60,405 nucleotides of DNA from a bacterium (GTDB taxonomy: Bacteria; SZUA-182; DTGQ01). The stretch is from positions 1-60,405 of the forward strand of contig JBFLZW010000079.1 of NCBI GenBank assembly GCA_040755755.1. Direction: 5' to 3'. Made by a program: the position numbers and the translations under genes. This document shows, one piece after another, positions 1 through 60,405 of the stretch (the stretch's first letter is position 1; the number at the start of each line of letters is the position of its first letter). The notes under the pieces were generated by a model. It had not been told where the DNA came from and ran no database searches. It saw only the letters and a program-made list of their open reading frames with translations.

Positions 1-452
1 TCCATAAAGTATCTCGACCTTATCTCAATCTTGGCTTATGGTATAAATTTACCAAACATATCGTAGCTATAGCAAATTTTCATCTTCGGGGGCGGCCAAA
101 TCCTAACCCTGGCCATGAATGTTTAGTACGAATGGCACTTACACAAGCCAAGCTTCTCCTTATGAGAACAGAAAGGGCACCAGGGCACGAAGACCACGCA
201 GAGATTAAGCTTTTTATAAGGGTGAGGGTCCAGGGCAGGGCCTCTCGTGGCATGGGCAGGATGCCCATGCCACTCTTTCTCTCTCTTTGTGCTCTGTGCC
301 TGAGTAGTTACCTTGCATGGATATTTGTCAATGAAAAATGGAGAGTTGTATCAATTTCTGGAAATAATCCTCATTATTCGAACCAGAAGAGGCTATCTCC
401 ATCTCAGAAATGTCTTCAGACGTAAAAATAAAACAGCGTTTTAAATTTTTTA
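1..452. other. Intergenic region upstream of nuo operon, with hairpin
   Basis: No convincing gene. The stretch has low-complexity text of the kind often scattered between genes in such genomes (GGGCACCAGGGCACGAAG near 176, then CTCTTTGTGCTCTGTGCC). A perfect 12-bp stem with a 3-base loop lies at 247-273 (GTGGCATGGGCA / TGCCCATGCCAC). A 97-codon open frame from 132 runs through this repeat text, has no recognisable domain, and is judged spurious. Confidence 0.5.
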
Positions 453-481
453 TTGACAAATTTTTCCAGTTTGGCTATTAT
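453..481 (+). promoter_or_regulatory. Probable promoter of the nuo operon
   Basis: TTGACA at 453-458, a 17-base spacer, then TATTAT at 476-481. This is a full -35 match and a 5/6 -10 match with ideal spacing. It lies 76 bases before the nuoA start and reads toward it. Confidence 0.7.
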
Positions 482-557
482 GGGAATATACTGAAATCCG
501 GGTAAACAAATCGCAGATTTCAAGTACACAGGGTTAGGGTAAGTTGAGGGTTGGAGT

Positions 558-932
558 GTGTACGTGGTACAGCAATTTCTGCAAGCCTATTCCTATGTCG
601 CCATTTTTGCCTTGGTCGGTCTGTTGTATGTAGTCGTTGTCCTTACGGTCAGCAGGCTTCTTGCACCCCATCGGCCATCGAAAGAGAAATCCTTTCCCTA
701 TGAATGCGGTCTTGTCCCCATTGGAGAACCGTGGGGGCAACTGAACATTCGATATTATATTTTTGCTCTCCTTTTTGTCCTTTTTGATGTAGAAACTGTG
801 TTTATGTATCCCTGGGCAGTTGTCTTTCGAGATATGGGATGGGTGGCTTTTTTTGAAATGTTCAGCTTCATTGCCATCATAGCTCTTGGATTAGTTTACG
901 CCTGGAAAAAGAACGTCTTACGATGGGTATAA
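558..932 (+). CDS. nuoA: NADH-quinone oxidoreductase subunit A (NuoA)
   Basis: Small membrane subunit of complex I at the joint between the peripheral and membrane arms. The 124 residues hold three hydrophobic helices and the family signature: a PYECG motif after the first loop, then FDVETVFMYPWAVVF with the acidic residues of the second helix, and a YAWKK end. Length is normal. GTG at 558 was chosen; a GAGGG ribosome-binding site lies about 7 bases upstream. It is the first gene of the operon, and its stop codon overlaps the first possible start of nuoB by ten bases, suggesting translational coupling. Confidence 0.95.
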   Translation: MYVVQQFLQAYSYVAIFALVGLLYVVVVLTVSRLLAPHRPSKEKSFPYECGLVPIGEPWGQLNIRYYIFALLFVLFDVETVFMYPWAVVFRDMGWVAFFEMFSFIAIIALGLVYAWKKNVLRWV

Positions 933-958
933 AGAATTTTGCAGCGAATGGAGAAACT

Positions 959-1504
959 ATGGATCAGCGGCACGATCAGCCTGTCATCACCTTTGACCAG
1001 CCCCGGCTTCCGGCAGACAAAGATTTCAATATCGTAACCGGAACCCTGGAACTGGTGCGGGGATGGGCCAGAAAATCATCTTTATTCATGCTTGTCTTCG
1101 GCACTGCCTGATGCGCCATTGAGATGCTGGCTGCGGGTTCAGCCACTTACGATTTCAATGAAAGAAGCGGAGTGCTGCCGAGGGCTACTCCGAAGCAGGC
1201 GGATCTGATGATTGTCGCCGGGACTATTACCTACAAAATGCTGCCGGTCGTCAAGCGGCTCTATGGCATGATGCCGGAGCCCAAGTGGGTGATTTCTCTG
1301 GGAAGTTGCGCCAACAGCGGAGGACCTTTCCGGAATTCCTACAACGTCCTGCCCGGCATCGATAAGGTCCTGCCGATCGATGTCTATGTTCCGGGATGTC
1401 CGCCGCGGCCCGAAGCCCTGATGAACGGAGTAGTAAAGTTACAGGAAAAAATCATGAACGAGGCCAGAGGCGCTTTTCGCTCCGCCTGGGGAATAAAAAA
1501 TTGA
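959..1504 (+). CDS. nuoB: NuoB with in-frame TGA, probable selenocysteine
   Basis: Subunit B binds cluster N2, the last Fe-S centre before quinone, in the peripheral arm. The frame is interrupted by TGA at 1109-1111 and continues without shift. Before it is ARKSS..FGTA and directly after it CAIEM, so the TGA stands exactly at the first Cys of the conserved ACCAIEM pair. The other N2 ligands are intact: the second Cys of the pair, Cys in [10 protein letters not shown] and Cys in VPGCPPRPE. Everything downstream is well conserved, which argues against an old pseudogene. TGA is a normal stop elsewhere (nuoM, nuoN, and nuoB itself). A SECIS-like hairpin follows. I infer selenocysteine (181 residues); a TGC/TGT to TGA mutation or assembly error remains possible. 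ATG 959 is preferred for its GGAG site; ATG 923, overlapping nuoA, is the alternative. Confidence 0.85.
1128..1145 (+). promoter_or_regulatory. Candidate bacterial SECIS hairpin in nuoB
   Basis: TGGCTG (1128-1133) pairs perfectly with CAGCCA (1140-1145), leaving the loop CGGGTT. The stem begins 16 bases after the TGA and the first loop G is 24 bases after it. Bacterial SECIS elements are short hairpins just downstream of UGA with a G early in the apical loop, and this fits. The same bases encode a conserved LAAGSA stretch, so the pairing could be chance; there is no obvious bulged U as in E. coli fdhF. Confidence 0.45.
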
Positions 1505-2019
1505 AAGGAAATGGCACACCCGATACCGTATCATCTGAAAAGAAACCGGCTGCCGGTTCCCCAAAGCCGCTCGGTCCTGATGACCTGAAGTTTATCCTGG
1601 TCAAGAGGTTCAACTCGAAAATCGAAGAGACTCAGGTGGTCAATGGAGAACTGGCCATATGGGTATCTGCGGCAAATCTTCTGGAGGTTTGCCGGTTTCT
1701 CAGGGAATCCGACCTGGCTTTTGATCATCCCCGCTGTCTGTGCGGTGTTGACCGGGAGGAGCATCTTGAAGTCGTCTACCACCTTTGCTCTACCACCCGC
1801 AGCCATAAGATCACCATTAAGGTTAAACTGTCCCGCACTGCGCCGAAAGTCCCTTCTCTCTATCCGGTCTATAAAGGTGCGGACTGGCATGAACGGGAAA
1901 CCGCGGAGATGTTCGGCATCGTCTTCGAGGGGCATCCCGATCCCCGGCATTTACTGCTTTTAGAGGATTTTCAAGGTTATCCGTTAAGGAAGGATTTCTC
2001 ATGCCCTGACCAGTCATAA
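1501..2019 (+). CDS. nuoC: NADH-quinone oxidoreductase subunit C (NuoC)
   Basis: The 30-kDa-type subunit of the peripheral arm, which packs against NuoD. The C-terminal half shows the family signature: [20 protein letters not shown], then [16 protein letters not shown]. At 172 residues it is an unfused NuoC. TTG at 1501 was chosen because it overlaps the nuoB stop as TTGA, has GGGGAA just upstream, and gives the normal length; a longer frame begins inside nuoB and is not needed. Confidence 0.92.
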
Positions 2020-2049
2020 AAAACTTCTTCTCTTGAGGTTGAAGAGCAC

Positions 2050-3144
2050 ATGGAAATTACAACAACGCAGTTTTTAAACATGGGCCCCCAGCATCCCAGC
2101 ACGCACGGCGTTTTCCGTATGATGCTGGAATTGGATGGAGAACGGGTGGTAATGTGCCAGCCTCACCTCGGCTATCTGCATCGCGGGCTTGAAAAACTGG
2201 CCGAGAACCGGACCTATCCGCAAATCATTTCCCTGACCGACCGGCTGCATTATGCAAATGCCTTCCAGAATGAGCTGACCTATTGCCTGGCAGTCGAGAG
2301 ACTGCTCGGCCTTGAGGTTCCCAAGAGGGCCCAGTATATCCGCGTACTGCTGGCCGAGTTGTCAAGGATGCAAAATCACATGATCTTTTTTGGCGCCCTG
2401 GGCATGGACATCGGCGCGCTGACTCCCTTCTTCTATTCTTTCAAGGATCGCGAGACCATCCTGGACTTTTTCGAAGAAATTTCAGGGGCCCGGCTCACCT
2501 TCAATTACCTGCGGATCGGCGGTCTGAAAGAAGACCTCCCGGAAGGAATTCTCGATCGCATTCTTGCCTTCACCGACCAGGTTCCCAAAATTGTTGACGA
2601 GTACGAAACCCTTCTTTCAGGAAACGAGATTTTTCTGGCCAGGATGAAGGGAATTGCCATCCTGTCCAGAGAACTGGCCATAAACCTGGGGATCACCGGG
2701 CCAATCCTGCGAAGCACCGGCGTAGCTTACGATATTCGTAAAGCTGATCCTTATTCATCCTATGAGGATTTTACCTTTTCCATCCCGGTGGGAACCTGCG
2801 GGGACAATTTTGACCGCTACCATATCCGGATGCAGGAGCTGCGGGAATCGAACAAGATCGTCCGCCAGGTCATCGAGCGCATGCCGGATGGAGACATTTG
2901 CGCCAAAGTCCCCAAGATAATCAAAATTGACGGTGAGGGCTACTTTCGAACCGAGACTTCGGTCGGAGAGCAGGGCGTGTATATCATCGGCAGGGGCGAG
3001 AAAAACCCGTACCGGGTCAAGTTCCGAAGCCCGGCTTTCGTGAATCTGCAAATGCTTCAGTATATTCTGCCCGGTGTGCTGGTGGCGGATGTGGTGGCCA
3101 CTTTCAGCACGGTGGATATCTGCATGGGGGAGGTGGATCGATAA
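2050..3144 (+). CDS. nuoD: NADH-quinone oxidoreductase subunit D (NuoD)
   Basis: The 49-kDa-type subunit; with NuoB it forms the quinone pocket next to N2. The 364 residues have the expected start (NMGPQHPSTHGVFR, with the quinone-site His), PHLGYLHRG, and the usual FGEVDR-type end, here CMGEVDR. It is a stand-alone NuoD, not a CD fusion. The hydrogenase-like nickel cysteines are absent, as expected for complex I. It is followed after one base by nuoH. Confidence 0.96.
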   Translation: MEITTTQFLNMGPQHPSTHGVFRMMLELDGERVVMCQPHLGYLHRGLEKLAENRTYPQIISLTDRLHYANAFQNELTYCLAVERLLGLEVPKRAQYIRVLLAELSRMQNHMIFFGALGMDIGALTPFFYSFKDRETILDFFEEISGARLTFNYLRIGGLKEDLPEGILDRILAFTDQVPKIVDEYETLLSGNEIFLARMKGIAILSRELAINLGITGPILRSTGVAYDIRKADPYSSYEDFTFSIPVGTCGDNFDRYHIRMQELRESNKIVRQVIERMPDGDICAKVPKIIKIDGEGYFRTETSVGEQGVYIIGRGEKNPYRVKFRSPAFVNLQMLQYILPGVLVADVVATFSTVDICMGEVDR

Positions 3145-3145
3145 T

Positions 3146-4120
3146 ATGACCGGCTTGGGAACTCAATTCCTGGTAGCTTTGGGCATGCTCATCGGAATGC
3201 TGATTATTCTGCTGTCCACCATGTGGCTTGAGCGCAAGGCCCTGGCCCATTTCCAGTTCCGGCTCGGACCGATGAGGACCGGATACCACGGTCTGCTCCA
3301 GCCCATTGCCGATGCCATGAAGATGGTGGTCAAAGAGATGAGTATGCCTGAGGGTGTTGACAGCATTCTTTACGCTGCCGCTCCGTTCATTGTATTTATT
3401 CCGGCCTTCATGGTCATGGCAGCCATACCCTTTACCGCTACCATCAAAGCTGCCGATATGAATATGGGTATTTTCTACGTGATGGCTGTTCTATCGATCT
3501 CGACCGTAGGATACATGATGGCTGGATGGTCGTCTCATAATAAATACTCACTTCTGGGCTGCATGCGCTCCATCGGCCAGTTCGTCAGCTATGAGCTTCC
3601 CATGGGACTGTCCGTCCTGGCAGTCGTTATGATGGCCCAGACCCTCAACCTGAACAGCATTGCCCAGGCCCAAAGCTGCAACTGGAATATCTTCCGCTGG
3701 TATATTTTCAGGCAGCCGATAGCCTTTATCATTTTCTTCCTCGCCCTGAATGCGGAAATTTGCCGGGTGCCCTTTGATCTGCCTGAAGCGGAGTCCGAGT
3801 TGGTAGCCGGCTTCCATGTCGAGTATTCCGGGATGCGGTTCGCTCTCCTGCTCATGGCCGAATACATCGGACTTTTCACCCTGACTTCCATCTGTACAAC
3901 CATTTTTCTGGGAGGATGGTATGGCCCCCCGGTACTTCCGGGTCTGGTCTGGTTTTTCATTAAAACGTTCAGCCTGATTTTTATCCTGTTCTGGACACGG
4001 GCTACCCTGCCAAGAGTCAGGGCAGATCAATTGATGTCCCTGGGCTGGAAGGTTCTGATGCCGGCAGCATTGATCAATGTCGTGATTACCGGCTTGTTAA
4101 TCATGCTCAAGGTGTATTAG
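3146..4120 (+). CDS. nuoH: NADH-quinone oxidoreductase subunit H (NuoH)
   Basis: Membrane subunit that joins the peripheral arm to the proton-pumping arm and forms part of the quinone tunnel. The 324 residues carry WLERKALAHFQFRLGPMRTG, the LQPIADAMKM segment and AEICRVPFDLPEAESELVAG, all diagnostic. ATG at 3146 is chosen for its upstream GGGGGAGG site and for fit to the family; the open frame extends into nuoD but that part is not NuoH-like. Confidence 0.95.
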   Translation: MTGLGTQFLVALGMLIGMLIILLSTMWLERKALAHFQFRLGPMRTGYHGLLQPIADAMKMVVKEMSMPEGVDSILYAAAPFIVFIPAFMVMAAIPFTATIKAADMNMGIFYVMAVLSISTVGYMMAGWSSHNKYSLLGCMRSIGQFVSYELPMGLSVLAVVMMAQTLNLNSIAQAQSCNWNIFRWYIFRQPIAFIIFFLALNAEICRVPFDLPEAESELVAGFHVEYSGMRFALLLMAEYIGLFTLTSICTTIFLGGWYGPPVLPGLVWFFIKTFSLIFILFWTRATLPRVRADQLMSLGWKVLMPAALINVVITGLLIMLKVY

Positions 4121-4284
4121 GGAAAGATAGGAGTCAGGAGTCAGAAGTCAGGAGCCGGGAGAGAGTGGTTTTTACTCTCTGCTTTTCTCTGTGCCTCTGG
4201 GCTTCTCTGTGGTGTCCTTTGTATTTGTCTTTGTCTTTTTGCAGTACACGCAATTGAGAAGCACTATAAAGGAGTAATAAGGTC
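4121..4284. repeat. Intra-operon spacer with GGAGTCAG-type repeat
   Basis: A 164-base gap in an otherwise tight operon. It starts with tandem GGAGTCAGGAGTCAGAAG-like text and continues with CTCTGTGCCTCTGGGCTTCTC-like low-complexity sequence. The same GGAGCCAGGAGTCAG text recurs near 19.28 and 31.75 kb, so this looks like a dispersed repeat that landed between nuoH and nuoI. An AAGGAG-type site for nuoI follows at its end. Confidence 0.5.
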
Positions 4285-4698
4285 ATGAAAGGAATCATAA
4301 CCGGAATGCGGCTTACCCTGAGTCATCTTTTCGACAAGCCGATCACCCGGCAGTATCCCAAGGAAAAGCCGGTGATGAAGGATCGGTTTCGGGGGAGAGT
4401 GGGACTGGTCCGCAGCAGGGAAACCGGTGAGCTTAAGTGTGTGGCCTGCGGGCTGTGCGCCAAGGCATGTCCGGACAATATCATTCATATCGTGCCGGGT
4501 ACCGGAGATCCGGAAAAAGGGGAGAAAAAGAAATTCCCCAGGGAATATACCATTGACATCAGCCGGTGTATGTACTGCGGCTACTGTGTCGAAGCCTGCC
4601 CCTTCGGAGCCCTGACCATGACTCATGAGTACGAGCTGGCTACCTATGATAAAAATGATTTGATCTACACCATTGATAAAATTGTTGTGGATATCTAA
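4285..4698 (+). CDS. nuoI: NADH-quinone oxidoreductase subunit I (NuoI)
   Basis: Ferredoxin-like subunit holding clusters N6a and N6b, which pass electrons to N2 in NuoB. The 137 residues show two 4Fe-4S motifs: CVACGLCAKACP and CMYCGYCVEACPFGAL. An N-terminal amphipathic segment would anchor it to the membrane subunits. A good AAGGAG site precedes ATG 4285. Length is normal. Confidence 0.95.
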   Translation: MKGIITGMRLTLSHLFDKPITRQYPKEKPVMKDRFRGRVGLVRSRETGELKCVACGLCAKACPDNIIHIVPGTGDPEKGEKKKFPREYTIDISRCMYCGYCVEACPFGALTMTHEYELATYDKNDLIYTIDKIVVDI

Positions 4699-4733
4699 GG
4701 ACGGGTGAAAATAACAATCACCCCCACCCAGGT

Positions 4734-4785
4734 CTCCCCCATCAAGGGGGAGGAGAGGAAGGGAGGCTCTCCCCTCAAGGGAGAG
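4734..4785 (+). repeat. Two back-to-back hairpins between nuoI and nuoJ
   Basis: Two perfect 7-bp stems, CTCCCCC/GGGGGAG at 4734-4752 (loop ATCAA) and CTCTCCC/GGGAGAG at 4767-4785 (loop CTCAA). They have sister sequences and sit in the 101-base gap just before the nuoJ ribosome-binding site. No U-tract follows, so simple termination is unlikely. They may be a dispersed repeat, an mRNA-processing site, or a brake on translation of the membrane-subunit genes. Confidence 0.55.
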
Positions 4786-4799
4786 ATATCGGAGAAATC

Positions 4800-5321
4800 A
4801 TGCAACTCGTAATCTTCATCGTTTTAGCCATTATCACCACAGTGGCGGGAATTATCATGGTTTCGGCGGATAATATCGCCCGCAGTATTTATTCCCATGT
4901 CCTTGCTCTTTTGGGAATTGCCGGTATCTATATTCTCCTGTATGCCGAATTTATGGCCGGAGTGCAGGTTCTGGTCTATGCAGGCGGCGTGTCCATCATG
5001 CTGCTGTTTGCCCTGATGCTTACCAAGCCTGCCAAAGGTGTCATCCGGGCGCTCGATCATCCGCGCCGGGCCCCGGCCTTTATTACCTCGATCGTTCTCT
5101 TTGGCCTGTTATCTTTCAGTATTGCCTATGCCCGGTGGCCGCTTCAGGCCGAGCCCTCACGGATTATGACCCCGGAGGTCATCGGCAGGGAGATGTTTGT
5201 CAAATATGTTCTCCCTTTTGAGATCGTATCCGTCATTTTGCTGGTGGCTCTGATCGGAGCTGTAGTTATCGGAGGCAGGGAGAAACAGGACACCGATAAT
5301 GAGGAGAAGGAGAAATCATGA
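4800..5321 (+). CDS. nuoJ: NADH-quinone oxidoreductase subunit J (NuoJ)
   Basis: Membrane subunit with five predicted helices; one of them rearranges during the catalytic cycle. The 173 residues include the conserved AEFMAGVQVLVYAGGVSIMLLFALML segment (helix 3 with its pi-bulge region) and a short charged C-terminus. A GGAGA site precedes ATG 4800. It overlaps nuoK by four bases (ATGA). Confidence 0.94.
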   Translation: MQLVIFIVLAIITTVAGIIMVSADNIARSIYSHVLALLGIAGIYILLYAEFMAGVQVLVYAGGVSIMLLFALMLTKPAKGVIRALDHPRRAPAFITSIVLFGLLSFSIAYARWPLQAEPSRIMTPEVIGREMFVKYVLPFEIVSVILLVALIGAVVIGGREKQDTDNEEKEKS

Positions 5322-5626
5322 TACCTCTTTCCTACTACCTGATGTTTTCAGCCGTGCTCTTCTGTATCGGTGTTTACGGGGTATTGGCCAGAAGAAATTC
5401 GATCATGATTCTCGTATCCATCGAGCTCATGCTGAATGCCGTAAACATTAACCTGGTTGCCTTTTCTGCCTATATCAGAGGATCGGATCTGGCCGGGCAG
5501 ATGTTTTCCCTGTTCGCTATCGCCGTGGGGGCGGGGGAGATCGGGGTGGGATTGGCTGTTATTTTGAACCTCTATCGGTTAAGAAACACGATTAATATTG
5601 ACCAGATAGACTTTCTGAAATGGTAG
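5318..5626 (+). CDS. nuoK: NADH-quinone oxidoreductase subunit K (NuoK)
   Basis: Small MrpC-like membrane subunit, part of the proton pathway. The 102 residues form three helices and carry the family core LVSIELMLNAVNINLVAF, with the key Glu in helix 2, and a second conserved Glu in VGAGEIGVGLAV. Length is typical. The start overlaps the nuoJ stop. It is followed directly by nuoM, where many operons have nuoL. Confidence 0.95.
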   Translation: MIPLSYYLMFSAVLFCIGVYGVLARRNSIMILVSIELMLNAVNINLVAFSAYIRGSDLAGQMFSLFAIAVGAGEIGVGLAVILNLYRLRNTINIDQIDFLKW

Positions 5627-5636
5627 GAGAAAAAAA

Positions 5637-7115
5637 TTGTCACTGCCTCTGCTTTCATTGATACTCTGGGCGCCTGTTCTTGGCATCGTCTTGATCTTTT
5701 TACTTCCGGGAAAGGAGTGGACCGCAAAAAAGGCTGCGCTTCTGAGCACCGGCATCCCACTGGCCATCTCGGTGTATCTTCTTTTTCATTTTCAGCCTGA
5801 CGGGGGTTACCAGTTTGTGGAAAATCTGGTCTGGATCAAGGAGCTTGGGGTGTCTTACTTCCTCGGTGTGGACGGGCTCAATCTCGGTCTGGTGATTCTG
5901 GTCAGCCTGCTGAGCTTTCTGGTCGTCCTGTCCATGCCTCATGAGGGAGAACATGCAGGGGCATTTTACTGCTGCCTGCTGATCATGGAATATGGGCTCC
6001 TGGGAGTGTTTTTATCTCTGGACCTGATCCTCTTTTATATCTTCTGGGAAATCGTTCTTATTCCCGGCTATTTTCTCATCAGCATCTGGGGCGGCCCCAA
6101 CCGGCAGAAGGCGAGCATCAAATTCCTGCTGTATACTCTCCTGGGCAGCCTGATCATACTGATTGCCATTCTGGCCATATATACCAGAGCCAACCTGCAT
6201 ACTTTCAGTATCCCTGCCCTGCTCACAGCAAAGCTTTCAGTCAGGTTTCAACAGCTCATCTTCTTTTTCCTCCTGATCGGTATGGCCATTAAGGTACCCC
6301 TTTTCCCCTTCCATAGCTGGCAGCCGGATGCTTATGTCGAAGCGCCCAATTCGGTCACGGTCCTCCTTTCGGGGCTGATGGCCAAAATGGGGGTCTATGG
6401 TTTTATTCGCGTGGGATACAGCCTGGTTCCCCAGGGAAGCACAGATTTCAGTTGGCTTATCTGCATCCTGGCTACGGTTACTATTGTCTATGCCAACCTC
6501 TGTGCGGCCATGCAGCAGGATCTCAAGCGGATGTTCGCCTATTCGAGCCTGGGACATATGGGATTGATTATGCTTGGGGTAGGGGTCCTGAATCCTATGG
6601 GCCTTAAGGGATCCATCTTCCATATGTTCAACCATGGAATCATTACCGGGTCTATTTTCATGGCCATCAGCATGATTGAGGATACTCTGGGCACCATTCA
6701 AATCAAGAAGCTGCGTCTGATTGTCCATTATATCCCGACCGGGGCCATGCTGTTCTGGCTCCTTCTGCTGGCTTCCTTCGGGTTTCCGGGCATGAGCAGC
6801 TTCATTGCCGAAATCTACATCCTGGCCGGCGCTTTCCAGGCAAAAGTCATCTTCGGGGTGATCGCCATGATCGGGACGATTATCATGGCTGGATACATCT
6901 TTTCCGTGCTGCCGAAGATCTCGTTCCGGGGAAACCAAAGCATCGGCCTGGATCAGGAAGGCACTCAGCAGGTGGCAGGCTACAATAAAAAGCTCATTTT
7001 TTCTCTGGTCTCCTTATCAATCATCATCATCTTGCTGGGCTTCTATCCAAAATTACTGCTCTCGACTTCCCATTCCTTTGTTGCCCAATTCATAGCCAGG
7101 ATGCAGATGCCATGA
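5637..7115 (+). CDS. nuoM: NADH-quinone oxidoreductase subunit M (NuoM)
   Basis: Antiporter-like proton-pumping subunit with about 14 helices. Diagnostic parts are FYIFWEIVLIPGYFLISIWGG with the functional Glu, KVPLFPFHSWQPDAYVEAP, and KRMFAYSSLGHMGLI. The C-terminal half is NuoM-like (SSFIAEIYILAGAF) and lacks the long horizontal helix of NuoL. The start is TTG at 5637 with AGGAGA nine bases upstream. It is ten bases after nuoK. 492 residues is normal. Confidence 0.93.
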   Translation: MSLPLLSLILWAPVLGIVLIFLLPGKEWTAKKAALLSTGIPLAISVYLLFHFQPDGGYQFVENLVWIKELGVSYFLGVDGLNLGLVILVSLLSFLVVLSMPHEGEHAGAFYCCLLIMEYGLLGVFLSLDLILFYIFWEIVLIPGYFLISIWGGPNRQKASIKFLLYTLLGSLIILIAILAIYTRANLHTFSIPALLTAKLSVRFQQLIFFFLLIGMAIKVPLFPFHSWQPDAYVEAPNSVTVLLSGLMAKMGVYGFIRVGYSLVPQGSTDFSWLICILATVTIVYANLCAAMQQDLKRMFAYSSLGHMGLIMLGVGVLNPMGLKGSIFHMFNHGIITGSIFMAISMIEDTLGTIQIKKLRLIVHYIPTGAMLFWLLLLASFGFPGMSSFIAEIYILAGAFQAKVIFGVIAMIGTIIMAGYIFSVLPKISFRGNQSIGLDQEGTQQVAGYNKKLIFSLVSLSIIIILLGFYPKLLLSTSHSFVAQFIARMQMP

Positions 7116-7180
7116 CAGAATATTTTAACAGAACATCTAACCGGGAGCATTTATCCATCAGATAAGGAAAGCAAAGAGTC

Positions 7181-8656
7181 ATGAACATGGATTTGAAGCT
7201 GTTTTTACCCGAAATTATCATTTTCCTTTCCGGCACGGTCATTCTCATCGCTGATCTGTTCATGCAGGAGAAAAACAAGAAAGCTCTCGGTCTGCTGGCA
7301 GAGACCGGGTCTATCCTGGCTATCGTTCAATTAGTCAACATGTTCGTTCTTCGCCAGAGTTTCTCCAGCGAGCTTTTCACTATCGACCCCTTCAGCCATT
7401 TCATCAAAATCATCCTTCTGCTCAGCACAGGGCTGGTTATCCTGCTCTCCATCGACTATTTCAAGAAGAATATCAGCCACAAGGGGGAGTACTACTGCCT
7501 GATTCTCTTCTCCGTAACCGGCATGATGTTTATGGTTTCAGCCAGTAACTTTATCAGTTTTTTCCTCAGCCTGCAATTGACGAGCATTCCCCTCTACATC
7601 CTGTCCGGAATCGATAAAAATGATGCCCGCTCAAACGAGGCTGCCTACAAGTATCTGATGCTCGGCATGCTGGCTTCCGTGGTTATGCTCTATGGAATGA
7701 CTTTTGTCTATGGATTTAGCGGGGCATGCAATTTTGAAGGGATAGCCTGGCAACTCAGCAATCTTAATCTCCATGAGCATCCGGTCCTTTTGATGTCCAT
7801 GATTTTTATCTTTGCCGGATTTGCCTTTAAAGTTGCTGCTGTTCCTTTTCATTTCTGGGTGCCGGATACATACGAGGGAGCACCGACCCCGGTGACATCC
7901 TTTCTGGCCACGGCCCCCAAGGTGGCAGGCTTTGCCGCCCTGATCCGCCTCGTGACCACGGCCTTCAGTCCCCTGATCAGCCAGTGGCGGATACTGTTTG
8001 GTGTTCTTTCCATCATGAGCATGTGCGTGGGTAACCTTGTGGCCCTCTCCCAGACCAATATCAAACGGATGCTCGGCTTTTCCAGCATAGCTCATGTCGG
8101 ATATATCCTGATGGCCTTTGCTGTAGCTGACCGCCCGGCCTTCAGCGCGGCCATTTTTTACCTGATGATCTATGGTATCGTCAATATCGGGACCTTTGCC
8201 GTCATCGCCGCGGTCATGCAGGGAGAAGACCATCATATTCAACGGCTTGCGGGATTATCAAAAAAATCTCCCCTGATGTCGCTTTCCATAGCCGTCTTTT
8301 TTATCTCCATGATCGGTATTCCTCCAACGCCGGGCTTTTGGGGCAAATTCGATCTCTTCGCCTCGGCCATTAACCGGGGAATGACCTGGCTGGCCGTTGT
8401 CGGCATTATTAATTCAATTATCTCCGTGTCTTACTATATAAACGTACTGCGCTATGTTTACGCAGACCGGGAGGGTGATGGCGGGGTGAATAAAGGAGTG
8501 ACCGCAGCGGCCGATGGTCTGAAGATTCCCTGCCTTATGAAACTGGTGGTAGGCATTGCCCTGGCTCTGACCATAATCATTGCCACCTACCCGGAGCCGT
8601 TCATCGAAATAGCCAGAGCAGCAGCCATCGCCCTGAAGACCGAATTGTGGCTCTGA
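7181..8656 (+). CDS. nuoN: NADH-quinone oxidoreductase subunit N (NuoN)
   Basis: Third type of antiporter-like subunit and the last nuo gene here. The 491 residues show AAYKYLMLGMLASVVMLYG, FKVAAVPFHFWVPDTYEGAP with the conserved Lys and Trp-Val-Pro-Asp, KRMLGFSSIAHVGYILM, and GIPPTPGFWGK. ATG 7181 was chosen; a second ATG two codons later is equally possible. The gene ends with TGA, so TGA is a normal stop in this genome. Confidence 0.94.
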   Translation: MNMDLKLFLPEIIIFLSGTVILIADLFMQEKNKKALGLLAETGSILAIVQLVNMFVLRQSFSSELFTIDPFSHFIKIILLLSTGLVILLSIDYFKKNISHKGEYYCLILFSVTGMMFMVSASNFISFFLSLQLTSIPLYILSGIDKNDARSNEAAYKYLMLGMLASVVMLYGMTFVYGFSGACNFEGIAWQLSNLNLHEHPVLLMSMIFIFAGFAFKVAAVPFHFWVPDTYEGAPTPVTSFLATAPKVAGFAALIRLVTTAFSPLISQWRILFGVLSIMSMCVGNLVALSQTNIKRMLGFSSIAHVGYILMAFAVADRPAFSAAIFYLMIYGIVNIGTFAVIAAVMQGEDHHIQRLAGLSKKSPLMSLSIAVFFISMIGIPPTPGFWGKFDLFASAINRGMTWLAVVGIINSIISVSYYINVLRYVYADREGDGGVNKGVTAAADGLKIPCLMKLVVGIALALTIIIATYPEPFIEIARAAAIALKTELWL

Positions 8657-8797
8657 AAAACAACCAGGTTCAGTAATTCTCAATGTTCAGCAACCTCTCT
8701 AAAGGGGTTGGGCTTTCCTCCTTTTGTTCGACTTTATCCCATTGCTCATTACCCTAAAAATATTTATAATAAGTTTAACGATAACTGAGGAGCTAAG

Positions 8798-9106
8798 ATG
8801 AGCATTCCTAAGATTGCCGTATCCAGGAAAAAAATTGCCGACTTTTGCCAGCGCAATCACATCCGCAGGCTATCCCTGTTCGGTTCTGTCCTGCGGGAGG
8901 ACTTTAGACCGGACAGCGATGTGGATGTGCTGGTTGAATTTGAACCTGGACATGTGCCTGGCTTTTTCCGGTTATTCGATATGGAGGAAGAATTATCACC
9001 CCTTTTTAGCGGGCGAAAGGTGGATATTCGAACGGCAGAGGACTTAAGCCGGTATTTCCGGGATGAAGTGCTAGCGAGCGCACAGGTGCAGTATGATCAG
9101 AAATGA
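8798..9106 (+). CDS. MNT-type nucleotidyltransferase (MntA-like antitoxin)
   Basis: Minimal nucleotidyltransferase of the DNA-polymerase-beta fold, 102 residues. The catalytic pattern is present: [10 protein letters not shown] then [10 protein letters not shown] (GS...DxD), with a third acidic residue in KVDIRT. Paired, as here, with a HEPN gene it usually acts as the antitoxin that AMPylates the toxin (type VII toxin-antitoxin). It overlaps the HEPN gene by 14 bases. Promoter and ribosome-binding site (GAGG near 8788) look independent of the nuo operon. Confidence 0.85.
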
Positions 9107-9437
9107 TATTATCCGCCTCCATCATATGCTCGATGCTGCTCAAGAGGCAGTTGACTTATTCCGGGGGCGCACCCGCGAAGATTTGGATGGAGATAGAATG
9201 TTAAACCTGTCTCTTGTCCGACTGCTGGAAATCATTGGAGAAGCAGCAAAAGGTGTTTCTCCGGCATTTCGAGATGCGCATCCGGACATTCCTTGGAAAA
9301 AGATGGTTGGAATGCGAGACCGACTCATTCATGGCTATTTTGATGTAAACCTTGACATAGTCAAGGAAACCGTCATCGAGGACTTACCGCCCTTGGTTGC
9401 CCAACTGGAAAAAATCATAGCCATCGGGAATAGATGA
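9093..9437 (+). CDS. HEPN/DUF86 toxin-like protein (HepT)
   Basis: All-helical HEPN-family protein of the DUF86 type, 114 residues. The RNase motif RX4-6H is seen as RDRLIHGYF near residue 76, in the usual GMRDRLIH context. Members paired with an MNT gene are RNase toxins neutralised by AMPylation of a nearby Tyr; the Tyr of HGYF fits that role. It starts inside the MNT gene. A broken relative is present near 40.7 kb. Confidence 0.85.
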
Positions 9438-9438
9438 T

Positions 9439-9470
9439 GTCCCACGATCCTCCACCTCAGATAGTGGGAC
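9439..9470. terminator. Hairpin between convergent hepT-like gene and leuA
   Basis: GTCCCAC (9439-9445) and GTGGGAC (9464-9470) form a perfect 7-bp stem with an 18-base loop, starting two bases after the stop codon of the HEPN gene and 62 bases before the end of leuA. There is no U-tract, so the terminator call is tentative. Confidence 0.35.
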
Positions 9471-9532
9471 CTGTCACCTAACCCCAAGAATCAATTAAAA
9501 GGATATTTCTCTACCTCCCGGCGTTTCCCTCC

Positions 9533-11086
9533 TTACTTTCCCTCCACTGCCTTGTCCACGAGCTTGTTGATGCCGTTCAGGTAAGCGCGGACGCTGGCTT
9601 CGATGATATCCGTGGATGATCCGTGTCCCAGGACCTTTTTCCCATCTTTGGATATACTGACCAGCACCTCGGCCATAGCCGCTGCTCCGGAGGTAACGGC
9701 ATGGACGGAATAGTCTTCAAGTTTAACCGGGAAATTAATGGCTTTATCGATCGCCTTGTATGCAGCATCTACAGGACCATCACCCAGGGCGGATTCCATA
9801 ACAATAGTCTCTTCCGCCCCATCTTCCTGTTTTTTAATTTTCACGGTCGCGGTAGGAATTGCATGGGTTCCATTTATAACCTGTAAGAAGGCCAGGGTGT
9901 ATTTTTCAGGCATATTGGGGATCTCGTTCTCCATGATCGAGACCAGATCCTCGTCGTAAATCATCTGCTTTCTGTCGGCAACCTCCATGAATCTCCCATA
10001 AACCTTTTCCAGCCTCTCCTGGGAGAATGGCGGATACCCTAATTCCTTGAGCCGGTGTTTCAGTCCGTGCCTTCCCGTTCTGGCGGTCAGAATGACCCGG
10101 CTCTGGGGAAAGCCGATATCTTCAGGATTAATGGTTTCGTAGGAAAGACGCTCCCTGAGCGCTCCATTGATGTGAACTCCGAAATTGCTGGCCAGTGCAT
10201 TACTCCCCACAATCGGTTTGTTGCGGGGCACCATGATGCCGAAAATATGCGCCATCGTGCGGCTGGTTCTGTACAGCTCTTTGGTTTGTATCTGAAGCTG
10301 AAAACGGAAGTAATCCTTTCTGGTCATGATTCCCAGCACTACTTCTTCCAGAGAAGCATTCCCGGCCCGCGGACCAATGCCATTGATTGAACATTCCACC
10401 TGACGGGCACCGCTGATGAGTCCAGCCAGGCTGTTTGCCACGGCCAGTCCAAGATCGTTATGGCAATGGACACTGATAACGGCCTGGTTGATATTTGGAA
10501 CTCTTTCCCTGATGCTGGCTATCAGGTCGCCATATGCCTGGGGGATGGCATAGCCGATAGTATCGGGAATGTTGACGGTCGCAGCCCCGGCCTCGATTAC
10601 TGCCTGCAGAATGGTAAACAAAAACTCCTGGTCAGCGCGGGTGGCATCTTCAGCATAAAATGCCACATCTTCCGTGTGCTGTCTGGCATGTTTTACTGCC
10701 TCGACAGCTATCTTCAGGACTTCGTCTTTGCTCTTGTTCAGCTTCCGTTCGATATGAATGTCGGAAACCCCGATGCCAGTATGTATCCGCTTTTTCCTGG
10801 CGGCAGCCAGTGCCTGACCGCAACGGTCGATGTCTTCAGGCACGGCACGGCTGAGGCCGCAGATAATCGGACCTTCGATTTCCTGAGAGATCAGTCGAAC
10901 CGACTCGAAATCCAGGGGAGATGATGCGGGTGAACCCACTTCGAGAATGTCCACTTTCAGTCGGGAAAGTTGCCTGGCTGCGTCCAGTTTTTCTGAAGGA
11001 ACCAAGTAGTTTCCAGTTGCCTGCTCCCCATCTCTCAACGTCGTATCTAAGATAAATATCTTTTCCTTCTGGTCTTTCGCGTCCAT
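9533..11086 (-). CDS. leuA: 2-isopropylmalate synthase-like (LeuA family)
   Basis: Condenses an acyl-CoA with a 2-oxo acid; as LeuA it would join acetyl-CoA and 2-oxoisovalerate in leucine synthesis. The 517 residues have the HMGL-like barrel (DTTLRDGEQ near residue 14; metal motif HCHNDLGLAVAN) and a C-terminal LeuA dimer/regulatory domain (GDGPVDAAYKAID). It is divergent: the usual GERAGNASLEE is GPRAGNASLEE, and the usual HESGIHQDG region reads SNFGVHINGAL. The substrate could therefore differ (citramalate or homocitrate-type chemistry), though the overall fold and C-terminal domain point to LeuA. No other leu or ilv genes are nearby; it has its own promoter. Confidence 0.85.
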   Translation of the reverse strand: MDAKDQKEKIFILDTTLRDGEQATGNYLVPSEKLDAARQLSRLKVDILEVGSPASSPLDFESVRLISQEIEGPIICGLSRAVPEDIDRCGQALAAARKKRIHTGIGVSDIHIERKLNKSKDEVLKIAVEAVKHARQHTEDVAFYAEDATRADQEFLFTILQAVIEAGAATVNIPDTIGYAIPQAYGDLIASIRERVPNINQAVISVHCHNDLGLAVANSLAGLISGARQVECSINGIGPRAGNASLEEVVLGIMTRKDYFRFQLQIQTKELYRTSRTMAHIFGIMVPRNKPIVGSNALASNFGVHINGALRERLSYETINPEDIGFPQSRVILTARTGRHGLKHRLKELGYPPFSQERLEKVYGRFMEVADRKQMIYDEDLVSIMENEIPNMPEKYTLAFLQVINGTHAIPTATVKIKKQEDGAEETIVMESALGDGPVDAAYKAIDKAINFPVKLEDYSVHAVTSGAAAMAEVLVSISKDGKKVLGHGSSTDIIEASVRAYLNGINKLVDKAVEGK

Positions 11087-11210
11087 AGTTTAGATCCCCT
11101 TGGTTTTTAATTTACCCGGCTTTTTTGTAAAAAAGAACAACTTTCTACATCTCTGAGGACAATAATCGAGTACATCATGTAGCTTACATTGCATGCTAAG
11201 GGCTCATAAG

Positions 11211-11251
11211 AAAATAATACAATGTGTTAGTTTTGTCAAACTAAAACTAAC
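11211..11251 (-). promoter_or_regulatory. leuA promoter with overlapping operator-like inverted repeat
   Basis: On the minus strand, TTGACA (11239-11234), a 17-base spacer and TATTTT (11216-11211) read toward leuA. A perfect 9-bp inverted repeat, GTTAGTTTT at 11226-11234 and AAAACTAAC at 11243-11251 with an 8-base centre, straddles the -35 box. That placement is typical of a repressor site. The leader to the leuA start is about 120 bases. Confidence 0.6.
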
Positions 11252-11324
11252 AAAAAATGTCATACCTTCTTATGTTTTTTAGGGGAAGGGTATAATAATA
11301 TTAAAATATTTAAATAAATAAAAT

Positions 11325-11903
11325 TTACGCTATCGTCCATACAACAGGCCGGTCATCGGCAACAAGAGAAATGATGTGATTTTGGTACCAATAGTGCTCA
11401 ATATTCCAGATTCGATGTTCATAATGCAACGTAAGATGTCTCTCGTCCGGGATAGCAGCTACCTTACAGACCCGCAAATCCCTGAGTCCCGCTCCCGTAG
11501 CTTTCGTCGCTGCCTCTTTGGCTGTCCAGTAGCGAAAAAACAGGTTCCAGTCGGCATCTGGAGAAAGCCGCCATTCATCGGCAGTCGCCAGGCTGGCGAA
11601 AAGGTCCTTGTGCCTGCGGGGCAGAAACTCCTCCACATCAATGCCGATTCTTTCCCCACTGACCACCGCGGCTACACAGCGGCTTTTGTGAGATAAAGAC
11701 CAGTAGATACCATTGACAGGCAGAGGAGCACCCCGCTCATCCTTGGAAAGAGGCCCCAAGGTCACTCCGCTTTTTTGGGCACTGAGGGCCAGGGCCTGCC
11801 GGGCGGTTTTCCGGAGGAGATCGACTTTCTCCCGACCGGATAGCATATCCGGATCAGGATAGGAAACCGATAGAATGACGGGATACAGAGCTGGAATACC
11901 CAC
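11325..11903 (-). CDS. 4'-phosphopantetheinyl transferase, Sfp type
   Basis: Transfers the phosphopantetheine arm of CoA to a carrier-protein Ser. The 192 residues carry the superfamily pattern: WSLSHKSRCVAAVV, GIDVEEF with the magnesium-binding acids, and FFRYWTAKEAATKATGAGL. It is the last gene of the minus-strand operon that starts near 15446. The Sfp-like (not AcpS-like) size and its place beside Fab-type enzymes suggest it activates a carrier protein of a special lipid or polyketide pathway. No carrier protein gene is visible in the window. Confidence 0.88.
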   Translation of the reverse strand: MGIPALYPVILSVSYPDPDMLSGREKVDLLRKTARQALALSAQKSGVTLGPLSKDERGAPLPVNGIYWSLSHKSRCVAAVVSGERIGIDVEEFLPRRHKDLFASLATADEWRLSPDADWNLFFRYWTAKEAATKATGAGLRDLRVCKVAAIPDERHLTLHYEHRIWNIEHYWYQNHIISLVADDRPVVWTIA

Positions 11904-11941
11904 AAGGATTTAACCTGATGTTATCTTAATGATTATGGAAA

Positions 11942-12751
11942 TCACGAAAGATTCCGAATGGCTTTTCGAACGATACTCTTGTCAAAATAGTTTATCGACA
12001 TGCCTGCATCGACAACCAGGGTCTGGGCATTGATCCCACTTGACCGGCTGCTCAGGAGAAAGGCCACCACATTGGCCACCTCGCGGGTAGCCAGGGCTTT
12101 TTTTCGCAGAGTCAACTGTTCGGCAAAGAGATAGTAGTCGATATATTCAGGAATCCCGGCTGAAGCGGAGGTTTTCAGGAGCCCGGCGCCCACGGCATTG
12201 AATCTGATCCGGGAGAAGCTGCTGAATGATTTGGCCAGAAAGCAGATCGTGGAATCCAGGGCCGCTTTGATCGGTCCCATGTAGCCGTAACTTTCCGCAG
12301 CCATACGGGTGGTTGAAATGGACAATGTCACTACCGAAGCCTCCCGCTCCAGAAGAGAACTGAAGGTCCTGGCGATGTGAATCAAAGAATAGCAGGAAAT
12401 ATCCACTGCCTGTAAAAAGTCTTCTTTTATTGTCTCATGAAAGGGTTTTGCACCTGCGCTGTAATTGGCAAAGGCGATGGAGTGAACCAGACCGGCCAGG
12501 GTGGAATGGTCCCGCTTGATCTCATTAGCCAGCCGTTCGATATCTCCCTCTTTTTCCACATTACAGACATAGATCGGGCTGCCTGCCGGGAGGAATTTCC
12601 GGGCAATTTCCTGGATTTCACGGGTTTTAACCGCGTAGAGGACTTCAGCTCCGACCTCTTTCAGCACCTGGCCCACATGGAAGGCCACACTTTTGCGGTT
12701 GGCCACTCCGAATACCAGAATTTTCTTTCCTTCCAGGTCGAGAAAACTCAT
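11942..12751 (-). CDS. fabI: Enoyl-ACP reductase, FabI-like SDR
   Basis: NAD(P)H-dependent reduction of enoyl-ACP. The 269 residues start with [20 protein letters not shown], a FabI-type nucleotide motif in place of GxxxGxG, and have the catalytic YGYMGPIK, where Tyr and Lys are seven apart as in FabI. The end ([16 protein letters not shown]) also fits. It overlaps the upstream FabZ-like gene by four bases (ATGA), so the two are translated together. It may serve a specialised pathway rather than bulk fatty acid synthesis. Confidence 0.85.
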
Positions 12752-13191
12752 TCACTCTCTCCCTTGTCGTGAACCAATGTACAGGAAAACCTGGCGGTCA
12801 CGACCGTCTTTCCCGAAACAGCCACCTTTCCTTTGAGAAAATACACACTGCCGAGAGTTTCGACCATTTCGACTTCAGTTTCCATCAAATCGTCGGGCTT
12901 GATCATGCTCCGGAATTTGGCATCCTGGATTCTGGTCAGCACCGGCACACCCTGGCCTGCGGCAGCGCCGGTTTTTTTGGCGATCAGAATGGCGCCGGTT
13001 TGAAAGATGGATTCACAGATCAAGACACCCGGCATTATAGGATTGCCAGGATAGTGGCCTTGAAAAAAGGGATCTTCAGGCCGCACCCTTTTTGTGGTCT
13101 TGATCCGGTCCTGAGAAAGCTCGCAAATGGTATCCACAAACAAAAAAGGATGGCGGTGGGGAATAGCCTGGTAAATCTCTTCGGAAATCAT
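12748..13191 (-). CDS. 3-hydroxyacyl-ACP dehydratase, FabZ-like
   Basis: Hot-dog-fold dehydratase of 147 residues. Visible motifs are [13 protein letters not shown] at the start and [17 protein letters not shown] with the catalytic His and Glu. It lies two bases after fabG and overlaps fabI by four. Together these three genes supply the reduction-dehydration-reduction steps of an acyl-chain elongation cycle; no ketosynthase is found in the window. Confidence 0.88.
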
Positions 13192-13193
13192 GG

Positions 13194-13934
13194 TTACAAT
13201 CCTCCAGTCACTTCAAGAGTTGCTCCGGTAATGTAGGATGCCTCCTTTGAGGCCAGAAATAATACAGCCTGGGCCACTTCCCGGGGAGTACCGAAACGCT
13301 TCAGAGGTATCTCTTCCCGGTAAGCCCGCCGCCTTTCCTCCGAAAGGTCCTGAATGAATTCCGTATCAATGAATCCTGGAGAAACACAATTTACAGTAAT
13401 ACCCCGGGTAGCTACTTCTTTGGACAGCACCCTGGTCAGGGCTACCAGACCGGCCTTGGAGGCTGCGTAGTTGGCCTGACCGGCAAACCCGAACTTTCCG
13501 CTGGGAGAGGTAATGTTGATTATCCTTCCATACTGCTGGTTCATGAAATTGCGCACCGCAAATTTGCACATATGATAAGCGCCCGAAAGATTAACCTCAA
13601 TCACCGCTTTCCAGTCGGATTCTTTCATCATGCCTAACACCGCATCCTTGCGGATTCCGGCATTGTTGACCAGCACCTGGAAGCTCTGGTATCTGGCCTC
13701 CAGATAGTGATAAAATTTCTCCACCTGGCCATAATCCGCCACATCCATCGACTGTAAGTCGATACTGGGAGAGAATTGCCGGTTCTCATCCAGAAATTGT
13801 CCGGCTGCGGCCTGATTGGCATGATAGATACCCACAATGCGTGCTCCGGAATGCAAAAAAGATTCAGCTATGCTCTTGCCGATCCCCCTCGTAGCACCGG
13901 AAATTACCACAATCTGTCCTGAAAAATCGAACAT
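13194..13934 (-). CDS. fabG: 3-oxoacyl-ACP reductase, FabG-like SDR
   Basis: Short-chain dehydrogenase, 246 residues. The cofactor motif is GATRGIGKSIAE, followed by NNAGIRKD, the catalytic Ser in NITSPSGKFG, and YAASKAGLVALTRVL with Tyr and Lys. The C-terminus (SYITGATLEVTGGL) is FabG-like. It reduces 3-oxoacyl-ACP. It sits between the CrtI-like oxidoreductase (12-base gap) and the dehydratase. Confidence 0.88.
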   Translation of the reverse strand: MFDFSGQIVVISGATRGIGKSIAESFLHSGARIVGIYHANQAAAGQFLDENRQFSPSIDLQSMDVADYGQVEKFYHYLEARYQSFQVLVNNAGIRKDAVLGMMKESDWKAVIEVNLSGAYHMCKFAVRNFMNQQYGRIINITSPSGKFGFAGQANYAASKAGLVALTRVLSKEVATRGITVNCVSPGFIDTEFIQDLSEERRRAYREEIPLKRFGTPREVAQAVLFLASKEASYITGATLEVTGGL

Positions 13935-13946
13935 GTTCGCTCCATT

Positions 13947-15446
13947 TTACAAACTGCTCATATATTTATCCACATCATGGGCTGCAATCACTCCGTAATT
14001 GGCAGCGCCCAGCCAGCCGGACATGATTATGCCCACTGACCCGGTGTGGAACAAGCCGCTGATTTGGCGGGAAAGGTCCATACTTACTTTCAATCCTTCG
14101 AATTTGGTCCCGAAAGAGGAGCCCTTGACGTGAAGTGCATACCGCCGAAAGGTCATGGGAGTGGCTGCCTCCGCATGGTCGATCTTATCCCGGACTCCGG
14201 GCAGGTACTTTTCCAGACAGCGGATAGTAACTTCGATCAGTTCTTTCTTGGCAGCCTGATATTCCGCGCAAGACAGAGCCGCCCAGTCGTCGTAATGGGC
14301 ATTGGTTGAAGCCACGATCGTAAACCGGTCGGAACCGGGCCGGATGGACGGGTAATAGAAGGAAAAGGTCCGGCTGGTGGTATGCCTGCTTCGAAGCTCT
14401 TTGGGATCAAATGTGGGGGATTCCGAGGTAAAGAGCAGATCCCCTGCATAATCGATGCTCTCTCCCTGCCTGATGCCGAGATATACCTGGCAACTGCTGT
14501 TATTGACCCTCACTTTCCGTACCTGTTCGACAAATCCCTGGCTAAAGTACTCATCTCCTACCAGATCATGGATAGTGGACAGCAGATTGGCATTGGATAA
14601 TACGGCCTTGCAGCGAATGGTCTGTCCATTGTTTATCTTCACCGCAGCCACTTTCCGGTCTGTGACCAGGATCTTCTCGACCAGGCATTTCAACCCGATA
14701 TCCACGCCGCTGCTTTCAAGCTCTGCCTGCATCTGCCTGATCAGCCGGTCTGTGCCGCCCTGGAAGGTAAATACTCCTTTACTCATGAAATTCGAAAACA
14801 CAATACCATAGGTAATAGCCGGATCATCGAGGTCAGAGCCATTGGCATAGGTTATCGGCTCCATCAGCATGCGCATCACATCATCCCGTCCAGGGAAAAA
14901 CTTCTCGAACAATTCCCTGGCGGTCATGGTCTGATCGTCATAAAAATCCATGTCCTGAACAGCCTGGAAAAACCCGCAAACCGCTTCTTCGCTGATGCCG
15001 AACCGCTCCTTGAGGATGCGGGTAAAATCCCCGGTATCGAAGGTCGTGGTGAGGGAAAACTGAGGGTTATCAAAGCGGATTTCCTTGAGCTGGACAATGG
15101 ACCGGGCGATTTCCGGCGACCAGTACTTGCGGCAGGTTTTAATCATGCCGACCGGAAATCCATGCAGGGAAACATCGAAGATGTGTCCCCCCTTTCTGGT
15201 AAACCAGGTGGCCAGGCCGCCAAGCTTGCCATGCTGCTCCAGGAGCAGCACGGAATAGCCGCATCTGGCCAGGCGATGAGCGCCGGTAAGCCCGGCCAGG
15301 CCGCCGCCGATGACAATAACGTCGTATTCTGCCTTCTTACGATCGAGAGAATTTATGGCTCTATCCTCATCATGAAATCCTGGGTAGTCCGTGCCGATAA
15401 TGTGACACGACGCAGAAACGTAATTATAGTATATCTGGTATAGCAA
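13947..15446 (-). CDS. FAD-dependent oxidoreductase, phytoene desaturase/CrtI-like
   Basis: Flavin enzyme of the carotenoid desaturase/isomerase superfamily, about 499 residues. The dinucleotide-binding motif [19 protein letters not shown] lies near residue 40, followed by [16 protein letters not shown]; the C-terminus has [22 protein letters not shown]. The first gene of an operon with fabG, fabZ, fabI and a phosphopantetheinyl transferase. CrtI-like proteins beside Fab genes are known from ladderane-type and other unusual lipid clusters, so it may desaturate or isomerise a carrier-bound chain rather than a carotenoid. The start is uncertain: the listed TTG is the only candidate that keeps the FAD motif and has a weak ribosome-binding site. 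Confidence 0.8.
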
Positions 15447-15468
15447 ATCAAATAATTTCCCGTTGATA

Positions 15469-15497
15469 TTGACATATTTATCATATTCTTATACAGT
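15469..15497 (+). promoter_or_regulatory. Probable promoter of the TPR gene
   Basis: TTGACA at 15469-15474, 17-base spacer, TACAGT at 15492-15497, in the 97-base gap between the divergent CrtI-like and TPR genes. Confidence 0.5.
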
Positions 15498-15543
15498 TAG
15501 AAGCAAGGGCTGGTGTTTTTGGCAATGATATGGCGAGGTTGCC

Positions 15544-16569
15544 GTGAGCAGAAACGAGTATTTACTCATCAAGTCGAAAGTCAATATTATCCGTGAGCTT
15601 CAGCGAAAGCGAAAGTATGCGGAGGCTGAGAAGGAGATACAGGATGCGCTTCAGGAGCACCCGGACAATGGGCTGCTGCTGAATTGCCTGGCCGAAGTAT
15701 ATGTGCGGCAAAGGAATTACCAGGAAGCCGGCCTCATCCTGGATCAGAGGCTGCGGTCCAATCCACGGGATTTTCAGGCCCTGGCCCTGACCGGAGAGCT
15801 TAAGGCCAGTCAGGGGCTTTACCAGGAGTCCCTGCCCTACTTCGAGCAGGCCCTTGGCCTGAAAGAGAGCAGCTACCTGTACTCACAGTTCGTGCGGGCA
15901 CTGAACCAGGCCGGCCAGGAGGAAAAAGCCCTGAATGTGGTCAATACCGCCCTGGAAGCCTATCCTCTGGATGCTTACCTGCTGGAAGAGAAGGGGAAGA
16001 TACTCAGGAAGCTGAAAAAGTTTACCGAAGCTGCCCAGGTGTACGAAAAGGTTCTCAAGGCTGATCCTGACGACTCCTTTGCCTACAAGGAATATATCCG
16101 GATCAAAACCTCCGGCAAAAAAAATGAAGAGCTCATCCAGGAACTGAAAGCCATTTTAAAGGTTCCCAGCCGGGCCGGGAATCCTCACCTGCACACCCTT
16201 CTCGGCGATACCTACAAGGCGGAGCGAAAATACGAGGAAGCCGCGGTGGCCTATCAGCAGGCACTGAAACTTTCGCCGGACAACAACTATGTGCTTGGGC
16301 ACCTCGGCTTTTGCTACTCGAAACTGCAAAAGTATGCCGAAGCGCAGGATGCCCTGCACGCTCCTTTCATCCATGATCCCCTGAATGAATATGTGCGGTC
16401 AGCCATCATATCAGCCTACCGGCACACCGGCAATATCTCCGGCCTGATGGCAGTCCTTGAGGAAGCGCTTCAAAAACACCCGAAAGCCTACCCCCTGATC
16501 GGCATCCTGAAAAAGCTCCAGAAGGAGTATGAAGCGCAAGGAGGGGAGAATGAGGAGAGAAAAGATTAA
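15544..16569 (+). CDS. Tetratricopeptide repeat protein
   Basis: The 341 residues consist of about eight TPR units (for example YAEAEKEIQDALQEHPDNGLLL, YQESLPYFEQALGLKES, YEEAAVAYQQALKLSPDN). No signal peptide or membrane helix is evident, so it is probably cytosolic and acts as a protein-binding scaffold. GTG at 15544 was chosen. The gene overlaps the next one, an MNT nucleotidyltransferase, by 20 bases; whether the TPR protein works with that pair is unknown. Confidence 0.85.
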   Translation: MSRNEYLLIKSKVNIIRELQRKRKYAEAEKEIQDALQEHPDNGLLLNCLAEVYVRQRNYQEAGLILDQRLRSNPRDFQALALTGELKASQGLYQESLPYFEQALGLKESSYLYSQFVRALNQAGQEEKALNVVNTALEAYPLDAYLLEEKGKILRKLKKFTEAAQVYEKVLKADPDDSFAYKEYIRIKTSGKKNEELIQELKAILKVPSRAGNPHLHTLLGDTYKAERKYEEAAVAYQQALKLSPDNNYVLGHLGFCYSKLQKYAEAQDALHAPFIHDPLNEYVRSAIISAYRHTGNISGLMAVLEEALQKHPKAYPLIGILKKLQKEYEAQGGENEERKD

Positions 16570-16903
16570 CGCCCCAAGCGCAAGTCCTGATCCTGATATC
16601 CTGAACGAAATCGTCAGGAGGATAGTTGCAGCAGTCCATCCGGTAAAGGTAGTGCTTTTCGGGTCCGCCAGCCGGGGACAGATGGGGCCGGACAGTGACC
16701 TGGATTTCCTGGTAGTGATGCCTGACGGTGTGCACCGCCGCCAGACAGCCCACACGATCTATCGCAGTCTTTCGGGCGTCGGTGTTGCCAAGGATATCGT
16801 GGTGGTAACGGAAAGCGACATCCGCAATTATGGGAATAATGCGTCTTTGGTAATATATCCGGCATTGAGAGAGGGAAAGGAGCTGTATCGTGCCACAGGA
16901 TAG
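16550..16903 (+). CDS. MNT-type nucleotidyltransferase domain protein
   Basis: Small nucleotidyltransferase of 117 residues. The catalytic pattern is VVLFGSASRGQMGPDSDLDFLVVM (GS...DxD), with a later acidic KDIVVV strand. ATG 16550 was chosen because GGAGGGGAGA lies just before it; the open frame begins seven codons earlier. It overlaps both the TPR gene and the HEPN gene downstream (14 bases), as in the pair at 8.8 kb, but the sequence is from a different subfamily. Confidence 0.85.
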   Translation: MRREKINAPSASPDPDILNEIVRRIVAAVHPVKVVLFGSASRGQMGPDSDLDFLVVMPDGVHRRQTAHTIYRSLSGVGVAKDIVVVTESDIRNYGNNASLVIYPALREGKELYRATG

Positions 16904-17318
16904 GCCTATACCAGGGTCGGCATCCGATTGGCTGGCTCGCGCAAAAGGGGATATGGCCCTCGCCAGGGGCCCTCTTCCGGAGGGTGCCTTTTTGGAAGAT
17001 CTGTGCTTTCATGCGCAGCAGGCGGCGGAAAAAGCAACCAAGGCCCTCTACATCCATCACGGCATTGTTTTCCGCTACACTCATGATTTGGATGAGCTCT
17101 TCGCCGGTCTCAAGAAACGGGGAATAAGGATACCTGATGCAGTGGAAGATTCTATTCTGCTGACGGGTTACGCCTGGGAAGCCCGATATCCGGGAGTCAC
17201 TGAGCCAGTTACCGAGGAAGAATACCGGAAAGCTGTTCGGCTGGCAGAGGAGGTCATCGTATGGGCTGAAAAGGAGTTGGTGGGGGCACGGGGGAGCAGC
17301 AACACCGCAGGCGGTTGA
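16890..17318 (+). CDS. HEPN domain protein
   Basis: Helical HEPN-family protein (PF05168-like), 142 residues. The core CFHAQQAAEKATKALYIHHG followed by RYTHDLDEL is typical of the HEPN partners of minimal nucleotidyltransferases. The RX4-6H RNase motif is not evident, so it may bind nucleotide or RNA without the RNase activity of the DUF86 type. GTG start at 16890, with GGAAAGGAG upstream. It converges with the next gene. Confidence 0.82.
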   Translation: MPQDRPIPGSASDWLARAKGDMALARGPLPEGAFLEDLCFHAQQAAEKATKALYIHHGIVFRYTHDLDELFAGLKKRGIRIPDAVEDSILLTGYAWEARYPGVTEPVTEEEYRKAVRLAEEVIVWAEKELVGARGSSNTAGG

Positions 17319-17358
17319 GCCAATACTCAATGCCTCAAAGCAGCCCAAACAGAGGGAC

Positions 17359-18978
17359 CTAGGGTCCCTCTGGCATCAGGACCGTAACCCCGCCGGTTGG
17401 TTTGGGAAATTCAAAGCCCATCTCCAGGGAGGAAAAATAGGCACTCGAGGTGGCGATAGAAGCATGCGAGCAAAAGACTGCCCCGCTTTTATCAAGGCTG
17501 ATAATGCCTTCATTGGTATCAGGCAGAGTTATGATCGAGCTTACAGCAGGCCGGAGGTTTCCCTCTGTTCCGGGTGGCGCTACGACTACCAGTAAGGATT
17601 TCAAGGGAAGAAACAGCATGATGCCTCGCTCACGCTTGAACTCATAGCCCGCGCCCAGGGTCAGATACAGATAGTTCCTGCTTGCGGAGACGACACTGTT
17701 GCATTTTATCACAGGCTTGACTTTCCGGTGGGAAAATTCTTCGATCCAGTCAGGAGGTGAAACAGGCAGGTTCTCTTCAGCAGCCGGGGCAAGATCGAGC
17801 TTCCAGGCGATTGCTCCCAGATTCCCGAAATCTTTGATTGCCGAAAGCGTGCTGCCACTTACGCAGTAGATTTTTCCATCCGGACCGACGGTTGGCGAGG
17901 CAGGCATATTGCCGACGTGGAGCCTCCAGATTCGTTCTCCCTCTTTGTCAAAAGCATGTAACGTTCCTGCTCCATCAAGCACATAGATATGCGATCCATC
18001 GGCCGAGATAACCGGGCTTGCTCCGCTGCCCGCAGTTACCCTTGTTTCAAAAGCCAGCCGCAACTTGCCGGGGAGGTTACTCTGGCCGGGGATAAAATCT
18101 ATACCGTAAAACCTGCCCTGTACTGTATTGGGTCGCTCAGGAGACTTCACGGTACCAAGAATATAGATTCGACCATTGGACGGATTCACTACCGGAGTAT
18201 TCGTGATTTTGAACCGGTAACCCATAAGGCCATTAAAGGCATCACTCACCGATATCGGGCCATCCTCATTCACCATCCCCTCCCATAATCCCCGGGGAGC
18301 GATGATCCTGTAAAATTCCCCCGGCGGCTGTCCGGGAAGCTCCAGGGGAGGTGCTGCCAGGTGACCGTCATCGGGGTCAAGTACATAAACCATCCCATAA
18401 GCGTTTATACCAACAACATGGCCATCCAGAGAGAAAACCCCGGAGGCAAAAGGCCCGCTGACCTCAGAGCACTTCCATTTCAGGCTTCCATCAGCATGAA
18501 AACTGAAAAATTCATCGAAATCAGCGATATAGAGATCACCATTGCGATCTATCAGCGGAGAGCTGCAAAAGGCACTGGCATCGAGCATATAGTTTCGCCA
18601 CAGCTCATTTCCTTCCCAGTCAAAAGCATGCAGATTCCCATAGTTTTCTTCTTTCCCGGTGGTAAAATAGATATGTCCTTCCGGTCCAATCACTGGAGGG
18701 GTGATGACTGCCGAATACTCGCCCTCCAAAGCAAGCCACTTTGGTTTCAGCCGGGCGGTTGTGGTAAAGGGGATGTAGTTCGAGTTCCTCGAATCCCGGT
18801 GTATGGCAGGCCAGGATGTCTGAGCATATTGAACCGGAAGCTCCCAGGAACTTGAACCCTGGCTGAGATTGCCCTCTGGTCCAGACAGCAGGTTGATGGA
18901 TTCTCCCGCAAAGCCAGGACCGTGATGCCATCCAATAATGACTGACATAGTCAGGATTAAAACCGTTTTCTTCTTCAT
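17359..18978 (-). CDS. Secreted PQQ-type beta-propeller protein
   Basis: The 539 residues start with a signal peptide (MKKKTVLILTMSVIIGWHHGP, then about FAGES). The rest shows repeated propeller blades of the PQQ-binding-like/outer-membrane BamB kind: PVIGPEGHIYFTTG, LHAFDWEGNELWRNY, SPLIDRNGDLYIADF, HAFDKEGERIWRLHVG and TVGPDGKIYCVSG. No catalytic residues of quinoprotein dehydrogenases are visible, so a structural or binding role outside the inner membrane is likely. It stands alone between convergent genes on one side and an 810-base gap on the other. Confidence 0.75.
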   Translation of the reverse strand: MKKKTVLILTMSVIIGWHHGPGFAGESINLLSGPEGNLSQGSSSWELPVQYAQTSWPAIHRDSRNSNYIPFTTTARLKPKWLALEGEYSAVITPPVIGPEGHIYFTTGKEENYGNLHAFDWEGNELWRNYMLDASAFCSSPLIDRNGDLYIADFDEFFSFHADGSLKWKCSEVSGPFASGVFSLDGHVVGINAYGMVYVLDPDDGHLAAPPLELPGQPPGEFYRIIAPRGLWEGMVNEDGPISVSDAFNGLMGYRFKITNTPVVNPSNGRIYILGTVKSPERPNTVQGRFYGIDFIPGQSNLPGKLRLAFETRVTAGSGASPVISADGSHIYVLDGAGTLHAFDKEGERIWRLHVGNMPASPTVGPDGKIYCVSGSTLSAIKDFGNLGAIAWKLDLAPAAEENLPVSPPDWIEEFSHRKVKPVIKCNSVVSASRNYLYLTLGAGYEFKRERGIMLFLPLKSLLVVVAPPGTEGNLRPAVSSIITLPDTNEGIISLDKSGAVFCSHASIATSSAYFSSLEMGFEFPKPTGGVTVLMPEGP

Positions 18979-19272
18979 AAGGCTCCTTCCTTTTCCTGTT
19001 GAAATGCAATACCTGCCTGAAACCTTGACTATGTAATTAATCGGCTGAACGAATTTTTTTGCCGAGTTGTACGCCTGCTCCGGATGTCAGGCAGCAGGGG
19101 GAATACCGGCAAGCTTTCATTCAATCAGGTAAAACAATACCTGAAAAGGTCATTTTTTATTGCACGGCAGAGGTAAGATAAGGTTATAAGTGAGCATGGT
19201 TGCAGGCAAAAAGCAGCGAGGACCTTCGCGATATCATTCTCCTGGGAGAGCGCAAGCGATAAGTGGGGGAAC

Positions 19273-19343
19273 CTTCTTCTGGCTCCTGGCTCCTGACTTC
19301 TGACTCCTGAGCAAAAAGTTCAATATTCACCCGTTCACAGTAC
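19273..19343 (-). repeat. Dispersed intergenic repeat, copy 1
   Basis: Tandem GGCTCCT/GACTCCTG text followed by a 39-base block (19305-19343). The reverse complement of that block matches 31719-31757 with a single mismatch. The copies are in opposite orientation. The shorter GGAGTCAG core also occurs at 4.13 kb. Confidence 0.7.
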
Positions 19344-19427
19344 GCCTGAATAAAAGTATAGAACAGAGATGTGATAACTTCAACTCTCTATTTTTTTGTA
19401 TACATAGTTTACACTCAGTCATCTCCA

Positions 19428-19446
19428 GTTGACATCCGATGTCAAC
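19428..19446. promoter_or_regulatory. Perfect palindrome, possible operator
   Basis: GTTGACAT and ATGTCAAC separated by CCG. It lies 342 bases before the large VWA gene. It could be a dimeric-regulator site or a small hairpin; nothing decides between them. Confidence 0.3.
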
Positions 19447-19788
19447 AATAATTCCATTGCCTGGCCGAATTGTATCACCATCCGAAAGATAGCGGCATAT
19501 TTACGTCATTTCTATGGTACTTACATAACTTATAGCACTTATATCTTAGCGGGGTAGTCCCCTGGCTGCTTCACTATCCATCGGGAGTAGGCCATATAAT
19601 GGCATAGATCCTGCATATAAAATATTCTATAGGGTTCCGGAAGAGATGGCATTATTCACCCACCGCCCGTTAGTTCCATCCTTGAAGCTCGATCGCACCT
19701 GCTCCCGGTATCTTCCACCTGAAGATAAAAGATAATTGCTTTATGTCCCTTGTATCAACCCCCAAAATCTCACAGGAGGAGATGAGAA

Positions 19789-22700
19789 ATGTTAAAAAAA
19801 ATCAGCTTTACAGGAGTATCGTTAACCTTATTGCTACCGGTATTGCTTCCCTTTTTTCTTACCCGGTCCATCCATGCCGCCAGTGTGGGTTCTGACGGCG
19901 GCATCACCGTCAGCCTCTCCTACAGCGGTGATCTTGACAGTGACATGGTTACTGACAACGATGGCCACCCCATCCTTGATGATGAGGGGAATCAGTGGCA
20001 GGCCAGGGACAAACTGGAGCATGACCTTGGGCTCTTCGCTCAGCATGTTTTTGAGATGAGCGAAGGGAAACAATACATCCGGCGAGTCCTCATCAGCAAT
20101 GAGGCCAGGGCCTGGGCAAGCGCGGATATCCGCTGGGATATGGGTGCCGGGACTTCTACGGCAACTCTAGGCGGATGGACGAACAGCCTGCTGTATCACC
20201 TGAACATCCGCCGGGGCTGGAGGACCAGTATTCACGATGTGGCCTCCCATGAATTCGGGCATTACTTCTATGGTCTTTCCGATGAATACGCCAAAGATTA
20301 CGGGTATTATTCCGGTCATTTTCCTGGTGGCCCCAATTTTGATGTCCGGGAAACGGTCGGTGACCCCGTCACGGTTATGAACGCCAATACACCTCACCAG
20401 TTCTGCGACCATACCGATCATGAGGTCACCATTGAATATACGCACCCTGATACCGGGACGCTGGTGACCCAAACCCTGACTCCGGCGCTGCTCGACGACG
20501 GAGACCCTGACAATGACGGCCCGATCAACAATTGGATCAATCAGTTGTATGCACTCGACGGCTGGGCAGTTGCATGCCTGAATCATACCGACATGATCGG
20601 ACACCACACCGATGGAGTCAGACCGGTTATAGATTTTTCAACCATGCCTGAAGTCGAATTGAGATATGTCGAGCATGACGGCACGGTTCCGGGAAGAATC
20701 CTGCTCCTTGACCGGTCCGGCAGCATGAGCCATGAAGAGTATGGCATTCCGGCCAGTCAGTATGTTCAGGAGGCTGGCATGTTTTTGTATCACAGCTCGG
20801 AGCCGGACGATTACATCGGCACCTTCGCTTACAATCACGAGGTTGACACGCTCTTCGGTTACGATCATTACAACAGTGCCAGCACTCTGGACCATTTCCT
20901 CGATCCGACAGGTCTAACCGACATTCACCTGGCCCTGGAAACTGCTCTTGACACCTTTGAGGCCACCCATGGAGCGGACCATATCGCCGGGGCGGAAATC
21001 TTCCTGATGTCCGACGGAAAGCAGACTACCGGGGATGACCTGTGGACCCAGGTAGAGCGGGCCAGAGATGCCGGAGTCGTCATCCACACCTTCTCCTATG
21101 GTGATGCGGACGAGACGACCATGCAGAATATTTCCACGGAAACCAGCGGCGACAACGTCATCATGTCCGAGAATGACGGGAGCCTGATGAATCTGAAAAT
21201 GGGCATAGTCAAATCGATAGCCAGAAAGCGCGGATGGTCCGCCATGTACAATTATTTTGGAACCCTCGAGTGGAAGGCACTGAATGATAACATTTCCTAC
21301 AGCACGGTCAGCTTCAGGGTTCCTGAAAATTCAAAAGATGTAAAGTTTTACCTGTTTCCGGAAAGCGTTAATGTACAGCGGTATTCCTTCAGTATGGCCA
21401 ACCCGCCTGGAACCAGCACCTATACCAGCAGCCTCGACAATACCCAGAGCAAGGGGCGGTTCTTAGGGAAGAAGGCGAAAAGTCCTCAGTCAGGTCAGTG
21501 GACCGTGAATATCATGGGAACCCGGCAGACAGGAACAACGGCCGCATACGCGGGACCGTCAGTGAGTCAGGGGAGAGTATATCTTTTAGCCTATATCGAT
21601 AATCCGGACATCAATGCTCAGGTCTGGCTTGACAAACCTTTGATCCATGTTGGGAAGGATTACCCCAAAGTGCCGGTTTATGCTTCGGTTTCCAATAAAT
21701 ACCTTTTAACCAAAGCAAATGCCGTATCCCGCATCTATGACCCGAATGGCGTCCAGGTAGGCACCATCGAGATGTCTGATAGCGGTAAAAATGGGGATAA
21801 AATTTCTCAGGATGGTATCTACACCGGCATTCTCGATACCTCAAAGCTGGTCATTACTTCATCAACCTTCGCAACTGCTTACTTCCGGCGGGTAATCAGC
21901 CGGTTTACGATCAAGACCAGTTTTGCGGTTACGGAATCCTCGGTTCCAGCTCCGAATACGGAATATGAATACGGAACAGACTATAAGGCGATCCTGAAAA
22001 GCTTTAAGCCATCCAAATTCGATGCCTATGCGGAAGTCGCCGGGGGCCTGACGCAAACCAGTTATCAGCCCTATCTCAGTATCAAACTGGATAAGAGTAT
22101 CATTATGGAACAGGGAAAACGTTACCAGGAATGGATTACCATCGGTAATGCATCTCCCGGTGCGGAAAGCCTGAGAATCAACCTTGGCCAGGGGATAAAG
22201 GTGGGAAGCATTACCGCGGATCGTACCAGGGAAAATAAGTATCTGGTTGAATTTATCGTCAGTCAAAACGCATTGTTAGGGAAACGGGACCTTTCTGTTC
22301 AGTTCGGCAATACGGTTCTCACCAAAAGCGGCTACGCAGAGATAATTCCTGGTGTCAACCGGGAAATCTGCGATGGCAGGGACAACGATGGTGACGGCAA
22401 AATAGATGAGGACCTGGTCAGAGCCTGCTCCACTGCCTGCGGGAGCGGCACGGAAGTCTGTCAGAAGGGCAAATGGGTCGGCTGCACTGCCCCCCAGCCC
22501 CAGGCCGAAGTGTGCGATGGCAAGGACAATGACTGCGATGGCAAGATCGACGAAGACCTGGTAAGAGCCTGCTCCACTGCCTGCGGGAGCGGCACGGAGG
22601 TTTGTCAGAGGGGTCAATGGGTCGGATGCACTGCCCCCCAGCCCCAGGCCGAAGTGTGCGATGGCAAGGACAATGACTGCGATGGCAAGATCGACGAGGA

Positions 22701-23382
22701 CCTTACAAAACTCTGCTCTGATGGAAAAACCAGGGCCACGTGCCTGAATGGTCAATGGGTCGGCTGTCCCGGACCCCAACTGTGCCAGGAAAGTGATTCA
22801 GGAGAACTGGACGTGCCCGGTGTCGAAGGCAAAAAGGAGGGAGAAGTCCGGATTCCGGTGAGGATCCAGTCCGCTTCCCGTCAAATCAGCAGCCTTGGGT
22901 TTGAATTTACTTATGATCCGACTGTCCTGGAGTATCTTGCCTATGAGCGGGGAGATCTCGTTACTTCATTCAATATGTTTGATGTCAGCAAGGTCAACCC
23001 TGGCCGGCTCAGAATCGCCGGGATATCTACCGCCAGCGGTATTCCCAAGAAAGCAAGCGGGTATATTGTCTGGCTGAAATTTAAGGTAACCGGAGGGACG
23101 GAAAATATGTGCTACCTCCTCGGCCTGGAAAAACTGGCCGATGAGCTGACCGGGCTTTCCTCCAGTCATGGCTGTTTCTGTATCAGAACCAATATCTGCA
23201 CCGGAGACCTGAACGCAGATGGGGCAATCACTCCCAAGGATGCGCTGATTGCATTCCAGTGTTATCTGGGATTAGTCCAATGCCAGGAATGTGTCGATGT
23301 CAATCAGGATGGCACGTATTCCCCGGCGGACGCCCTCTGCCTGTTTAAGAAGTATCTGGGTCAACCTTCCTGTCTGGATTAG
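19789..23382 (+). CDS. Secreted CLCA-like metallohydrolase/VWA protein with cohesin and dockerin
   Basis: 1197 residues with a signal peptide (to about residue 30). Residues 40-290 hold a zinc-hydrolase-like domain with HEFGHYFYGLSDEY at 154; the HExxH plus DEY pattern is that of CLCA-family proteins. A VWA domain follows (about 300-480) with MIDAS DRSGSMS and LMSDGK. A beta-sandwich region comes next, then three MopE-like metal-binding units from about 860 (CDGKDNDCDGKIDEDL) alternating with Cys-rich linkers, a cohesin-like domain (about 1010-1130), and a type I dockerin (GDLNADGAITPKDAL, DVNQDGTYSPADAL). It may self-process and form calcium-dependent assemblies on the surface. A strong AGGAGGAG site precedes ATG 19789, and a strong terminator follows. 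Confidence 0.85.
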   Translation: MLKKISFTGVSLTLLLPVLLPFFLTRSIHAASVGSDGGITVSLSYSGDLDSDMVTDNDGHPILDDEGNQWQARDKLEHDLGLFAQHVFEMSEGKQYIRRVLISNEARAWASADIRWDMGAGTSTATLGGWTNSLLYHLNIRRGWRTSIHDVASHEFGHYFYGLSDEYAKDYGYYSGHFPGGPNFDVRETVGDPVTVMNANTPHQFCDHTDHEVTIEYTHPDTGTLVTQTLTPALLDDGDPDNDGPINNWINQLYALDGWAVACLNHTDMIGHHTDGVRPVIDFSTMPEVELRYVEHDGTVPGRILLLDRSGSMSHEEYGIPASQYVQEAGMFLYHSSEPDDYIGTFAYNHEVDTLFGYDHYNSASTLDHFLDPTGLTDIHLALETALDTFEATHGADHIAGAEIFLMSDGKQTTGDDLWTQVERARDAGVVIHTFSYGDADETTMQNISTETSGDNVIMSENDGSLMNLKMGIVKSIARKRGWSAMYNYFGTLEWKALNDNISYSTVSFRVPENSKDVKFYLFPESVNVQRYSFSMANPPGTSTYTSSLDNTQSKGRFLGKKAKSPQSGQWTVNIMGTRQTGTTAAYAGPSVSQGRVYLLAYIDNPDINAQVWLDKPLIHVGKDYPKVPVYASVSNKYLLTKANAVSRIYDPNGVQVGTIEMSDSGKNGDKISQDGIYTGILDTSKLVITSSTFATAYFRRVISRFTIKTSFAVTESSVPAPNTEYEYGTDYKAILKSFKPSKFDAYAEVAGGLTQTSYQPYLSIKLDKSIIMEQGKRYQEWITIGNASPGAESLRINLGQGIKVGSITADRTRENKYLVEFIVSQNALLGKRDLSVQFGNTVLTKSGYAEIIPGVNREICDGRDNDGDGKIDEDLVRACSTACGSGTEVCQKGKWVGCTAPQPQAEVCDGKDNDCDGKIDEDLVRACSTACGSGTEVCQRGQWVGCTAPQPQAEVCDGKDNDCDGKIDEDLTKLCSDGKTRATCLNGQWVGCPGPQLCQESDSGELDVPGVEGKKEGEVRIPVRIQSASRQISSLGFEFTYDPTVLEYLAYERGDLVTSFNMFDVSKVNPGRLRIAGISTASGIPKKASGYIVWLKFKVTGGTENMCYLLGLEKLADELTGLSSSHGCFCIRTNICTGDLNADGAITPKDALIAFQCYLGLVQCQECVDVNQDGTYSPADALCLFKKYLGQPSCLD
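22425..22707 (+). repeat. Tandem 141-bp repeat inside the VWA gene
   Basis: Two nearly identical 141-base units encode a CDGKDNDCDGKIDEDL motif plus a Cys-rich linker (starts of the CDGK motif at about 22510 and 22651). A more diverged first unit precedes them. The close DNA match indicates recent duplication and possible length variation. Confidence 0.75.
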
Positions 23383-23434
23383 GTTAAACAGGATGCGGTT
23401 AGAACCTGTCAGGGTCTGAAGATAGTGTTACAGG

Positions 23435-23478
23435 CAATCACCCGGCCAATGCCCTTGCATTGGCCGGGTGATTGTTTT
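23435..23478 (+). terminator. Rho-independent terminator after the VWA gene
   Basis: A perfect 17-bp stem (23435-23451 with 23458-23474, beginning CAATCACCCGG) and a 6-base loop, followed by TTTT. It begins 52 bases after the stop codon. Confidence 0.85.
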
Positions 23479-23487
23479 CGAGTTACC

Positions 23488-23548
23488 TTAGTATTACAAC
23501 GAGACTTTTTCCTCTTTCATTAAGTGAACGTCTCGTTGTAGTATTAGT
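23488..23548. repeat. Imperfect inverted repeat between convergent genes
   Basis: ACAACGAGAC (23496-23505) and GTCTCGTTGT (23530-23539) match perfectly, and flanking bases extend the match to about 18 imperfect pairs. It lies just beyond the 3' end of the OmpA-type lipoprotein gene and may end its transcript. Confidence 0.45.
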
Positions 23549-23559
23549 TAGCCGCTTTT

Positions 23560-24219
23560 TCAGCCTTGCTGTGGAACTCTGTTTGGATCAACGGAAATTT
23601 TCAGCTCTACACGGCGGTTAGCCGCTTTTCCTGCCGGGGTGTCATTCGATGAGACCGGCCTTGATTCGCCATACCCTACGGAACTGAGGCTTGATATATT
23701 AAGCTGCTTGCCTCTGAGGTAGTTTTCTACTGACCGGGCTCTTTTCTCCGAAAGTTTCTGGTTATAATCCTCTGAACCATCACTGTCGGTATGCCCTTCG
23801 ATCACTACGATGTTTTCCGGATATTTGGCAAAAACTGCTGCCAGTTGATCAAGCTTGATGGCTTCACCTGCCTGAATCTGATCACTATTTGTGTTAAACA
23901 GTATCTGGATAGTCGCGTCGATTTTCTGTGCCTGTTCATCGACCTGAACATTCTGCATTCCGGGAACCTTTGCCAGTTCCTGCTTCTGGTTATCCAGACG
24001 CTTACCGATGAGGGCACCCAGAGCACCACCGGCTACCCCTCCTATGATGGCGCCTTGAGCTCCATGTCCTGACTGATGCCCGATGATCCCGCCCAGTGCG
24101 GCACCTGTTGCTGCGCCGATTCCTGTGCCTTTTGCCATATTGCTGGCCGCACAACCGCTTAAGTAACAAGAACCGGCTAAAAATACTACCGTTACCAGAA
24201 AAGCTGTGATCCTTTTCAT
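23560..24219 (-). CDS. OmpA-family lipoprotein with glycine zipper
   Basis: The 219 residues start with a lipoprotein signal (lipobox LSGC near residue 23). A glycine-zipper segment follows (GAATGAALGGIIGHQSGH, GGVAGGALGALIG), which can insert in membranes. The C-terminal part is an OmpA peptidoglycan-binding domain with IEGHTDSDGSEDYNQKLSEK and RRVELKI. It probably tethers the outer membrane to the wall. The site AAAGGAGGTT precedes the ATG. YiaD-type proteins have the same layout. Confidence 0.9.
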   Translation of the reverse strand: MKRITAFLVTVVFLAGSCYLSGCAASNMAKGTGIGAATGAALGGIIGHQSGHGAQGAIIGGVAGGALGALIGKRLDNQKQELAKVPGMQNVQVDEQAQKIDATIQILFNTNSDQIQAGEAIKLDQLAAVFAKYPENIVVIEGHTDSDGSEDYNQKLSEKRARSVENYLRGKQLNISSLSSVGYGESRPVSSNDTPAGKAANRRVELKISVDPNRVPQQG

Positions 24220-24714
24220 GAGTCAACCTCCTTTAAGTATAAGTTTTAAGGGCCTGGAGAGCAACTCCCGGTGTTCTTGCGCCGTGGTAACTCCCCGCTT
24301 GCTAATTCAGTTGCGGTCTTTTCATCCAGTCAGCAGTTCCTCACCATAGTGCAGCTTACGGAACGTGCTTTATGCATGGTTTCCATATCATAGGGTTGAT
24401 CCGGAGCGGAGCATCGTGAGAGGTCCTGCATCGGTGAGGCATTATCCAGAGCTTATCCATATCAAAAAACGTATCCTGCCATTGTGAACATCACAGTACG
24501 AATGATACACGGCGGTATTAGATAACCTTGATTGCTCAGATATTAACCTTATCGACCCGATCCCTCTCAATTATCGGGAATATGGTTCTCCTTCCAAAAC
24601 AAGTTATCAGGCGGACAGCCCTCATGAAAATGGCTGCTGCTTGGTGAATTTCGTTGAAAATGCTCTCTAATCCTGATATCCTGGTTATGGATTATAGATG
24701 AGAAGAAAAACGCA
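24220..24714. other. Spacer between divergent genes
   Basis: 495 bases without a supportable gene. It should contain the promoters of the OmpA-type lipoprotein (leftward) and of the small membrane protein (rightward), but no clear promoter pair was identified. Confidence 0.4.
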
Positions 24715-25119
24715 ATGTTTGTTACCTTATTGGCAGTTACATTTTTTATCGCCCTCCTTGTTTCGTTTATCGTTGCCAGGATGTTTACCGGGCCTGTGGA
24801 CAACATCCTGAGGCGGATCATTGCTGAGGAAATCAGAGGAGCCTGGCTGAAATATTTAAAATTTGCCATTTACGTTGTTGGTATCTCCAGCGGAGTACGG
24901 ATCTGGGAGCTTGAAAAGTATATCACTCCGCCTCAATATGCCAAGAACCCGAGAATCGTCGAGCTGACTACCGACCGGTGGATTCTGGAGGTTTACCGGA
25001 CCGTGATCGAAACACTCCAGGGGATTGCCTGGATGTTGCTCGTATTTTTTGCCTTTGCACTTATTGCCTACGTAATCGTCAGGATATTCGAGTCCAGAAA
25101 GCCCAGGCAGACGCCGTAA
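24715..25119 (+). CDS. Small membrane protein of unknown function
   Basis: 134 residues with a hydrophobic helix at each end (about 1-22 and 100-122) and a soluble middle of about 75 residues. I do not recognise a family. The middle has LKYLKFAIYVVGISSGVRIW, which might form a third helix. The open frame is long for its size, the GAGAAG ribosome-binding site is reasonable, and codon use matches neighbours, so it is probably real. It converges with the DUF3467 gene. Confidence 0.6.
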   Translation: MFVTLLAVTFFIALLVSFIVARMFTGPVDNILRRIIAEEIRGAWLKYLKFAIYVVGISSGVRIWELEKYITPPQYAKNPRIVELTTDRWILEVYRTVIETLQGIAWMLLVFFAFALIAYVIVRIFESRKPRQTP

Positions 25120-25168
25120 GTCCCTCTGTGCATTTCCTTTTTTTCTGTTTCCTGATCTATGTCCATGG

Positions 25169-25489
25169 TTAATGAATAGGAAGCGGCCCTTCCCCAGAGG
25201 GTAATTTCTGAACCTGAACCGGAATCGTGCCGAATCTCTGCTCATACTTTTCAATATTTTCTTTTAAAGACAGGTAGATGATTTTGGCATCAATGGGGTT
25301 CGTGATAACCCGGGTCTGAACTTTGATTTTATTTCCCGGAGGAGCTAAAAATCCCAGGTCAATGATAAATTCCTTCTGAGAATGGACGATAATGGCCTGG
25401 TTTACATAAAGGCCTCTTTCAATTTCCTCGCTGATGCTCAGGGAAATTCGCGGCTGATTCTTGGATTTGACACTCTCTTCCTGATTCAT
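25169..25489 (-). CDS. DUF3467 family protein
   Basis: Small protein of 106 residues resembling the DUF3467 family: an N-terminal charged segment, ERGLYVNQAIIVHSQKEFIIDLGFLAPPG, then VITNPIDAKIIYLSLKENIEKYEQRFG. The family has no known function. It is cytosolic by sequence. Its upstream gap carries a MITE-like palindrome. Confidence 0.75.
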   Translation of the reverse strand: MNQEESVKSKNQPRISLSISEEIERGLYVNQAIIVHSQKEFIIDLGFLAPPGNKIKVQTRVITNPIDAKIIYLSLKENIEKYEQRFGTIPVQVQKLPSGEGPLPIH

Positions 25490-25529
25490 TTCTCACATTT
25501 CTCCTTGTTAAAGGTATTAGGTTTATTCG

Positions 25530-25688
25530 CTACCGGACACTTTTTTTTCAATTCCTGTAATCAACCGCGAATGCACACGAATAGACGCTAATAAATTCTT
25601 TTGATTTGCCTTCATTATCGAGTCCTCTTTGTTCAGTTCGCGTTCATTCGCGTTCATTCACGGTTGTTACCTCAAAAGTGTCCGGTAG
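25530..25688. mobile_element. MITE-like palindromic element with 15-bp terminal inverted repeats
   Basis: The ends are CTACCGGACACTTTT (25530-25544) and AAAAGTGTCCGGTAG (25674-25688), a perfect 15-bp inverted pair. Inside, AACCGCGAATGCACACGAAT and the reverse complement of CGCGTTCATTCACGGTT-type text form a second, imperfect pair. There is no open reading frame. No clear target-site duplication was seen. It looks like a non-autonomous, structured element of 159 bases. Confidence 0.6.
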
Positions 25689-25815
25689 AGAGTAGGTTTA
25701 ATGGAGAGTCAGTAACTCTCCCCATCTTTGCATATACCTTATAGCACAATCCGAACAAATGATAAAATCTTATTTGTACCTGGCTGGCCATCTTTTTCAA
25801 TCCAGGAGATATTTC

Positions 25816-25884
25816 ATGAAGAACATCTGGCTGGACTTCCAGGATTTGCTTACTTCACGCGGTTATGGTAAGATTTCATTATAA
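25816..25884 (+). CDS. Possible 22-residue peptide
   Basis: ATG at 25816 follows a good AGGAG site by seven bases and opens a 22-codon frame (MKNIWLDFQDLL...). It lies in a gap with no other gene. The start signal is the only support; a chance occurrence is likely. Confidence 0.2.
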   Translation: MKNIWLDFQDLLTSRGYGKISL

Positions 25885-25965
25885 AATACCCGGGAAGGCA
25901 GAGGAACGAATATGAGAAGATGGGGAACCATCGGCAAGTTGCCTGAGCTGACTTTTATCCCCAGG

Positions 25966-27558
25966 CTAGCTTTTCTTCCAAAAAGCATCAACCAGAAAAG
26001 CTATCTCAGGGCTTCCCATAAGATACGAAATACCGGCATAAAGGAGGATACCGGCAAAAATGATAATCATCAGGGCAAGGGTGCAGGAGGTGCGGGACAG
26101 GGCGGTGAAGTTGCTCTGCCAGACCATGACCCAGATACCTGCTCCGGTCAGGATGCTGGCTGCAGTTATCTTGAGGCACGAAAAAAGCAATTTCCGCCCG
26201 CCCAGCGGTCCCATTTTTTTCCTGAGGTAGTAAAAGAGCAGCAGCAAATGCAGGATTGAAGACAGGGAGGTGGACAGAGCCAATCCTCCGTGCTTGAGCG
26301 GCCACATCAGGATGATATTTAAAAAAATATTAAAGATCAAACTGATAACGGCAGCCTTGACCGGCGCTTTTGTATCCTGGAAGGAGTAAAACACCGGGAC
26401 AATAACCTTTACCGCTGCATAGGCAAAAAGGCCAACCGCATACATGAGAAGAGCCGTAGCTGTGGCCTGAGCTGCCCCACTCGTGAAAGCTCCCCGTTGA
26501 AACAGAACACTGATGATCATCCGGCGGCAAATAATCAGGCCAAAAGTTGCCGGAAGCGTGATGAACATTACCAGGCGCAGGCCAAAGGAAAATGTTCCCT
26601 TCACGGCATGTATCTCTCCACGGGCTGCCTGCCCCGACAAAGTCGGCAGAATAGCCGTACCGATAGCTATACCAAACAATCCGAGAGGGAATTGAATCAG
26701 GCGGTTGCTGTAGTAAAGATAGGATACACTTCCTTCCGGCAGGAAAGTCGCGCACAGGGTATCGACCATGCTGTTGATCTCTGCTACCGCCAATCCGACA
26801 GTGGAGGGCAACATCAGGATGCCGATCCGGCGCAGTCCCTCATGCTGAAGATCCACGGTAAACCGGAATCTCATCCCCTTATGGATAAGAATGGGCAATT
26901 CAAAGAAAAGCTGGAGCATCCCCCCCAGTAACACTCCGATGGCCAGACCGACAATCGGCTGCCTCAGTCCGGGAGCGATGAAATAGGCACTGCTGATGAT
27001 AGCTATGTTGAGAATCGCAGGGGAGAGGGCTGGTATCAGAAAGTGGTTAAAAGAATTCAGAATACCCATAGCGAGGGAGCCGAGGCCAATAAAAAAAATA
27101 TAGGGAAAAAGCACCCTGGTCAGGAGCGTGGTCAGGTAAAACTGCCGGGGAGATTTCCGGTATGCCGGAGCACAAATCATGACGATCCAGGGAGCGAACA
27201 GGAGGGAGAGGGCTACTATGATTGTCAGGGCGATTAATACCAGGCTGATCACCTTGTTGGCCAGATTCCAGCTCTCCGGCTGCCCTTTCCTATGAAGGTA
27301 TTCGGTAAAAACAGGAATAAAGGAAGAGCTTAAAGCCCCCTCCCCCATAAGGCGGCGAAGGAGGTCCGGGAAGCGAAAGGCAACCAGGAAGGCATCGGTG
27401 ACCATTTCCGCTCCAAACATATTGGCCATAACCATATCTCTCAGGAATCCAAGGATACGGCTGCAGAAGGTAGCTCCGCTGATGATTCCTGCTGAGACAA
27501 TCAGATTTTTATGGGTAACCTGGGATTGCTCTCCTGACGTTGCCACGTAGTTAGACAT
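25966..27558 (-). CDS. murJ: Lipid II flippase MurJ (MviN)
   Basis: Moves lipid II across the inner membrane for peptidoglycan synthesis. The 530 residues form about 14 hydrophobic helices. The family signature is near the N-terminus: SRILGFLRDMVMANMFG, TDAFLVAFRFPDLLRRLMGEGALSSSFIPVF, with the conserved Arg residues. Length is normal. It is transcribed alone, divergent from rpsT, a neighbour often found next to murJ. Confidence 0.95.
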   Translation of the reverse strand: MSNYVATSGEQSQVTHKNLIVSAGIISGATFCSRILGFLRDMVMANMFGAEMVTDAFLVAFRFPDLLRRLMGEGALSSSFIPVFTEYLHRKGQPESWNLANKVISLVLIALTIIVALSLLFAPWIVMICAPAYRKSPRQFYLTTLLTRVLFPYIFFIGLGSLAMGILNSFNHFLIPALSPAILNIAIISSAYFIAPGLRQPIVGLAIGVLLGGMLQLFFELPILIHKGMRFRFTVDLQHEGLRRIGILMLPSTVGLAVAEINSMVDTLCATFLPEGSVSYLYYSNRLIQFPLGLFGIAIGTAILPTLSGQAARGEIHAVKGTFSFGLRLVMFITLPATFGLIICRRMIISVLFQRGAFTSGAAQATATALLMYAVGLFAYAAVKVIVPVFYSFQDTKAPVKAAVISLIFNIFLNIILMWPLKHGGLALSTSLSSILHLLLLFYYLRKKMGPLGGRKLLFSCLKITAASILTGAGIWVMVWQSNFTALSRTSCTLALMIIIFAGILLYAGISYLMGSPEIAFLVDAFWKKS

Positions 27559-27630
27559 TACCTTTCGTATTTGTTACTGATTTGCGCCAGCTATCGGTCA
27601 GTAAGTTAGCAAGTTTGAGCGAAAAAGTGG

Positions 27631-27659
27631 TTGTGATGCGACAAAATTGCTGGTATAAT
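27631..27659 (+). promoter_or_regulatory. Probable rpsT promoter
   Basis: TTGTGA (27631-27636), 17-base spacer, TATAAT (27654-27659), with an extended TGG directly before the -10. The leader to rpsT is about 145 bases. Confidence 0.65.
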
Positions 27660-27811
27660 AATAACTTTGTATTCTGGATTCTCCTCTGGTTTCTCTGATT
27701 GTGATTGCAGGGGGAAAATGCTGCATCAGTCAGAAGAATGAAAACCTATTGTACCTAATTTCCCTTGGGAAATAAACCCTTAATTAATCTTATTCATACA
27801 AGGAGTAAAAA

Positions 27812-28087
27812 ATGGCAGAGCATCTATCAGTAAAAAAAAGAACACGACAGGATAAAATCAGAGCTTTAAGAAACCGCAGCCGACGGTCTAATTTACGTAC
27901 TACCATTAAAAAGGTTTTAACCTCAGTTGCTGATAACAATGTCAGCCAGGCACAAGCTACGTTACAAGAAGCAATCTCTGCCATTGACCGGGCGGTTGCA
28001 AAAAATATTATTCACAAAAATAATGCAGCCAGAAAAAAATCCCAACTTATGCGTAAGATTAATGCCCTGGCTCCGTCTAAAAGTTAA
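27812..28087 (+). CDS. rpsT: 30S ribosomal protein S20
   Basis: Primary 16S rRNA-binding protein of the small subunit. The 91 residues are Lys/Arg-rich and helical: SVKKRTRQDKIRALRNRSRR at the start, TIKKVL, and IHKNNAARKKSQLMRKINAL near the end, as in all S20 proteins. AAGGAG lies eight bases before ATG 27812. Confidence 0.96.
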   Translation: MAEHLSVKKRTRQDKIRALRNRSRRSNLRTTIKKVLTSVADNNVSQAQATLQEAISAIDRAVAKNIIHKNNAARKKSQLMRKINALAPSKS

Positions 28088-28866
28088 ATCTGCGAGTAAA
28101 ACTCGCCGATGAAACCCAAAAGACTGGGCAATCAGCAGAGCCCGGATAAAAAAGATCAGAGGTGAGTTTTATTCTCTCGAAGCTGAAAGCTGCCTGAAAA
28201 TTTTCGGGAAGACGCGCAACGAGATTTAATTATGGGAGTTGGGGGACCAAGAAGGCCTGAATACCAATGAGACCATCCGCCGATGATGCTCAGGATGGGT
28301 GGTCTTATTGAAGAGGGCGATTTCCCTCCTAAAAATTATTCCATATAATCTTATCCAGGTAAATATATAATAGGCTTATTCCTATTTTTTCATAGGGATA
28401 GAGGTGTCTTTTTATGCCCGCCGCCAGACCCCGCAAGATGAGGGAATCCGGAATCATGGGGAAGATAAGCTTCTTAATTCAGCGGCGCGATGTTCTTGCC
28501 TGATTTATACGCTTTTCAGCTACAGGGAGAAAAGTACCTACTCAGGTAGAGAGGACAGGTATTGAGACTGGAAAGGAGATAATACAACTGTCAGAGGGGC
28601 TCTCTGCTGTCAGCCTCACGAAGGTTTGGTACACGACATGGCAAATCCGCGGCCGGTTAGACTCAACCAGGGGATCGCGTACAGCCTTTCGGCCTCCAGG
28701 TTCAGCCACCCGAGCAGCTAAAAAGAGAATATACAATCTGAGCTTGACGAGGGTAATCAGAAGGAGGTGATTGCAGTAACGTTTGGTCTTTAAGCTCTGT
28801 GAGAATTCAGTTATCTTATCGAAATTCACAAAAATCTAATTGTTATTACATGTAAGGAGAGAGATC
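28088..28866. other. Long structured-looking leader upstream of the YG-repeat gene
   Basis: No protein gene is supported in 779 bases. There is a GACCATCC / GGATGGGTGGTC pairing at about 28270-28305, possibly ending the rpsT transcript. At 28620-28770 several GC-rich short stems occur (GGTT AGACTC AACC; AGCC TTTC GGCT-like), then an AAGGAGGTGA Shine-Dalgarno-like sequence (about 28761) without a start codon at the right distance. This may be a regulatory RNA leader; it matched no riboswitch consensus I know. Confidence 0.35.
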
Positions 28867-29538
28867 ATGAGAAAGAATTGGTTATTGAAAGCTGCCACGG
28901 CTGTCATTACTCTGTTTGTTATCGGGTCGTTAGTTGCAGTGCCCGGAGTTAAGGCCCAGGAAGAAAGTAACACCGAGATTGTGAGAGAAGATCAGCAGCT
29001 CCTTTACGGCAGCTTATATGGCAGCGGTCTGTACGGCGGATATGGCCTGTATGGCAGCAGTCTCTATGGAGCTTATGGACTCTATGGCAGCGGTCTGTAT
29101 AGCGGCTATTATGGCCTCGGCAGCCTCTACGGTGGCTATGGCAGCTACGGACTGTACGGCAGTGGCCTCTATGGCGGCTATTATGGCCTCGGCAGCCTCT
29201 ATGGCGGTTATGGCATCTACGGACTGTACGGCGGCAGCCTGTACGGTGGCCTTTATGGATTATATGGCAGCAGCCTGTATGGTGGATATGGCCTGTATGG
29301 TGGCCTCTATGGTGGTCTCTATGGTGGTCTCTATGGAAGCATGTACGGCTATGGCAGTCCTTTTGGAATCAACAACCTGTACTACACAGTCGAGACGGGT
29401 ACCGGCGTAAATTACCAGATACCCTTTATGCAGATTGCTCCACTGCTTGGCGTGGCTGGCCTCTATAATCAGCTTTTCCCGAGTCTGTTCACTCCTGCGA
29501 CAACTTCGACCGGTGCTCCGGGAAGCGTAATTTTCTAA
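28867..29538 (+). CDS. Secreted Tyr/Gly/Leu-repeat protein 1
   Basis: 223 residues. A signal peptide (MRKNWLLKAATAVITLFVIG... cut near VKA) is followed by about 120 residues made almost only of G, Y, L and S in repeats such as LYGSGLYGGYG. A short ordinary tail follows, ending GAPGSVIF. It resembles structural, cohesive or amyloid-like Gly/Tyr-rich proteins in composition, not in a named family. ATG 28867 was chosen for its AAGGAGAG site; an upstream in-frame ATG would spoil the signal peptide. It is a paralogue of the gene at 31182 and has its own terminator. Confidence 0.85.
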   Translation: MRKNWLLKAATAVITLFVIGSLVAVPGVKAQEESNTEIVREDQQLLYGSLYGSGLYGGYGLYGSSLYGAYGLYGSGLYSGYYGLGSLYGGYGSYGLYGSGLYGGYYGLGSLYGGYGIYGLYGGSLYGGLYGLYGSSLYGGYGLYGGLYGGLYGGLYGSMYGYGSPFGINNLYYTVETGTGVNYQIPFMQIAPLLGVAGLYNQLFPSLFTPATTSTGAPGSVIF

Positions 29539-29577
29539 GCGGCTATCTGCCTTAATGTTCTCCATTTGCAGAGCGCA

Positions 29578-29616
29578 GGGGGGATATCCATACCAGGGTA
29601 TCCCCCTGATTATTTT
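29578..29616 (+). terminator. Terminator after YG-repeat gene 1
   Basis: GGGGGATA (29579-29586) pairs with TATCCCCC (29599-29606); the loop is 12 bases and a T-rich run (TGATTATTTTA) follows. It starts about 40 bases after the stop. Confidence 0.7.
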
Positions 29617-29718
29617 AATAGTTCCCCTCCTCCTTTCCCCCCGGCTTTTCCAGAGGAACCCATTCCCATAGCTCTCAAACCCAAGGTGACTGTTTTCTCA
29701 CATTTTTTCCTAAAAAAT

Positions 29719-29748
29719 TTGCTCATTCACCCTGTTTCGTGATATATT
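29719..29748 (+). promoter_or_regulatory. Possible promoter of the EIIA/zinc-ribbon gene
   Basis: TTGCTC (29719-29724), 18-base spacer, TATATT (29743-29748). It lies 280 bases upstream of the gene. The rest of the 489-base gap shows no gene. Confidence 0.35.
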
Positions 29749-30027
29749 GTGAAGGAGTAGAGATTTAAACTGTAATTCATTAATAGAATAGAAAACAGCT
29801 TAAACATCCTGGAAAGCTTTTGAACCCATCTTTATGGCTTATATGGCAGTGTTGTATGTCAATATTCAAAGAACATACCATACAGCTAATCTTCGACCGA
29901 AAACTCAATATCTTTCAAAACTTGCCTGTATCTTTTTATCCGTTAATCCATGAAAGGGTTCAATATAAACCTTGAGTTTAATAGAAACGATTCTATGAGT
30001 AACTTAACATAAGGTGAGGTAAACGAT

Positions 30028-30840
30028 TTGAATGCCGGGCAATTGTTCTTAAATCATACTAAATTATCTGAGCTGATCGATCCTAAGATGGTAATTTTCA
30101 ATCTCCGGGGTAGGGAGAAGACATCCGCCTTAAAAGAAATGGTTGACTGTGTTTATCAGTTCCATGACTTTGAAGGGAACAAAGATGTTTTGGAAAGGAT
30201 ACTGGACAGAGAGTCCCTGTCGTCAACAGGGGTAGGGAATGGTTTTGCTTTCCCGCATGCCAGGATAAAAACACAGGACGGACCGATTATCTGCCTCGGA
30301 ATAGCCAGAGACGGCATTGATTTTAATGCAATCGATGATAAACCGGTCCATGTTATTCTCTTGATTATCTGGAAACCGAATGTCCCCGGCCTCTTTAATC
30401 ACCTGTTTGGCGGTCTGGCCAGATTCCTGCTGGGAAATCCCGGAATGAAAGAAAAACTCCTCGAAGTCCAGTCCTATGAGCAGGTAGCCCAGATTTTTTC
30501 GCAGGTCGAATTGCAGATTTCCCCTGATCACGCTAATATCCAGGGGGCCAAACTGCTCTGGAAGCTCCAGACACTGATGAATCTGCTGAAAGGTATCGGC
30601 CCCGGAGTGGAAAGGTCTCAAATTGAAAGAGAGATCAAGCTTATCCGGGAAGAATTGGACCAGTCGATTGTAGCCCGATTCGATCGGCTGACCGAGAAAT
30701 TCGGGGCCGGAGTTTTTAAAATTAAAGATGGAGTATGCCAGGGCTGCATGATTAAATTGTCCACTTCACTCGCGGCTACGGTACATAACAGTAATGATAT
30801 TTTCGTGTGTCCGAAGTGCGGGAGGTACATTGTCGATTGA
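30028..30840 (+). CDS. PTS EIIA (PtsN-like) domain fused to a zinc ribbon
   Basis: 270 residues. Positions 10-155 are a fructose/nitrogen-type EIIA domain: RESLSSTGVGNGFAFPHARI carries the phosphorylatable His (near residue 75). A helical linker (about 165-225) leads to a C4 zinc ribbon, GVCQGCMIKLS...FVCPKCGRYIVD, like the C-terminal zf-RING_7 domain of the CdsZ/DUF164 family. It would take a phosphate from HPr-type proteins and may signal to RNA, DNA or protein through the ribbon; no EIIB or EIIC genes are nearby, so a regulatory role is more likely than sugar uptake. TTG start at 30028 with AAGGTGAGG upstream. It lies between the two YG-repeat genes. Confidence 0.85.
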   Translation: MNAGQLFLNHTKLSELIDPKMVIFNLRGREKTSALKEMVDCVYQFHDFEGNKDVLERILDRESLSSTGVGNGFAFPHARIKTQDGPIICLGIARDGIDFNAIDDKPVHVILLIIWKPNVPGLFNHLFGGLARFLLGNPGMKEKLLEVQSYEQVAQIFSQVELQISPDHANIQGAKLLWKLQTLMNLLKGIGPGVERSQIEREIKLIREELDQSIVARFDRLTEKFGAGVFKIKDGVCQGCMIKLSTSLAATVHNSNDIFVCPKCGRYIVD

Positions 30841-30985
30841 TCCTGGCCAGTAGTATGGTTTCGAGCTCTCGTTATCGATAAATTGACTATTGACTGTTGT
30901 TAAGCTCCGCCGCTGTTTTCCTTCCAGGATTACTCCTGGAGATGGCTCCCTCGTGAAGCAGGCTGGTTCTTCCTCCTGGTGTGCA

Positions 30986-31011
30986 GTCGTGATTTTTGCA
31001 AAAATCACGAC
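30986..31011. repeat. Perfect 26-base palindrome
   Basis: GTCGTGATTTTT, GC, AAAAATCACGAC. It lies 145 bases after the EIIA/ribbon gene and 171 before YG-repeat gene 2. It may be a terminator (T-run inside the stem) or a dimeric-protein site. Confidence 0.55.
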
Positions 31012-31031
31012 CTTCAGACATGGCTAACACT

Positions 31032-31068
31032 CCCCTTGCCGGTAAACCTCATGTTTACCGGCAAGGGG
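31032..31068 (+). terminator. Strong 16-bp hairpin in the leader of YG-repeat gene 2
   Basis: CCCCTTGCCGGTAAAC (31032-31047) pairs perfectly with its complement at 31053-31068; the loop is CTCAT. The following TATTTCTG is only weakly U-rich. It could end the EIIA transcript or serve as an attenuator for the next gene. Confidence 0.5.
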
Positions 31069-31181
31069 TATTTCTGTCCGGAAGGAGGTGGTGGGCAAAG
31101 CAGAAAAACACGCATCGTTCTGTTTTTGCCATATCTTTTTCTCATTATTTACTAATGCCTGGTTATATGAGGAGTAAGATC

Positions 31182-31706
31182 ATGACGTCCAAAAAAATTC
31201 TCGGTATTTTTATTGCCCTCTTAGCTTGCCTTATCTTTTCCACTGCAACTCCGAAGACCTCGGAAGCCTACTATGGCCTTGGCGGCCTGTATGGCCTTTA
31301 TGGCGGCCTGGGATATTATGGCGGGCTCTACGGACTGGGCCTCTATGGACTGGGCCTCTATGGCGGCCTTTACGGCATGGGCCTCTATGGCGGGCTCTAC
31401 GGACTGGGCCTCTACGGACTGGGCCTCTATGGACTGGGCCTCTATGGCGGCCTTTACGGTATGGGCCTCTACGGCCTTGGAGATCCCCTGGGCCTCGGCC
31501 TCTATGGTATGGGCCTTTATGGCGGCCTGCTGGGAGGCATGCCGGGCTTACTGGGCTTGGGCGCTCTCGCTGGTCTCAGCGGCCTGCTGGGAAACTGGGG
31601 AACAACGAGCATCACCACGACTTTCGGAACCCCCCCGGCCACAGTCACCACACCAGCAGTTACACCAACAGCTCCAGCAACCACACCTTCTATTATCGTA
31701 ACCTGA
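31182..31706 (+). CDS. Secreted Tyr/Gly/Leu-repeat protein 2
   Basis: 174 residues. Signal peptide MTSKKILGIFIALLACLIFS with a cut near TSEA, then about 85 residues built from LYGLG, LYGG and GMG units. A more hydrophobic LLGG-rich part follows, then a Thr/Pro/Ala-rich tail ending TTPSIIVT. It shares composition, signal and a short hydrophobic end with the gene at 28867. ATG 31182 was chosen because GAGGAG lies at 31170 and the signal peptide begins there; the longer open frame is not used. Likely a structural surface or matrix protein. Confidence 0.82.
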   Translation: MTSKKILGIFIALLACLIFSTATPKTSEAYYGLGGLYGLYGGLGYYGGLYGLGLYGLGLYGGLYGMGLYGGLYGLGLYGLGLYGLGLYGGLYGMGLYGLGDPLGLGLYGMGLYGGLLGGMPGLLGLGALAGLSGLLGNWGTTSITTTFGTPPATVTTPAVTPTAPATTPSIIVT

Positions 31707-31713
31707 TGGAAGG

Positions 31714-31850
31714 TTATACTGCGAACGGGTGAATATTGAACTTTTTGCTCAGGAGCCAGGAGCCAGGAGCCAATACCTTCTTCTGAATTCTGACTCCTGA
31801 CTCCTGGCTCCTCTGAAAAAGTTCAGTTCCAAGCCGTTTATAGTATAACT
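31714..31850. repeat. Dispersed palindromic repeat, copy 2
   Basis: Left arm 31714-31764 and right arm 31801-31850 are imperfect inverted copies (both contain GTTATACT or its complement, GAACTTTTT and GGAGCCAGGAG text). The left arm matches the element at 19.3 kb over 39 bases with one mismatch. It lacks an open frame. It is about 137 bases and MITE-like. Confidence 0.65.
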
Positions 31851-31883
31851 TATCCGTAAAATGTTGAACCTGGCAACAACGCC

Positions 31884-31926
31884 ACACAGGGGGGATCAGG
31901 CCCCTTTCCTTTTCCCCCCTGTGTTT
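31884..31926 (+). terminator. Terminator-like hairpin after YG-repeat gene 2
   Basis: ACACAGGGGGG (31884-31894) pairs perfectly with CCCCCCTGTGT (31914-31924), then TT. It is 178 bases after the stop because the palindromic repeat lies between. It may serve both converging transcripts. Confidence 0.6.
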
Positions 31927-31988
31927 ACCTGGGCCGGCCGGCCAATCGATCATCCTTAATTATAACAACAACTAACCATCCATAGTAA

Positions 31989-33509
31989 TTACGGGGCCAG
32001 AATGGTTACTTCAATCCGACGGTTCATTCTTCTTCCCTCAGCCGTAACATTGGAGGCAATCGGCTTTGTTTCACCAGCGCCAATGGCCTCCATCCGGTTG
32101 GCGTCCACACCCAGCGATCTCAGGTATTCCATCACCGACCTGGCTCTTTCCTGGGATAGCTTTCTATTAAAGTCGCTGCTGCCGGTAAAGTCAGTGTGAC
32201 CGGAAATGATCATCTTCCGATCGGGAAACATATCTGCAGCCTGTTTGACGCTGGCCAGGGTCTGGTAATGCTCCGGCTTCAAGCTGGACCGTCCGCTGTC
32301 GAAATTGATACTGCGAAGTACAATGGTGATATTGTTTGACGGGTCCAGCTTGACTTCAGCCTGCTGCTGGGGTGGAAATATCTTTTGGAGCGCTTTCACC
32401 TTTTCTTCCGCTGCCCTTCTTGCCTCGAGTGCGGCTCCGGTGAGCTCGAGCTCGGTAGAAATTCTCTTTTTGGACTCTTCCGCCTCTCTGATCCTGGCCT
32501 CAGCCTGAAGCCTGGCCTGCTCGGCCTCCTTGATTTGCTGCTGGGCCCTTGCCAGCGCCTGCTCCTTGGAGCTGAGTGTCTGATTATACGCCTCTTCCTG
32601 CTGCTTTAACTCATTGATGGCCTGATCGATTTCGGCAACCGCTACCGAAAAGCCTTTGTCAAATTCAGGCTTCACTCCCAGGCTGGAGGCAATCTTGTTG
32701 AGATCAGCCTCCCTTTGCAGGAAGAGCTTCTCATAATTGGCTCTGTCTCCCCTGAAGTCCTTAACCTTCTGGGCCAGGAATCTGGCTTTGCGGGCCTGGT
32801 ACTCGCCTTCATTCACCTTCTGCATGGCCAGTTGCTCATTATAGCGGTCCTGGGCCAGGGACTGCATGGCCTCATCACGATATTTGACGGCTGACTTGTA
32901 AGTCTCCGGAGCCCACTTATGAGCACCCTCTTTTTCAATTTCCCTGATCTGTTTATCCAATCCTCCGACCACCTTGTGCTGAATGGCCTGAAGCTCGGCC
33001 AGACGATAGTTGCCGGTGGCCTCCTGGGCTTTCTCGCGGGCATTGCCCATCTTCCCCTTTTCCACCTGAGAGGCTGCATCTAAAAAGGATTTATCCGCCT
33101 TTTTATAAGCAGTCAGATCCATTTTATGCGCCTGGGCGGCAATGGCCTTGTCCCGGCTGGCGATCATGTCCGGAAAGTTGCTCTGCATGGATTGTGCGGT
33201 ATCAATGGCTTTTCTGGCCAGTTTTTCCGACTCCTGTAAATGCTTCTGGATATCGGTCTTGGATTTTCCCTTTTCAAATTTGTCTTCCGCTGTAAAGTAT
33301 TCTTTTGTCGCTTTCCGGTATATTTCGGGAGCAAACTCATCAGCCCGCTCTGAAGCAGCCTGATCCAGCATGCTCTTGGCTGGATAAAAAAGCTCACTTT
33401 TCGGCTCCCCAAGCTCTGTCCTGGCCGGCAGCCTTGTACAGGCAAAGGACATGATGAGGAGAATTCCAATGCTCAGGTATTGCATAACTCGAAAACTCTG
33501 TCTTTCCAT
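31989..33509 (-). CDS. OmpA-family lipoprotein with DUF4398 and coiled coil
   Basis: 506 residues. A lipoprotein signal (LLIMSFAC) is followed by a long helical region with DUF4398-like repeats (residues about 40-270, for example APEIYRKATKEYFTAEDKFEKG and APETYKSAVKYRDEAMQSLA), a coiled coil at about 290-370, and an OmpA domain (ISGHTDFTGSSDFNRKLSQE, RRMNRRIEVTIL). It would bridge outer membrane and peptidoglycan at a distance. The ATG at 33509 is chosen for its GGGGGAA site; ATG 33524 is five codons upstream. Confidence 0.88.
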   Translation of the reverse strand: MERQSFRVMQYLSIGILLIMSFACTRLPARTELGEPKSELFYPAKSMLDQAASERADEFAPEIYRKATKEYFTAEDKFEKGKSKTDIQKHLQESEKLARKAIDTAQSMQSNFPDMIASRDKAIAAQAHKMDLTAYKKADKSFLDAASQVEKGKMGNAREKAQEATGNYRLAELQAIQHKVVGGLDKQIREIEKEGAHKWAPETYKSAVKYRDEAMQSLAQDRYNEQLAMQKVNEGEYQARKARFLAQKVKDFRGDRANYEKLFLQREADLNKIASSLGVKPEFDKGFSVAVAEIDQAINELKQQEEAYNQTLSSKEQALARAQQQIKEAEQARLQAEARIREAEESKKRISTELELTGAALEARRAAEEKVKALQKIFPPQQQAEVKLDPSNNITIVLRSINFDSGRSSLKPEHYQTLASVKQAADMFPDRKMIISGHTDFTGSSDFNRKLSQERARSVMEYLRSLGVDANRMEAIGAGETKPIASNVTAEGRRMNRRIEVTILAP

Positions 33510-33707
33510 TTTTAATTCCCCCATTTTATATCTTCAACCAGTTATATGCGTCTATTCTTCTCCCTTGTGATTCTAATCATCTATCGGTAGGTCAGGAGGA
33601 AATGTATTATTCTTGCAATAAACGTATTAATTTTATGTGTAGATTTGCCGTTAAAAAGTGGTCAGTAAAATTGAAAACTGGCAAATTCGAGCTGATGACT
33701 TCTTTTA

Positions 33708-34820
33708 TCACCGGCTGGAAGGAGATTTATCCTCATGATCGAGCAGGGAGGAGAACTCAACTTCGTAGAGATGCAAAAGGGAGGACAGCAGGCCAAAAAT
33801 CAATGGTCCATAGAGAACACCTGGCAGGCCAAAGGTGCGGATTCCACCAAAGATGGCCAGAAAAACCAGCAATGGGGAGAGGGCAATGCCCTTTTGCTTA
33901 TGCATCAGATAGGGGCGCAGGAAGTTGTCGATAGTACCCAGGATGGCGATGCTGTAGACAGCCAGAAAGATCGCCCGTCCGGGTCTTTGGATAATGAAAA
34001 GATAAGAAACCGCTGGCACCCAGACCAGGCCGGTTCCCACCAGAGGAATAAGAGAGGCTGCAGCTATCAGGCTTCCCCAGAACAGAGGAGGGATGCCGAC
34101 TATCCACAGGCCGACACCGCCCACAATCCCTTGAGCCAGAGCGGTCAGCACTGTCCCGACCAGGGCTGAGCGGGCTATGGCCTTGAGCCGGTCGATTAAA
34201 ATGACTTCCTGATTCCTGGTCAGAGGGATGAGATGAAGGAAGCGATCCAGCCACTTTTTCCCATCCCGCAGCAGGTAGAAAAGGATAAAAATCATGATCC
34301 CGAACTGGATAACGAGGGAACCAAAGTCAGAGACCAGTTCTCCACCTCTGGTCAGCAGAAACTGCCCGATATACTGGCTGCCTCTGATCCCCCACTCCTG
34401 GAGGCGGCCGACTTCCAGGTTTAAAAAGGTCAGGTATCGGCTCCCCAGACGGCGAAGGTGCATCATGTACCCGGATTGAAGAATGTTTTGCAGGTTTCCC
34501 TGCTCAAGCCACCCACGGACAGCGTTTACCGAACGCACTCCCTGACTGACCATGCCAAAGAGCAAAAGCAACAGGGGAAGCACGATCAGCAGGATGACCA
34601 GCAGGCAGGAGGCAAGGGCAGACAGATTCCTTCTCCCCCGGAAAATTTTGGTTATCCGCTCATGGACCGGATAAAATATTGAGGCCAGAAGTATGGCCAA
34701 TATCAGGGGATGGAGGTAGACTCTGGCTATGGAGCATGTCAGGAGCAGACTTCCTGCAAGCATGAAAAGAAGAAACCATTGGATGGGCTTTCGATCCGGC
34801 GGTTTTTTTTCGTTTTTCAT
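33708..34820 (-). CDS. AI-2E (PerM/TqsA) family transporter
   Basis: Membrane protein of 370 residues with about eight helices. Family marks are ILAILLASIFYPVHERI near the N-terminus, a large soluble loop (about 95-170), and LVGTGLVWVPAVSYLFI with GVLYGPLIFGLL near the end. Members export small molecules such as autoinducer-2 or exchange cations; the substrate here cannot be told. It lies 409 bases downstream of greA on the same strand. Confidence 0.85.
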   Translation of the reverse strand: MKNEKKPPDRKPIQWFLLFMLAGSLLLTCSIARVYLHPLILAILLASIFYPVHERITKIFRGRRNLSALASCLLVILLIVLPLLLLLFGMVSQGVRSVNAVRGWLEQGNLQNILQSGYMMHLRRLGSRYLTFLNLEVGRLQEWGIRGSQYIGQFLLTRGGELVSDFGSLVIQFGIMIFILFYLLRDGKKWLDRFLHLIPLTRNQEVILIDRLKAIARSALVGTVLTALAQGIVGGVGLWIVGIPPLFWGSLIAAASLIPLVGTGLVWVPAVSYLFIIQRPGRAIFLAVYSIAILGTIDNFLRPYLMHKQKGIALSPLLVFLAIFGGIRTFGLPGVLYGPLIFGLLSSLLHLYEVEFSSLLDHEDKSPSSR

Positions 34821-35229
34821 GACCTCGATAAGGCTGCTGTGCTGCTGTGTGCTGACTTGCAGCAGGTTGTGTCTGTCCTGTATATGTGTAATGGGCCGAC
34901 AATGACTTTCACCCTATAGCCGCTCGCCTGATCCTTTTGAGCCGAAGAAATGCGAAAGGCCGCCAACGTGCAGGCTGGAACAATGCTCAATACCAATAGG
35001 CCACAAGGCTGGTCTTCTTTCCGCAGCTCATTCTGCCGTCCCTGATCCGACCGTTTGTCCCTGATCAATCATGCCGGTTACCATACGGTTTTTACCGGAT
35101 ACGAATACCGGATGGCATCGGCAGTCCATGAAGTATACCATATCGGCATTCAGGGAAAATATCCACGACAGATATCCCTCAATCGGGCAATGGACCAACC
35201 ATTATATACCGATCGATCCACCGGATTAC
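34821..35229. other. Spacer between AI-2E gene and greA
   Basis: 409 bases with no supportable gene. No terminator or promoter of good quality was found. Confidence 0.4.
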
Positions 35230-35706
35230 TCAATCTTCCGGGTTAATCCGCTGCACTTCGTAGCGCAGGGTACGGGAGGGAACTTTGATTTCGACTATAT
35301 CGCCTTCCCGTTTGCCCAGCAATCCTCTGCCGATGGGGGAATAAACCGATATTTCTTTTCTGCTGAAATCAGCATCTTTCCCCATCAGGGTATATTCCAC
35401 ATCCCGATCTTCATCCAGGTCATACAATAAGACCCGGCTGCCAAAGACGATCTTGTCCTTGGGCAGGTTATCCGGATTGATAACAATGGCCCTGGCCAGG
35501 CGGTCCTCCAGTTGAAGGATTCTTCCCTCGATGAATGATTGATGCTCACGGGCGGCATCGTATTCCGCATTTTCCGAGAGGTCTCCAAACGCTCTGGCCT
35601 CGGCAATTCTTAATATGACTTCGGGCCGTTCCTTTTTCTTGAGCCTTTCCAGTTCCTGCATCAATCGGTCGTAGTCCTTCTGGAGCATATACTCTTTATC
35701 ACTCAT
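35230..35706 (-). CDS. greA: Transcription elongation factor GreA
   Basis: Rescues backtracked RNA polymerase by stimulating transcript cleavage. The 158 residues have the N-terminal coiled coil with the two acidic tip residues (AFGDLSENAEYDAAREHQSF) and the C-terminal FKBP-like domain (YTLMGKDADF, ISVYSPIGRGLLGKREGD). Length and layout are standard. GGAGGA precedes the ATG. Confidence 0.96.
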   Translation of the reverse strand: MSDKEYMLQKDYDRLMQELERLKKKERPEVILRIAEARAFGDLSENAEYDAAREHQSFIEGRILQLEDRLARAIVINPDNLPKDKIVFGSRVLLYDLDEDRDVEYTLMGKDADFSRKEISVYSPIGRGLLGKREGDIVEIKVPSRTLRYEVQRINPED

Positions 35707-35792
35707 CAGTTGTCCTCCAATAGTTGCGTTAAAATCAACCTTCTCCCAAGGTTACCAAATGGGAATGGTCAATAATCACCCCAAAAATTTTT

Positions 35793-35821
35793 ATCATAGT
35801 ATTACCATCCCAAAAAATCAA
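35793..35821 (-). promoter_or_regulatory. Probable greA promoter
   Basis: On the minus strand TTGATT (35821-35816), 17-base spacer, TATGAT (35798-35793). The leader is about 80 bases. Confidence 0.6.
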
Positions 35822-35997
35822 GAGGGCTTGTAAAAAAAGTTGGCCCTGCGGGGGAGGTCCTCCTTCCATACCTTAATACGTGCCCAAAGGTATCGAAGCA
35901 ACCAGAGTGAGCTTATTTTCTCTCAACCTGCCGATAAAGATGTGCTCAGATGCCAGCGATCAGTGATTGGAAAACCGCAGGGGGGAAAGGTGAACTC

Positions 35998-36019
35998 TGA
36001 TAATGTTTAACCATTATCA
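35998..36019. promoter_or_regulatory. Perfect inverted repeat upstream of the barrel gene
   Basis: TGATAATG, TTTAAC, CATTATCA: an 8-bp perfect stem with a 6-base centre. It is AT-rich and 166 bases before the next gene, which fits an operator better than a terminator. A tandem 11-base repeat (AGCGATGTATT twice, 36069-36090) follows. The rest of the 478-base gap shows no gene. Confidence 0.35.
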
Positions 36020-36184
36020 TACTACCAGGGTCTGAATTACAGATAAAACTTGCCTATCCAAATAAACCAGCGATGTATTAGCGATGTATTAAAGATATGT
36101 AAAGGAGCATATGAATTCCCTCCTTACAGTAACGGGACAGCTCTGTATTTCTCTTTATTGTAAGGATGGATAAAGGATTTTTAA

Positions 36185-37234
36185 ATGAAAATCATCCGCA
36201 AACCGCCGCCCACGAATCTTATCCTGATACTTCTGGCAGGATTTTTGACTCTTGCCAGTCCCAGCCAGGGAATAAGCCAGGTCAGTTCCTGGAGATGGAA
36301 AGACGACGTTCGCATCCGGACAGGCTGGTGGCCAACCAGGGCTGATGCGTCCTGGCAGACATCCTTTAGCGGGGCATCAGGCCATTGCACATCCAGACTC
36401 AAATACCATAATCTTGACGCTGACCTCCTTTCTCTTGAAGTCGATATCCTCCATCACGATCCTCTCTTCGGGTTGAATCTTCTCTTTGCCGTGGCTCCGA
36501 TTACCAACGGACGGTCGCAGGACACTGATTATGAGAATAATATCCGGTCTTCAGAATCGAGAAATCCCGTGGATGGAAGGGTTGAGCTCTGGAGTCTGGA
36601 GGGCAGGATAATCCTTGCCGGCCAATCACCGCTTCCATCCGGTCAAAAGCAGAAAAAGTCTCACCCGTTCTGGCAATGGCAGGGGATAGTGGGAGTGCAG
36701 CATTACCAGGACAGCCTGCGCATGTTCTCCGGGAAACCCATCGTTACTTCACAAGCTGACACCAGGGAGGAAAGCTCGCAGGAGCCGCAGACAGCCGATC
36801 AGGAAAAGCCCTCCGGGTTGCTGAACTCGCATTACGACTTCTCCTGGAATGCAATCAAGCTCGGCGTAAAATCAACCTGGAAGCTCACCAAAGCCCCTCT
36901 TCCGCTGTGCCATTCTCTCGAAATCGGAGGAAAGATTACCCCCCTGCTTGCCTATTATCTTGGCACGGGAATATGGAACCTCAATGAAGATTTCGCCCAA
37001 AATCCCAGCTTTCACCATAAGGCTTATGGATATGGATTGAGTGCCGAGCTCTCGGTCGTTTACCACCCCTGGCCGCTTATCGGTTTAGAACTGGGCTGGC
37101 AGTACCTGCGGCTGGCTGCCGATCGTGGCACCGATACTACCTATTATTACTCCGGCGAAAAAGGAAAGGCGAATCTCGACGAAGTAAGACTCCTTCGCCA
37201 GGGGTGGTTTGTCAAATCCGGCATTTCCTTTTAA
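36185..37234 (+). CDS. Probable outer-membrane beta-barrel protein, omptin-like
   Basis: 349 residues with a signal peptide (to about residue 30) and a C-terminal Phe after alternating residues (VKSGISF), the usual Omp end signal. Parts such as SRLKYHNLDADLLSLEVDI and GLELGWQYLRLAAD followed by TTYYYSGEKG resemble the omptin or related barrel folds. The omptin catalytic Asp-His residues are not clear to me, so protease activity is not claimed. A low-complexity insert (about 195-220) probably faces outside. Function unknown. Confidence 0.6.
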   Translation: MKIIRKPPPTNLILILLAGFLTLASPSQGISQVSSWRWKDDVRIRTGWWPTRADASWQTSFSGASGHCTSRLKYHNLDADLLSLEVDILHHDPLFGLNLLFAVAPITNGRSQDTDYENNIRSSESRNPVDGRVELWSLEGRIILAGQSPLPSGQKQKKSHPFWQWQGIVGVQHYQDSLRMFSGKPIVTSQADTREESSQEPQTADQEKPSGLLNSHYDFSWNAIKLGVKSTWKLTKAPLPLCHSLEIGGKITPLLAYYLGTGIWNLNEDFAQNPSFHHKAYGYGLSAELSVVYHPWPLIGLELGWQYLRLAADRGTDTTYYYSGEKGKANLDEVRLLRQGWFVKSGISF

Positions 37235-37410
37235 CTGGGAGATTACCTGCTTCTTTTTCCCGCCTGGAAGAGGCAGGCATCATCTTTTATTCCCCATTCC
37301 TTATTATATTATCATCATGAATTGAAATTATAATTTATAAAATAACCGAAAAGAGGATGGATAAAATTAAGTTCTTTGTTGGATGAATATCATGATAAGG
37401 AGAAAGGATC

Positions 37411-37815
37411 ATGGCAAACAGGATTGACGAAATCGAGGGGATTGGTCCATCCTACTCTGAAAAGTTGCATCAGGTGGGAATAGACACCACCGATGATTTG
37501 CTGAATATGGCCGGGCGCCGGGAAGAACGGGATGAACTGGCCGGTAAAATAGGGATCGATGCCGATACTTTGCTCAAGTGGACCAGTACGGCAGATCTAT
37601 TCCGGATCCGGGGAATCGGAAGGCAGACAAGCCAATTGCTCGAAGCTACAGGAATAAAAACAACTGTGGAGCTTCGAGATCAGGACGCAACCGATCTTTC
37701 CCAGAGGCTCCATGACATGAATCTGAAAAAGCGGCTGTCCAAGATAAATCCTTCACCCCACGTGGTTCAGCGATGGATAGAGCAGGCGAAAAAACTTGAA
37801 GCCAAAATTACCTGA
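37411..37815 (+). CDS. DUF4332 helix-hairpin-helix protein
   Basis: 134 residues with two helix-hairpin-helix-like halves: IEGIGPSYSEKLHQVGIDTTDDLL and LFRIRGIGRQTSQLLEATGIKTTVEL. This is the DUF4332 layout; such units usually bind DNA or protein without sequence specificity. AAGGAGAAAGG lies before ATG 37411. It is a single gene and converges with mtgA. Confidence 0.82.
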   Translation: MANRIDEIEGIGPSYSEKLHQVGIDTTDDLLNMAGRREERDELAGKIGIDADTLLKWTSTADLFRIRGIGRQTSQLLEATGIKTTVELRDQDATDLSQRLHDMNLKKRLSKINPSPHVVQRWIEQAKKLEAKIT

Positions 37816-37997
37816 CAGGGTTATTTGACAGGGTTTGGGGTATCGCCCTCTTGACCATATCTTCTTTCACGTACGGAACACCGAGGGGCTGAAGGTGGCT
37901 GGCAGACTCGGCAGAAAGCAACGCTGTTACGGATCACGGGTTCCAGATTGTGAATTATGAAGGTTGGAGATGGAAGGTTGGGGAATGAAACTCCACA

Positions 37998-38037
37998 TTG
38001 CGGGTTTGAGATTTCCGGCTGGAGGTCAAACCCGCAA
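37998..38037. terminator. 12-bp hairpin at the 3' end of mtgA
   Basis: TTGCGGGTTTGA (37998-38009) pairs perfectly with TCAAACCCGCAA (38026-38037); the loop is 16 bases. It begins four bases past the mtgA stop and lies between two converging genes. No U-tract, so it may act as an RNA-stabilising end. Confidence 0.5.
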
Positions 38038-38041
38038 TCCC

Positions 38042-38791
38042 CTACCTGTGACCTGTGATGCCAAGAGCCTGCTTTTGCTTTTCCCTTCTGGCCAGAATGC
38101 GGTAAATACGGTTTGACCGCCTGACAACATACCGGTGGTTCCCTTTCGGGTTGAACCTTCTCGGATTCGGCAGGACCGCGGCCAGTCTGGCCGCTTCGCG
38201 GGAAGTAAGCAGGGAGGCCGGCTTTCCATAGTAGTGTCGTGCGGCGGCTTCAGCACCGAATACTCCCTCCCCCCACTCGATAACGTTCAGGTAAAGTTCC
38301 AATATCCGCCTCTTGCTCAGGGTTTTTTCCATCCGCCAGGTGATAATCGCCTCCCTGATCTTTCTGAAGGGATTCTTGGCAGGGGAAAGGTATAAGTTCT
38401 TGGCCAGTTGCTGGCTGATGGTGCTTCCGCCAAGCTTGAACTTTCCGGCCTTGAGATCCTTTTCTATGGCCTCCTGAATGGCCTCATAATCAAATCCCTC
38501 ATGCCTCCAGAACTTATCGTCTTCGGCGATAACGACTGCCCTGACAAGGTGCGGCGATATCCGGGAAAGAGGCACCCATCGCTGACGGATCTTATAACTT
38601 TTGCCCTTGTCTTCCCATTCCCGTTCCCGATAAACCATAAAAGCTGTCTTTTGGGGATTCTCTTTGACCAGCCTTGAAACATTGGGAAAGAACAGGAGAT
38701 AGAAGACCGCTGCGATAATAGTAAGAGTGACCGCAAAAGCCAGCCGCCAAAAGAACCGTCTGCCCTTTTTGACACCAATCGCCTTTTTCAC
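38042..38791 (-). CDS. mtgA: Monofunctional peptidoglycan glycosyltransferase MtgA
   Basis: GT51 glycosyltransferase that polymerises lipid II. The 249 residues have one N-terminal membrane helix (about 14-34) and the GT51 motifs in order: VVIAEDDKFWRHEGFD with the catalytic Glu, GGSTISQQLAKNLYLS, RKIREAI, and ILELYLNVIEWGEGVFGAEAAA. There is no transpeptidase domain, as expected. The 3' end meets a hairpin. Confidence 0.93.
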   Translation of the reverse strand: MKKAIGVKKGRRFFWRLAFAVTLTIIAAVFYLLFFPNVSRLVKENPQKTAFMVYREREWEDKGKSYKIRQRWVPLSRISPHLVRAVVIAEDDKFWRHEGFDYEAIQEAIEKDLKAGKFKLGGSTISQQLAKNLYLSPAKNPFRKIREAIITWRMEKTLSKRRILELYLNVIEWGEGVFGAEAAARHYYGKPASLLTSREAARLAAVLPNPRRFNPKGNHRYVVRRSNRIYRILARREKQKQALGITGHR

Positions 38792-39426
38792 CTCACCCCT
38801 CCGACCTTTCTAACCTTCCCAACCCCGATTACCCGGCAAAAACAGGCTGCCGCGCGAAAGTACGCATTCCCGATGAAGAAGTACCCATTCCCGATGCCGA
38901 AGAACTACAGCCAGAATACTCCACAGAAGAATTACCGCCAGTGAGGGTACTACAAGGAATCATTCCATAATGGATCACTAATGGATCACTCTTCAAAGAA
39001 TCACTAATCAGAATACCATGACCGATCTATCGAATCAAGAAAATCAGACGAATCACGGATGTTTCCCCTGTTTCTTTTATCAATGAGGATGGTGGCAATA
39101 ACTATCCCCCCAACCTCTCCCCTATGGGGGCCAATGGTACTGAGTTAAGCCCGGCTATTCTCAAAAGCGGATATATTGAGCCATCCGCAAGGAAAACAGT
39201 CATCTGCTCATCCTCACTCCACGAGAAGGAAAGCGGTGTCGTGCCACCGCAATCCAAAGCGGCTAACGCCGCAGTGGATGATAACTGGCCGTGGATTGAC
39301 ATCTCTCACACAATAGATAAGTACATGTAGGGTGGGGCTGCTTTTTTGCCCCACCAAATACCGCACGCGATCTCTTTGTCGAGCCTAACTGGCCGCGGAT
39401 CTGATGTGCAGTGTACTAAGTTCGTA
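38792..39426. other. Spacer with short direct repeats
   Basis: No supportable gene. It has a 16-base near-repeat with 21-base period (GTACGCATTCCCGATG at 38860, GTACCCATTCCCGATG at 38881) and AATGGATCACT twice near 38970. Open frames at 39.1-39.3 kb on both strands are composed of text typical of dispersed low-copy repeats and have no ribosome-binding site; they are not called. Confidence 0.4.
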
Positions 39427-39455
39427 TTTTCAATAAGTTCAATCTATAGTATAAT
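39427..39455 (+). promoter_or_regulatory. Promoter abutting the radical SAM gene
   Basis: TTTTCA (39427-39432), 17-base spacer, consensus TATAAT (39450-39455). Transcription would begin at about 39462, one base before the ATG at 39463, and no ribosome-binding site is present between. This suggests a leaderless message. Confidence 0.5.
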
Positions 39456-39462
39456 AGCACTT

Positions 39463-40383
39463 ATGAACACTGTTAACACTGCATCATACATAAAAACATA
39501 CACAAGCGGCGAGCTGCACCGCCGCATCGAAAAGGCAGAGCGCATATTGGCGAAATGCCGTTTATGTCCCAGAAACTGCACGGTGAACCGGATGAACGGT
39601 GAGCGGGGGGTGTGTCGTGTGGGAAGGCTTCCGGTGGTCTCAAGCTTCAGCCCGCATTTTGGAGAGGAGGCTCCGCTGGTCGGGCAGCATGGCTCAGGGA
39701 CAATCTTTCTTACTTCCTGCAATCTCTCCTGCATTTTCTGCCAGAACTGGGACATCAGCCATCTCAGGGAGGGCAAGGAGATATCGATTGAGGCATTCGC
39801 TCAGATAATGGTCCACCTGCAGGGCATGGGATGTCATAATATTAACTTTGTCACGCCAACCCATTTTGTCACCCAGATTCTCGAGGCCCTTCCCAGGGCA
39901 ATTGAGATGGGGCTTTCGGTTCCTCTGGTTTACAACACCGGAGGATACGATTCTGTTGAAACCCTCAAACTCCTCGACGGGGTATTCGATATCTATATGC
40001 CTGATTTCAAATATTGGGATGAAGAGGTGGCCCAACGGTTATCGAAAGCTCCAGGGTATCCGGAAGCGGCCAGGGCCGCTATCAGAGAGATGCATCGCCA
40101 GGTGGGTAATCTGGTCGTGGATGCCCGTGGTCTTGCTCAAAGAGGGCTTCTGGTTCGACATCTTGTCCTGCCGGAAGGACTTTCCGGCACCCGTGATATC
40201 ATGCGCTTCCTGGCTCAGGAGATATCGCCCGATACCTACGTGAATATCATGGACCAATATTACCCCTGCGGTGAAGCCGGTGACTATCCTCCCCTCAACC
40301 GCCGCCTTACCCGAATGGAATACCGGCAAGCCCTGAACGAGGCCAGGGCTGAAGGAATCCACAGATTCGATTCTCGATCGTAA
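39463..40383 (+). CDS. Radical SAM protein, PFL-activase-like
   Basis: 306 residues. The radical SAM motif CNLSCIFCQNW (CX3CX2C) binds the 4Fe-4S/SAM centre, and an N-terminal Cys group (CRLCPRNCTVNR...GVCRVG) precedes it, as in the YfkAB/PflA-related family often annotated as pyruvate formate-lyase activating enzyme-like. The target protein is unknown; no glycyl radical enzyme is nearby. ATG 39463 was chosen since the family begins there; a longer frame from TTG 39346 crosses the promoter. Confidence 0.88.
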   Translation: MNTVNTASYIKTYTSGELHRRIEKAERILAKCRLCPRNCTVNRMNGERGVCRVGRLPVVSSFSPHFGEEAPLVGQHGSGTIFLTSCNLSCIFCQNWDISHLREGKEISIEAFAQIMVHLQGMGCHNINFVTPTHFVTQILEALPRAIEMGLSVPLVYNTGGYDSVETLKLLDGVFDIYMPDFKYWDEEVAQRLSKAPGYPEAARAAIREMHRQVGNLVVDARGLAQRGLLVRHLVLPEGLSGTRDIMRFLAQEISPDTYVNIMDQYYPCGEAGDYPPLNRRLTRMEYRQALNEARAEGIHRFDSRS

Positions 40384-40390
40384 ACATCTT

Positions 40391-40620
40391 TTGACAATTG
40401 CCACTACAATTCTGGGGCCCAGCGGGAGCGGGAAAACAACCATCCTGCGTATGGTGGCCGGGCTTGATTCCCCACTTCGGGCAGGATCTATATCGGGGAT
40501 CAGGATGTTACCACTTTCCCGCCGAATAAAAGGGCGGTCAACACGATCTTGCAGAATTATTCGTCTGATGCCGGCGATCACAGCCGCCGCACTCCTTGAA
40601 AATGTTCCGGAAAGCGTTAA
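40391..40620 (+). pseudogene. potA: Remnant of potA (polyamine ABC transporter ATPase)
   Basis: The text ILGPSGSGKTTILRMVAGLDSP is a Walker A region of a PotA-type ATPase. The homology then continues in another frame as DQDVTTFPPNKRAVNTI, the usual PotA switch region, before it breaks up. The start of the gene and everything after about residue 75 are missing. The remnant follows the radical SAM stop by eight bases. Confidence 0.8.
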
Positions 40621-40628
40621 AAAGAGCT

Positions 40629-40773
40629 ATCCCCTGGAGAGAAATGGCAAGGGATGAGAGACAGACTTATTCATTTTTATTTTGGCATCAAATATGAGCT
40701 TGTCTGGAACACGATAAAGGATGTTATCCCGAAGATTAAGCCGCTGATAAGCAATATCTTGAAGGAGATGTAA
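40629..40773 (+). pseudogene. Frameshifted 3' fragment of a HEPN/DUF86 gene
   Basis: IPWREMA then, after one extra base, [20 protein letters not shown] and a natural-looking end at TAA 40771. This is the C-terminal third of a DUF86 toxin with its RX4H motif, related to the gene at 9093. It sits between the potA and potD remnants. A single base removed near 40649 would restore the frame, but the N-terminal part is gone. Confidence 0.8.
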
Positions 40774-40821
40774 TTCCATTGCTTATAAGAACGAAGTCCA
40801 GGATGGCACCATCTGTGACTT

Positions 40822-41038
40822 GGGCATGCCTACAACGGAGATGCGCTCCAGATCATGGCCGATAATCCTCAGATTGGTTTTCCTCTGCCCCGGGAGGGCG
40901 CAACCTTATGGATCGATTTTCTGGTCATTCCTGAGCAGGCGGAAAAACAGGGAACTGGCATACCAGTTTGTCAATTTCCTTCTGGATACGGAAAACGCCC
41001 GGCAAAATGCCCTGTACGTCAAAGTATCCAACGACTGA
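40822..41038 (+). pseudogene. potD: Remnant of potD (polyamine-binding protein)
   Basis: GHAYNGDALQIMADNPQIGF and REGATLWIDFLVIPEQAEK are the C-terminal third of a PotD-type periplasmic binding protein. A frameshift near 40945 moves the end, RELAYQFVNFLLDTENARQN, to the next frame; a stop follows at 41036. The N-terminal two thirds, and potB and potC, are absent. Confidence 0.8.
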
Positions 41039-41088
41039 TTACCTCAAAAAGTGCCAGCTCATCAAATACATCGGAAACTGATCACTGA

Positions 41089-42732
41089 TCACTGACCACT
41101 GTCTTTACTCAAAGCGGCAGAGACTTTGGTGTACAGCTCATCCAATTCAAAGGGCTTGCAGAGTATGGTAGAAACGCCCAGGCTGTTCAGCGATTGCTGA
41201 TTCAACTCTCCTGCGATGCCGCTCATCACTATTTTCCCTGGCCTGGCTGGTTGGGGAGTGGAATTAATTGTTTCAAGGAGGCTTTCTCCCTGCATGTCCT
41301 TCAATCTGAGATCGAGCAGTATCAGATCGTAATTCTTTTTCCGGATCATCGCAAGCCCCTCCCTTCCCGATTCCACAGCATCCACTCTGGCTCCGCGAAG
41401 CTCGAGGGCTTTTTTGATAAGCTGCCTGAGGCTGAATTCATCATCAACGATCAGAATCATCTTTCCCCGGAAGTTAACGGTTTTGGGGGCCTGCACCGGG
41501 GAAAACGGCACGGCACGGCCGGGATCGGGGGCTGCAAGCGGCAGGGAAATGGTAATGGTCGTCCCCTCCCCTGCCCTGCTGTGCACTTTGATTGACCCGC
41601 CGTGATCTTCGATGATCCTTCTGGCTACCGCAAGGCCAAGGCCGCTGCCGGATATCCCCTGGCCGGTGTTGTGGCCTTTGGTGGTAAAAAAAGGCTGAAA
41701 AATTCTGGTCTGGTTCTCGTCCGGGATTCCGCAGCCGGTATCCGATACTTTCACCAGGGCAAGACCCTCATCCTGACCGGTTTCGATGCGCAATACCTTC
41801 CGTGATGTCCCGGCCATGGCATGCTGGGCATTGATATAAAGGTTTATCAGCACCTGACTGATCTGGGCCGGATCGAGCAGAAGAGTTGCGGGCTGATGAT
41901 GCATGACTTCCGTCCGGATACCCTGCCTCGTGAGCTGCGGGGAAACTATCTGGAGGCTTTCCTGGATCAGGGGGGCTAATTCGGTGATGATCTTTTTTGC
42001 CTGCTGCGGCCTGGCAAGGTTTAAAAACTGCCGGGCCAGACAGGTGGCCTTCTGACTGATGCTCTGGATGGTTTTCAGGTCTTTTTCAAGCTCCGGGGAA
42101 AGCCTTCGCTCCAGGAGCATAAAATCGATATATCCATAGAGGATCGAAGCAAGGTTATTAAATTCATGCGCGGTTTCCCGTGCCCGCTGCTCGATGGCAG
42201 AGAGCTGGCCGGGGGCGGAGGGCTGAGCTGGGGCGACAGACTGGCCTGGCACCGGCAGGTGGTGCCCGTCAGGATTCCTGTCGGCTGCAAGGCCGGCCTG
42301 GACCATGACCAGCATCCAGGGCAGTCCCGTCCCATCCCTGAGAATGAAGGTTCGAAGCCATGAGAAAAACGATCCTCCGCTCTTTCTCACGCCTCTGACT
42401 TCGCCCTCCCATCCATTCTCTTTGAGAGAGGCGCGAATGATCTCATCGGGGAATTTCAACCCGGTTTCCGAAGAGCCGAAAATATCAGGAGTATGATCGA
42501 TCAGGTCTTCGAGCTGACAGTCGAACATCTCGAGTGCGGCCCGATTCGCATACTCGATCAACCCTGTTTCCGGGTTTATCACCAGAATAGTATCCTGCAT
42601 CCCTTCCAGCAGGGATGCAAGAGGAGCAGGGAAGATGCGGGCTTTCTGCCTTTGCGGCGGGGCATCCTGGTAATACAGCGCAGAAGAGTCTGTCCGCCGC
42701 TCATCGGTGATGTTTTTCATGTTCCAGACCAT
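41089..42732 (-). CDS. Hybrid histidine kinase (PAS-HisKA-HATPase-REC)
   Basis: 547 residues, no clear membrane helix, so cytosolic. A PAS domain (about 45-155), a HisKA-type dimer domain with the phosphorylatable His in ETAHEFNNLASILYGY (near 188), a HATPase with INLYINAQHAM, DTGCGIP and GSGLGLA, and a C-terminal receiver (KMILIVDDE, DLILLDLRLKD, LCKPFEL). The partner is unknown. It is the last of the minus-strand run and lies 65 bases after the PEBP gene. Confidence 0.88.
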   Translation of the reverse strand: MVWNMKNITDERRTDSSALYYQDAPPQRQKARIFPAPLASLLEGMQDTILVINPETGLIEYANRAALEMFDCQLEDLIDHTPDIFGSSETGLKFPDEIIRASLKENGWEGEVRGVRKSGGSFFSWLRTFILRDGTGLPWMLVMVQAGLAADRNPDGHHLPVPGQSVAPAQPSAPGQLSAIEQRARETAHEFNNLASILYGYIDFMLLERRLSPELEKDLKTIQSISQKATCLARQFLNLARPQQAKKIITELAPLIQESLQIVSPQLTRQGIRTEVMHHQPATLLLDPAQISQVLINLYINAQHAMAGTSRKVLRIETGQDEGLALVKVSDTGCGIPDENQTRIFQPFFTTKGHNTGQGISGSGLGLAVARRIIEDHGGSIKVHSRAGEGTTITISLPLAAPDPGRAVPFSPVQAPKTVNFRGKMILIVDDEFSLRQLIKKALELRGARVDAVESGREGLAMIRKKNYDLILLDLRLKDMQGESLLETINSTPQPARPGKIVMSGIAGELNQQSLNSLGVSTILCKPFELDELYTKVSAALSKDSGQ

Positions 42733-42797
42733 ACAGGGTAATCCCTTATTAGCATCCTTACAAGGTCCTTCAAGTATTCCAGGCTGTTGAGCGATGT

Positions 42798-43244
42798 CTA
42801 CCGCTTTCCGTCACGGGAATACAAACCGATCAGTTCCGCTGTAGCCAGGGTGTTCTTCTGGACTTCCTTCTGAAAATTCATCCTGGTGATATCCCTGAGC
42901 TCCTTGGACTTCAGGGCGTAGAGAGTAAAGAAATAGCGGTGGGTCCCTGAAGGCGGACAGGGCCCGCCATAGCTTCTTCTCCCGAAATCGTTGGCGACTT
43001 CCTTCGCTCCCGCAGGCAGCGGCCCGCCATCAGGGATTTCAGAAGCGTTCCTGGGGATATCGTATACCAGCCAGTGAATAAAATTCCCTCCCGGCGCATC
43101 AGGATCGGTCATGGCAAGCGCAAAGCTTGCGGTTTCCGCCGGCGCATCGGACCAGGAAAGGTGAGGAGAAACGTTCTGGCCATCACAGGTATAGGTGGCA
43201 GGTATCCTCTGTTGATGTTGAAAGCTCTTGCTCAGCAATTTCAT
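42798..43244 (-). CDS. YbhB/YbcL-type PEBP (Raf kinase inhibitor-like) protein
   Basis: 148 residues of the phosphatidylethanolamine-binding-protein fold. Motifs: NVSPHLSWSDAP, LAMTDPDAPGGNFIHWLVYDIP, and GGPCPPSGTHRYFFTLYAL. The function of bacterial members is unclear. The ATG at 43244 is preferred (AAGGAG six bases before); the open frame starts nine codons earlier. No signal peptide is evident. Confidence 0.88.
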   Translation of the reverse strand: MKLLSKSFQHQQRIPATYTCDGQNVSPHLSWSDAPAETASFALAMTDPDAPGGNFIHWLVYDIPRNASEIPDGGPLPAGAKEVANDFGRRSYGGPCPPSGTHRYFFTLYALKSKELRDITRMNFQKEVQKNTLATAELIGLYSRDGKR

Positions 43245-43343
43245 TTTTTTCTCCTTGCCATCGACAACCACATTACGGCTTGTTTGAATAATGGGAAAAA
43301 TACCTGTAGACTTATCGTCAGTATATACAATTTTTACTGCATG

Positions 43344-46193
43344 CTACCCTCTCCTCCTTCCGGTTTTTCTCCTTCTTCCGGAAGGGACAGCAGGCAGGCT
43401 GCGGATTTTCTTCAGACCAGCGGGGTTTTCTTCCTGGGCATCGTCTTTCGTCTCTCCGGATGGTTCCTGAGCAATCGACATCTGCCGGGCATGCCAGGAT
43501 GTGCCATCCCAACTGGCAGTGTAAATACCCCAGTCATCGGCTGTCTCTGCCTTGCCGTCCTTATCCTGTGCCCAGACAGCGAAAGGCTTGTGGGCTGTTG
43601 TATAAGCAACAGCGGGTGATTCAGCCAGAGATGGCCGGGAAATGACCCTGGGCTCAGACCATTGGCTGCCGTTCCACAGCGAGCCATAGACACAAGAGTC
43701 TTTACCTGACTGGTTGACCCAGACAGCCGCTATTTCCCCATTGGGACCGGCGGCAAGAGCGACCTGCTCATTAGTGCCGGGGAGTTTGGCCAGCGGTTTC
43801 GGCAGGGTCCACCTGCCATCTATCCGCTGAGAATACAGAAGGTTCGATATGCCAAAGGCCTGAAAGATCGCTTCGACCGAAGACCGCTCGTAATCCAGAT
43901 CGTCATTGGAGGAGCTTGACCAGACAGCCAGAGGGGTGCCGCGGGAGTCAAAGACCAGGGCCGGATGTTGATGAAAGTCAATCTCCGGGGTCACTTCGAC
44001 CGGACTGCTCCAGCCCTCGCCGGTATAGGTGGCGGCATAGATCCTGGTGCCAAGACTTGAGGCAGGCAGGGCTTTAGCCCAGACCGCCAGGATTTCTCCG
44101 GACTTGCTTCTGGCTACGGATGGAAGTCCATCATTGTAGATATCGCCTGAGATATCCCCCAGCACGGCCTTTCCCTCGTACACGCCACCGGTTCCGATCA
44201 GAGGTTCCTTAACCAGCTCCAGGACCTCATCCACCAGGATATTGCTGTCCGCCATGACGCGGGTCATGGTTTTACGCAGCCTGTCTTTCCTCGACTGCAC
44301 CATCAGGGGCTTGGGGGAGAGACTGAGATTACCCTGGTTTTTGGAGAAATTAGGATCGAGCAATCCTGCTGTCTGCTCGGAAGGAGCGGGCTCTTCTCCC
44401 CAATAGACAGCGGGATTGAACCAGGGGCTTATTCTCTGAAAATAGGGAGAATTGGGGTCGGCCCACCACGGGGTTCTCCAGCATCCTTTTTTTCCGGCGG
44501 AGGCATCGGGATTTCGCCATCTGCCCGCCAGTTCCCTGACAGACCAATCCATGTTGAATCTGTAGAGCAGAGCTGCCCAATCCCCGCCGAATCTGAGCGC
44601 CCCGTTCAACACAATGACAGGTTCCCGGGAAACCGAATACCCTTGATTTGAAATAGTATGAGTGAATACATACGCCCCTGCCAGAAGAACAAACCCCTGA
44701 AATTTTTCCGATAAAGAGCTGAAATTATCCTGGGGACCCATGCCGATGACAATCTGAGTATCGAACTCGCGCGGAGTCTCAGGATTATTCGGAAATCTGG
44801 CATAGGAGAATGATATACCGGCAGCGCCAGCCACTCCCACTCTGGTTGTGCCAACCTGCTGGCCGCACAAATTCAGCGGGATAGGATTGGAAAGATATAA
44901 AAAGGATGTACTTCCTCCAACAGTCGCAAGCGTTTCCTCGACAGGAAAACGGCAACCCCCGGCAGGGCTGGCAGAAGTAGGTATCGCCACCTCGCCGAGA
45001 TTGAATACATCAAAGCCCAGAGAAAGATGAGGACCGAGATCCAGTACGGCCACCAGTTCGTTGACAACTGCCGGAGTCAGGAAAGGAGAAGGATCGCGGG
45101 GGGTAATGCCTGAATTACCGCAGAGAAAGTAAGCTATCTCCAACTCAGCCGTGTCCCCGATAAAGGGTATGCAGCTTGGGATACTGATATCGAGCCTGGT
45201 CAGAATGATTGATACGCAGACTGAATTGAGAAATGGAGGGATAGGCCCGGTCAGGGAAATCGGGGGCGGGACCTGGCCCACCCAATTCGAAGGCGGATCC
45301 TGGACCCCATCGGCTGAAGGCGAAGGCGCTGCCCGGCCATCGGCGGCTGGAGCTGCCGGTGTGCTCTGACCCTGGTCCGCGGTGACTGGTGCCGGCAATG
45401 GGGCCTGATCTCCGGTCTCGGTACCGGAGGGAACTGAAGCTATAACCTGCTCTCCATCGAGAGGCAGACCGCTTGCGGTAATTACCTGATAATAGAGATC
45501 CGCATCATCCTCCAAAGATGCCCGCTGCAGCCAGAGCATCAGAGGATGGTTGCCGCTGTCCAGGGTCAGAGCGATGCCATAGTCATCATGGCTGTCTCCG
45601 GTGAGTGCCTGCGGCTCGCTCCAGCTTATTCCTCCATCTCCCGTAAGCGTGCCCTTCGAGCCCATGATTTTCTTGGGAGCGGTGAAGGACTCCCAGGCAC
45701 AGAAAAGACTTGCCGGTTCGCTCTGATCTCCTGATGCATTCTGGTCGGAGGATGGGTCCTGGCCGGTGGATGTTGCAGTACTCTTTCCGGCCTGCGGAAT
45801 AATGACAACTATAGGGCGGTTTCCCCCTTCACCAGGCATTTTTCCGGTCCTGGTCCAGGTTCCCCCCTGGTTAACCGCCCAGAAAAGCTCATTGCCACGC
45901 TCCCAGACCAGATAAGCATTCCCCTGATCATCATGGGCCAGCGACGGATTATGATCCGGCTCAATCTCCTTTTCCTGACCGGATTCCTTTTTCCTTCGAA
46001 TACCTCCCGGTAATCGCGGAAGCCCTTGCAGCCTTTCAGCGGAAAGTCCTTCCAGCCCCCTGTTTTTCCCTTCTCCTCCCTGAAGCCGTCTTCTCCCTCC
46101 CAGCACCCCTGCCGGAATTGAGTTGCCCTGCACCAGGGCAAGGAGCATGACAATGAAAATGAGGCTTTTTCTCTTCAAGTTGTAAAAACACAT
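43344..46193 (-). CDS. Large secreted protein, tandem paralogue A
   Basis: 949 residues. Signal peptide near the N-terminus (about residues 8-30), a segment with Asp-box/BNR-like strands (HNPSLAHDDQGNAYLVWERG; GGISWSEPQALTGD), a Pro/Ala/Ser-rich linker (about 260-310), a central domain of about 270 residues (DLGPHLSLGF, RFGGDWAALLYRF) that I do not recognise, then more BNR-like strands (HPALVFDSRGTPLAVWSSSS; GEIAAVWVNQS). The C-terminus is very basic (SGRRRKTGRRRG). It is a diverged duplicate of the next gene. ATG 46193 was chosen for its AAGGAG site. Function unknown, probably surface binding. Confidence 0.75.
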   Translation of the reverse strand: MCFYNLKRKSLIFIVMLLALVQGNSIPAGVLGGRRRLQGGEGKNRGLEGLSAERLQGLPRLPGGIRRKKESGQEKEIEPDHNPSLAHDDQGNAYLVWERGNELFWAVNQGGTWTRTGKMPGEGGNRPIVVIIPQAGKSTATSTGQDPSSDQNASGDQSEPASLFCAWESFTAPKKIMGSKGTLTGDGGISWSEPQALTGDSHDDYGIALTLDSGNHPLMLWLQRASLEDDADLYYQVITASGLPLDGEQVIASVPSGTETGDQAPLPAPVTADQGQSTPAAPAADGRAAPSPSADGVQDPPSNWVGQVPPPISLTGPIPPFLNSVCVSIILTRLDISIPSCIPFIGDTAELEIAYFLCGNSGITPRDPSPFLTPAVVNELVAVLDLGPHLSLGFDVFNLGEVAIPTSASPAGGCRFPVEETLATVGGSTSFLYLSNPIPLNLCGQQVGTTRVGVAGAAGISFSYARFPNNPETPREFDTQIVIGMGPQDNFSSLSEKFQGFVLLAGAYVFTHTISNQGYSVSREPVIVLNGALRFGGDWAALLYRFNMDWSVRELAGRWRNPDASAGKKGCWRTPWWADPNSPYFQRISPWFNPAVYWGEEPAPSEQTAGLLDPNFSKNQGNLSLSPKPLMVQSRKDRLRKTMTRVMADSNILVDEVLELVKEPLIGTGGVYEGKAVLGDISGDIYNDGLPSVARSKSGEILAVWAKALPASSLGTRIYAATYTGEGWSSPVEVTPEIDFHQHPALVFDSRGTPLAVWSSSSNDDLDYERSSVEAIFQAFGISNLLYSQRIDGRWTLPKPLAKLPGTNEQVALAAGPNGEIAAVWVNQSGKDSCVYGSLWNGSQWSEPRVISRPSLAESPAVAYTTAHKPFAVWAQDKDGKAETADDWGIYTASWDGTSWHARQMSIAQEPSGETKDDAQEENPAGLKKIRSLPAVPSGRRRKTGRRRG

Positions 46194-46245
46194 GATGTCT
46201 TTCTCCTTATTATTACTTCCCAGACCTTTCTCAGTACCGAGATTC

Positions 46246-49047
46246 TTAATTGCGCAAGGCGGCGGCCGTACTCCTCCTTCTTCCCGCACGGTCTTTTAAT
46301 CTCCTTCCGGACGGAAAAATATCTTTTTGCCGCCCGGGAAGGATCGTCTGTTCTTTTTCTTCCTCAGCAGGTGATTCTTCGCCAATCGACAATTGCCGGG
46401 AATGCCAGGATGTGCCATCCCAACTGGCAGTGCAGATTCTCCAGTCATTGGCTGTCACCGCCCTGCCGTCCATATCCTGTGCCCAGACAGCGGAAGGCTT
46501 GCGGGCCGTATAGATAACGGCGGGTGATTCGGCCAGAGCCGCCCGCGAAATAACCCTGGGCTCAGACCATTGGCTGCCGTTCCACAGCGAGCCGCAGACA
46601 CAAGAGCCTTTGTCTGACCGGTTGATCCACACAGCCGTTATTTCCCCATCGGAACCGGCAGCAAGAGCGACCTGCTCGCTGGTGCCGGGAAGTTTGGCCA
46701 GAGGCTTCGGCAGTGTCCACTGGCCATCTATCCGCTGAGAATAGAGAAGGCCGGATTTGCCAAAGGCCTGAAAGATCGCTTCGACCGAAGACCGCTCATA
46801 ATCGAGACCGTCATTGGAAGAGCTGGACCAGACAGCCAGAGGGGTGCCGCGGGAGTCAAAGACCAGGGCCGGATGTTGATGAAAGTCAATCTCCGGGGTC
46901 ACTTCAACCGGACTGCTCCAGCTCCCGCCGGTATAGGTGGCGGCATAAATTTTGCTGCCAAGGCTTGAGACTTCCAGGGCTTTGGCCCAGACCGCCATGA
47001 TTTCTCCGGACCGGCTTCTGGCTACAGCCGCAAGTCCGTCGTTGTAAATATCAGATGAGATATCGCCCAGCACGGTTTTCCCCTCATACACACCACCTGT
47101 TCCGATCAGAGGTTCCTTGACCATATCCAGCACCTCATCCACCAGAGCATTCCCATCGGACATGATGCGGGTTATGGTTTTGCGCAACCTGTCTTTCCCC
47201 GACTCCACCATCAGAGGCTTGGGGGATGGACTGAGATTTTCCTGGTTATTCAGGAAATTCGGGTCGCTTAAGCCCGCTGTTTCCCGGGAGGGATCGGACT
47301 TGTATCCTCCGTAGACAACGCGATAGAGCCAGGGGCTTATTCTCTTGAAATAGAAGGAATTGAGATCCGCCCACCAGGGTCTCCTCTTCTGGCAGGATGA
47401 GGCATTGGGATCACGCCATTGCCCCGGAGTGTAGGTTCTGCTGAATCTATACAGCAGAGCTGCCCAATCGCCGCCGAATCTGAGTGCTCCTCTCACGGCG
47501 ATGGCGGGACCACTGGTAAAGGAACAGCCCTGGGCTGAAAGGGTGTGGGTAAATGAATACCCGCCTCCAACGATCACAAAACCCTGGAATTTATCCTGAA
47601 AAGCACTGAAATTAGCCTGGGGACCCATGCCTGCGGCAATCTGGGTCACGAATGCACGAGGGGTTTCAGGATTATTAGGGGATCTGACAGAGGAATAGCT
47701 TATACCGACCGCACCTGCTGCACCTACTCTGGTTATGCCAATCTGGTCGCCGCAAACAACCAGAGGGAAGGGGGAAGAAAGCCAGAGAAAGGAATCACTT
47801 CCACCATAGGAGCATACTGTTTGCTGAACAGCCGAACAGCGGCCTTGAGCAGGGCTTGCATTAGTGCTTGCATTAGTGCTTATCGCTGCCTGGCCGAGAT
47901 CGAAGAGAGTAAAGCCCAGAGAAAGATGAGGACCGAGCGTCAGCTCAGTCACCAGTTCGTCGCTGACCGCCGGAGTCAGAACAGGAGATGAATCACAGGG
48001 TGTAATGCCTGACGTGCCGCAGAGAATATTAGATATTCTCACCCCAACCGTTTCTCCGCATATGGGTGTGACAACGGGAAGGTTGATATTGAACTGGGTG
48101 AGAACAATCGATATACAGGGTGAATTGAAAAAAGGGCCAAGAGGCCCGGTCAGGGAGATTGCGGGCGGGGCCTGGCCTACCCAATTCGATGGCGGGTCTA
48201 AAGCTCCATCATCGGCTGAAGGTGAAGGCGCTGCCCGGCCATTATCGGCTGGAGCTGCCGCTGTGCCCTGCTCTTGCTCTGCGGCGACCGGCGCTGTCGT
48301 CGGTGCCCGATCTCCGGCCCCGGAACCGGAGGGACCGGGAGATGAGGATATCATCTCCTGGTATTCTGAGGATATTTCCTGATTTCCATTGACGAGAGGA
48401 AGACCGTTCGAGGTAATAATCTGATAATAAAGGTCAGCATCATCCTCTAAGGACGCCCGCTGCAGCCAGAGCATCAAAGGGTTGTTGCCGCTGTCCATCG
48501 TCAGGGAGATTCCATAGTCATCATTGCTGTCTCCGGTGAGGGCCTGCGGCTCGCTCCAGCTTATTTCTCCATCTTCCGTAAGTGTGCCTGTTGAGCCCAT
48601 AATTTTCTTGGGAGTGGTGAAGGACTCCCAGGCACAGAAAAGGCGGGGCGGAACGAAGATAACCACCGGGCGATTCCCCCCTTCGCCCGGCATCTTGCCG
48701 GTTCTGGTCCAGTTCCCCCCCTGATTGATCGCCCAGAAAATCTCGTTGCCATGCTCCCAGACCAGATAGGCATTCCCCTGGTCATCACGGGTCAGGGATG
48801 GATTATGGTCCGGCTCCTTATCCTTTGCCTGACCGGAGTTCCTCTTCTTTCGAATACCTGCGGGCAACCGGGGAAGCCCCTGGAGTTTTTCACCGGAAGG
48901 TCCTGTCATTCCTCCTGCCTGAACCTTTCTCCTCCCTCCCAGTGCCCTGGCCGGAGGAATTAAGTTGCCCTGCATCAGGGCAAGAAACATGGTAAGAAGC
49001 ATGGTAATGAAAATGAGACTTCTCCTTTTCAAGGTGCTGAAATACAT
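46246..49047 (-). CDS. Large secreted protein, tandem paralogue B
   Basis: 933 residues with the same layout as paralogue A: signal peptide, BNR-like start (HNPSLTRDDQGNAYLVWEHG), acidic/Pro-rich linker, the same unrecognised central domain with several Cys, BNR-like C-terminal strands, and an Arg-rich tail (SGRRLKDRAGRRRST). Some DNA stretches are identical to A for about 80 bases, while the linker and central domain differ. It is upstream of A by 52 bases and the pair is probably co-transcribed. A GGGAG site precedes the ATG. Confidence 0.75.
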   Translation of the reverse strand: MYFSTLKRRSLIFITMLLTMFLALMQGNLIPPARALGGRRKVQAGGMTGPSGEKLQGLPRLPAGIRKKRNSGQAKDKEPDHNPSLTRDDQGNAYLVWEHGNEIFWAINQGGNWTRTGKMPGEGGNRPVVIFVPPRLFCAWESFTTPKKIMGSTGTLTEDGEISWSEPQALTGDSNDDYGISLTMDSGNNPLMLWLQRASLEDDADLYYQIITSNGLPLVNGNQEISSEYQEMISSSPGPSGSGAGDRAPTTAPVAAEQEQGTAAAPADNGRAAPSPSADDGALDPPSNWVGQAPPAISLTGPLGPFFNSPCISIVLTQFNINLPVVTPICGETVGVRISNILCGTSGITPCDSSPVLTPAVSDELVTELTLGPHLSLGFTLFDLGQAAISTNASTNASPAQGRCSAVQQTVCSYGGSDSFLWLSSPFPLVVCGDQIGITRVGAAGAVGISYSSVRSPNNPETPRAFVTQIAAGMGPQANFSAFQDKFQGFVIVGGGYSFTHTLSAQGCSFTSGPAIAVRGALRFGGDWAALLYRFSRTYTPGQWRDPNASSCQKRRPWWADLNSFYFKRISPWLYRVVYGGYKSDPSRETAGLSDPNFLNNQENLSPSPKPLMVESGKDRLRKTITRIMSDGNALVDEVLDMVKEPLIGTGGVYEGKTVLGDISSDIYNDGLAAVARSRSGEIMAVWAKALEVSSLGSKIYAATYTGGSWSSPVEVTPEIDFHQHPALVFDSRGTPLAVWSSSSNDGLDYERSSVEAIFQAFGKSGLLYSQRIDGQWTLPKPLAKLPGTSEQVALAAGSDGEITAVWINRSDKGSCVCGSLWNGSQWSEPRVISRAALAESPAVIYTARKPSAVWAQDMDGRAVTANDWRICTASWDGTSWHSRQLSIGEESPAEEEKEQTILPGRQKDIFPSGRRLKDRAGRRRSTAAALRN

Positions 49048-49447
49048 GGTGAGGTTCTCCCGTAATTCTCTGTTGCGAATGGATTAATGGAATTTTTCTC
49101 TGCCTGTCTGAAAAAATTTCCTTCTGGAGAGCAGGGCCACGAGAAATTCTGCTTTCAAGATTCCCCGCTTCTCTCGAAATGACAAAAAAATCCAAAAGCT
49201 CGACCGTTCGCAATATAAGGCAACTTTGCATAGTTTTTCACTAATTCCATACATCAGTTTTTAGCAAAATATTTACCTTAAGATAGGTGGAGTCCCTCTC
49301 CCTCTAACCTCTTAAAAATCGGCTAATCTTATCGCAAGTTATTACTTGTCAGGCATAATAAATCAGTATTATTTACTTTATTTTAAAGCTAATTTTCAGT
49401 AATATTAGATTATTTTCTAGGTTTTTTGGCAGGTAAGAAGGGGTGAA
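49048..49447. other. AT-rich spacer upstream of the paralogue pair
   Basis: 400 bases, AT-rich toward the right end, with no supportable gene. It should contain the promoter of the two large secreted-protein genes; no clear -35/-10 pair was identified. Confidence 0.4.
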
Positions 49448-49960
49448 TTAATCAATAGTCCGGGAACCCCGGCAGGGGGTGAGCCTGCTCAGGAAGCATG
49501 AGGGCTCCATGCTGCATGAAGGACAGCAGAAGGTTCTGGCCAACCCAAAAAGGAGAAAGCCCAGGAGACCGAACAGGACTGCCAGGCATGCCAGAAGAAG
49601 ATTCCAGGTACGGATCAGGGAGACAGCTATCAGAAGCTGCGGAAGGAGAGCAAATGAGAAGAAATAGACCAGGGGCCATTTCCGGCTGGCAAATTTATCC
49701 GGGCATCCACGGGTGACGAGCCGGGGCACTGCCTTTCCCCACCCCATTGGACACCTGTGGCCATAGAAAGAGCAATAGCGGCAGACCCTGATTCGGACCA
49801 GGAAAAGATAATTGGCCAATACCCAAACCATCCAGATCAGTGAGAGCCACCATGAGCCGGGCAGACCTGTGAGGGACAGCCCCGCCATACCGACTCCGGC
49901 GATTACGAGAAACAGTCCGTTAAAGAAAAGGGGGGACGGGCCTTTGCGGGTTTTCATCAT
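49448..49960 (-). CDS. Cysteine-rich small membrane protein
   Basis: 170 residues with about four hydrophobic helices (near 12-32, 36-54, 97-115, 120-145). Two Cys groups stand next to the membrane: CRYCSFYGHRCPMGWG between helices 2 and 3, and CCPSCSMEPSC after helix 4. This could bind a metal or Fe-S centre. I recognise the pattern as that of a conserved hypothetical family but know no function. Confidence 0.65.
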   Translation of the reverse strand: MMKTRKGPSPLFFNGLFLVIAGVGMAGLSLTGLPGSWWLSLIWMVWVLANYLFLVRIRVCRYCSFYGHRCPMGWGKAVPRLVTRGCPDKFASRKWPLVYFFSFALLPQLLIAVSLIRTWNLLLACLAVLFGLLGFLLFGLARTFCCPSCSMEPSCFLSRLTPCRGSRTID

Positions 49961-50093
49961 ATTCTTTTGCGATATTCAGTGTGTATATGGGTATGTCTCC
50001 GGTAATACTTTCTTTATCGGCTTCAGTGAGGATGACTTTCGGCAATACCTGGGGACCAGCCGTCTTCCTCTTACCTTCTTTGCCCCTGGTGCT

Positions 50094-50606
50094 TCATGAT
50101 ACTAACTTTTGATAATCCTGTTCCGGCAAATATGGACACACTGATACCTTTATCGAGCCGCTGCGCACGGCAGCAGCAAACGACATGCAGGTCATACCGC
50201 ATTCCCTGCAATTTGTGCCGGGTAAGAGCTTATAGATATCCAGTACCTTTGGAGGCGGCTTTTTCCCCTCGAAATCCGGCTCTATCTCGTTCCTTCGCGC
50301 CCAAACATCGTTAATGGTGTTAACGATAGCATCGACCAGCATTTGAGCTTCTTCCCTGTTCTCGACAGGTGCAACGACAACCTCCTGTGGCCTAAATGCG
50401 TATCTTTTACTATTATCACAGCACGGCCATAACAGTATCTTTGCACCATGATCGTACTCGGAACCTTTCAGTACAGCATGAAGGTATGGGAGCACCTCAG
50501 CGATGTCCTCATGCAGATGCACAATCGCGCGGTACCAGTCAGCCTGCGGAGAGCAGTCAGGTGTGGATAACTTCATGGTGAAATTCTGAATTAATTGTTC
50601 AGACAT
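50094..50606 (-). CDS. Fe-S domain protein (PF04060-like)
   Basis: 170 residues. The N-terminal part (about 1-120) has no assigned function. The C-terminal part LLPGTNCRECGMTCMSFAAA...VCPYL has the four Cys of the short 4Fe-4S domain found in the corrinoid Fe-S protein and RnfB. Probably an electron-transfer or redox-sensing protein of the cytosol. It is transcribed 15 bases after the AhpD-like gene, so the two may work together. Confidence 0.75.
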   Translation of the reverse strand: MSEQLIQNFTMKLSTPDCSPQADWYRAIVHLHEDIAEVLPYLHAVLKGSEYDHGAKILLWPCCDNSKRYAFRPQEVVVAPVENREEAQMLVDAIVNTINDVWARRNEIEPDFEGKKPPPKVLDIYKLLPGTNCRECGMTCMSFAAAVRSGSIKVSVCPYLPEQDYQKLVS

Positions 50607-50621
50607 TGGATTACCTCCCGG

Positions 50622-50972
50622 TTAAGTGTCCATCGTGGTAATTGTATCCACTGAGGCATTCATTTCATCCAGTACTTCAATGACCGTCGAAGAATAGGCA
50701 ACCGCAGGGCCGCCAGCCATAACAATGGCAATCCCAACCGCTTCCAGGATCTCTTTGCGTGATATTCCCATCTCGACTGCCTTCCTGATATGAACCCGGA
50801 TGCAGGGTTCACACCGGAGGGCAACGGCTACGGCAATAAATATGATATGCTTGACCCTGGCGCTCAGAGCCCCTTCCTGGCTGGCTGCCTGTCGTAATTG
50901 ATTAAAAGCTTTCATTATCTCAGGGAGTTGTTCTTGAATCTTGTTAAAAGACGGTTCCATTTTCGATCCCAT
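50622..50972 (-). CDS. Carboxymuconolactone decarboxylase/AhpD-like protein
   Basis: 116 residues of the CMD fold. The motif CEPCIRVHIRKAVEMG (CxxCxxxH) is that of AhpD-type redox-active members, not of the true decarboxylase. MGISRKEILEAVGIAIVMAGGPAVAY is also typical. It may be a thiol-dependent peroxidase partner. It is followed by the Fe-S protein gene. Confidence 0.82.
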   Translation of the reverse strand: MGSKMEPSFNKIQEQLPEIMKAFNQLRQAASQEGALSARVKHIIFIAVAVALRCEPCIRVHIRKAVEMGISRKEILEAVGIAIVMAGGPAVAYSSTVIEVLDEMNASVDTITTMDT

Positions 50973-51046
50973 TATATTTTCTCCTCATGGGTAATATGGG
51001 TGACTGCTTCAACGACCTCGAGTTAAATTAGGTGCAAAGTCTGATC

Positions 51047-52426
51047 TCATACCCTCTTGGGGTGATAGGGATCATTGAACCGGATTTGAAATTCGACCCC
51101 CTCATTCAGGATCATGTCCACTTTCCCCTGAAGCTGGTTTTCCACAAGATTGACAACGATTTGCAGCCCCAGCGATTTGGTGTTCCTGAAGTCGAAACCC
51201 TCCGGCATCCCAATTCCATTATCGGCAACCCTGATATCAATTTCGTCTTTATTTCCTCTGTGCAGACTGACTCTGATGGCCCCTTCCCGATTGTCCGGAA
51301 ATGCATGCTGCAAGGCATTGGTGATTATTTCACTTACGGCCAGACCACAGGGGACAGCAGCATCGAGAGAGGCAAAAAGTCCCTCATCAGCCATGAGTAT
51401 CAGCGATATTTTACTGCACGTTCCCTGGTAACTCTTCACCAGACTGCTGATGACATCCGCAAAATAGTTTTTGAGATCAACCCCGGCCAGATTCCTGGAT
51501 TGATAGAGGTGTTTATGGACCAGAGCCATTGACTTGATCCGGTTCTCGGTCTCCCGGAATATCTTCAGCACCTGCTCATCTTTGGTATATGAAGCCTGGA
51601 GGGCAAGCAGGGAGGCAATGACCTGCATGTTGTTCTTGGTTCTGTGGTAAAGCTCGCGCAGGAGCAGTTCCTTCTCGGCCAGAGAGGCTTTGATCTGCTC
51701 CTCGGCCCGCTTGCGGTCACCGATATCAGTGGCCACATAAACCATACCCTGCACTTTTCCCTGCTCATCCCGCAAGGTGGAGCAGGAAAGAAGGGCGGGG
51801 ACCTTTCGTCCATCGCTGGCAATCAGGGTCTGCTCCGTATGGGATGAGCCGCTCTCTGCCGTTTCCTGAAAAATGACTTCCAGGGGCCTCCCGATCAGCT
51901 CATTCTCCCGGTAGCCCAGCAGGGTATCCGTAGCATGGTTGACTTTCTCGATAAAACCATTAGGACTGGTCACGATCAGGACTTCGTGGATCGAAGCAAG
52001 GATATTGTCAATGTACTGCTTTGCCATTTCTATTTCCCGTTTTTGCGTATAGAGTTTGATAAATACCCTGCATTTGTTCAAGAGTATCGAGGGATGATAT
52101 GGTTTGACCAGAAAATCCACGGCTCCGGAATTATATCCCTTGAAGAGATGGTAATCATCAGAGTGAATGGCTGAAAAAAAGATAATCGGTATCTGCTGTG
52201 CCCTTTCATCACTCCGCATCAGTTCCGCCAGCTCATAACCGTTCATGACCGGCATCTGGACATCGAGAAGAGCCAGGGCAAAATCATGGTTGAGTACCAG
52301 TTTCAGGGCATCGTTACCATTGGTGGCCGTGATGATCTCTGCTTCGAGCTCTTGCAGGCTTTCATCGAGTGCAAAGAGGTTCTCCGGTTTGTCATCTACA
52401 ATGAGAATCTTTGGCTTTTCCGTCAT
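51047..52426 (-). CDS. Response regulator/PAS/HisKA_2 histidine kinase
   Basis: 459 residues. N-terminal receiver domain (ILIVDDKPENLFAL, ALALLDVQMPVMNG, VKPYHP), a PAS domain (about 135-250), and a HisKA_2-type kinase (LLRELYHRTKNNMQVIASLLALQ, with the His) with an unusual HATPase (NALQHAFPDN, VADNGIGMPEGFD). Such kinases often respond through the receiver domain. It overlaps cheR by 35 bases and is the last gene of the signalling operon. Confidence 0.88.
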   Translation of the reverse strand: MTEKPKILIVDDKPENLFALDESLQELEAEIITATNGNDALKLVLNHDFALALLDVQMPVMNGYELAELMRSDERAQQIPIIFFSAIHSDDYHLFKGYNSGAVDFLVKPYHPSILLNKCRVFIKLYTQKREIEMAKQYIDNILASIHEVLIVTSPNGFIEKVNHATDTLLGYRENELIGRPLEVIFQETAESGSSHTEQTLIASDGRKVPALLSCSTLRDEQGKVQGMVYVATDIGDRKRAEEQIKASLAEKELLLRELYHRTKNNMQVIASLLALQASYTKDEQVLKIFRETENRIKSMALVHKHLYQSRNLAGVDLKNYFADVISSLVKSYQGTCSKISLILMADEGLFASLDAAVPCGLAVSEIITNALQHAFPDNREGAIRVSLHRGNKDEIDIRVADNGIGMPEGFDFRNTKSLGLQIVVNLVENQLQGKVDMILNEGVEFQIRFNDPYHPKRV

Positions 52427-53345
52427 GATTATTTTCCATCGTTCTCCCTCCAGGAAGGTCTCCCGGCGGGGTCACCGTGCTGTCAGGGTTTTTCCGGTAT
52501 ATCCTCTCGTTACTTCCGACTGCGGAAAAATTCCCGGCGACACCGGAAAACCGAAGGTCTTCCTTAATACCAAGGCAGAGAAACCCTCCATGAATAAGAC
52601 TGTCTCTGAGCAAAGTGAGTACACGATTCTGGAGCTCCCTGTCGAAGTAGATAAGCACATTTCTACAGAAAATCAGATGCATCTCGCCGAAAACGCTGTC
52701 CGTAGCCAGATTGTGACCGGCAAAAACAATGTTTTTCTTCAGAGACTTATCCATAATGACTGAATTATATTGGGCATAGTAATACTCGGCAAACGATCCG
52801 GTCCCGCCGGCCTGTTGATAATTGGATGTACTCTGCCTGATCTGCTCGACAGGATAAATACCTTCCTTTGCAATTTTGAGAGCTGCATCGTTGAGGTCAG
52901 TGGCATAGATGGTCGCACGCGGGTAAAGTCCTTCCTCGTGCAATAAAATAGCCAGGGAGTATACCTCTTCTCCGGTAGCACAGCCGGCATGCCAGACCTT
53001 GATAAACGGATAGGTCTTCAAAAAAGGGACAACCTCTTTTCTGATAGCCAGATAAACAGCCGGATCACGGAACATCTCCGTTACGGTAATGGAAAAGGCC
53101 TGGATAAGCAAGGGGAAAAACGATTCATCGTATAACACGCCCGGAATCATTTCCAGTATGCTTGTGCAGCCCGATTTCACCAGAAGCTGCCTGACCCTCC
53201 TCTTTATGGAAGCCCGCGCATAATGCCGGAAATCATATCCATAGCGCTGAAATACAGCCTCCAGCAGAAGATGAATTTCTATGTCTTCGTGACTGCTCTT
53301 TTCCATCCCTTTCTCTTCTCCCGAGCTCTCCACTTGTTTTTTCAT
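52392..53345 (-). CDS. cheR: CheR-type protein-glutamate methyltransferase
   Basis: SAM-dependent methyltransferase of 317 residues. The N-terminal helical domain has YGYDFRHYARASIKRRV, then the SAM site VWHAGCATGEEVYSLAILL, and NVLIYFDRELQNRVLTLL. CheR methylates chemoreceptors, but no receptor, CheA or CheB is nearby; in operons with PAS-kinases it probably acts on those or related partners. The start at 53345 overlaps the preceding kinase stop (ATGA); ATG 53306 with a GGGAGAAG site is an alternative. Confidence 0.88.
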   Translation of the reverse strand: MKKQVESSGEEKGMEKSSHEDIEIHLLLEAVFQRYGYDFRHYARASIKRRVRQLLVKSGCTSILEMIPGVLYDESFFPLLIQAFSITVTEMFRDPAVYLAIRKEVVPFLKTYPFIKVWHAGCATGEEVYSLAILLHEEGLYPRATIYATDLNDAALKIAKEGIYPVEQIRQSTSNYQQAGGTGSFAEYYYAQYNSVIMDKSLKKNIVFAGHNLATDSVFGEMHLIFCRNVLIYFDRELQNRVLTLLRDSLIHGGFLCLGIKEDLRFSGVAGNFSAVGSNERIYRKNPDSTVTPPGDLPGGRTMENNHDGKAKDSHCR

Positions 53346-56300
53346 CGGTACAGCCAGACGCGCATCATGGAAATCAGGCGGTCCAGGTCGATCGGTTTTG
53401 AGAGGTAGTCGTTGGCTCCGGCTGCCAGGCACTTTTCTCTGTCTTCCCTCATGGCCTTGGCCGTCAGGGCGATGACCGGCAGGTTCCAGAATTTTTGCTG
53501 CGCTCTGATTTTCCGGATAGTTTCATAACCATCCATGACCGGCATCATGACATCCATGAGAACAAGGTCGATATCAGGGTTTTTCCTCAGAATATGCAGG
53601 GCCTTTTGTCCATCCTCTGCCTTGAGCACCTTCATTCCTCTCTCCCGAAGAGCCCCGGCCAGGGCAAAGGCATTTTTCATATCATCGTCGACCAGCAGGA
53701 TCCTCTTGTCCTTCAGCATAACATCCTGATCATAGAGGGTGGTGATCATCTCCTGCTTGTTTTTTGGCAGATTGCTGATGACCCGGTGCAGGAAAAGAGC
53801 GGTCTCGTCAAGCAGCCGCTCTTCCGATTTCACCCCTTTGACAATGATCGATTCAGCATACCTGCGCAGCTCCATATCCTCTTCCCTGGTCAGGTCCCTG
53901 CCGGTATAGATAATGACCGGTGGAATGACAATGTCCTTTTCCTTTTCCAGGGCTTGCAGCACCTGAAATCCCGACATGTCCGGCAGACCCAGATCCAGGA
54001 CCATGCAATCGTAGCTCCGGCATTTGACAGCCTGAATGGCCTCAGCTCCGCTGCCGACTTCGGTGACCTGAACATCGCCATTGCCAATGAGCCTGACAAT
54101 GCTCTTTCTCGAGACCGGATCGTCTTCCACGACCAGCAGGTCCTTAATCTGTTTGGCAACCGTTTCCTCGATACTGGTGAGTGCCCCGATCAACTGCCCG
54201 GCACTTACTGGTTTGGTCAGGAAGCCGATGGCACCTTTCTGGAAGGCATAAATGGTCTTCTCTTCAACTGACATGACGTGAACGGGAATATGGCGGGTTG
54301 CGATCTGCCTTTTGAGAGCCTCCATCACCTGCCAGCCATCCATACCCGGCAGGAGGATATCCAGAATAATAGCCTTCGGCTGGTACTTTTGGGCCAGCTC
54401 AAGCCCTCCTTCACCACTGGTTGAGAAAAGGCACTTGAATCCCTTTTCATGGCATTGATCCATCAGTATCCGGCTAAAGCTCTGGTCATCTTCAATTATC
54501 AAAATAGCCCGGTCATCCGGCTGAAGGTTATTTCTATCGTCCTGGATGGCTGGAATCTCTGCCGCCCTGATTCCGGAATGCTGACTTATCAAAACTCTTT
54601 CCGGCTGGGACGCTGCCGGCTCTGCCGCGGCTTTTCCGGTTTCTTTGATACTGACAGGAAGGTAAAGAGTAAAGGTCGAGCCCTGACCAGGTGTACTGCT
54701 CAGATGGATATCTCCGCCGAGGAGATGGGCCAGGTTCCGGGAAATGGAAAGGCCAAGTCCCGTGCCGCCGTATTTCCTCGCTGTTCCTCCTTCCGCCTGT
54801 TGGAAGGACTCGAAAATTATCCTCTGCTTTTCAGGGGGGATTCCAATGCCGGTATCAGTGACAGAAAAAGCCACCGTGTTTTCAGGAGTAAACCCGCACC
54901 CGACAAGGCTTTCCCCGCTGTCCGGCCGTCTGATTGAAAGAGTCACCTCTCCCTGGTCGGTGAACTTGATCGCATTGGAAATCAGGTTCCTGACGATCTG
55001 TGCGGCCCGCTTCCGGTCGGTCAGGATGAGCTGCGGCGCACTCTGGTCAACACTGATCTTCAAGGCCAGACCTTTGCCCTCTGCCACATGCTGAAAAGCG
55101 GATCTCAACTCTTCGGCAAGGTCATGGATCACGAGCTCCTCAAAATTGATATCCATCCGGCCTGCTTCGATCTTGGAAAGGTCGAGGATATCATTGATCA
55201 GCTCGAGCAGCGCTGTTCCGCTGGTATAAATAATCCTGAGCGATTCAACCTGATGGTCCGTCAGATTGCCATCCCTGTTATTGGCAAGGCTCTGAGCCAG
55301 GATAAGCAGGCTGTTCAGCGGTGTCCGCAATTCATGGGACATATTGGCCAGGAATTCGGATTTGTACTTATTGGCCATGATCAGTTCCTGGGCTTTCTCT
55401 TCGAGGTCTCTTCTGGCCGCTTCCAGTTCGGCATTCTTTCGTTCGATTTCGGACCTTTGCCGCTCCAGAGATTCAGCCTTCTCCTCCAGTTCCTCATTGG
55501 CGGCCTGGAGCTCTTCCTGCTGATTTTTCAGGTTTTCCTCACTCTCTTTGAGTGCCTGGGTCTGCTCCTCCAACTCCTCGTTAGCTGTCTGGAGCTCTTT
55601 CTGCTGAACCTGGAGCTCTTCCGCCTGGCGCTGGCTTTCTTCGAGAAGCGCCTGGATTTTCTCCCGCGATTGGGCAGAATGAATGGCAATGGCAACACTC
55701 TCCCTGACGAGTTCGAGGAATTCCCTGCTGGTGCCGGAAAACTCATGGAAGGAACCAAGCTCCGCCACCCCCTTCAGCATTCCTCCGGAAAGGAAGGGGA
55801 TGACCAGAATATGACGGGGAAGTGAATCACCGATGGCTGAACTTATGCGGGGATAATCCCGGGGAACATTGGTCACCGGAATTATTACTTTCTCAAGGGC
55901 TGCCTGCCCGGCCAGACCCTCACCGATCCTGATAGTTTTCCTGAGCTCCCGGGACCAGTGAAACGCGTAACTGCCGGACAGCATCAGGAGGTCTCCCCTG
56001 TCTTCGTCAAGGGTGTATAAGGCCCCGATCTGAGCACCCAGATAATTAGCCAGAAAGGTAATGATGTTGCAGGCGAGGCTGCTCAAACTCTGCTCACCGC
56101 GCATTTTCTCGTTCAGCTCATTCTGCCCGGCCCGCAGCCAGGCCTGTTTTCTGTTTTCCTCCCTGGCCCTGCGCAGTGACTCGGTCATCTCCTGCAGAGC
56201 CAGGCCAAGCTCATCGACCTCGCTGCGAAGCTCAATGGTTGTGGAAAGATCATCCCTGGCGATATCCTGGGCCTGCCGGGTAATATTCCCAAAGCTTCTG

Positions 56301-57052
56301 GATATCTCCTTCAGGGAGAGATAAACAGGTTCCAGTTCATCACCTCCACCTTTCATCTCCCCATCGGAAAAAAGATGACCGGAAGCGATCTTCCCGGCTT
56401 TTTCCGAAATATCCCGGGTGCGGGTGATAATACCCCGTGTAGTAAAGGCCGCGACCAGCATCCCGGCAGCAATAGCCATAATCAAAAAGCCGATCAGGAG
56501 GTTGCGGGTCATCTGATAATCCAGGTCAGTTTCCATCTTCTGCGCCCTGAATTTCTGATAGCTTCTGTCCATCAGCTCGGCTAAAACTTTCTCAGCATCA
56601 TCGACCAGTTGATGCCCCATGTGCGTGGAAGCCTCGACCTCCGCGGGATCATTGTCTGAACTTACCAGATGCCTGGTTTTCTTGATAATAACCAGGTATT
56701 GCTCCCATAAGGAATTGAACCTGTTCAGCTTCTCCTGGGAAATATTACCCACCATGTTGTACAGCTCCGCCGTGGAGCTGTTTAATTTTTGGACACTCCG
56801 GTCAATCATGTCTGCATATTTCCGCCTCTCTTCCTGTGTCCTGGAAAGAACGAAACTTTTCTCCATCTGGTGGATATCAAGGAGGGTATGGCTGAGGGTA
56901 TTAACCACTTGCACCCTTCGGCTCATAGTATCCACGATGGTGTTCAATTTGCTGGTAAGATCTGCCATCTTGGAGATGGAGATCGATATCCCTAAAGCCA
57001 TTATGATAAGAATTACCGAAAAACCGCCGAATAATTTTTTCCTGAATGTCAC
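53342..57052 (-). CDS. Large membrane hybrid histidine kinase with three receivers
   Basis: 1236 residues. Two membrane helices (about 9-27, 187-208) enclose a helical sensor domain; a HAMP-like region (about 208-275), a GAF domain (about 330-470), a long Gln/Glu-rich coiled coil (about 470-575), HisKA with NMSHELRTPLNSLLILAQSL, a HATPase with DTGIGIPPEKQ and GTGLGLSI, and three receivers (IIEDDQSF; VVEDDPVS; LVDDDMKNAF, each with its Asp). A phosphorelay sink like this often lacks a Hpt here. GTG start at 57052. It overlaps cheR by four bases (ATGA). Confidence 0.88.
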   Translation of the reverse strand: MTFRKKLFGGFSVILIIMALGISISISKMADLTSKLNTIVDTMSRRVQVVNTLSHTLLDIHQMEKSFVLSRTQEERRKYADMIDRSVQKLNSSTAELYNMVGNISQEKLNRFNSLWEQYLVIIKKTRHLVSSDNDPAEVEASTHMGHQLVDDAEKVLAELMDRSYQKFRAQKMETDLDYQMTRNLLIGFLIMAIAAGMLVAAFTTRGIITRTRDISEKAGKIASGHLFSDGEMKGGGDELEPVYLSLKEISRSFGNITRQAQDIARDDLSTTIELRSEVDELGLALQEMTESLRRAREENRKQAWLRAGQNELNEKMRGEQSLSSLACNIITFLANYLGAQIGALYTLDEDRGDLLMLSGSYAFHWSRELRKTIRIGEGLAGQAALEKVIIPVTNVPRDYPRISSAIGDSLPRHILVIPFLSGGMLKGVAELGSFHEFSGTSREFLELVRESVAIAIHSAQSREKIQALLEESQRQAEELQVQQKELQTANEELEEQTQALKESEENLKNQQEELQAANEELEEKAESLERQRSEIERKNAELEAARRDLEEKAQELIMANKYKSEFLANMSHELRTPLNSLLILAQSLANNRDGNLTDHQVESLRIIYTSGTALLELINDILDLSKIEAGRMDINFEELVIHDLAEELRSAFQHVAEGKGLALKISVDQSAPQLILTDRKRAAQIVRNLISNAIKFTDQGEVTLSIRRPDSGESLVGCGFTPENTVAFSVTDTGIGIPPEKQRIIFESFQQAEGGTARKYGGTGLGLSISRNLAHLLGGDIHLSSTPGQGSTFTLYLPVSIKETGKAAAEPAASQPERVLISQHSGIRAAEIPAIQDDRNNLQPDDRAILIIEDDQSFSRILMDQCHEKGFKCLFSTSGEGGLELAQKYQPKAIILDILLPGMDGWQVMEALKRQIATRHIPVHVMSVEEKTIYAFQKGAIGFLTKPVSAGQLIGALTSIEETVAKQIKDLLVVEDDPVSRKSIVRLIGNGDVQVTEVGSGAEAIQAVKCRSYDCMVLDLGLPDMSGFQVLQALEKEKDIVIPPVIIYTGRDLTREEDMELRRYAESIIVKGVKSEERLLDETALFLHRVISNLPKNKQEMITTLYDQDVMLKDKRILLVDDDMKNAFALAGALRERGMKVLKAEDGQKALHILRKNPDIDLVLMDVMMPVMDGYETIRKIRAQQKFWNLPVIALTAKAMREDREKCLAAGANDYLSKPIDLDRLISMMRVWLYR

Positions 57053-57073
57053 GTGTATCGTCCTGCCTATGGT

Positions 57074-59377
57074 TCAATTTAAATCGCTTAATTCCGATTT
57101 CTTGCCGCAATGTTCACGGTTTCTTTCCCCAATTACCTTACCCAGAATATCGCTGAGTTCTCCAATCAGATACGGCTTGGCAATGGCTGCGCAGAAACCG
57201 TATTGTCTGAATTCGGAAAGGACAGGGTCATTGGCATAACCGCTGGTGGCGATGGCTTTCACTTCAGGGTCAAGCTCATGCAGCTTCTTCACGGCATCAT
57301 GTCCTCCCATGCCCCCTGGAATGATCAAATCTGCGAGTACGGCGACAAAGGGCCGGCCTGATTCTCTGGCCTGCTGAAATAATCTGACAGCCTGAGCACC
57401 ATCCAGGGCAAACTCCGCTTCATAACCGAGGTAAGCAAGCATTTTCCCGACGGTATTTCGGACCAGGTCCTCATCCTCCAGGACAAGGACTCTTCCCTCC
57501 CCCGGACGGACCGCTCTCACCACGGTATTTCTTCTGGCTGCCGTCTTCTTCCCTTCCACGGCCGGGAGATGGAGAGAAAAGGTTGTGCCGACACCCAATT
57601 GAGATACCACATCGATATGTCCGTCATGTCTTCTGATAATCGAATAGACAGTAGCCAGCCCAAGACCGCTTCCCTGCTCCTTGGTGGTGAAATAGGGATC
57701 AAAGACCCGGTGCAGATATTCATGAGGTATGCCATGCCCCTGGTCCTCAACTGACACCCTGATATATCTTCCCTCTCTGAGCGGCAGACCGTCCTGCTCA
57801 CTGACAGTCACATTTTCTGCGCTCACCCGGATTATCCCCCCCTGTGGCATGGCCTGATTGGCGTTGATAAGCAAGTTATTGAAAACCTGGCTTATCTGCC
57901 CGGTATCAATTTCCACCAGCCACAGATCATCAGCCAGGGAAAGCTCACACTTCACCTTCGAGCCTTTCAGGACAAACCCGGCTGAATCTTTCAGCAACTC
58001 GGAAACTGACGATATTTCTTTTACCGGCGCACCACCCCTGGCAAAGGTAAGCAATTGCTGAGATAAGTCCGTGGCCCGGCGGCTTGCATTTTCGGCCTGG
58101 TCCAGAAGATTGGAAATATTTTCATCAGGCTCAAGATACAGTCTCAGCAGGGAAAGGTTGCCGACGATGCCCACCAGAATATTCCTGAAATCATGGGCGA
58201 TGCCACCTGCCAGAACACCGATTGATTCCAGTCTCTGGGCCTTCTGCCGCTCCTCCTCCATTTTCCTGCGCTCGGTGCGGTCGATGCCCAGTATCAGCAC
58301 CAGCGGGGAGCCGTCGATGTCAGTGAATGGGTAATCGTGAACCTCGTACATGCGGCCATCAGTGCCGATCATCTCCCACTGGTAAGGGACTCCTGTTTCA
58401 AAGACATGGGAAGATGGATAATTTTCACCGGATACCCTCCCTTCCCTGACGAGAATTTCGGGGATGGTTCTCCCCTTTGGCTCACCGAAACGTTCGATGA
58501 AATATCGGTTGACAAAGCGGATGGAGCTGTCCGGTGCCTGAAGCAGAACAAAGGCAGGCAATGCGTCCAGGAGAGCGAAAAGCCTTTGACGCTCGGTCCG
58601 CAGAGTGTCCTCCGCCTGCTTGCGGGCTGTGATGTCCTCCATCATGGGCAGAAAGTAGAGCGGCTGGCCCAGTGCATCCTTTATCAGACTGACAGAAAGG
58701 CAAATCCATATTATCCTGTCATCTCTGTGCCTGAGGCGGATGTCCAGCTGAAACCGGTCAATTCTGCCGGTCAGCAGCACCCACATTTCTTCAAGCCAGA
58801 TCTGCTGGTCATCAGGATGGGTGATCTCGAAGAAGCTTCGCGAGAGCAGCTCCTTTTCAGAATAGCCGGTCATCTGGCAGAGCCGCACGTTTACCTGCTG
58901 GAAACGGTAGTCCAGGGAGAGTATGGCCGCCCCTATGGGCGACTCGTCGAAGGTTCGCCGCAGCCTCTCCTCGTCTTCCCTGACCCTTGCTTCCATTCTG
59001 GCCTTGTAGAGCGCCATTTCGATATTGGCGTAGAGCTCCCTGTCCTCGAAAGGTTTGAGAACATACCCGAACGGCTCGGTTATCCTGGCCCGGTTCAGGA
59101 TATCCCTGTCCGCATAAGCGGTAAGGTAGATAACCGGAATGTTAAAACGGGACCGTATCTGATCGGCTGCCTCGACTCCGTCCATACCCCCGCCCAGGAC
59201 AATGTCCATGAGCACCAAATCCGGCCTCTTTTCTTCGGCCTTCTGGATCGCCCGCTCTCCGGAAGATACCACCCCGCATACAAGGTACCCTTCCCCTTCC
59301 AGCTTCATCTGCAAGCTTTTGGCGATAATGATTTCATCCTCAACGATCAATATCTTCGCTTTATCCATACTCCCCAT
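57074..59377 (-). CDS. Hybrid histidine kinase (REC-PAS-PAS-HisKA-HATPase-REC)
   Basis: About 767 residues. N-terminal receiver (KILIVEDEIIIAKSL, LVLMDIVLGGG), two PAS domains (about 140-265 and 280-395), a HisKA with GIAHDFRNILVGIVGNLSLL, a HATPase (NLLINANQAMPQGG; DQGHGIP; GSGLGLAT), and a second receiver (RVLVLEDEDLVRN, AVLADLIIPGG). The first gene of the signalling operon, 21 bases before the next kinase. The start is uncertain: ATG 59377 (MGSMDK) was chosen; 59368 and 59401 are possible. Confidence 0.88.
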   Translation of the reverse strand: MGSMDKAKILIVEDEIIIAKSLQMKLEGEGYLVCGVVSSGERAIQKAEEKRPDLVLMDIVLGGGMDGVEAADQIRSRFNIPVIYLTAYADRDILNRARITEPFGYVLKPFEDRELYANIEMALYKARMEARVREDEERLRRTFDESPIGAAILSLDYRFQQVNVRLCQMTGYSEKELLSRSFFEITHPDDQQIWLEEMWVLLTGRIDRFQLDIRLRHRDDRIIWICLSVSLIKDALGQPLYFLPMMEDITARKQAEDTLRTERQRLFALLDALPAFVLLQAPDSSIRFVNRYFIERFGEPKGRTIPEILVREGRVSGENYPSSHVFETGVPYQWEMIGTDGRMYEVHDYPFTDIDGSPLVLILGIDRTERRKMEEERQKAQRLESIGVLAGGIAHDFRNILVGIVGNLSLLRLYLEPDENISNLLDQAENASRRATDLSQQLLTFARGGAPVKEISSVSELLKDSAGFVLKGSKVKCELSLADDLWLVEIDTGQISQVFNNLLINANQAMPQGGIIRVSAENVTVSEQDGLPLREGRYIRVSVEDQGHGIPHEYLHRVFDPYFTTKEQGSGLGLATVYSIIRRHDGHIDVVSQLGVGTTFSLHLPAVEGKKTAARRNTVVRAVRPGEGRVLVLEDEDLVRNTVGKMLAYLGYEAEFALDGAQAVRLFQQARESGRPFVAVLADLIIPGGMGGHDAVKKLHELDPEVKAIATSGYANDPVLSEFRQYGFCAAIAKPYLIGELSDILGKVIGERNREHCGKKSELSDLN

Positions 59378-59593
59378 ACCCTTACCCTTCATCCTCTGCA
59401 AATTAAAAGCTCTGGAATCATGTACTTAAGATTGTAACTGCCTGCCCAGGCATCTTGAGTATACATATTATAAGTCAAACAATTACTGATGTCACTTATT
59501 TTAATATATACCTGGAATTTAATGAATTTAGGCAGTATTTACTCTTTTCTATTTTAATTACTTCAGAAATTTGTGGTAATTATTGTTATTCCC

Positions 59594-59622
59594 TTTAAAA
59601 ATACTGGCAGATTTTGTATAAT
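59594..59622 (+). promoter_or_regulatory. Probable promoter of the RCC1-type gene
   Basis: TTTAAA (59594-59599), 17-base spacer, consensus TATAAT (59617-59622), in the 411-base AT-rich gap that separates the divergent kinase operon and RCC1 gene. The leader is about 160 bases. An AAGGAGGTGA sequence at 59695-59704 has no ATG, GTG or TTG at the right distance; the frame opened by CTG 59709 runs 39 codons to TAG 59826. Confidence 0.5.
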
Positions 59623-59788
59623 GTATCTTAATCTGAATATTTTTATGTAACTTTTTACCTATTGCATGGAAGAATATATAAACCATTAACAGAGAAGGAG
59701 GTGAGATTCTGTTTCAAATTCAGGTGTTCATCCACAATAAAAATTATTATTTCAGTTTAATTTCACAGGAAAGAAGGGATAATGCCAA

Positions 59789-60405
59789 ATGGTTAGAAGG
59801 AAGGATGAATCATCAATTTATTTTATAGTATTCTTAGTACTTTCAACCTGTTTGAGCTTTACGATGGCACATGCAAACAGTCAGCTTGCTGCAGGAGGGA
59901 CTCATACCGTAGGGCTAAAGTCAGATGGTTCTGTGGTGGCTGTGGGATCCAATAGCTATGGCCAATGTAATACAGCCAGTTGGACTGATATCATCCAGGT
60001 TGCTGCGGGAGATTACCATACCGCAGGGCTAAGGTCAGATGGTTCTGTCGTGGCTGTGGGATCAAATACCAATGGCCAATGTAATACCGGCAGTTGGACT
60101 GATATCATCCAGGTTGCTGCGGGAGATTACCATACTGTGGGGCTAAGGTCAGATGGTTCTGTCGTGGCTGTGGGATCGAATACCTATAGCCAATGCAATA
60201 CAGCCAGTTGGACTGATATCATTCAGATTGCTGCGGGAGGGACTCATACCGTAGGGTTAAGGTCAGATGGTTCTGTCGTGGCTGTGGGATCGAATACCAA
60301 TGGCCAATGCAATACAGCCAGTTGGACCGATATCGTTCAGGTTGCTGCGGGAGATTACCATACTGTGGGGCTAAGGTCAGATGGTTCTGTCGTGGCTGTG
60401 GGATC
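59789..60405 (+). CDS. Secreted RCC1-type repeat protein (truncated by window end)
   Basis: The frame runs from ATG 59789 off the end of the window, at least 205 residues. A signal peptide (about residues 12-30, SIYFIVFLVLSTCLSFTMAH) precedes 38-residue RCC1/beta-propeller units with the core HTVGLRSDGSVVAVGSNTNG followed by QCNT.SWTDIIQVAAG. At least four and a half units are visible. AGAAGGGA lies nine bases before the ATG. The units are highly alike at DNA level. Probably a surface or secreted binding protein. Confidence 0.85.
   Translation, partial: MVRRKDESSIYFIVFLVLSTCLSFTMAHANSQLAAGGTHTVGLKSDGSVVAVGSNSYGQCNTASWTDIIQVAAGDYHTAGLRSDGSVVAVGSNTNGQCNTGSWTDIIQVAAGDYHTVGLRSDGSVVAVGSNTYSQCNTASWTDIIQIAAGGTHTVGLRSDGSVVAVGSNTNGQCNTASWTDIVQVAAGDYHTVGLRSDGSVVAVG
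59873..60405 (+). repeat. Tandem 114-bp repeats in the RCC1-type gene
   Basis: Unit length is 114 bases: GATATCATCCAGGTTGC-type text begins at 59987 and 60101, with GATATCATTCAG at 60215 and a further copy at about 60329. Neighbouring units differ at only a few positions. The array continues beyond the window. Confidence 0.9.

Follow-up and report, generated by a model that had tools for sequence, protein, structure and literature searches.

Among described systems, curli (CsgA) are secreted bacterial repeat amyloids that form a surface material, and spidroins make up a multi-gene family in which GGX repeats are combined with conserved terminal domains. The closest counterpart by sequence comes from squid: in two published accounts, the soft segment of the ring-tooth proteins (suckerins) is given as STGTLSYGYGGLYGGLYGGLGYG and described as amorphous, rich in Gly and Tyr, and important for self-healing and adhesion (PMC6393770, PMC4555047).

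The window analyzed here, a stretch of 60,405 nucleotides from an uncultivated bacterium (contig JBFLZW010000079.1), contains two plus-strand open reading frames, P1 (28867–29538, ATG start, 223 aa) and P2 (31182–31706, 174 aa), whose repeat nearly matches the squid motif, also written YGGLYGGLYGG. The unit LYGGLYGGLYGG of P1 and its siblings is nearly identical to the published squid segment, and the likeness extends to multiple repeat copies, high G, Y, and L content, and predicted disorder; soft modules of the Gly/Tyr/Leu-rich YGGLYGG type are thus present in P1 and siblings. The Pro-flanked beta-sheet modules of the squid proteins, with their alternating Ala, Val, Ser, Thr, and His, are in contrast absent, there being no His anywhere in P1 or P2 and no Ala-rich blocks in the repeat. 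Lacking Ala/His-rich crystalline segments, P1 and P2 are therefore not suckerins, and the bacterial family is further set apart by its two conserved modules (B and C), its haem domain, and its hydrophobic C-terminal end. By analogy, their mode of action may resemble that of the soft half of suckerin, and convergence most simply accounts for the likeness between the squid and bacterial repeats.

Like spidroins, the bacterial proteins form a multi-gene family and join a repeat body to a conserved non-repeat terminal domain, but module B is unrelated by sequence (P1 has no Pfam match up to E 1), no spidroin N- or C-terminal domain family in Pfam matches P1 or P2 up to E 1, and size and domain order differ. 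The likeness to curli is that of secreted bacterial repeat proteins making a surface material, if the coat proposed below exists; however, no curlin-type Pfam profile matches P1 or P2 up to E 1, no secretion operon was seen in the flanks read, and the P1 repeat is predicted to be disordered instead of a beta-solenoid. No earlier description of bacterial proteins like P1 and P2 was found in a search of a collection of open-access literature.

Two Secreted Leu-Tyr-Gly Repeat Proteins

The features of the locus are as follows.

28867–28956, plus strand: P1 signal peptide (residues 1–30, ending in VKA before Q), from the sequence and a model helix at residues 4–23 with high pLDDT; putative cleavage site
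29002–29355, plus strand: P1 Leu-Tyr-Gly (LYG) repeat region (residues 46–163), predicted to be disordered, from composition, codon variety, and pLDDT
29356–29499, plus strand: P1 module B (residues 164–211), a predicted beta-hairpin and hydrophobic helix, in six proteins of the genome, from alignment and model
29500–29535, plus strand: P1 Thr/Ser/Gly tail with hydrophobic C-terminus SVIF, from the sequence
29578–29607, plus strand: terminator-like hairpin after P1, 12 pairs (z −2.2; hits in the region not above shuffles)
30028–30840, plus strand: neighboring gene, EIIA-2 (PF00359) fused to a C4 zinc ribbon (PF02591), from Pfam
31032–31068, plus strand: strong hairpin between the EIIA/ribbon gene and P2, 16 pairs (z −5.9)
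31182–31268, plus strand: P2 signal peptide (residues 1–29, ending in SEA before YYG), from the sequence; putative cleavage site
31269–31526, plus strand: P2 LYG(X)G repeat region (residues 30–115), from composition and codon variety
31527–31703, plus strand: P2 Gly/Leu-rich segment, then a Thr/Pro-rich tail with C-terminus IIVT, from the sequence; no module B or C

A preliminary description made from the DNA sequence had presented P1 and P2 as a pair of secreted proteins, each with a stretch consisting almost entirely of Gly, Tyr, and Leu, that belong to no known named bacterial family. Secretion is supported by a basic and hydrophobic leader in both, running up to an AxA-like site (GVKA before Q in P1, TSEA before YYG in P2) at which cleavage would occur, and by the confidently modeled helix at residues 4–23 of P1. 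The motif LLAC lies inside the P2 leader, and P2 could accordingly be a lipoprotein. The core repeats are indeed dominated by the three residues (G 39%, Y 28%, and L 18% in P1; G 43%, Y 18%, and L 31% in P2), and the AlphaFold2 model of P1 has pLDDT below 50 across residues 42–165, corresponding to an LYG region predicted to be disordered. Neither protein has a match in Pfam or NCBIfam up to E 1.

That description had staked its reading on the repeats being conserved as protein, and they are. The LYG unit is written with 11 different 9-mers over 19 units in P1 and nine over 15 units in P2. Between P1 and its syntenic counterpart in a relative (locus L060), pS is 0.89 and pN 0.11 over 54 module-B and tail codons, and a further four within-genus pairs give dS of 0.59–0.91, dN of 0.08–0.10, and dN/dS of about 0.10–0.13 in the non-repeat part; alignments of the repeat region are less certain and point in the same direction. 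Synonymous changes thus far exceed amino acid changes, confirming at the level of sequence that the repeats are protein coding and not a product of chance.

Elsewhere in the window, positions 19789–23382 encode a secreted protein of 1,197 aa that combines VWA, MopE metal-binding, cohesin, and weak dockerin domains in a single chain. At 43344–49047, two large ORFs of 981 and 933 aa lie next to each other; their N-terminal leaders are similar, and the shorter ORF has no Pfam match at E 0.001.

The Neighboring EIIA/Zinc-Ribbon Gene

P1 and P2 flank the EIIA/ribbon gene on the same strand, and the preliminary description took its product as possibly their regulator; in that role, it would sense PTS phosphorylation and control both. 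Both domains are clear by Pfam (EIIA-2 79 bits against a cut-off of 27; C4 zinc ribbon 34.8 bits). The protein scores below the curated cut-offs of the PtsN equivalog TIGR01419 (56.2 against 138.7 bits) and of the CdsZ zinc-ribbon regulator NF047363 (16.6 against 275 bits, over the last 70 residues only).

Gene order in relatives argues against this regulatory role. Full-length orthologues of the EIIA/ribbon protein occur in only three of nine genomes: G000 (the genome of the window), G001, and G002. In G002 (L116), murJ and rpsT are followed by a remnant that matches the C-terminal part of P1 (LGMASLYNQLFPNLF...) and then by the EIIA/ribbon orthologue (66% identity), with no P1 ORF and no P2. 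The G001 orthologue (L115, 87%) sits between polysaccharide-type genes and a contig end, beyond which a P2 could lie; a P2-like ORF is one of three LYG genes arranged in tandem on a different contig (L117). Conversely, G004, a 93% complete genome from another family of the order, has only partial EIIA/ribbon matches but carries a P1-like gene (L060), whose contig ends soon after it. The position is exactly that of P1 in the window: a minus-strand murJ-like gene comes first, then a plus-strand rpsT-like gene, then the P1-like gene. The murJ of the window is a Pfam call; the L060 copy and the rpsT genes throughout are what we take them to be by eye. The orthology of P1 and the L060 gene is a matter of gene order alone, since the module-B tree (22 rows, 48 columns) is poorly resolved, with two of 19 inner branches starred and P1 not grouped with L060, and so neither supports nor refutes it.

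The adjacency is therefore conserved in no relative in which it can be tested, and the pattern of gene order and orthologues indicates that the P1 and EIIA/ribbon genes were lost and kept independently. Apart from itself, the EIIA/ribbon protein has only partial matches in G000, all on different contigs. The remaining LYG family members are scattered elsewhere, and inspection by eye showed no EIIA/ribbon gene in those flanks of LYG and module-C genes that were read. Terminator-like hairpins also separate the genes, the first 40 bases after P1, and fit separate transcription units, although such hits are no more frequent in the region than in shuffled sequence (five against a mean of 5.2). Despite the position of the gene between P1 and P2, control by the EIIA/ribbon protein is very improbable, and it is probably a chance neighbor.

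A putative riboswitch upstream of P1 (28540–28740), which looked like structured RNA, was rejected as a control element of the family. The region folds no better than shuffles (z +1.5), and positions 28629–28680 are the core of a dispersed intergenic repeat with five other copies in the genome (79–87% identity), none with an LYG gene next to it as far as the flanks were read. The better copies form an imperfect palindrome followed by a hairpin, that of P1 being degenerate. Rfam had no match at gathering score, either across the window or at 20 paralogue loci; the only rows near the genes were far below the gathering scores of their families. An all-against-all comparison of 600-base upstream regions likewise gave no shared upstream element, the matches being mainly close duplicates or run-ins to neighboring or broken LYG genes. 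Downstream of P2 (31746–31818) lies a long hairpin of GGAGCCA/GGAGTCA heptamer-like repeats, to which Rfam gives chance rows of miRNA families.

A Large Family Found in One Order

Although P1 and P2 are both real, as a pair they are not special. Pattern and protein searches found LYG paralogues scattered over many of the 88 contigs of the 5.26 Mb genome, and the family comprises at least 32 ORFs, P1 and P2 included. This count derives from 29 loci and the P1/P2 stretch of the window, where 39 ORFs qualified by LYG repeat or module; seven were dropped, three being GY-rich without LYG and four being fragments (contig ends, masked stretches, or a doubtful start). Three ORFs cut on the N-terminal side by a contig end (L022, L023, and L025) were kept, and two-contig pieces of a single gene are possible only among the dropped ORFs. 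Paralogues were taken from among the matches listed, so that members with LYG only may be missed and 32 is a lower bound. Contig ends hold several LYG genes (L023 at the end of G000:C79, L011, L022, L024, and L025), so that the repeats break the assembly.

Family members join LYG-rich or Pro/Tyr-rich segments to module B, module C, or a monohaem c domain. Among the 32, module B occurs in six, module C in 23, both in two, and neither in five (including P2); one member (L012) has the haem domain. At L028:2757–7481, eight genes for small secreted Pro/Tyr-rich proteins lie in tandem, and three of the encoded proteins have module C without an LYG repeat.

Modules B and C were found, by sequence searches, only in one order of this uncultivated lineage. 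Module B is present in four of 60 genomes searched, G000 included, and a scan of genome contigs gave nine loci in three MAGs, which are the same relatives G001, G002, and G004; module C is present in five of 40 genomes, all of this order. The DNA pattern for LYGG(L/F)YG has 55 forward and 57 reverse matches in G000, against 59 and 62 in G001. Of 188 genomes outside the order, eight had one match each, about the level of the reversed control. One scan of viral contigs with one sibling protein found no viral relatives.

The frequency of end-domains bears on the possibility that the repeats serve chiefly as spacers, in the form of flexible stalks keeping the barrel, haem, or module-B domains off the membrane without forming any material. 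Conserved end-domains (B and/or C) in 27 of the 32 members, the predicted disorder of the repeat, and the existence of Pro/Tyr-rich module-C proteins without LYG repeats all favor it. P2 and four other members, however, have no recognized end-domain to hold out, and tyrosine is kept at 18–28% of the repeat, unlike in a generic linker. We consider the spacer role possible but rather unlikely.

Modules and C-Termini

Module B is about 48 aa long, with 20 invariant columns among six rows, and its AlphaFold2 model, built with only ten related rows, is a beta-hairpin and a hydrophobic helix with block pLDDT of 55–80; the alignment has no match to PDB sequences up to E 1. In the module-B protein L012 and its G001 and G002 counterparts, the conserved C-terminal domain contains one CxxCH motif (monohaem). 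The three genes are L012:2171–2911, L061:5737–6462, and L062:5656–6453. The G002 gene (L062) adjoins three multihaem cytochrome genes with eight, eight, and four CxxCH motifs, and divergent from the L012 gene is one (L012:342–1400) for a 352-aa secreted Tyr/Ser/Pro-rich repeat protein (YGSYSPYSTYGT units) that passes into an LYG repeat, the same pair occurring in L061.

The preliminary description gave both proteins a short hydrophobic end. This end is real but extends over only the last three to four residues (SVIF, IIVT), preceded in P1 by the 48-aa module and a short tail and in P2 by the Thr/Pro-rich tail. Across the family, the last residue is V, I, L, F, or W in 30 of 32 members against 17 of 81 control ORFs, and the last two are hydrophobic, often within PVI, in 26 of 32 against 7 of 81; controls were ORFs of at least 150 aa chosen mechanically from the window and L058–L066. 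Residue composition in the C-terminal stretches of the family itself predicts 33% and 9%, respectively, which controls for composition in part. Many of the 32 are kin and not independent, so that a p-value would carry little weight. The nine members lacking module C, which have otherwise dissimilar ends, show the last residue hydrophobic in seven and the last two in six; the two that have neither end in IVT, one being P2. Relatives' module-B proteins show a weaker pattern than the own genome (15 distinct: 11 ending in V/I/L/F, two in IVT, and two exceptions).

Barrels of the outer membrane carry a BAM-type C-terminal signal, and it is conceivable that module C is an OmpA-like membrane barrel, the hydrophobic C-terminus such a signal, and the family a set of outer-membrane proteins with sticky N-terminal arms. 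The module-C model is an eight-strand barrel (block pLDDT 77–91 except at the ends), the module is low in charge (about 7% D/E/K/R over A1), and VIA-align places a de novo membrane barrel (Z 14.1) and OmpA (Z 13.7) above avidins (Z about 11–12). However, the model comes from an alignment with just two module-C rows, it matches soluble barrels (avidin, designed) as well as membrane ones, and Foldseek ranks soluble designed barrels first; moreover, PVI follows the last strand instead of ending it, and P1 and P2 have no module C. Outer-membrane assembly of this kind is therefore judged unlikely.

Proposed Function

In preference to a membrane-barrel or spacer family, and with about even confidence, we read P1 and P2 as belonging to a large family, specific to this lineage, of modular surface or matrix proteins that are secreted and self-associate. 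The Sec-type leader, the LYG repeat, the optional C-terminal modules, the near-universal hydrophobic C-terminus, purifying selection, and the distribution are documented from the sequences themselves. Self-association is made plausible by the match to the suckerin soft segment, and the fibre, glue, or coat role first suggested for P1 and P2 is likewise plausible.

After export, the flexible Gly/Tyr/Leu segment would associate with itself and with its siblings through tyrosine stacking and hydrogen bonding, as in the suckerin soft segment. Anchoring to the cell surface, or ordering there, might fall to module B's hydrophobic helix and to the C-terminal tail, so that differing end-domains would be displayed in a common sticky coat. 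The flanks read revealed neither an operon partner common to the family nor an export machine. In a bolder version, which we regard as improbable, this lineage independently evolved a suckerin-like self-healing adhesive material, a multi-component coat whose LYG chassis displays ligand-binding barrels and monohaem cytochromes, making it redox-active, and whose conserved hydrophobic C-terminal tail (consensus PVI) is read by a dedicated surface-assembly machine.

If the proposed reading is true, these proteins would give bacteria an equivalent of suckerin and similar structural materials of animals, encoded by simple genes suited to laboratory expression. The shared C-terminal tail may represent a new export or anchoring signal. 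With more than 30 ORFs in a 5.3 Mb genome, a distribution limited to one uncultivated order, and a haem-bearing member, the family makes the cell surface of these bacteria a testable question.
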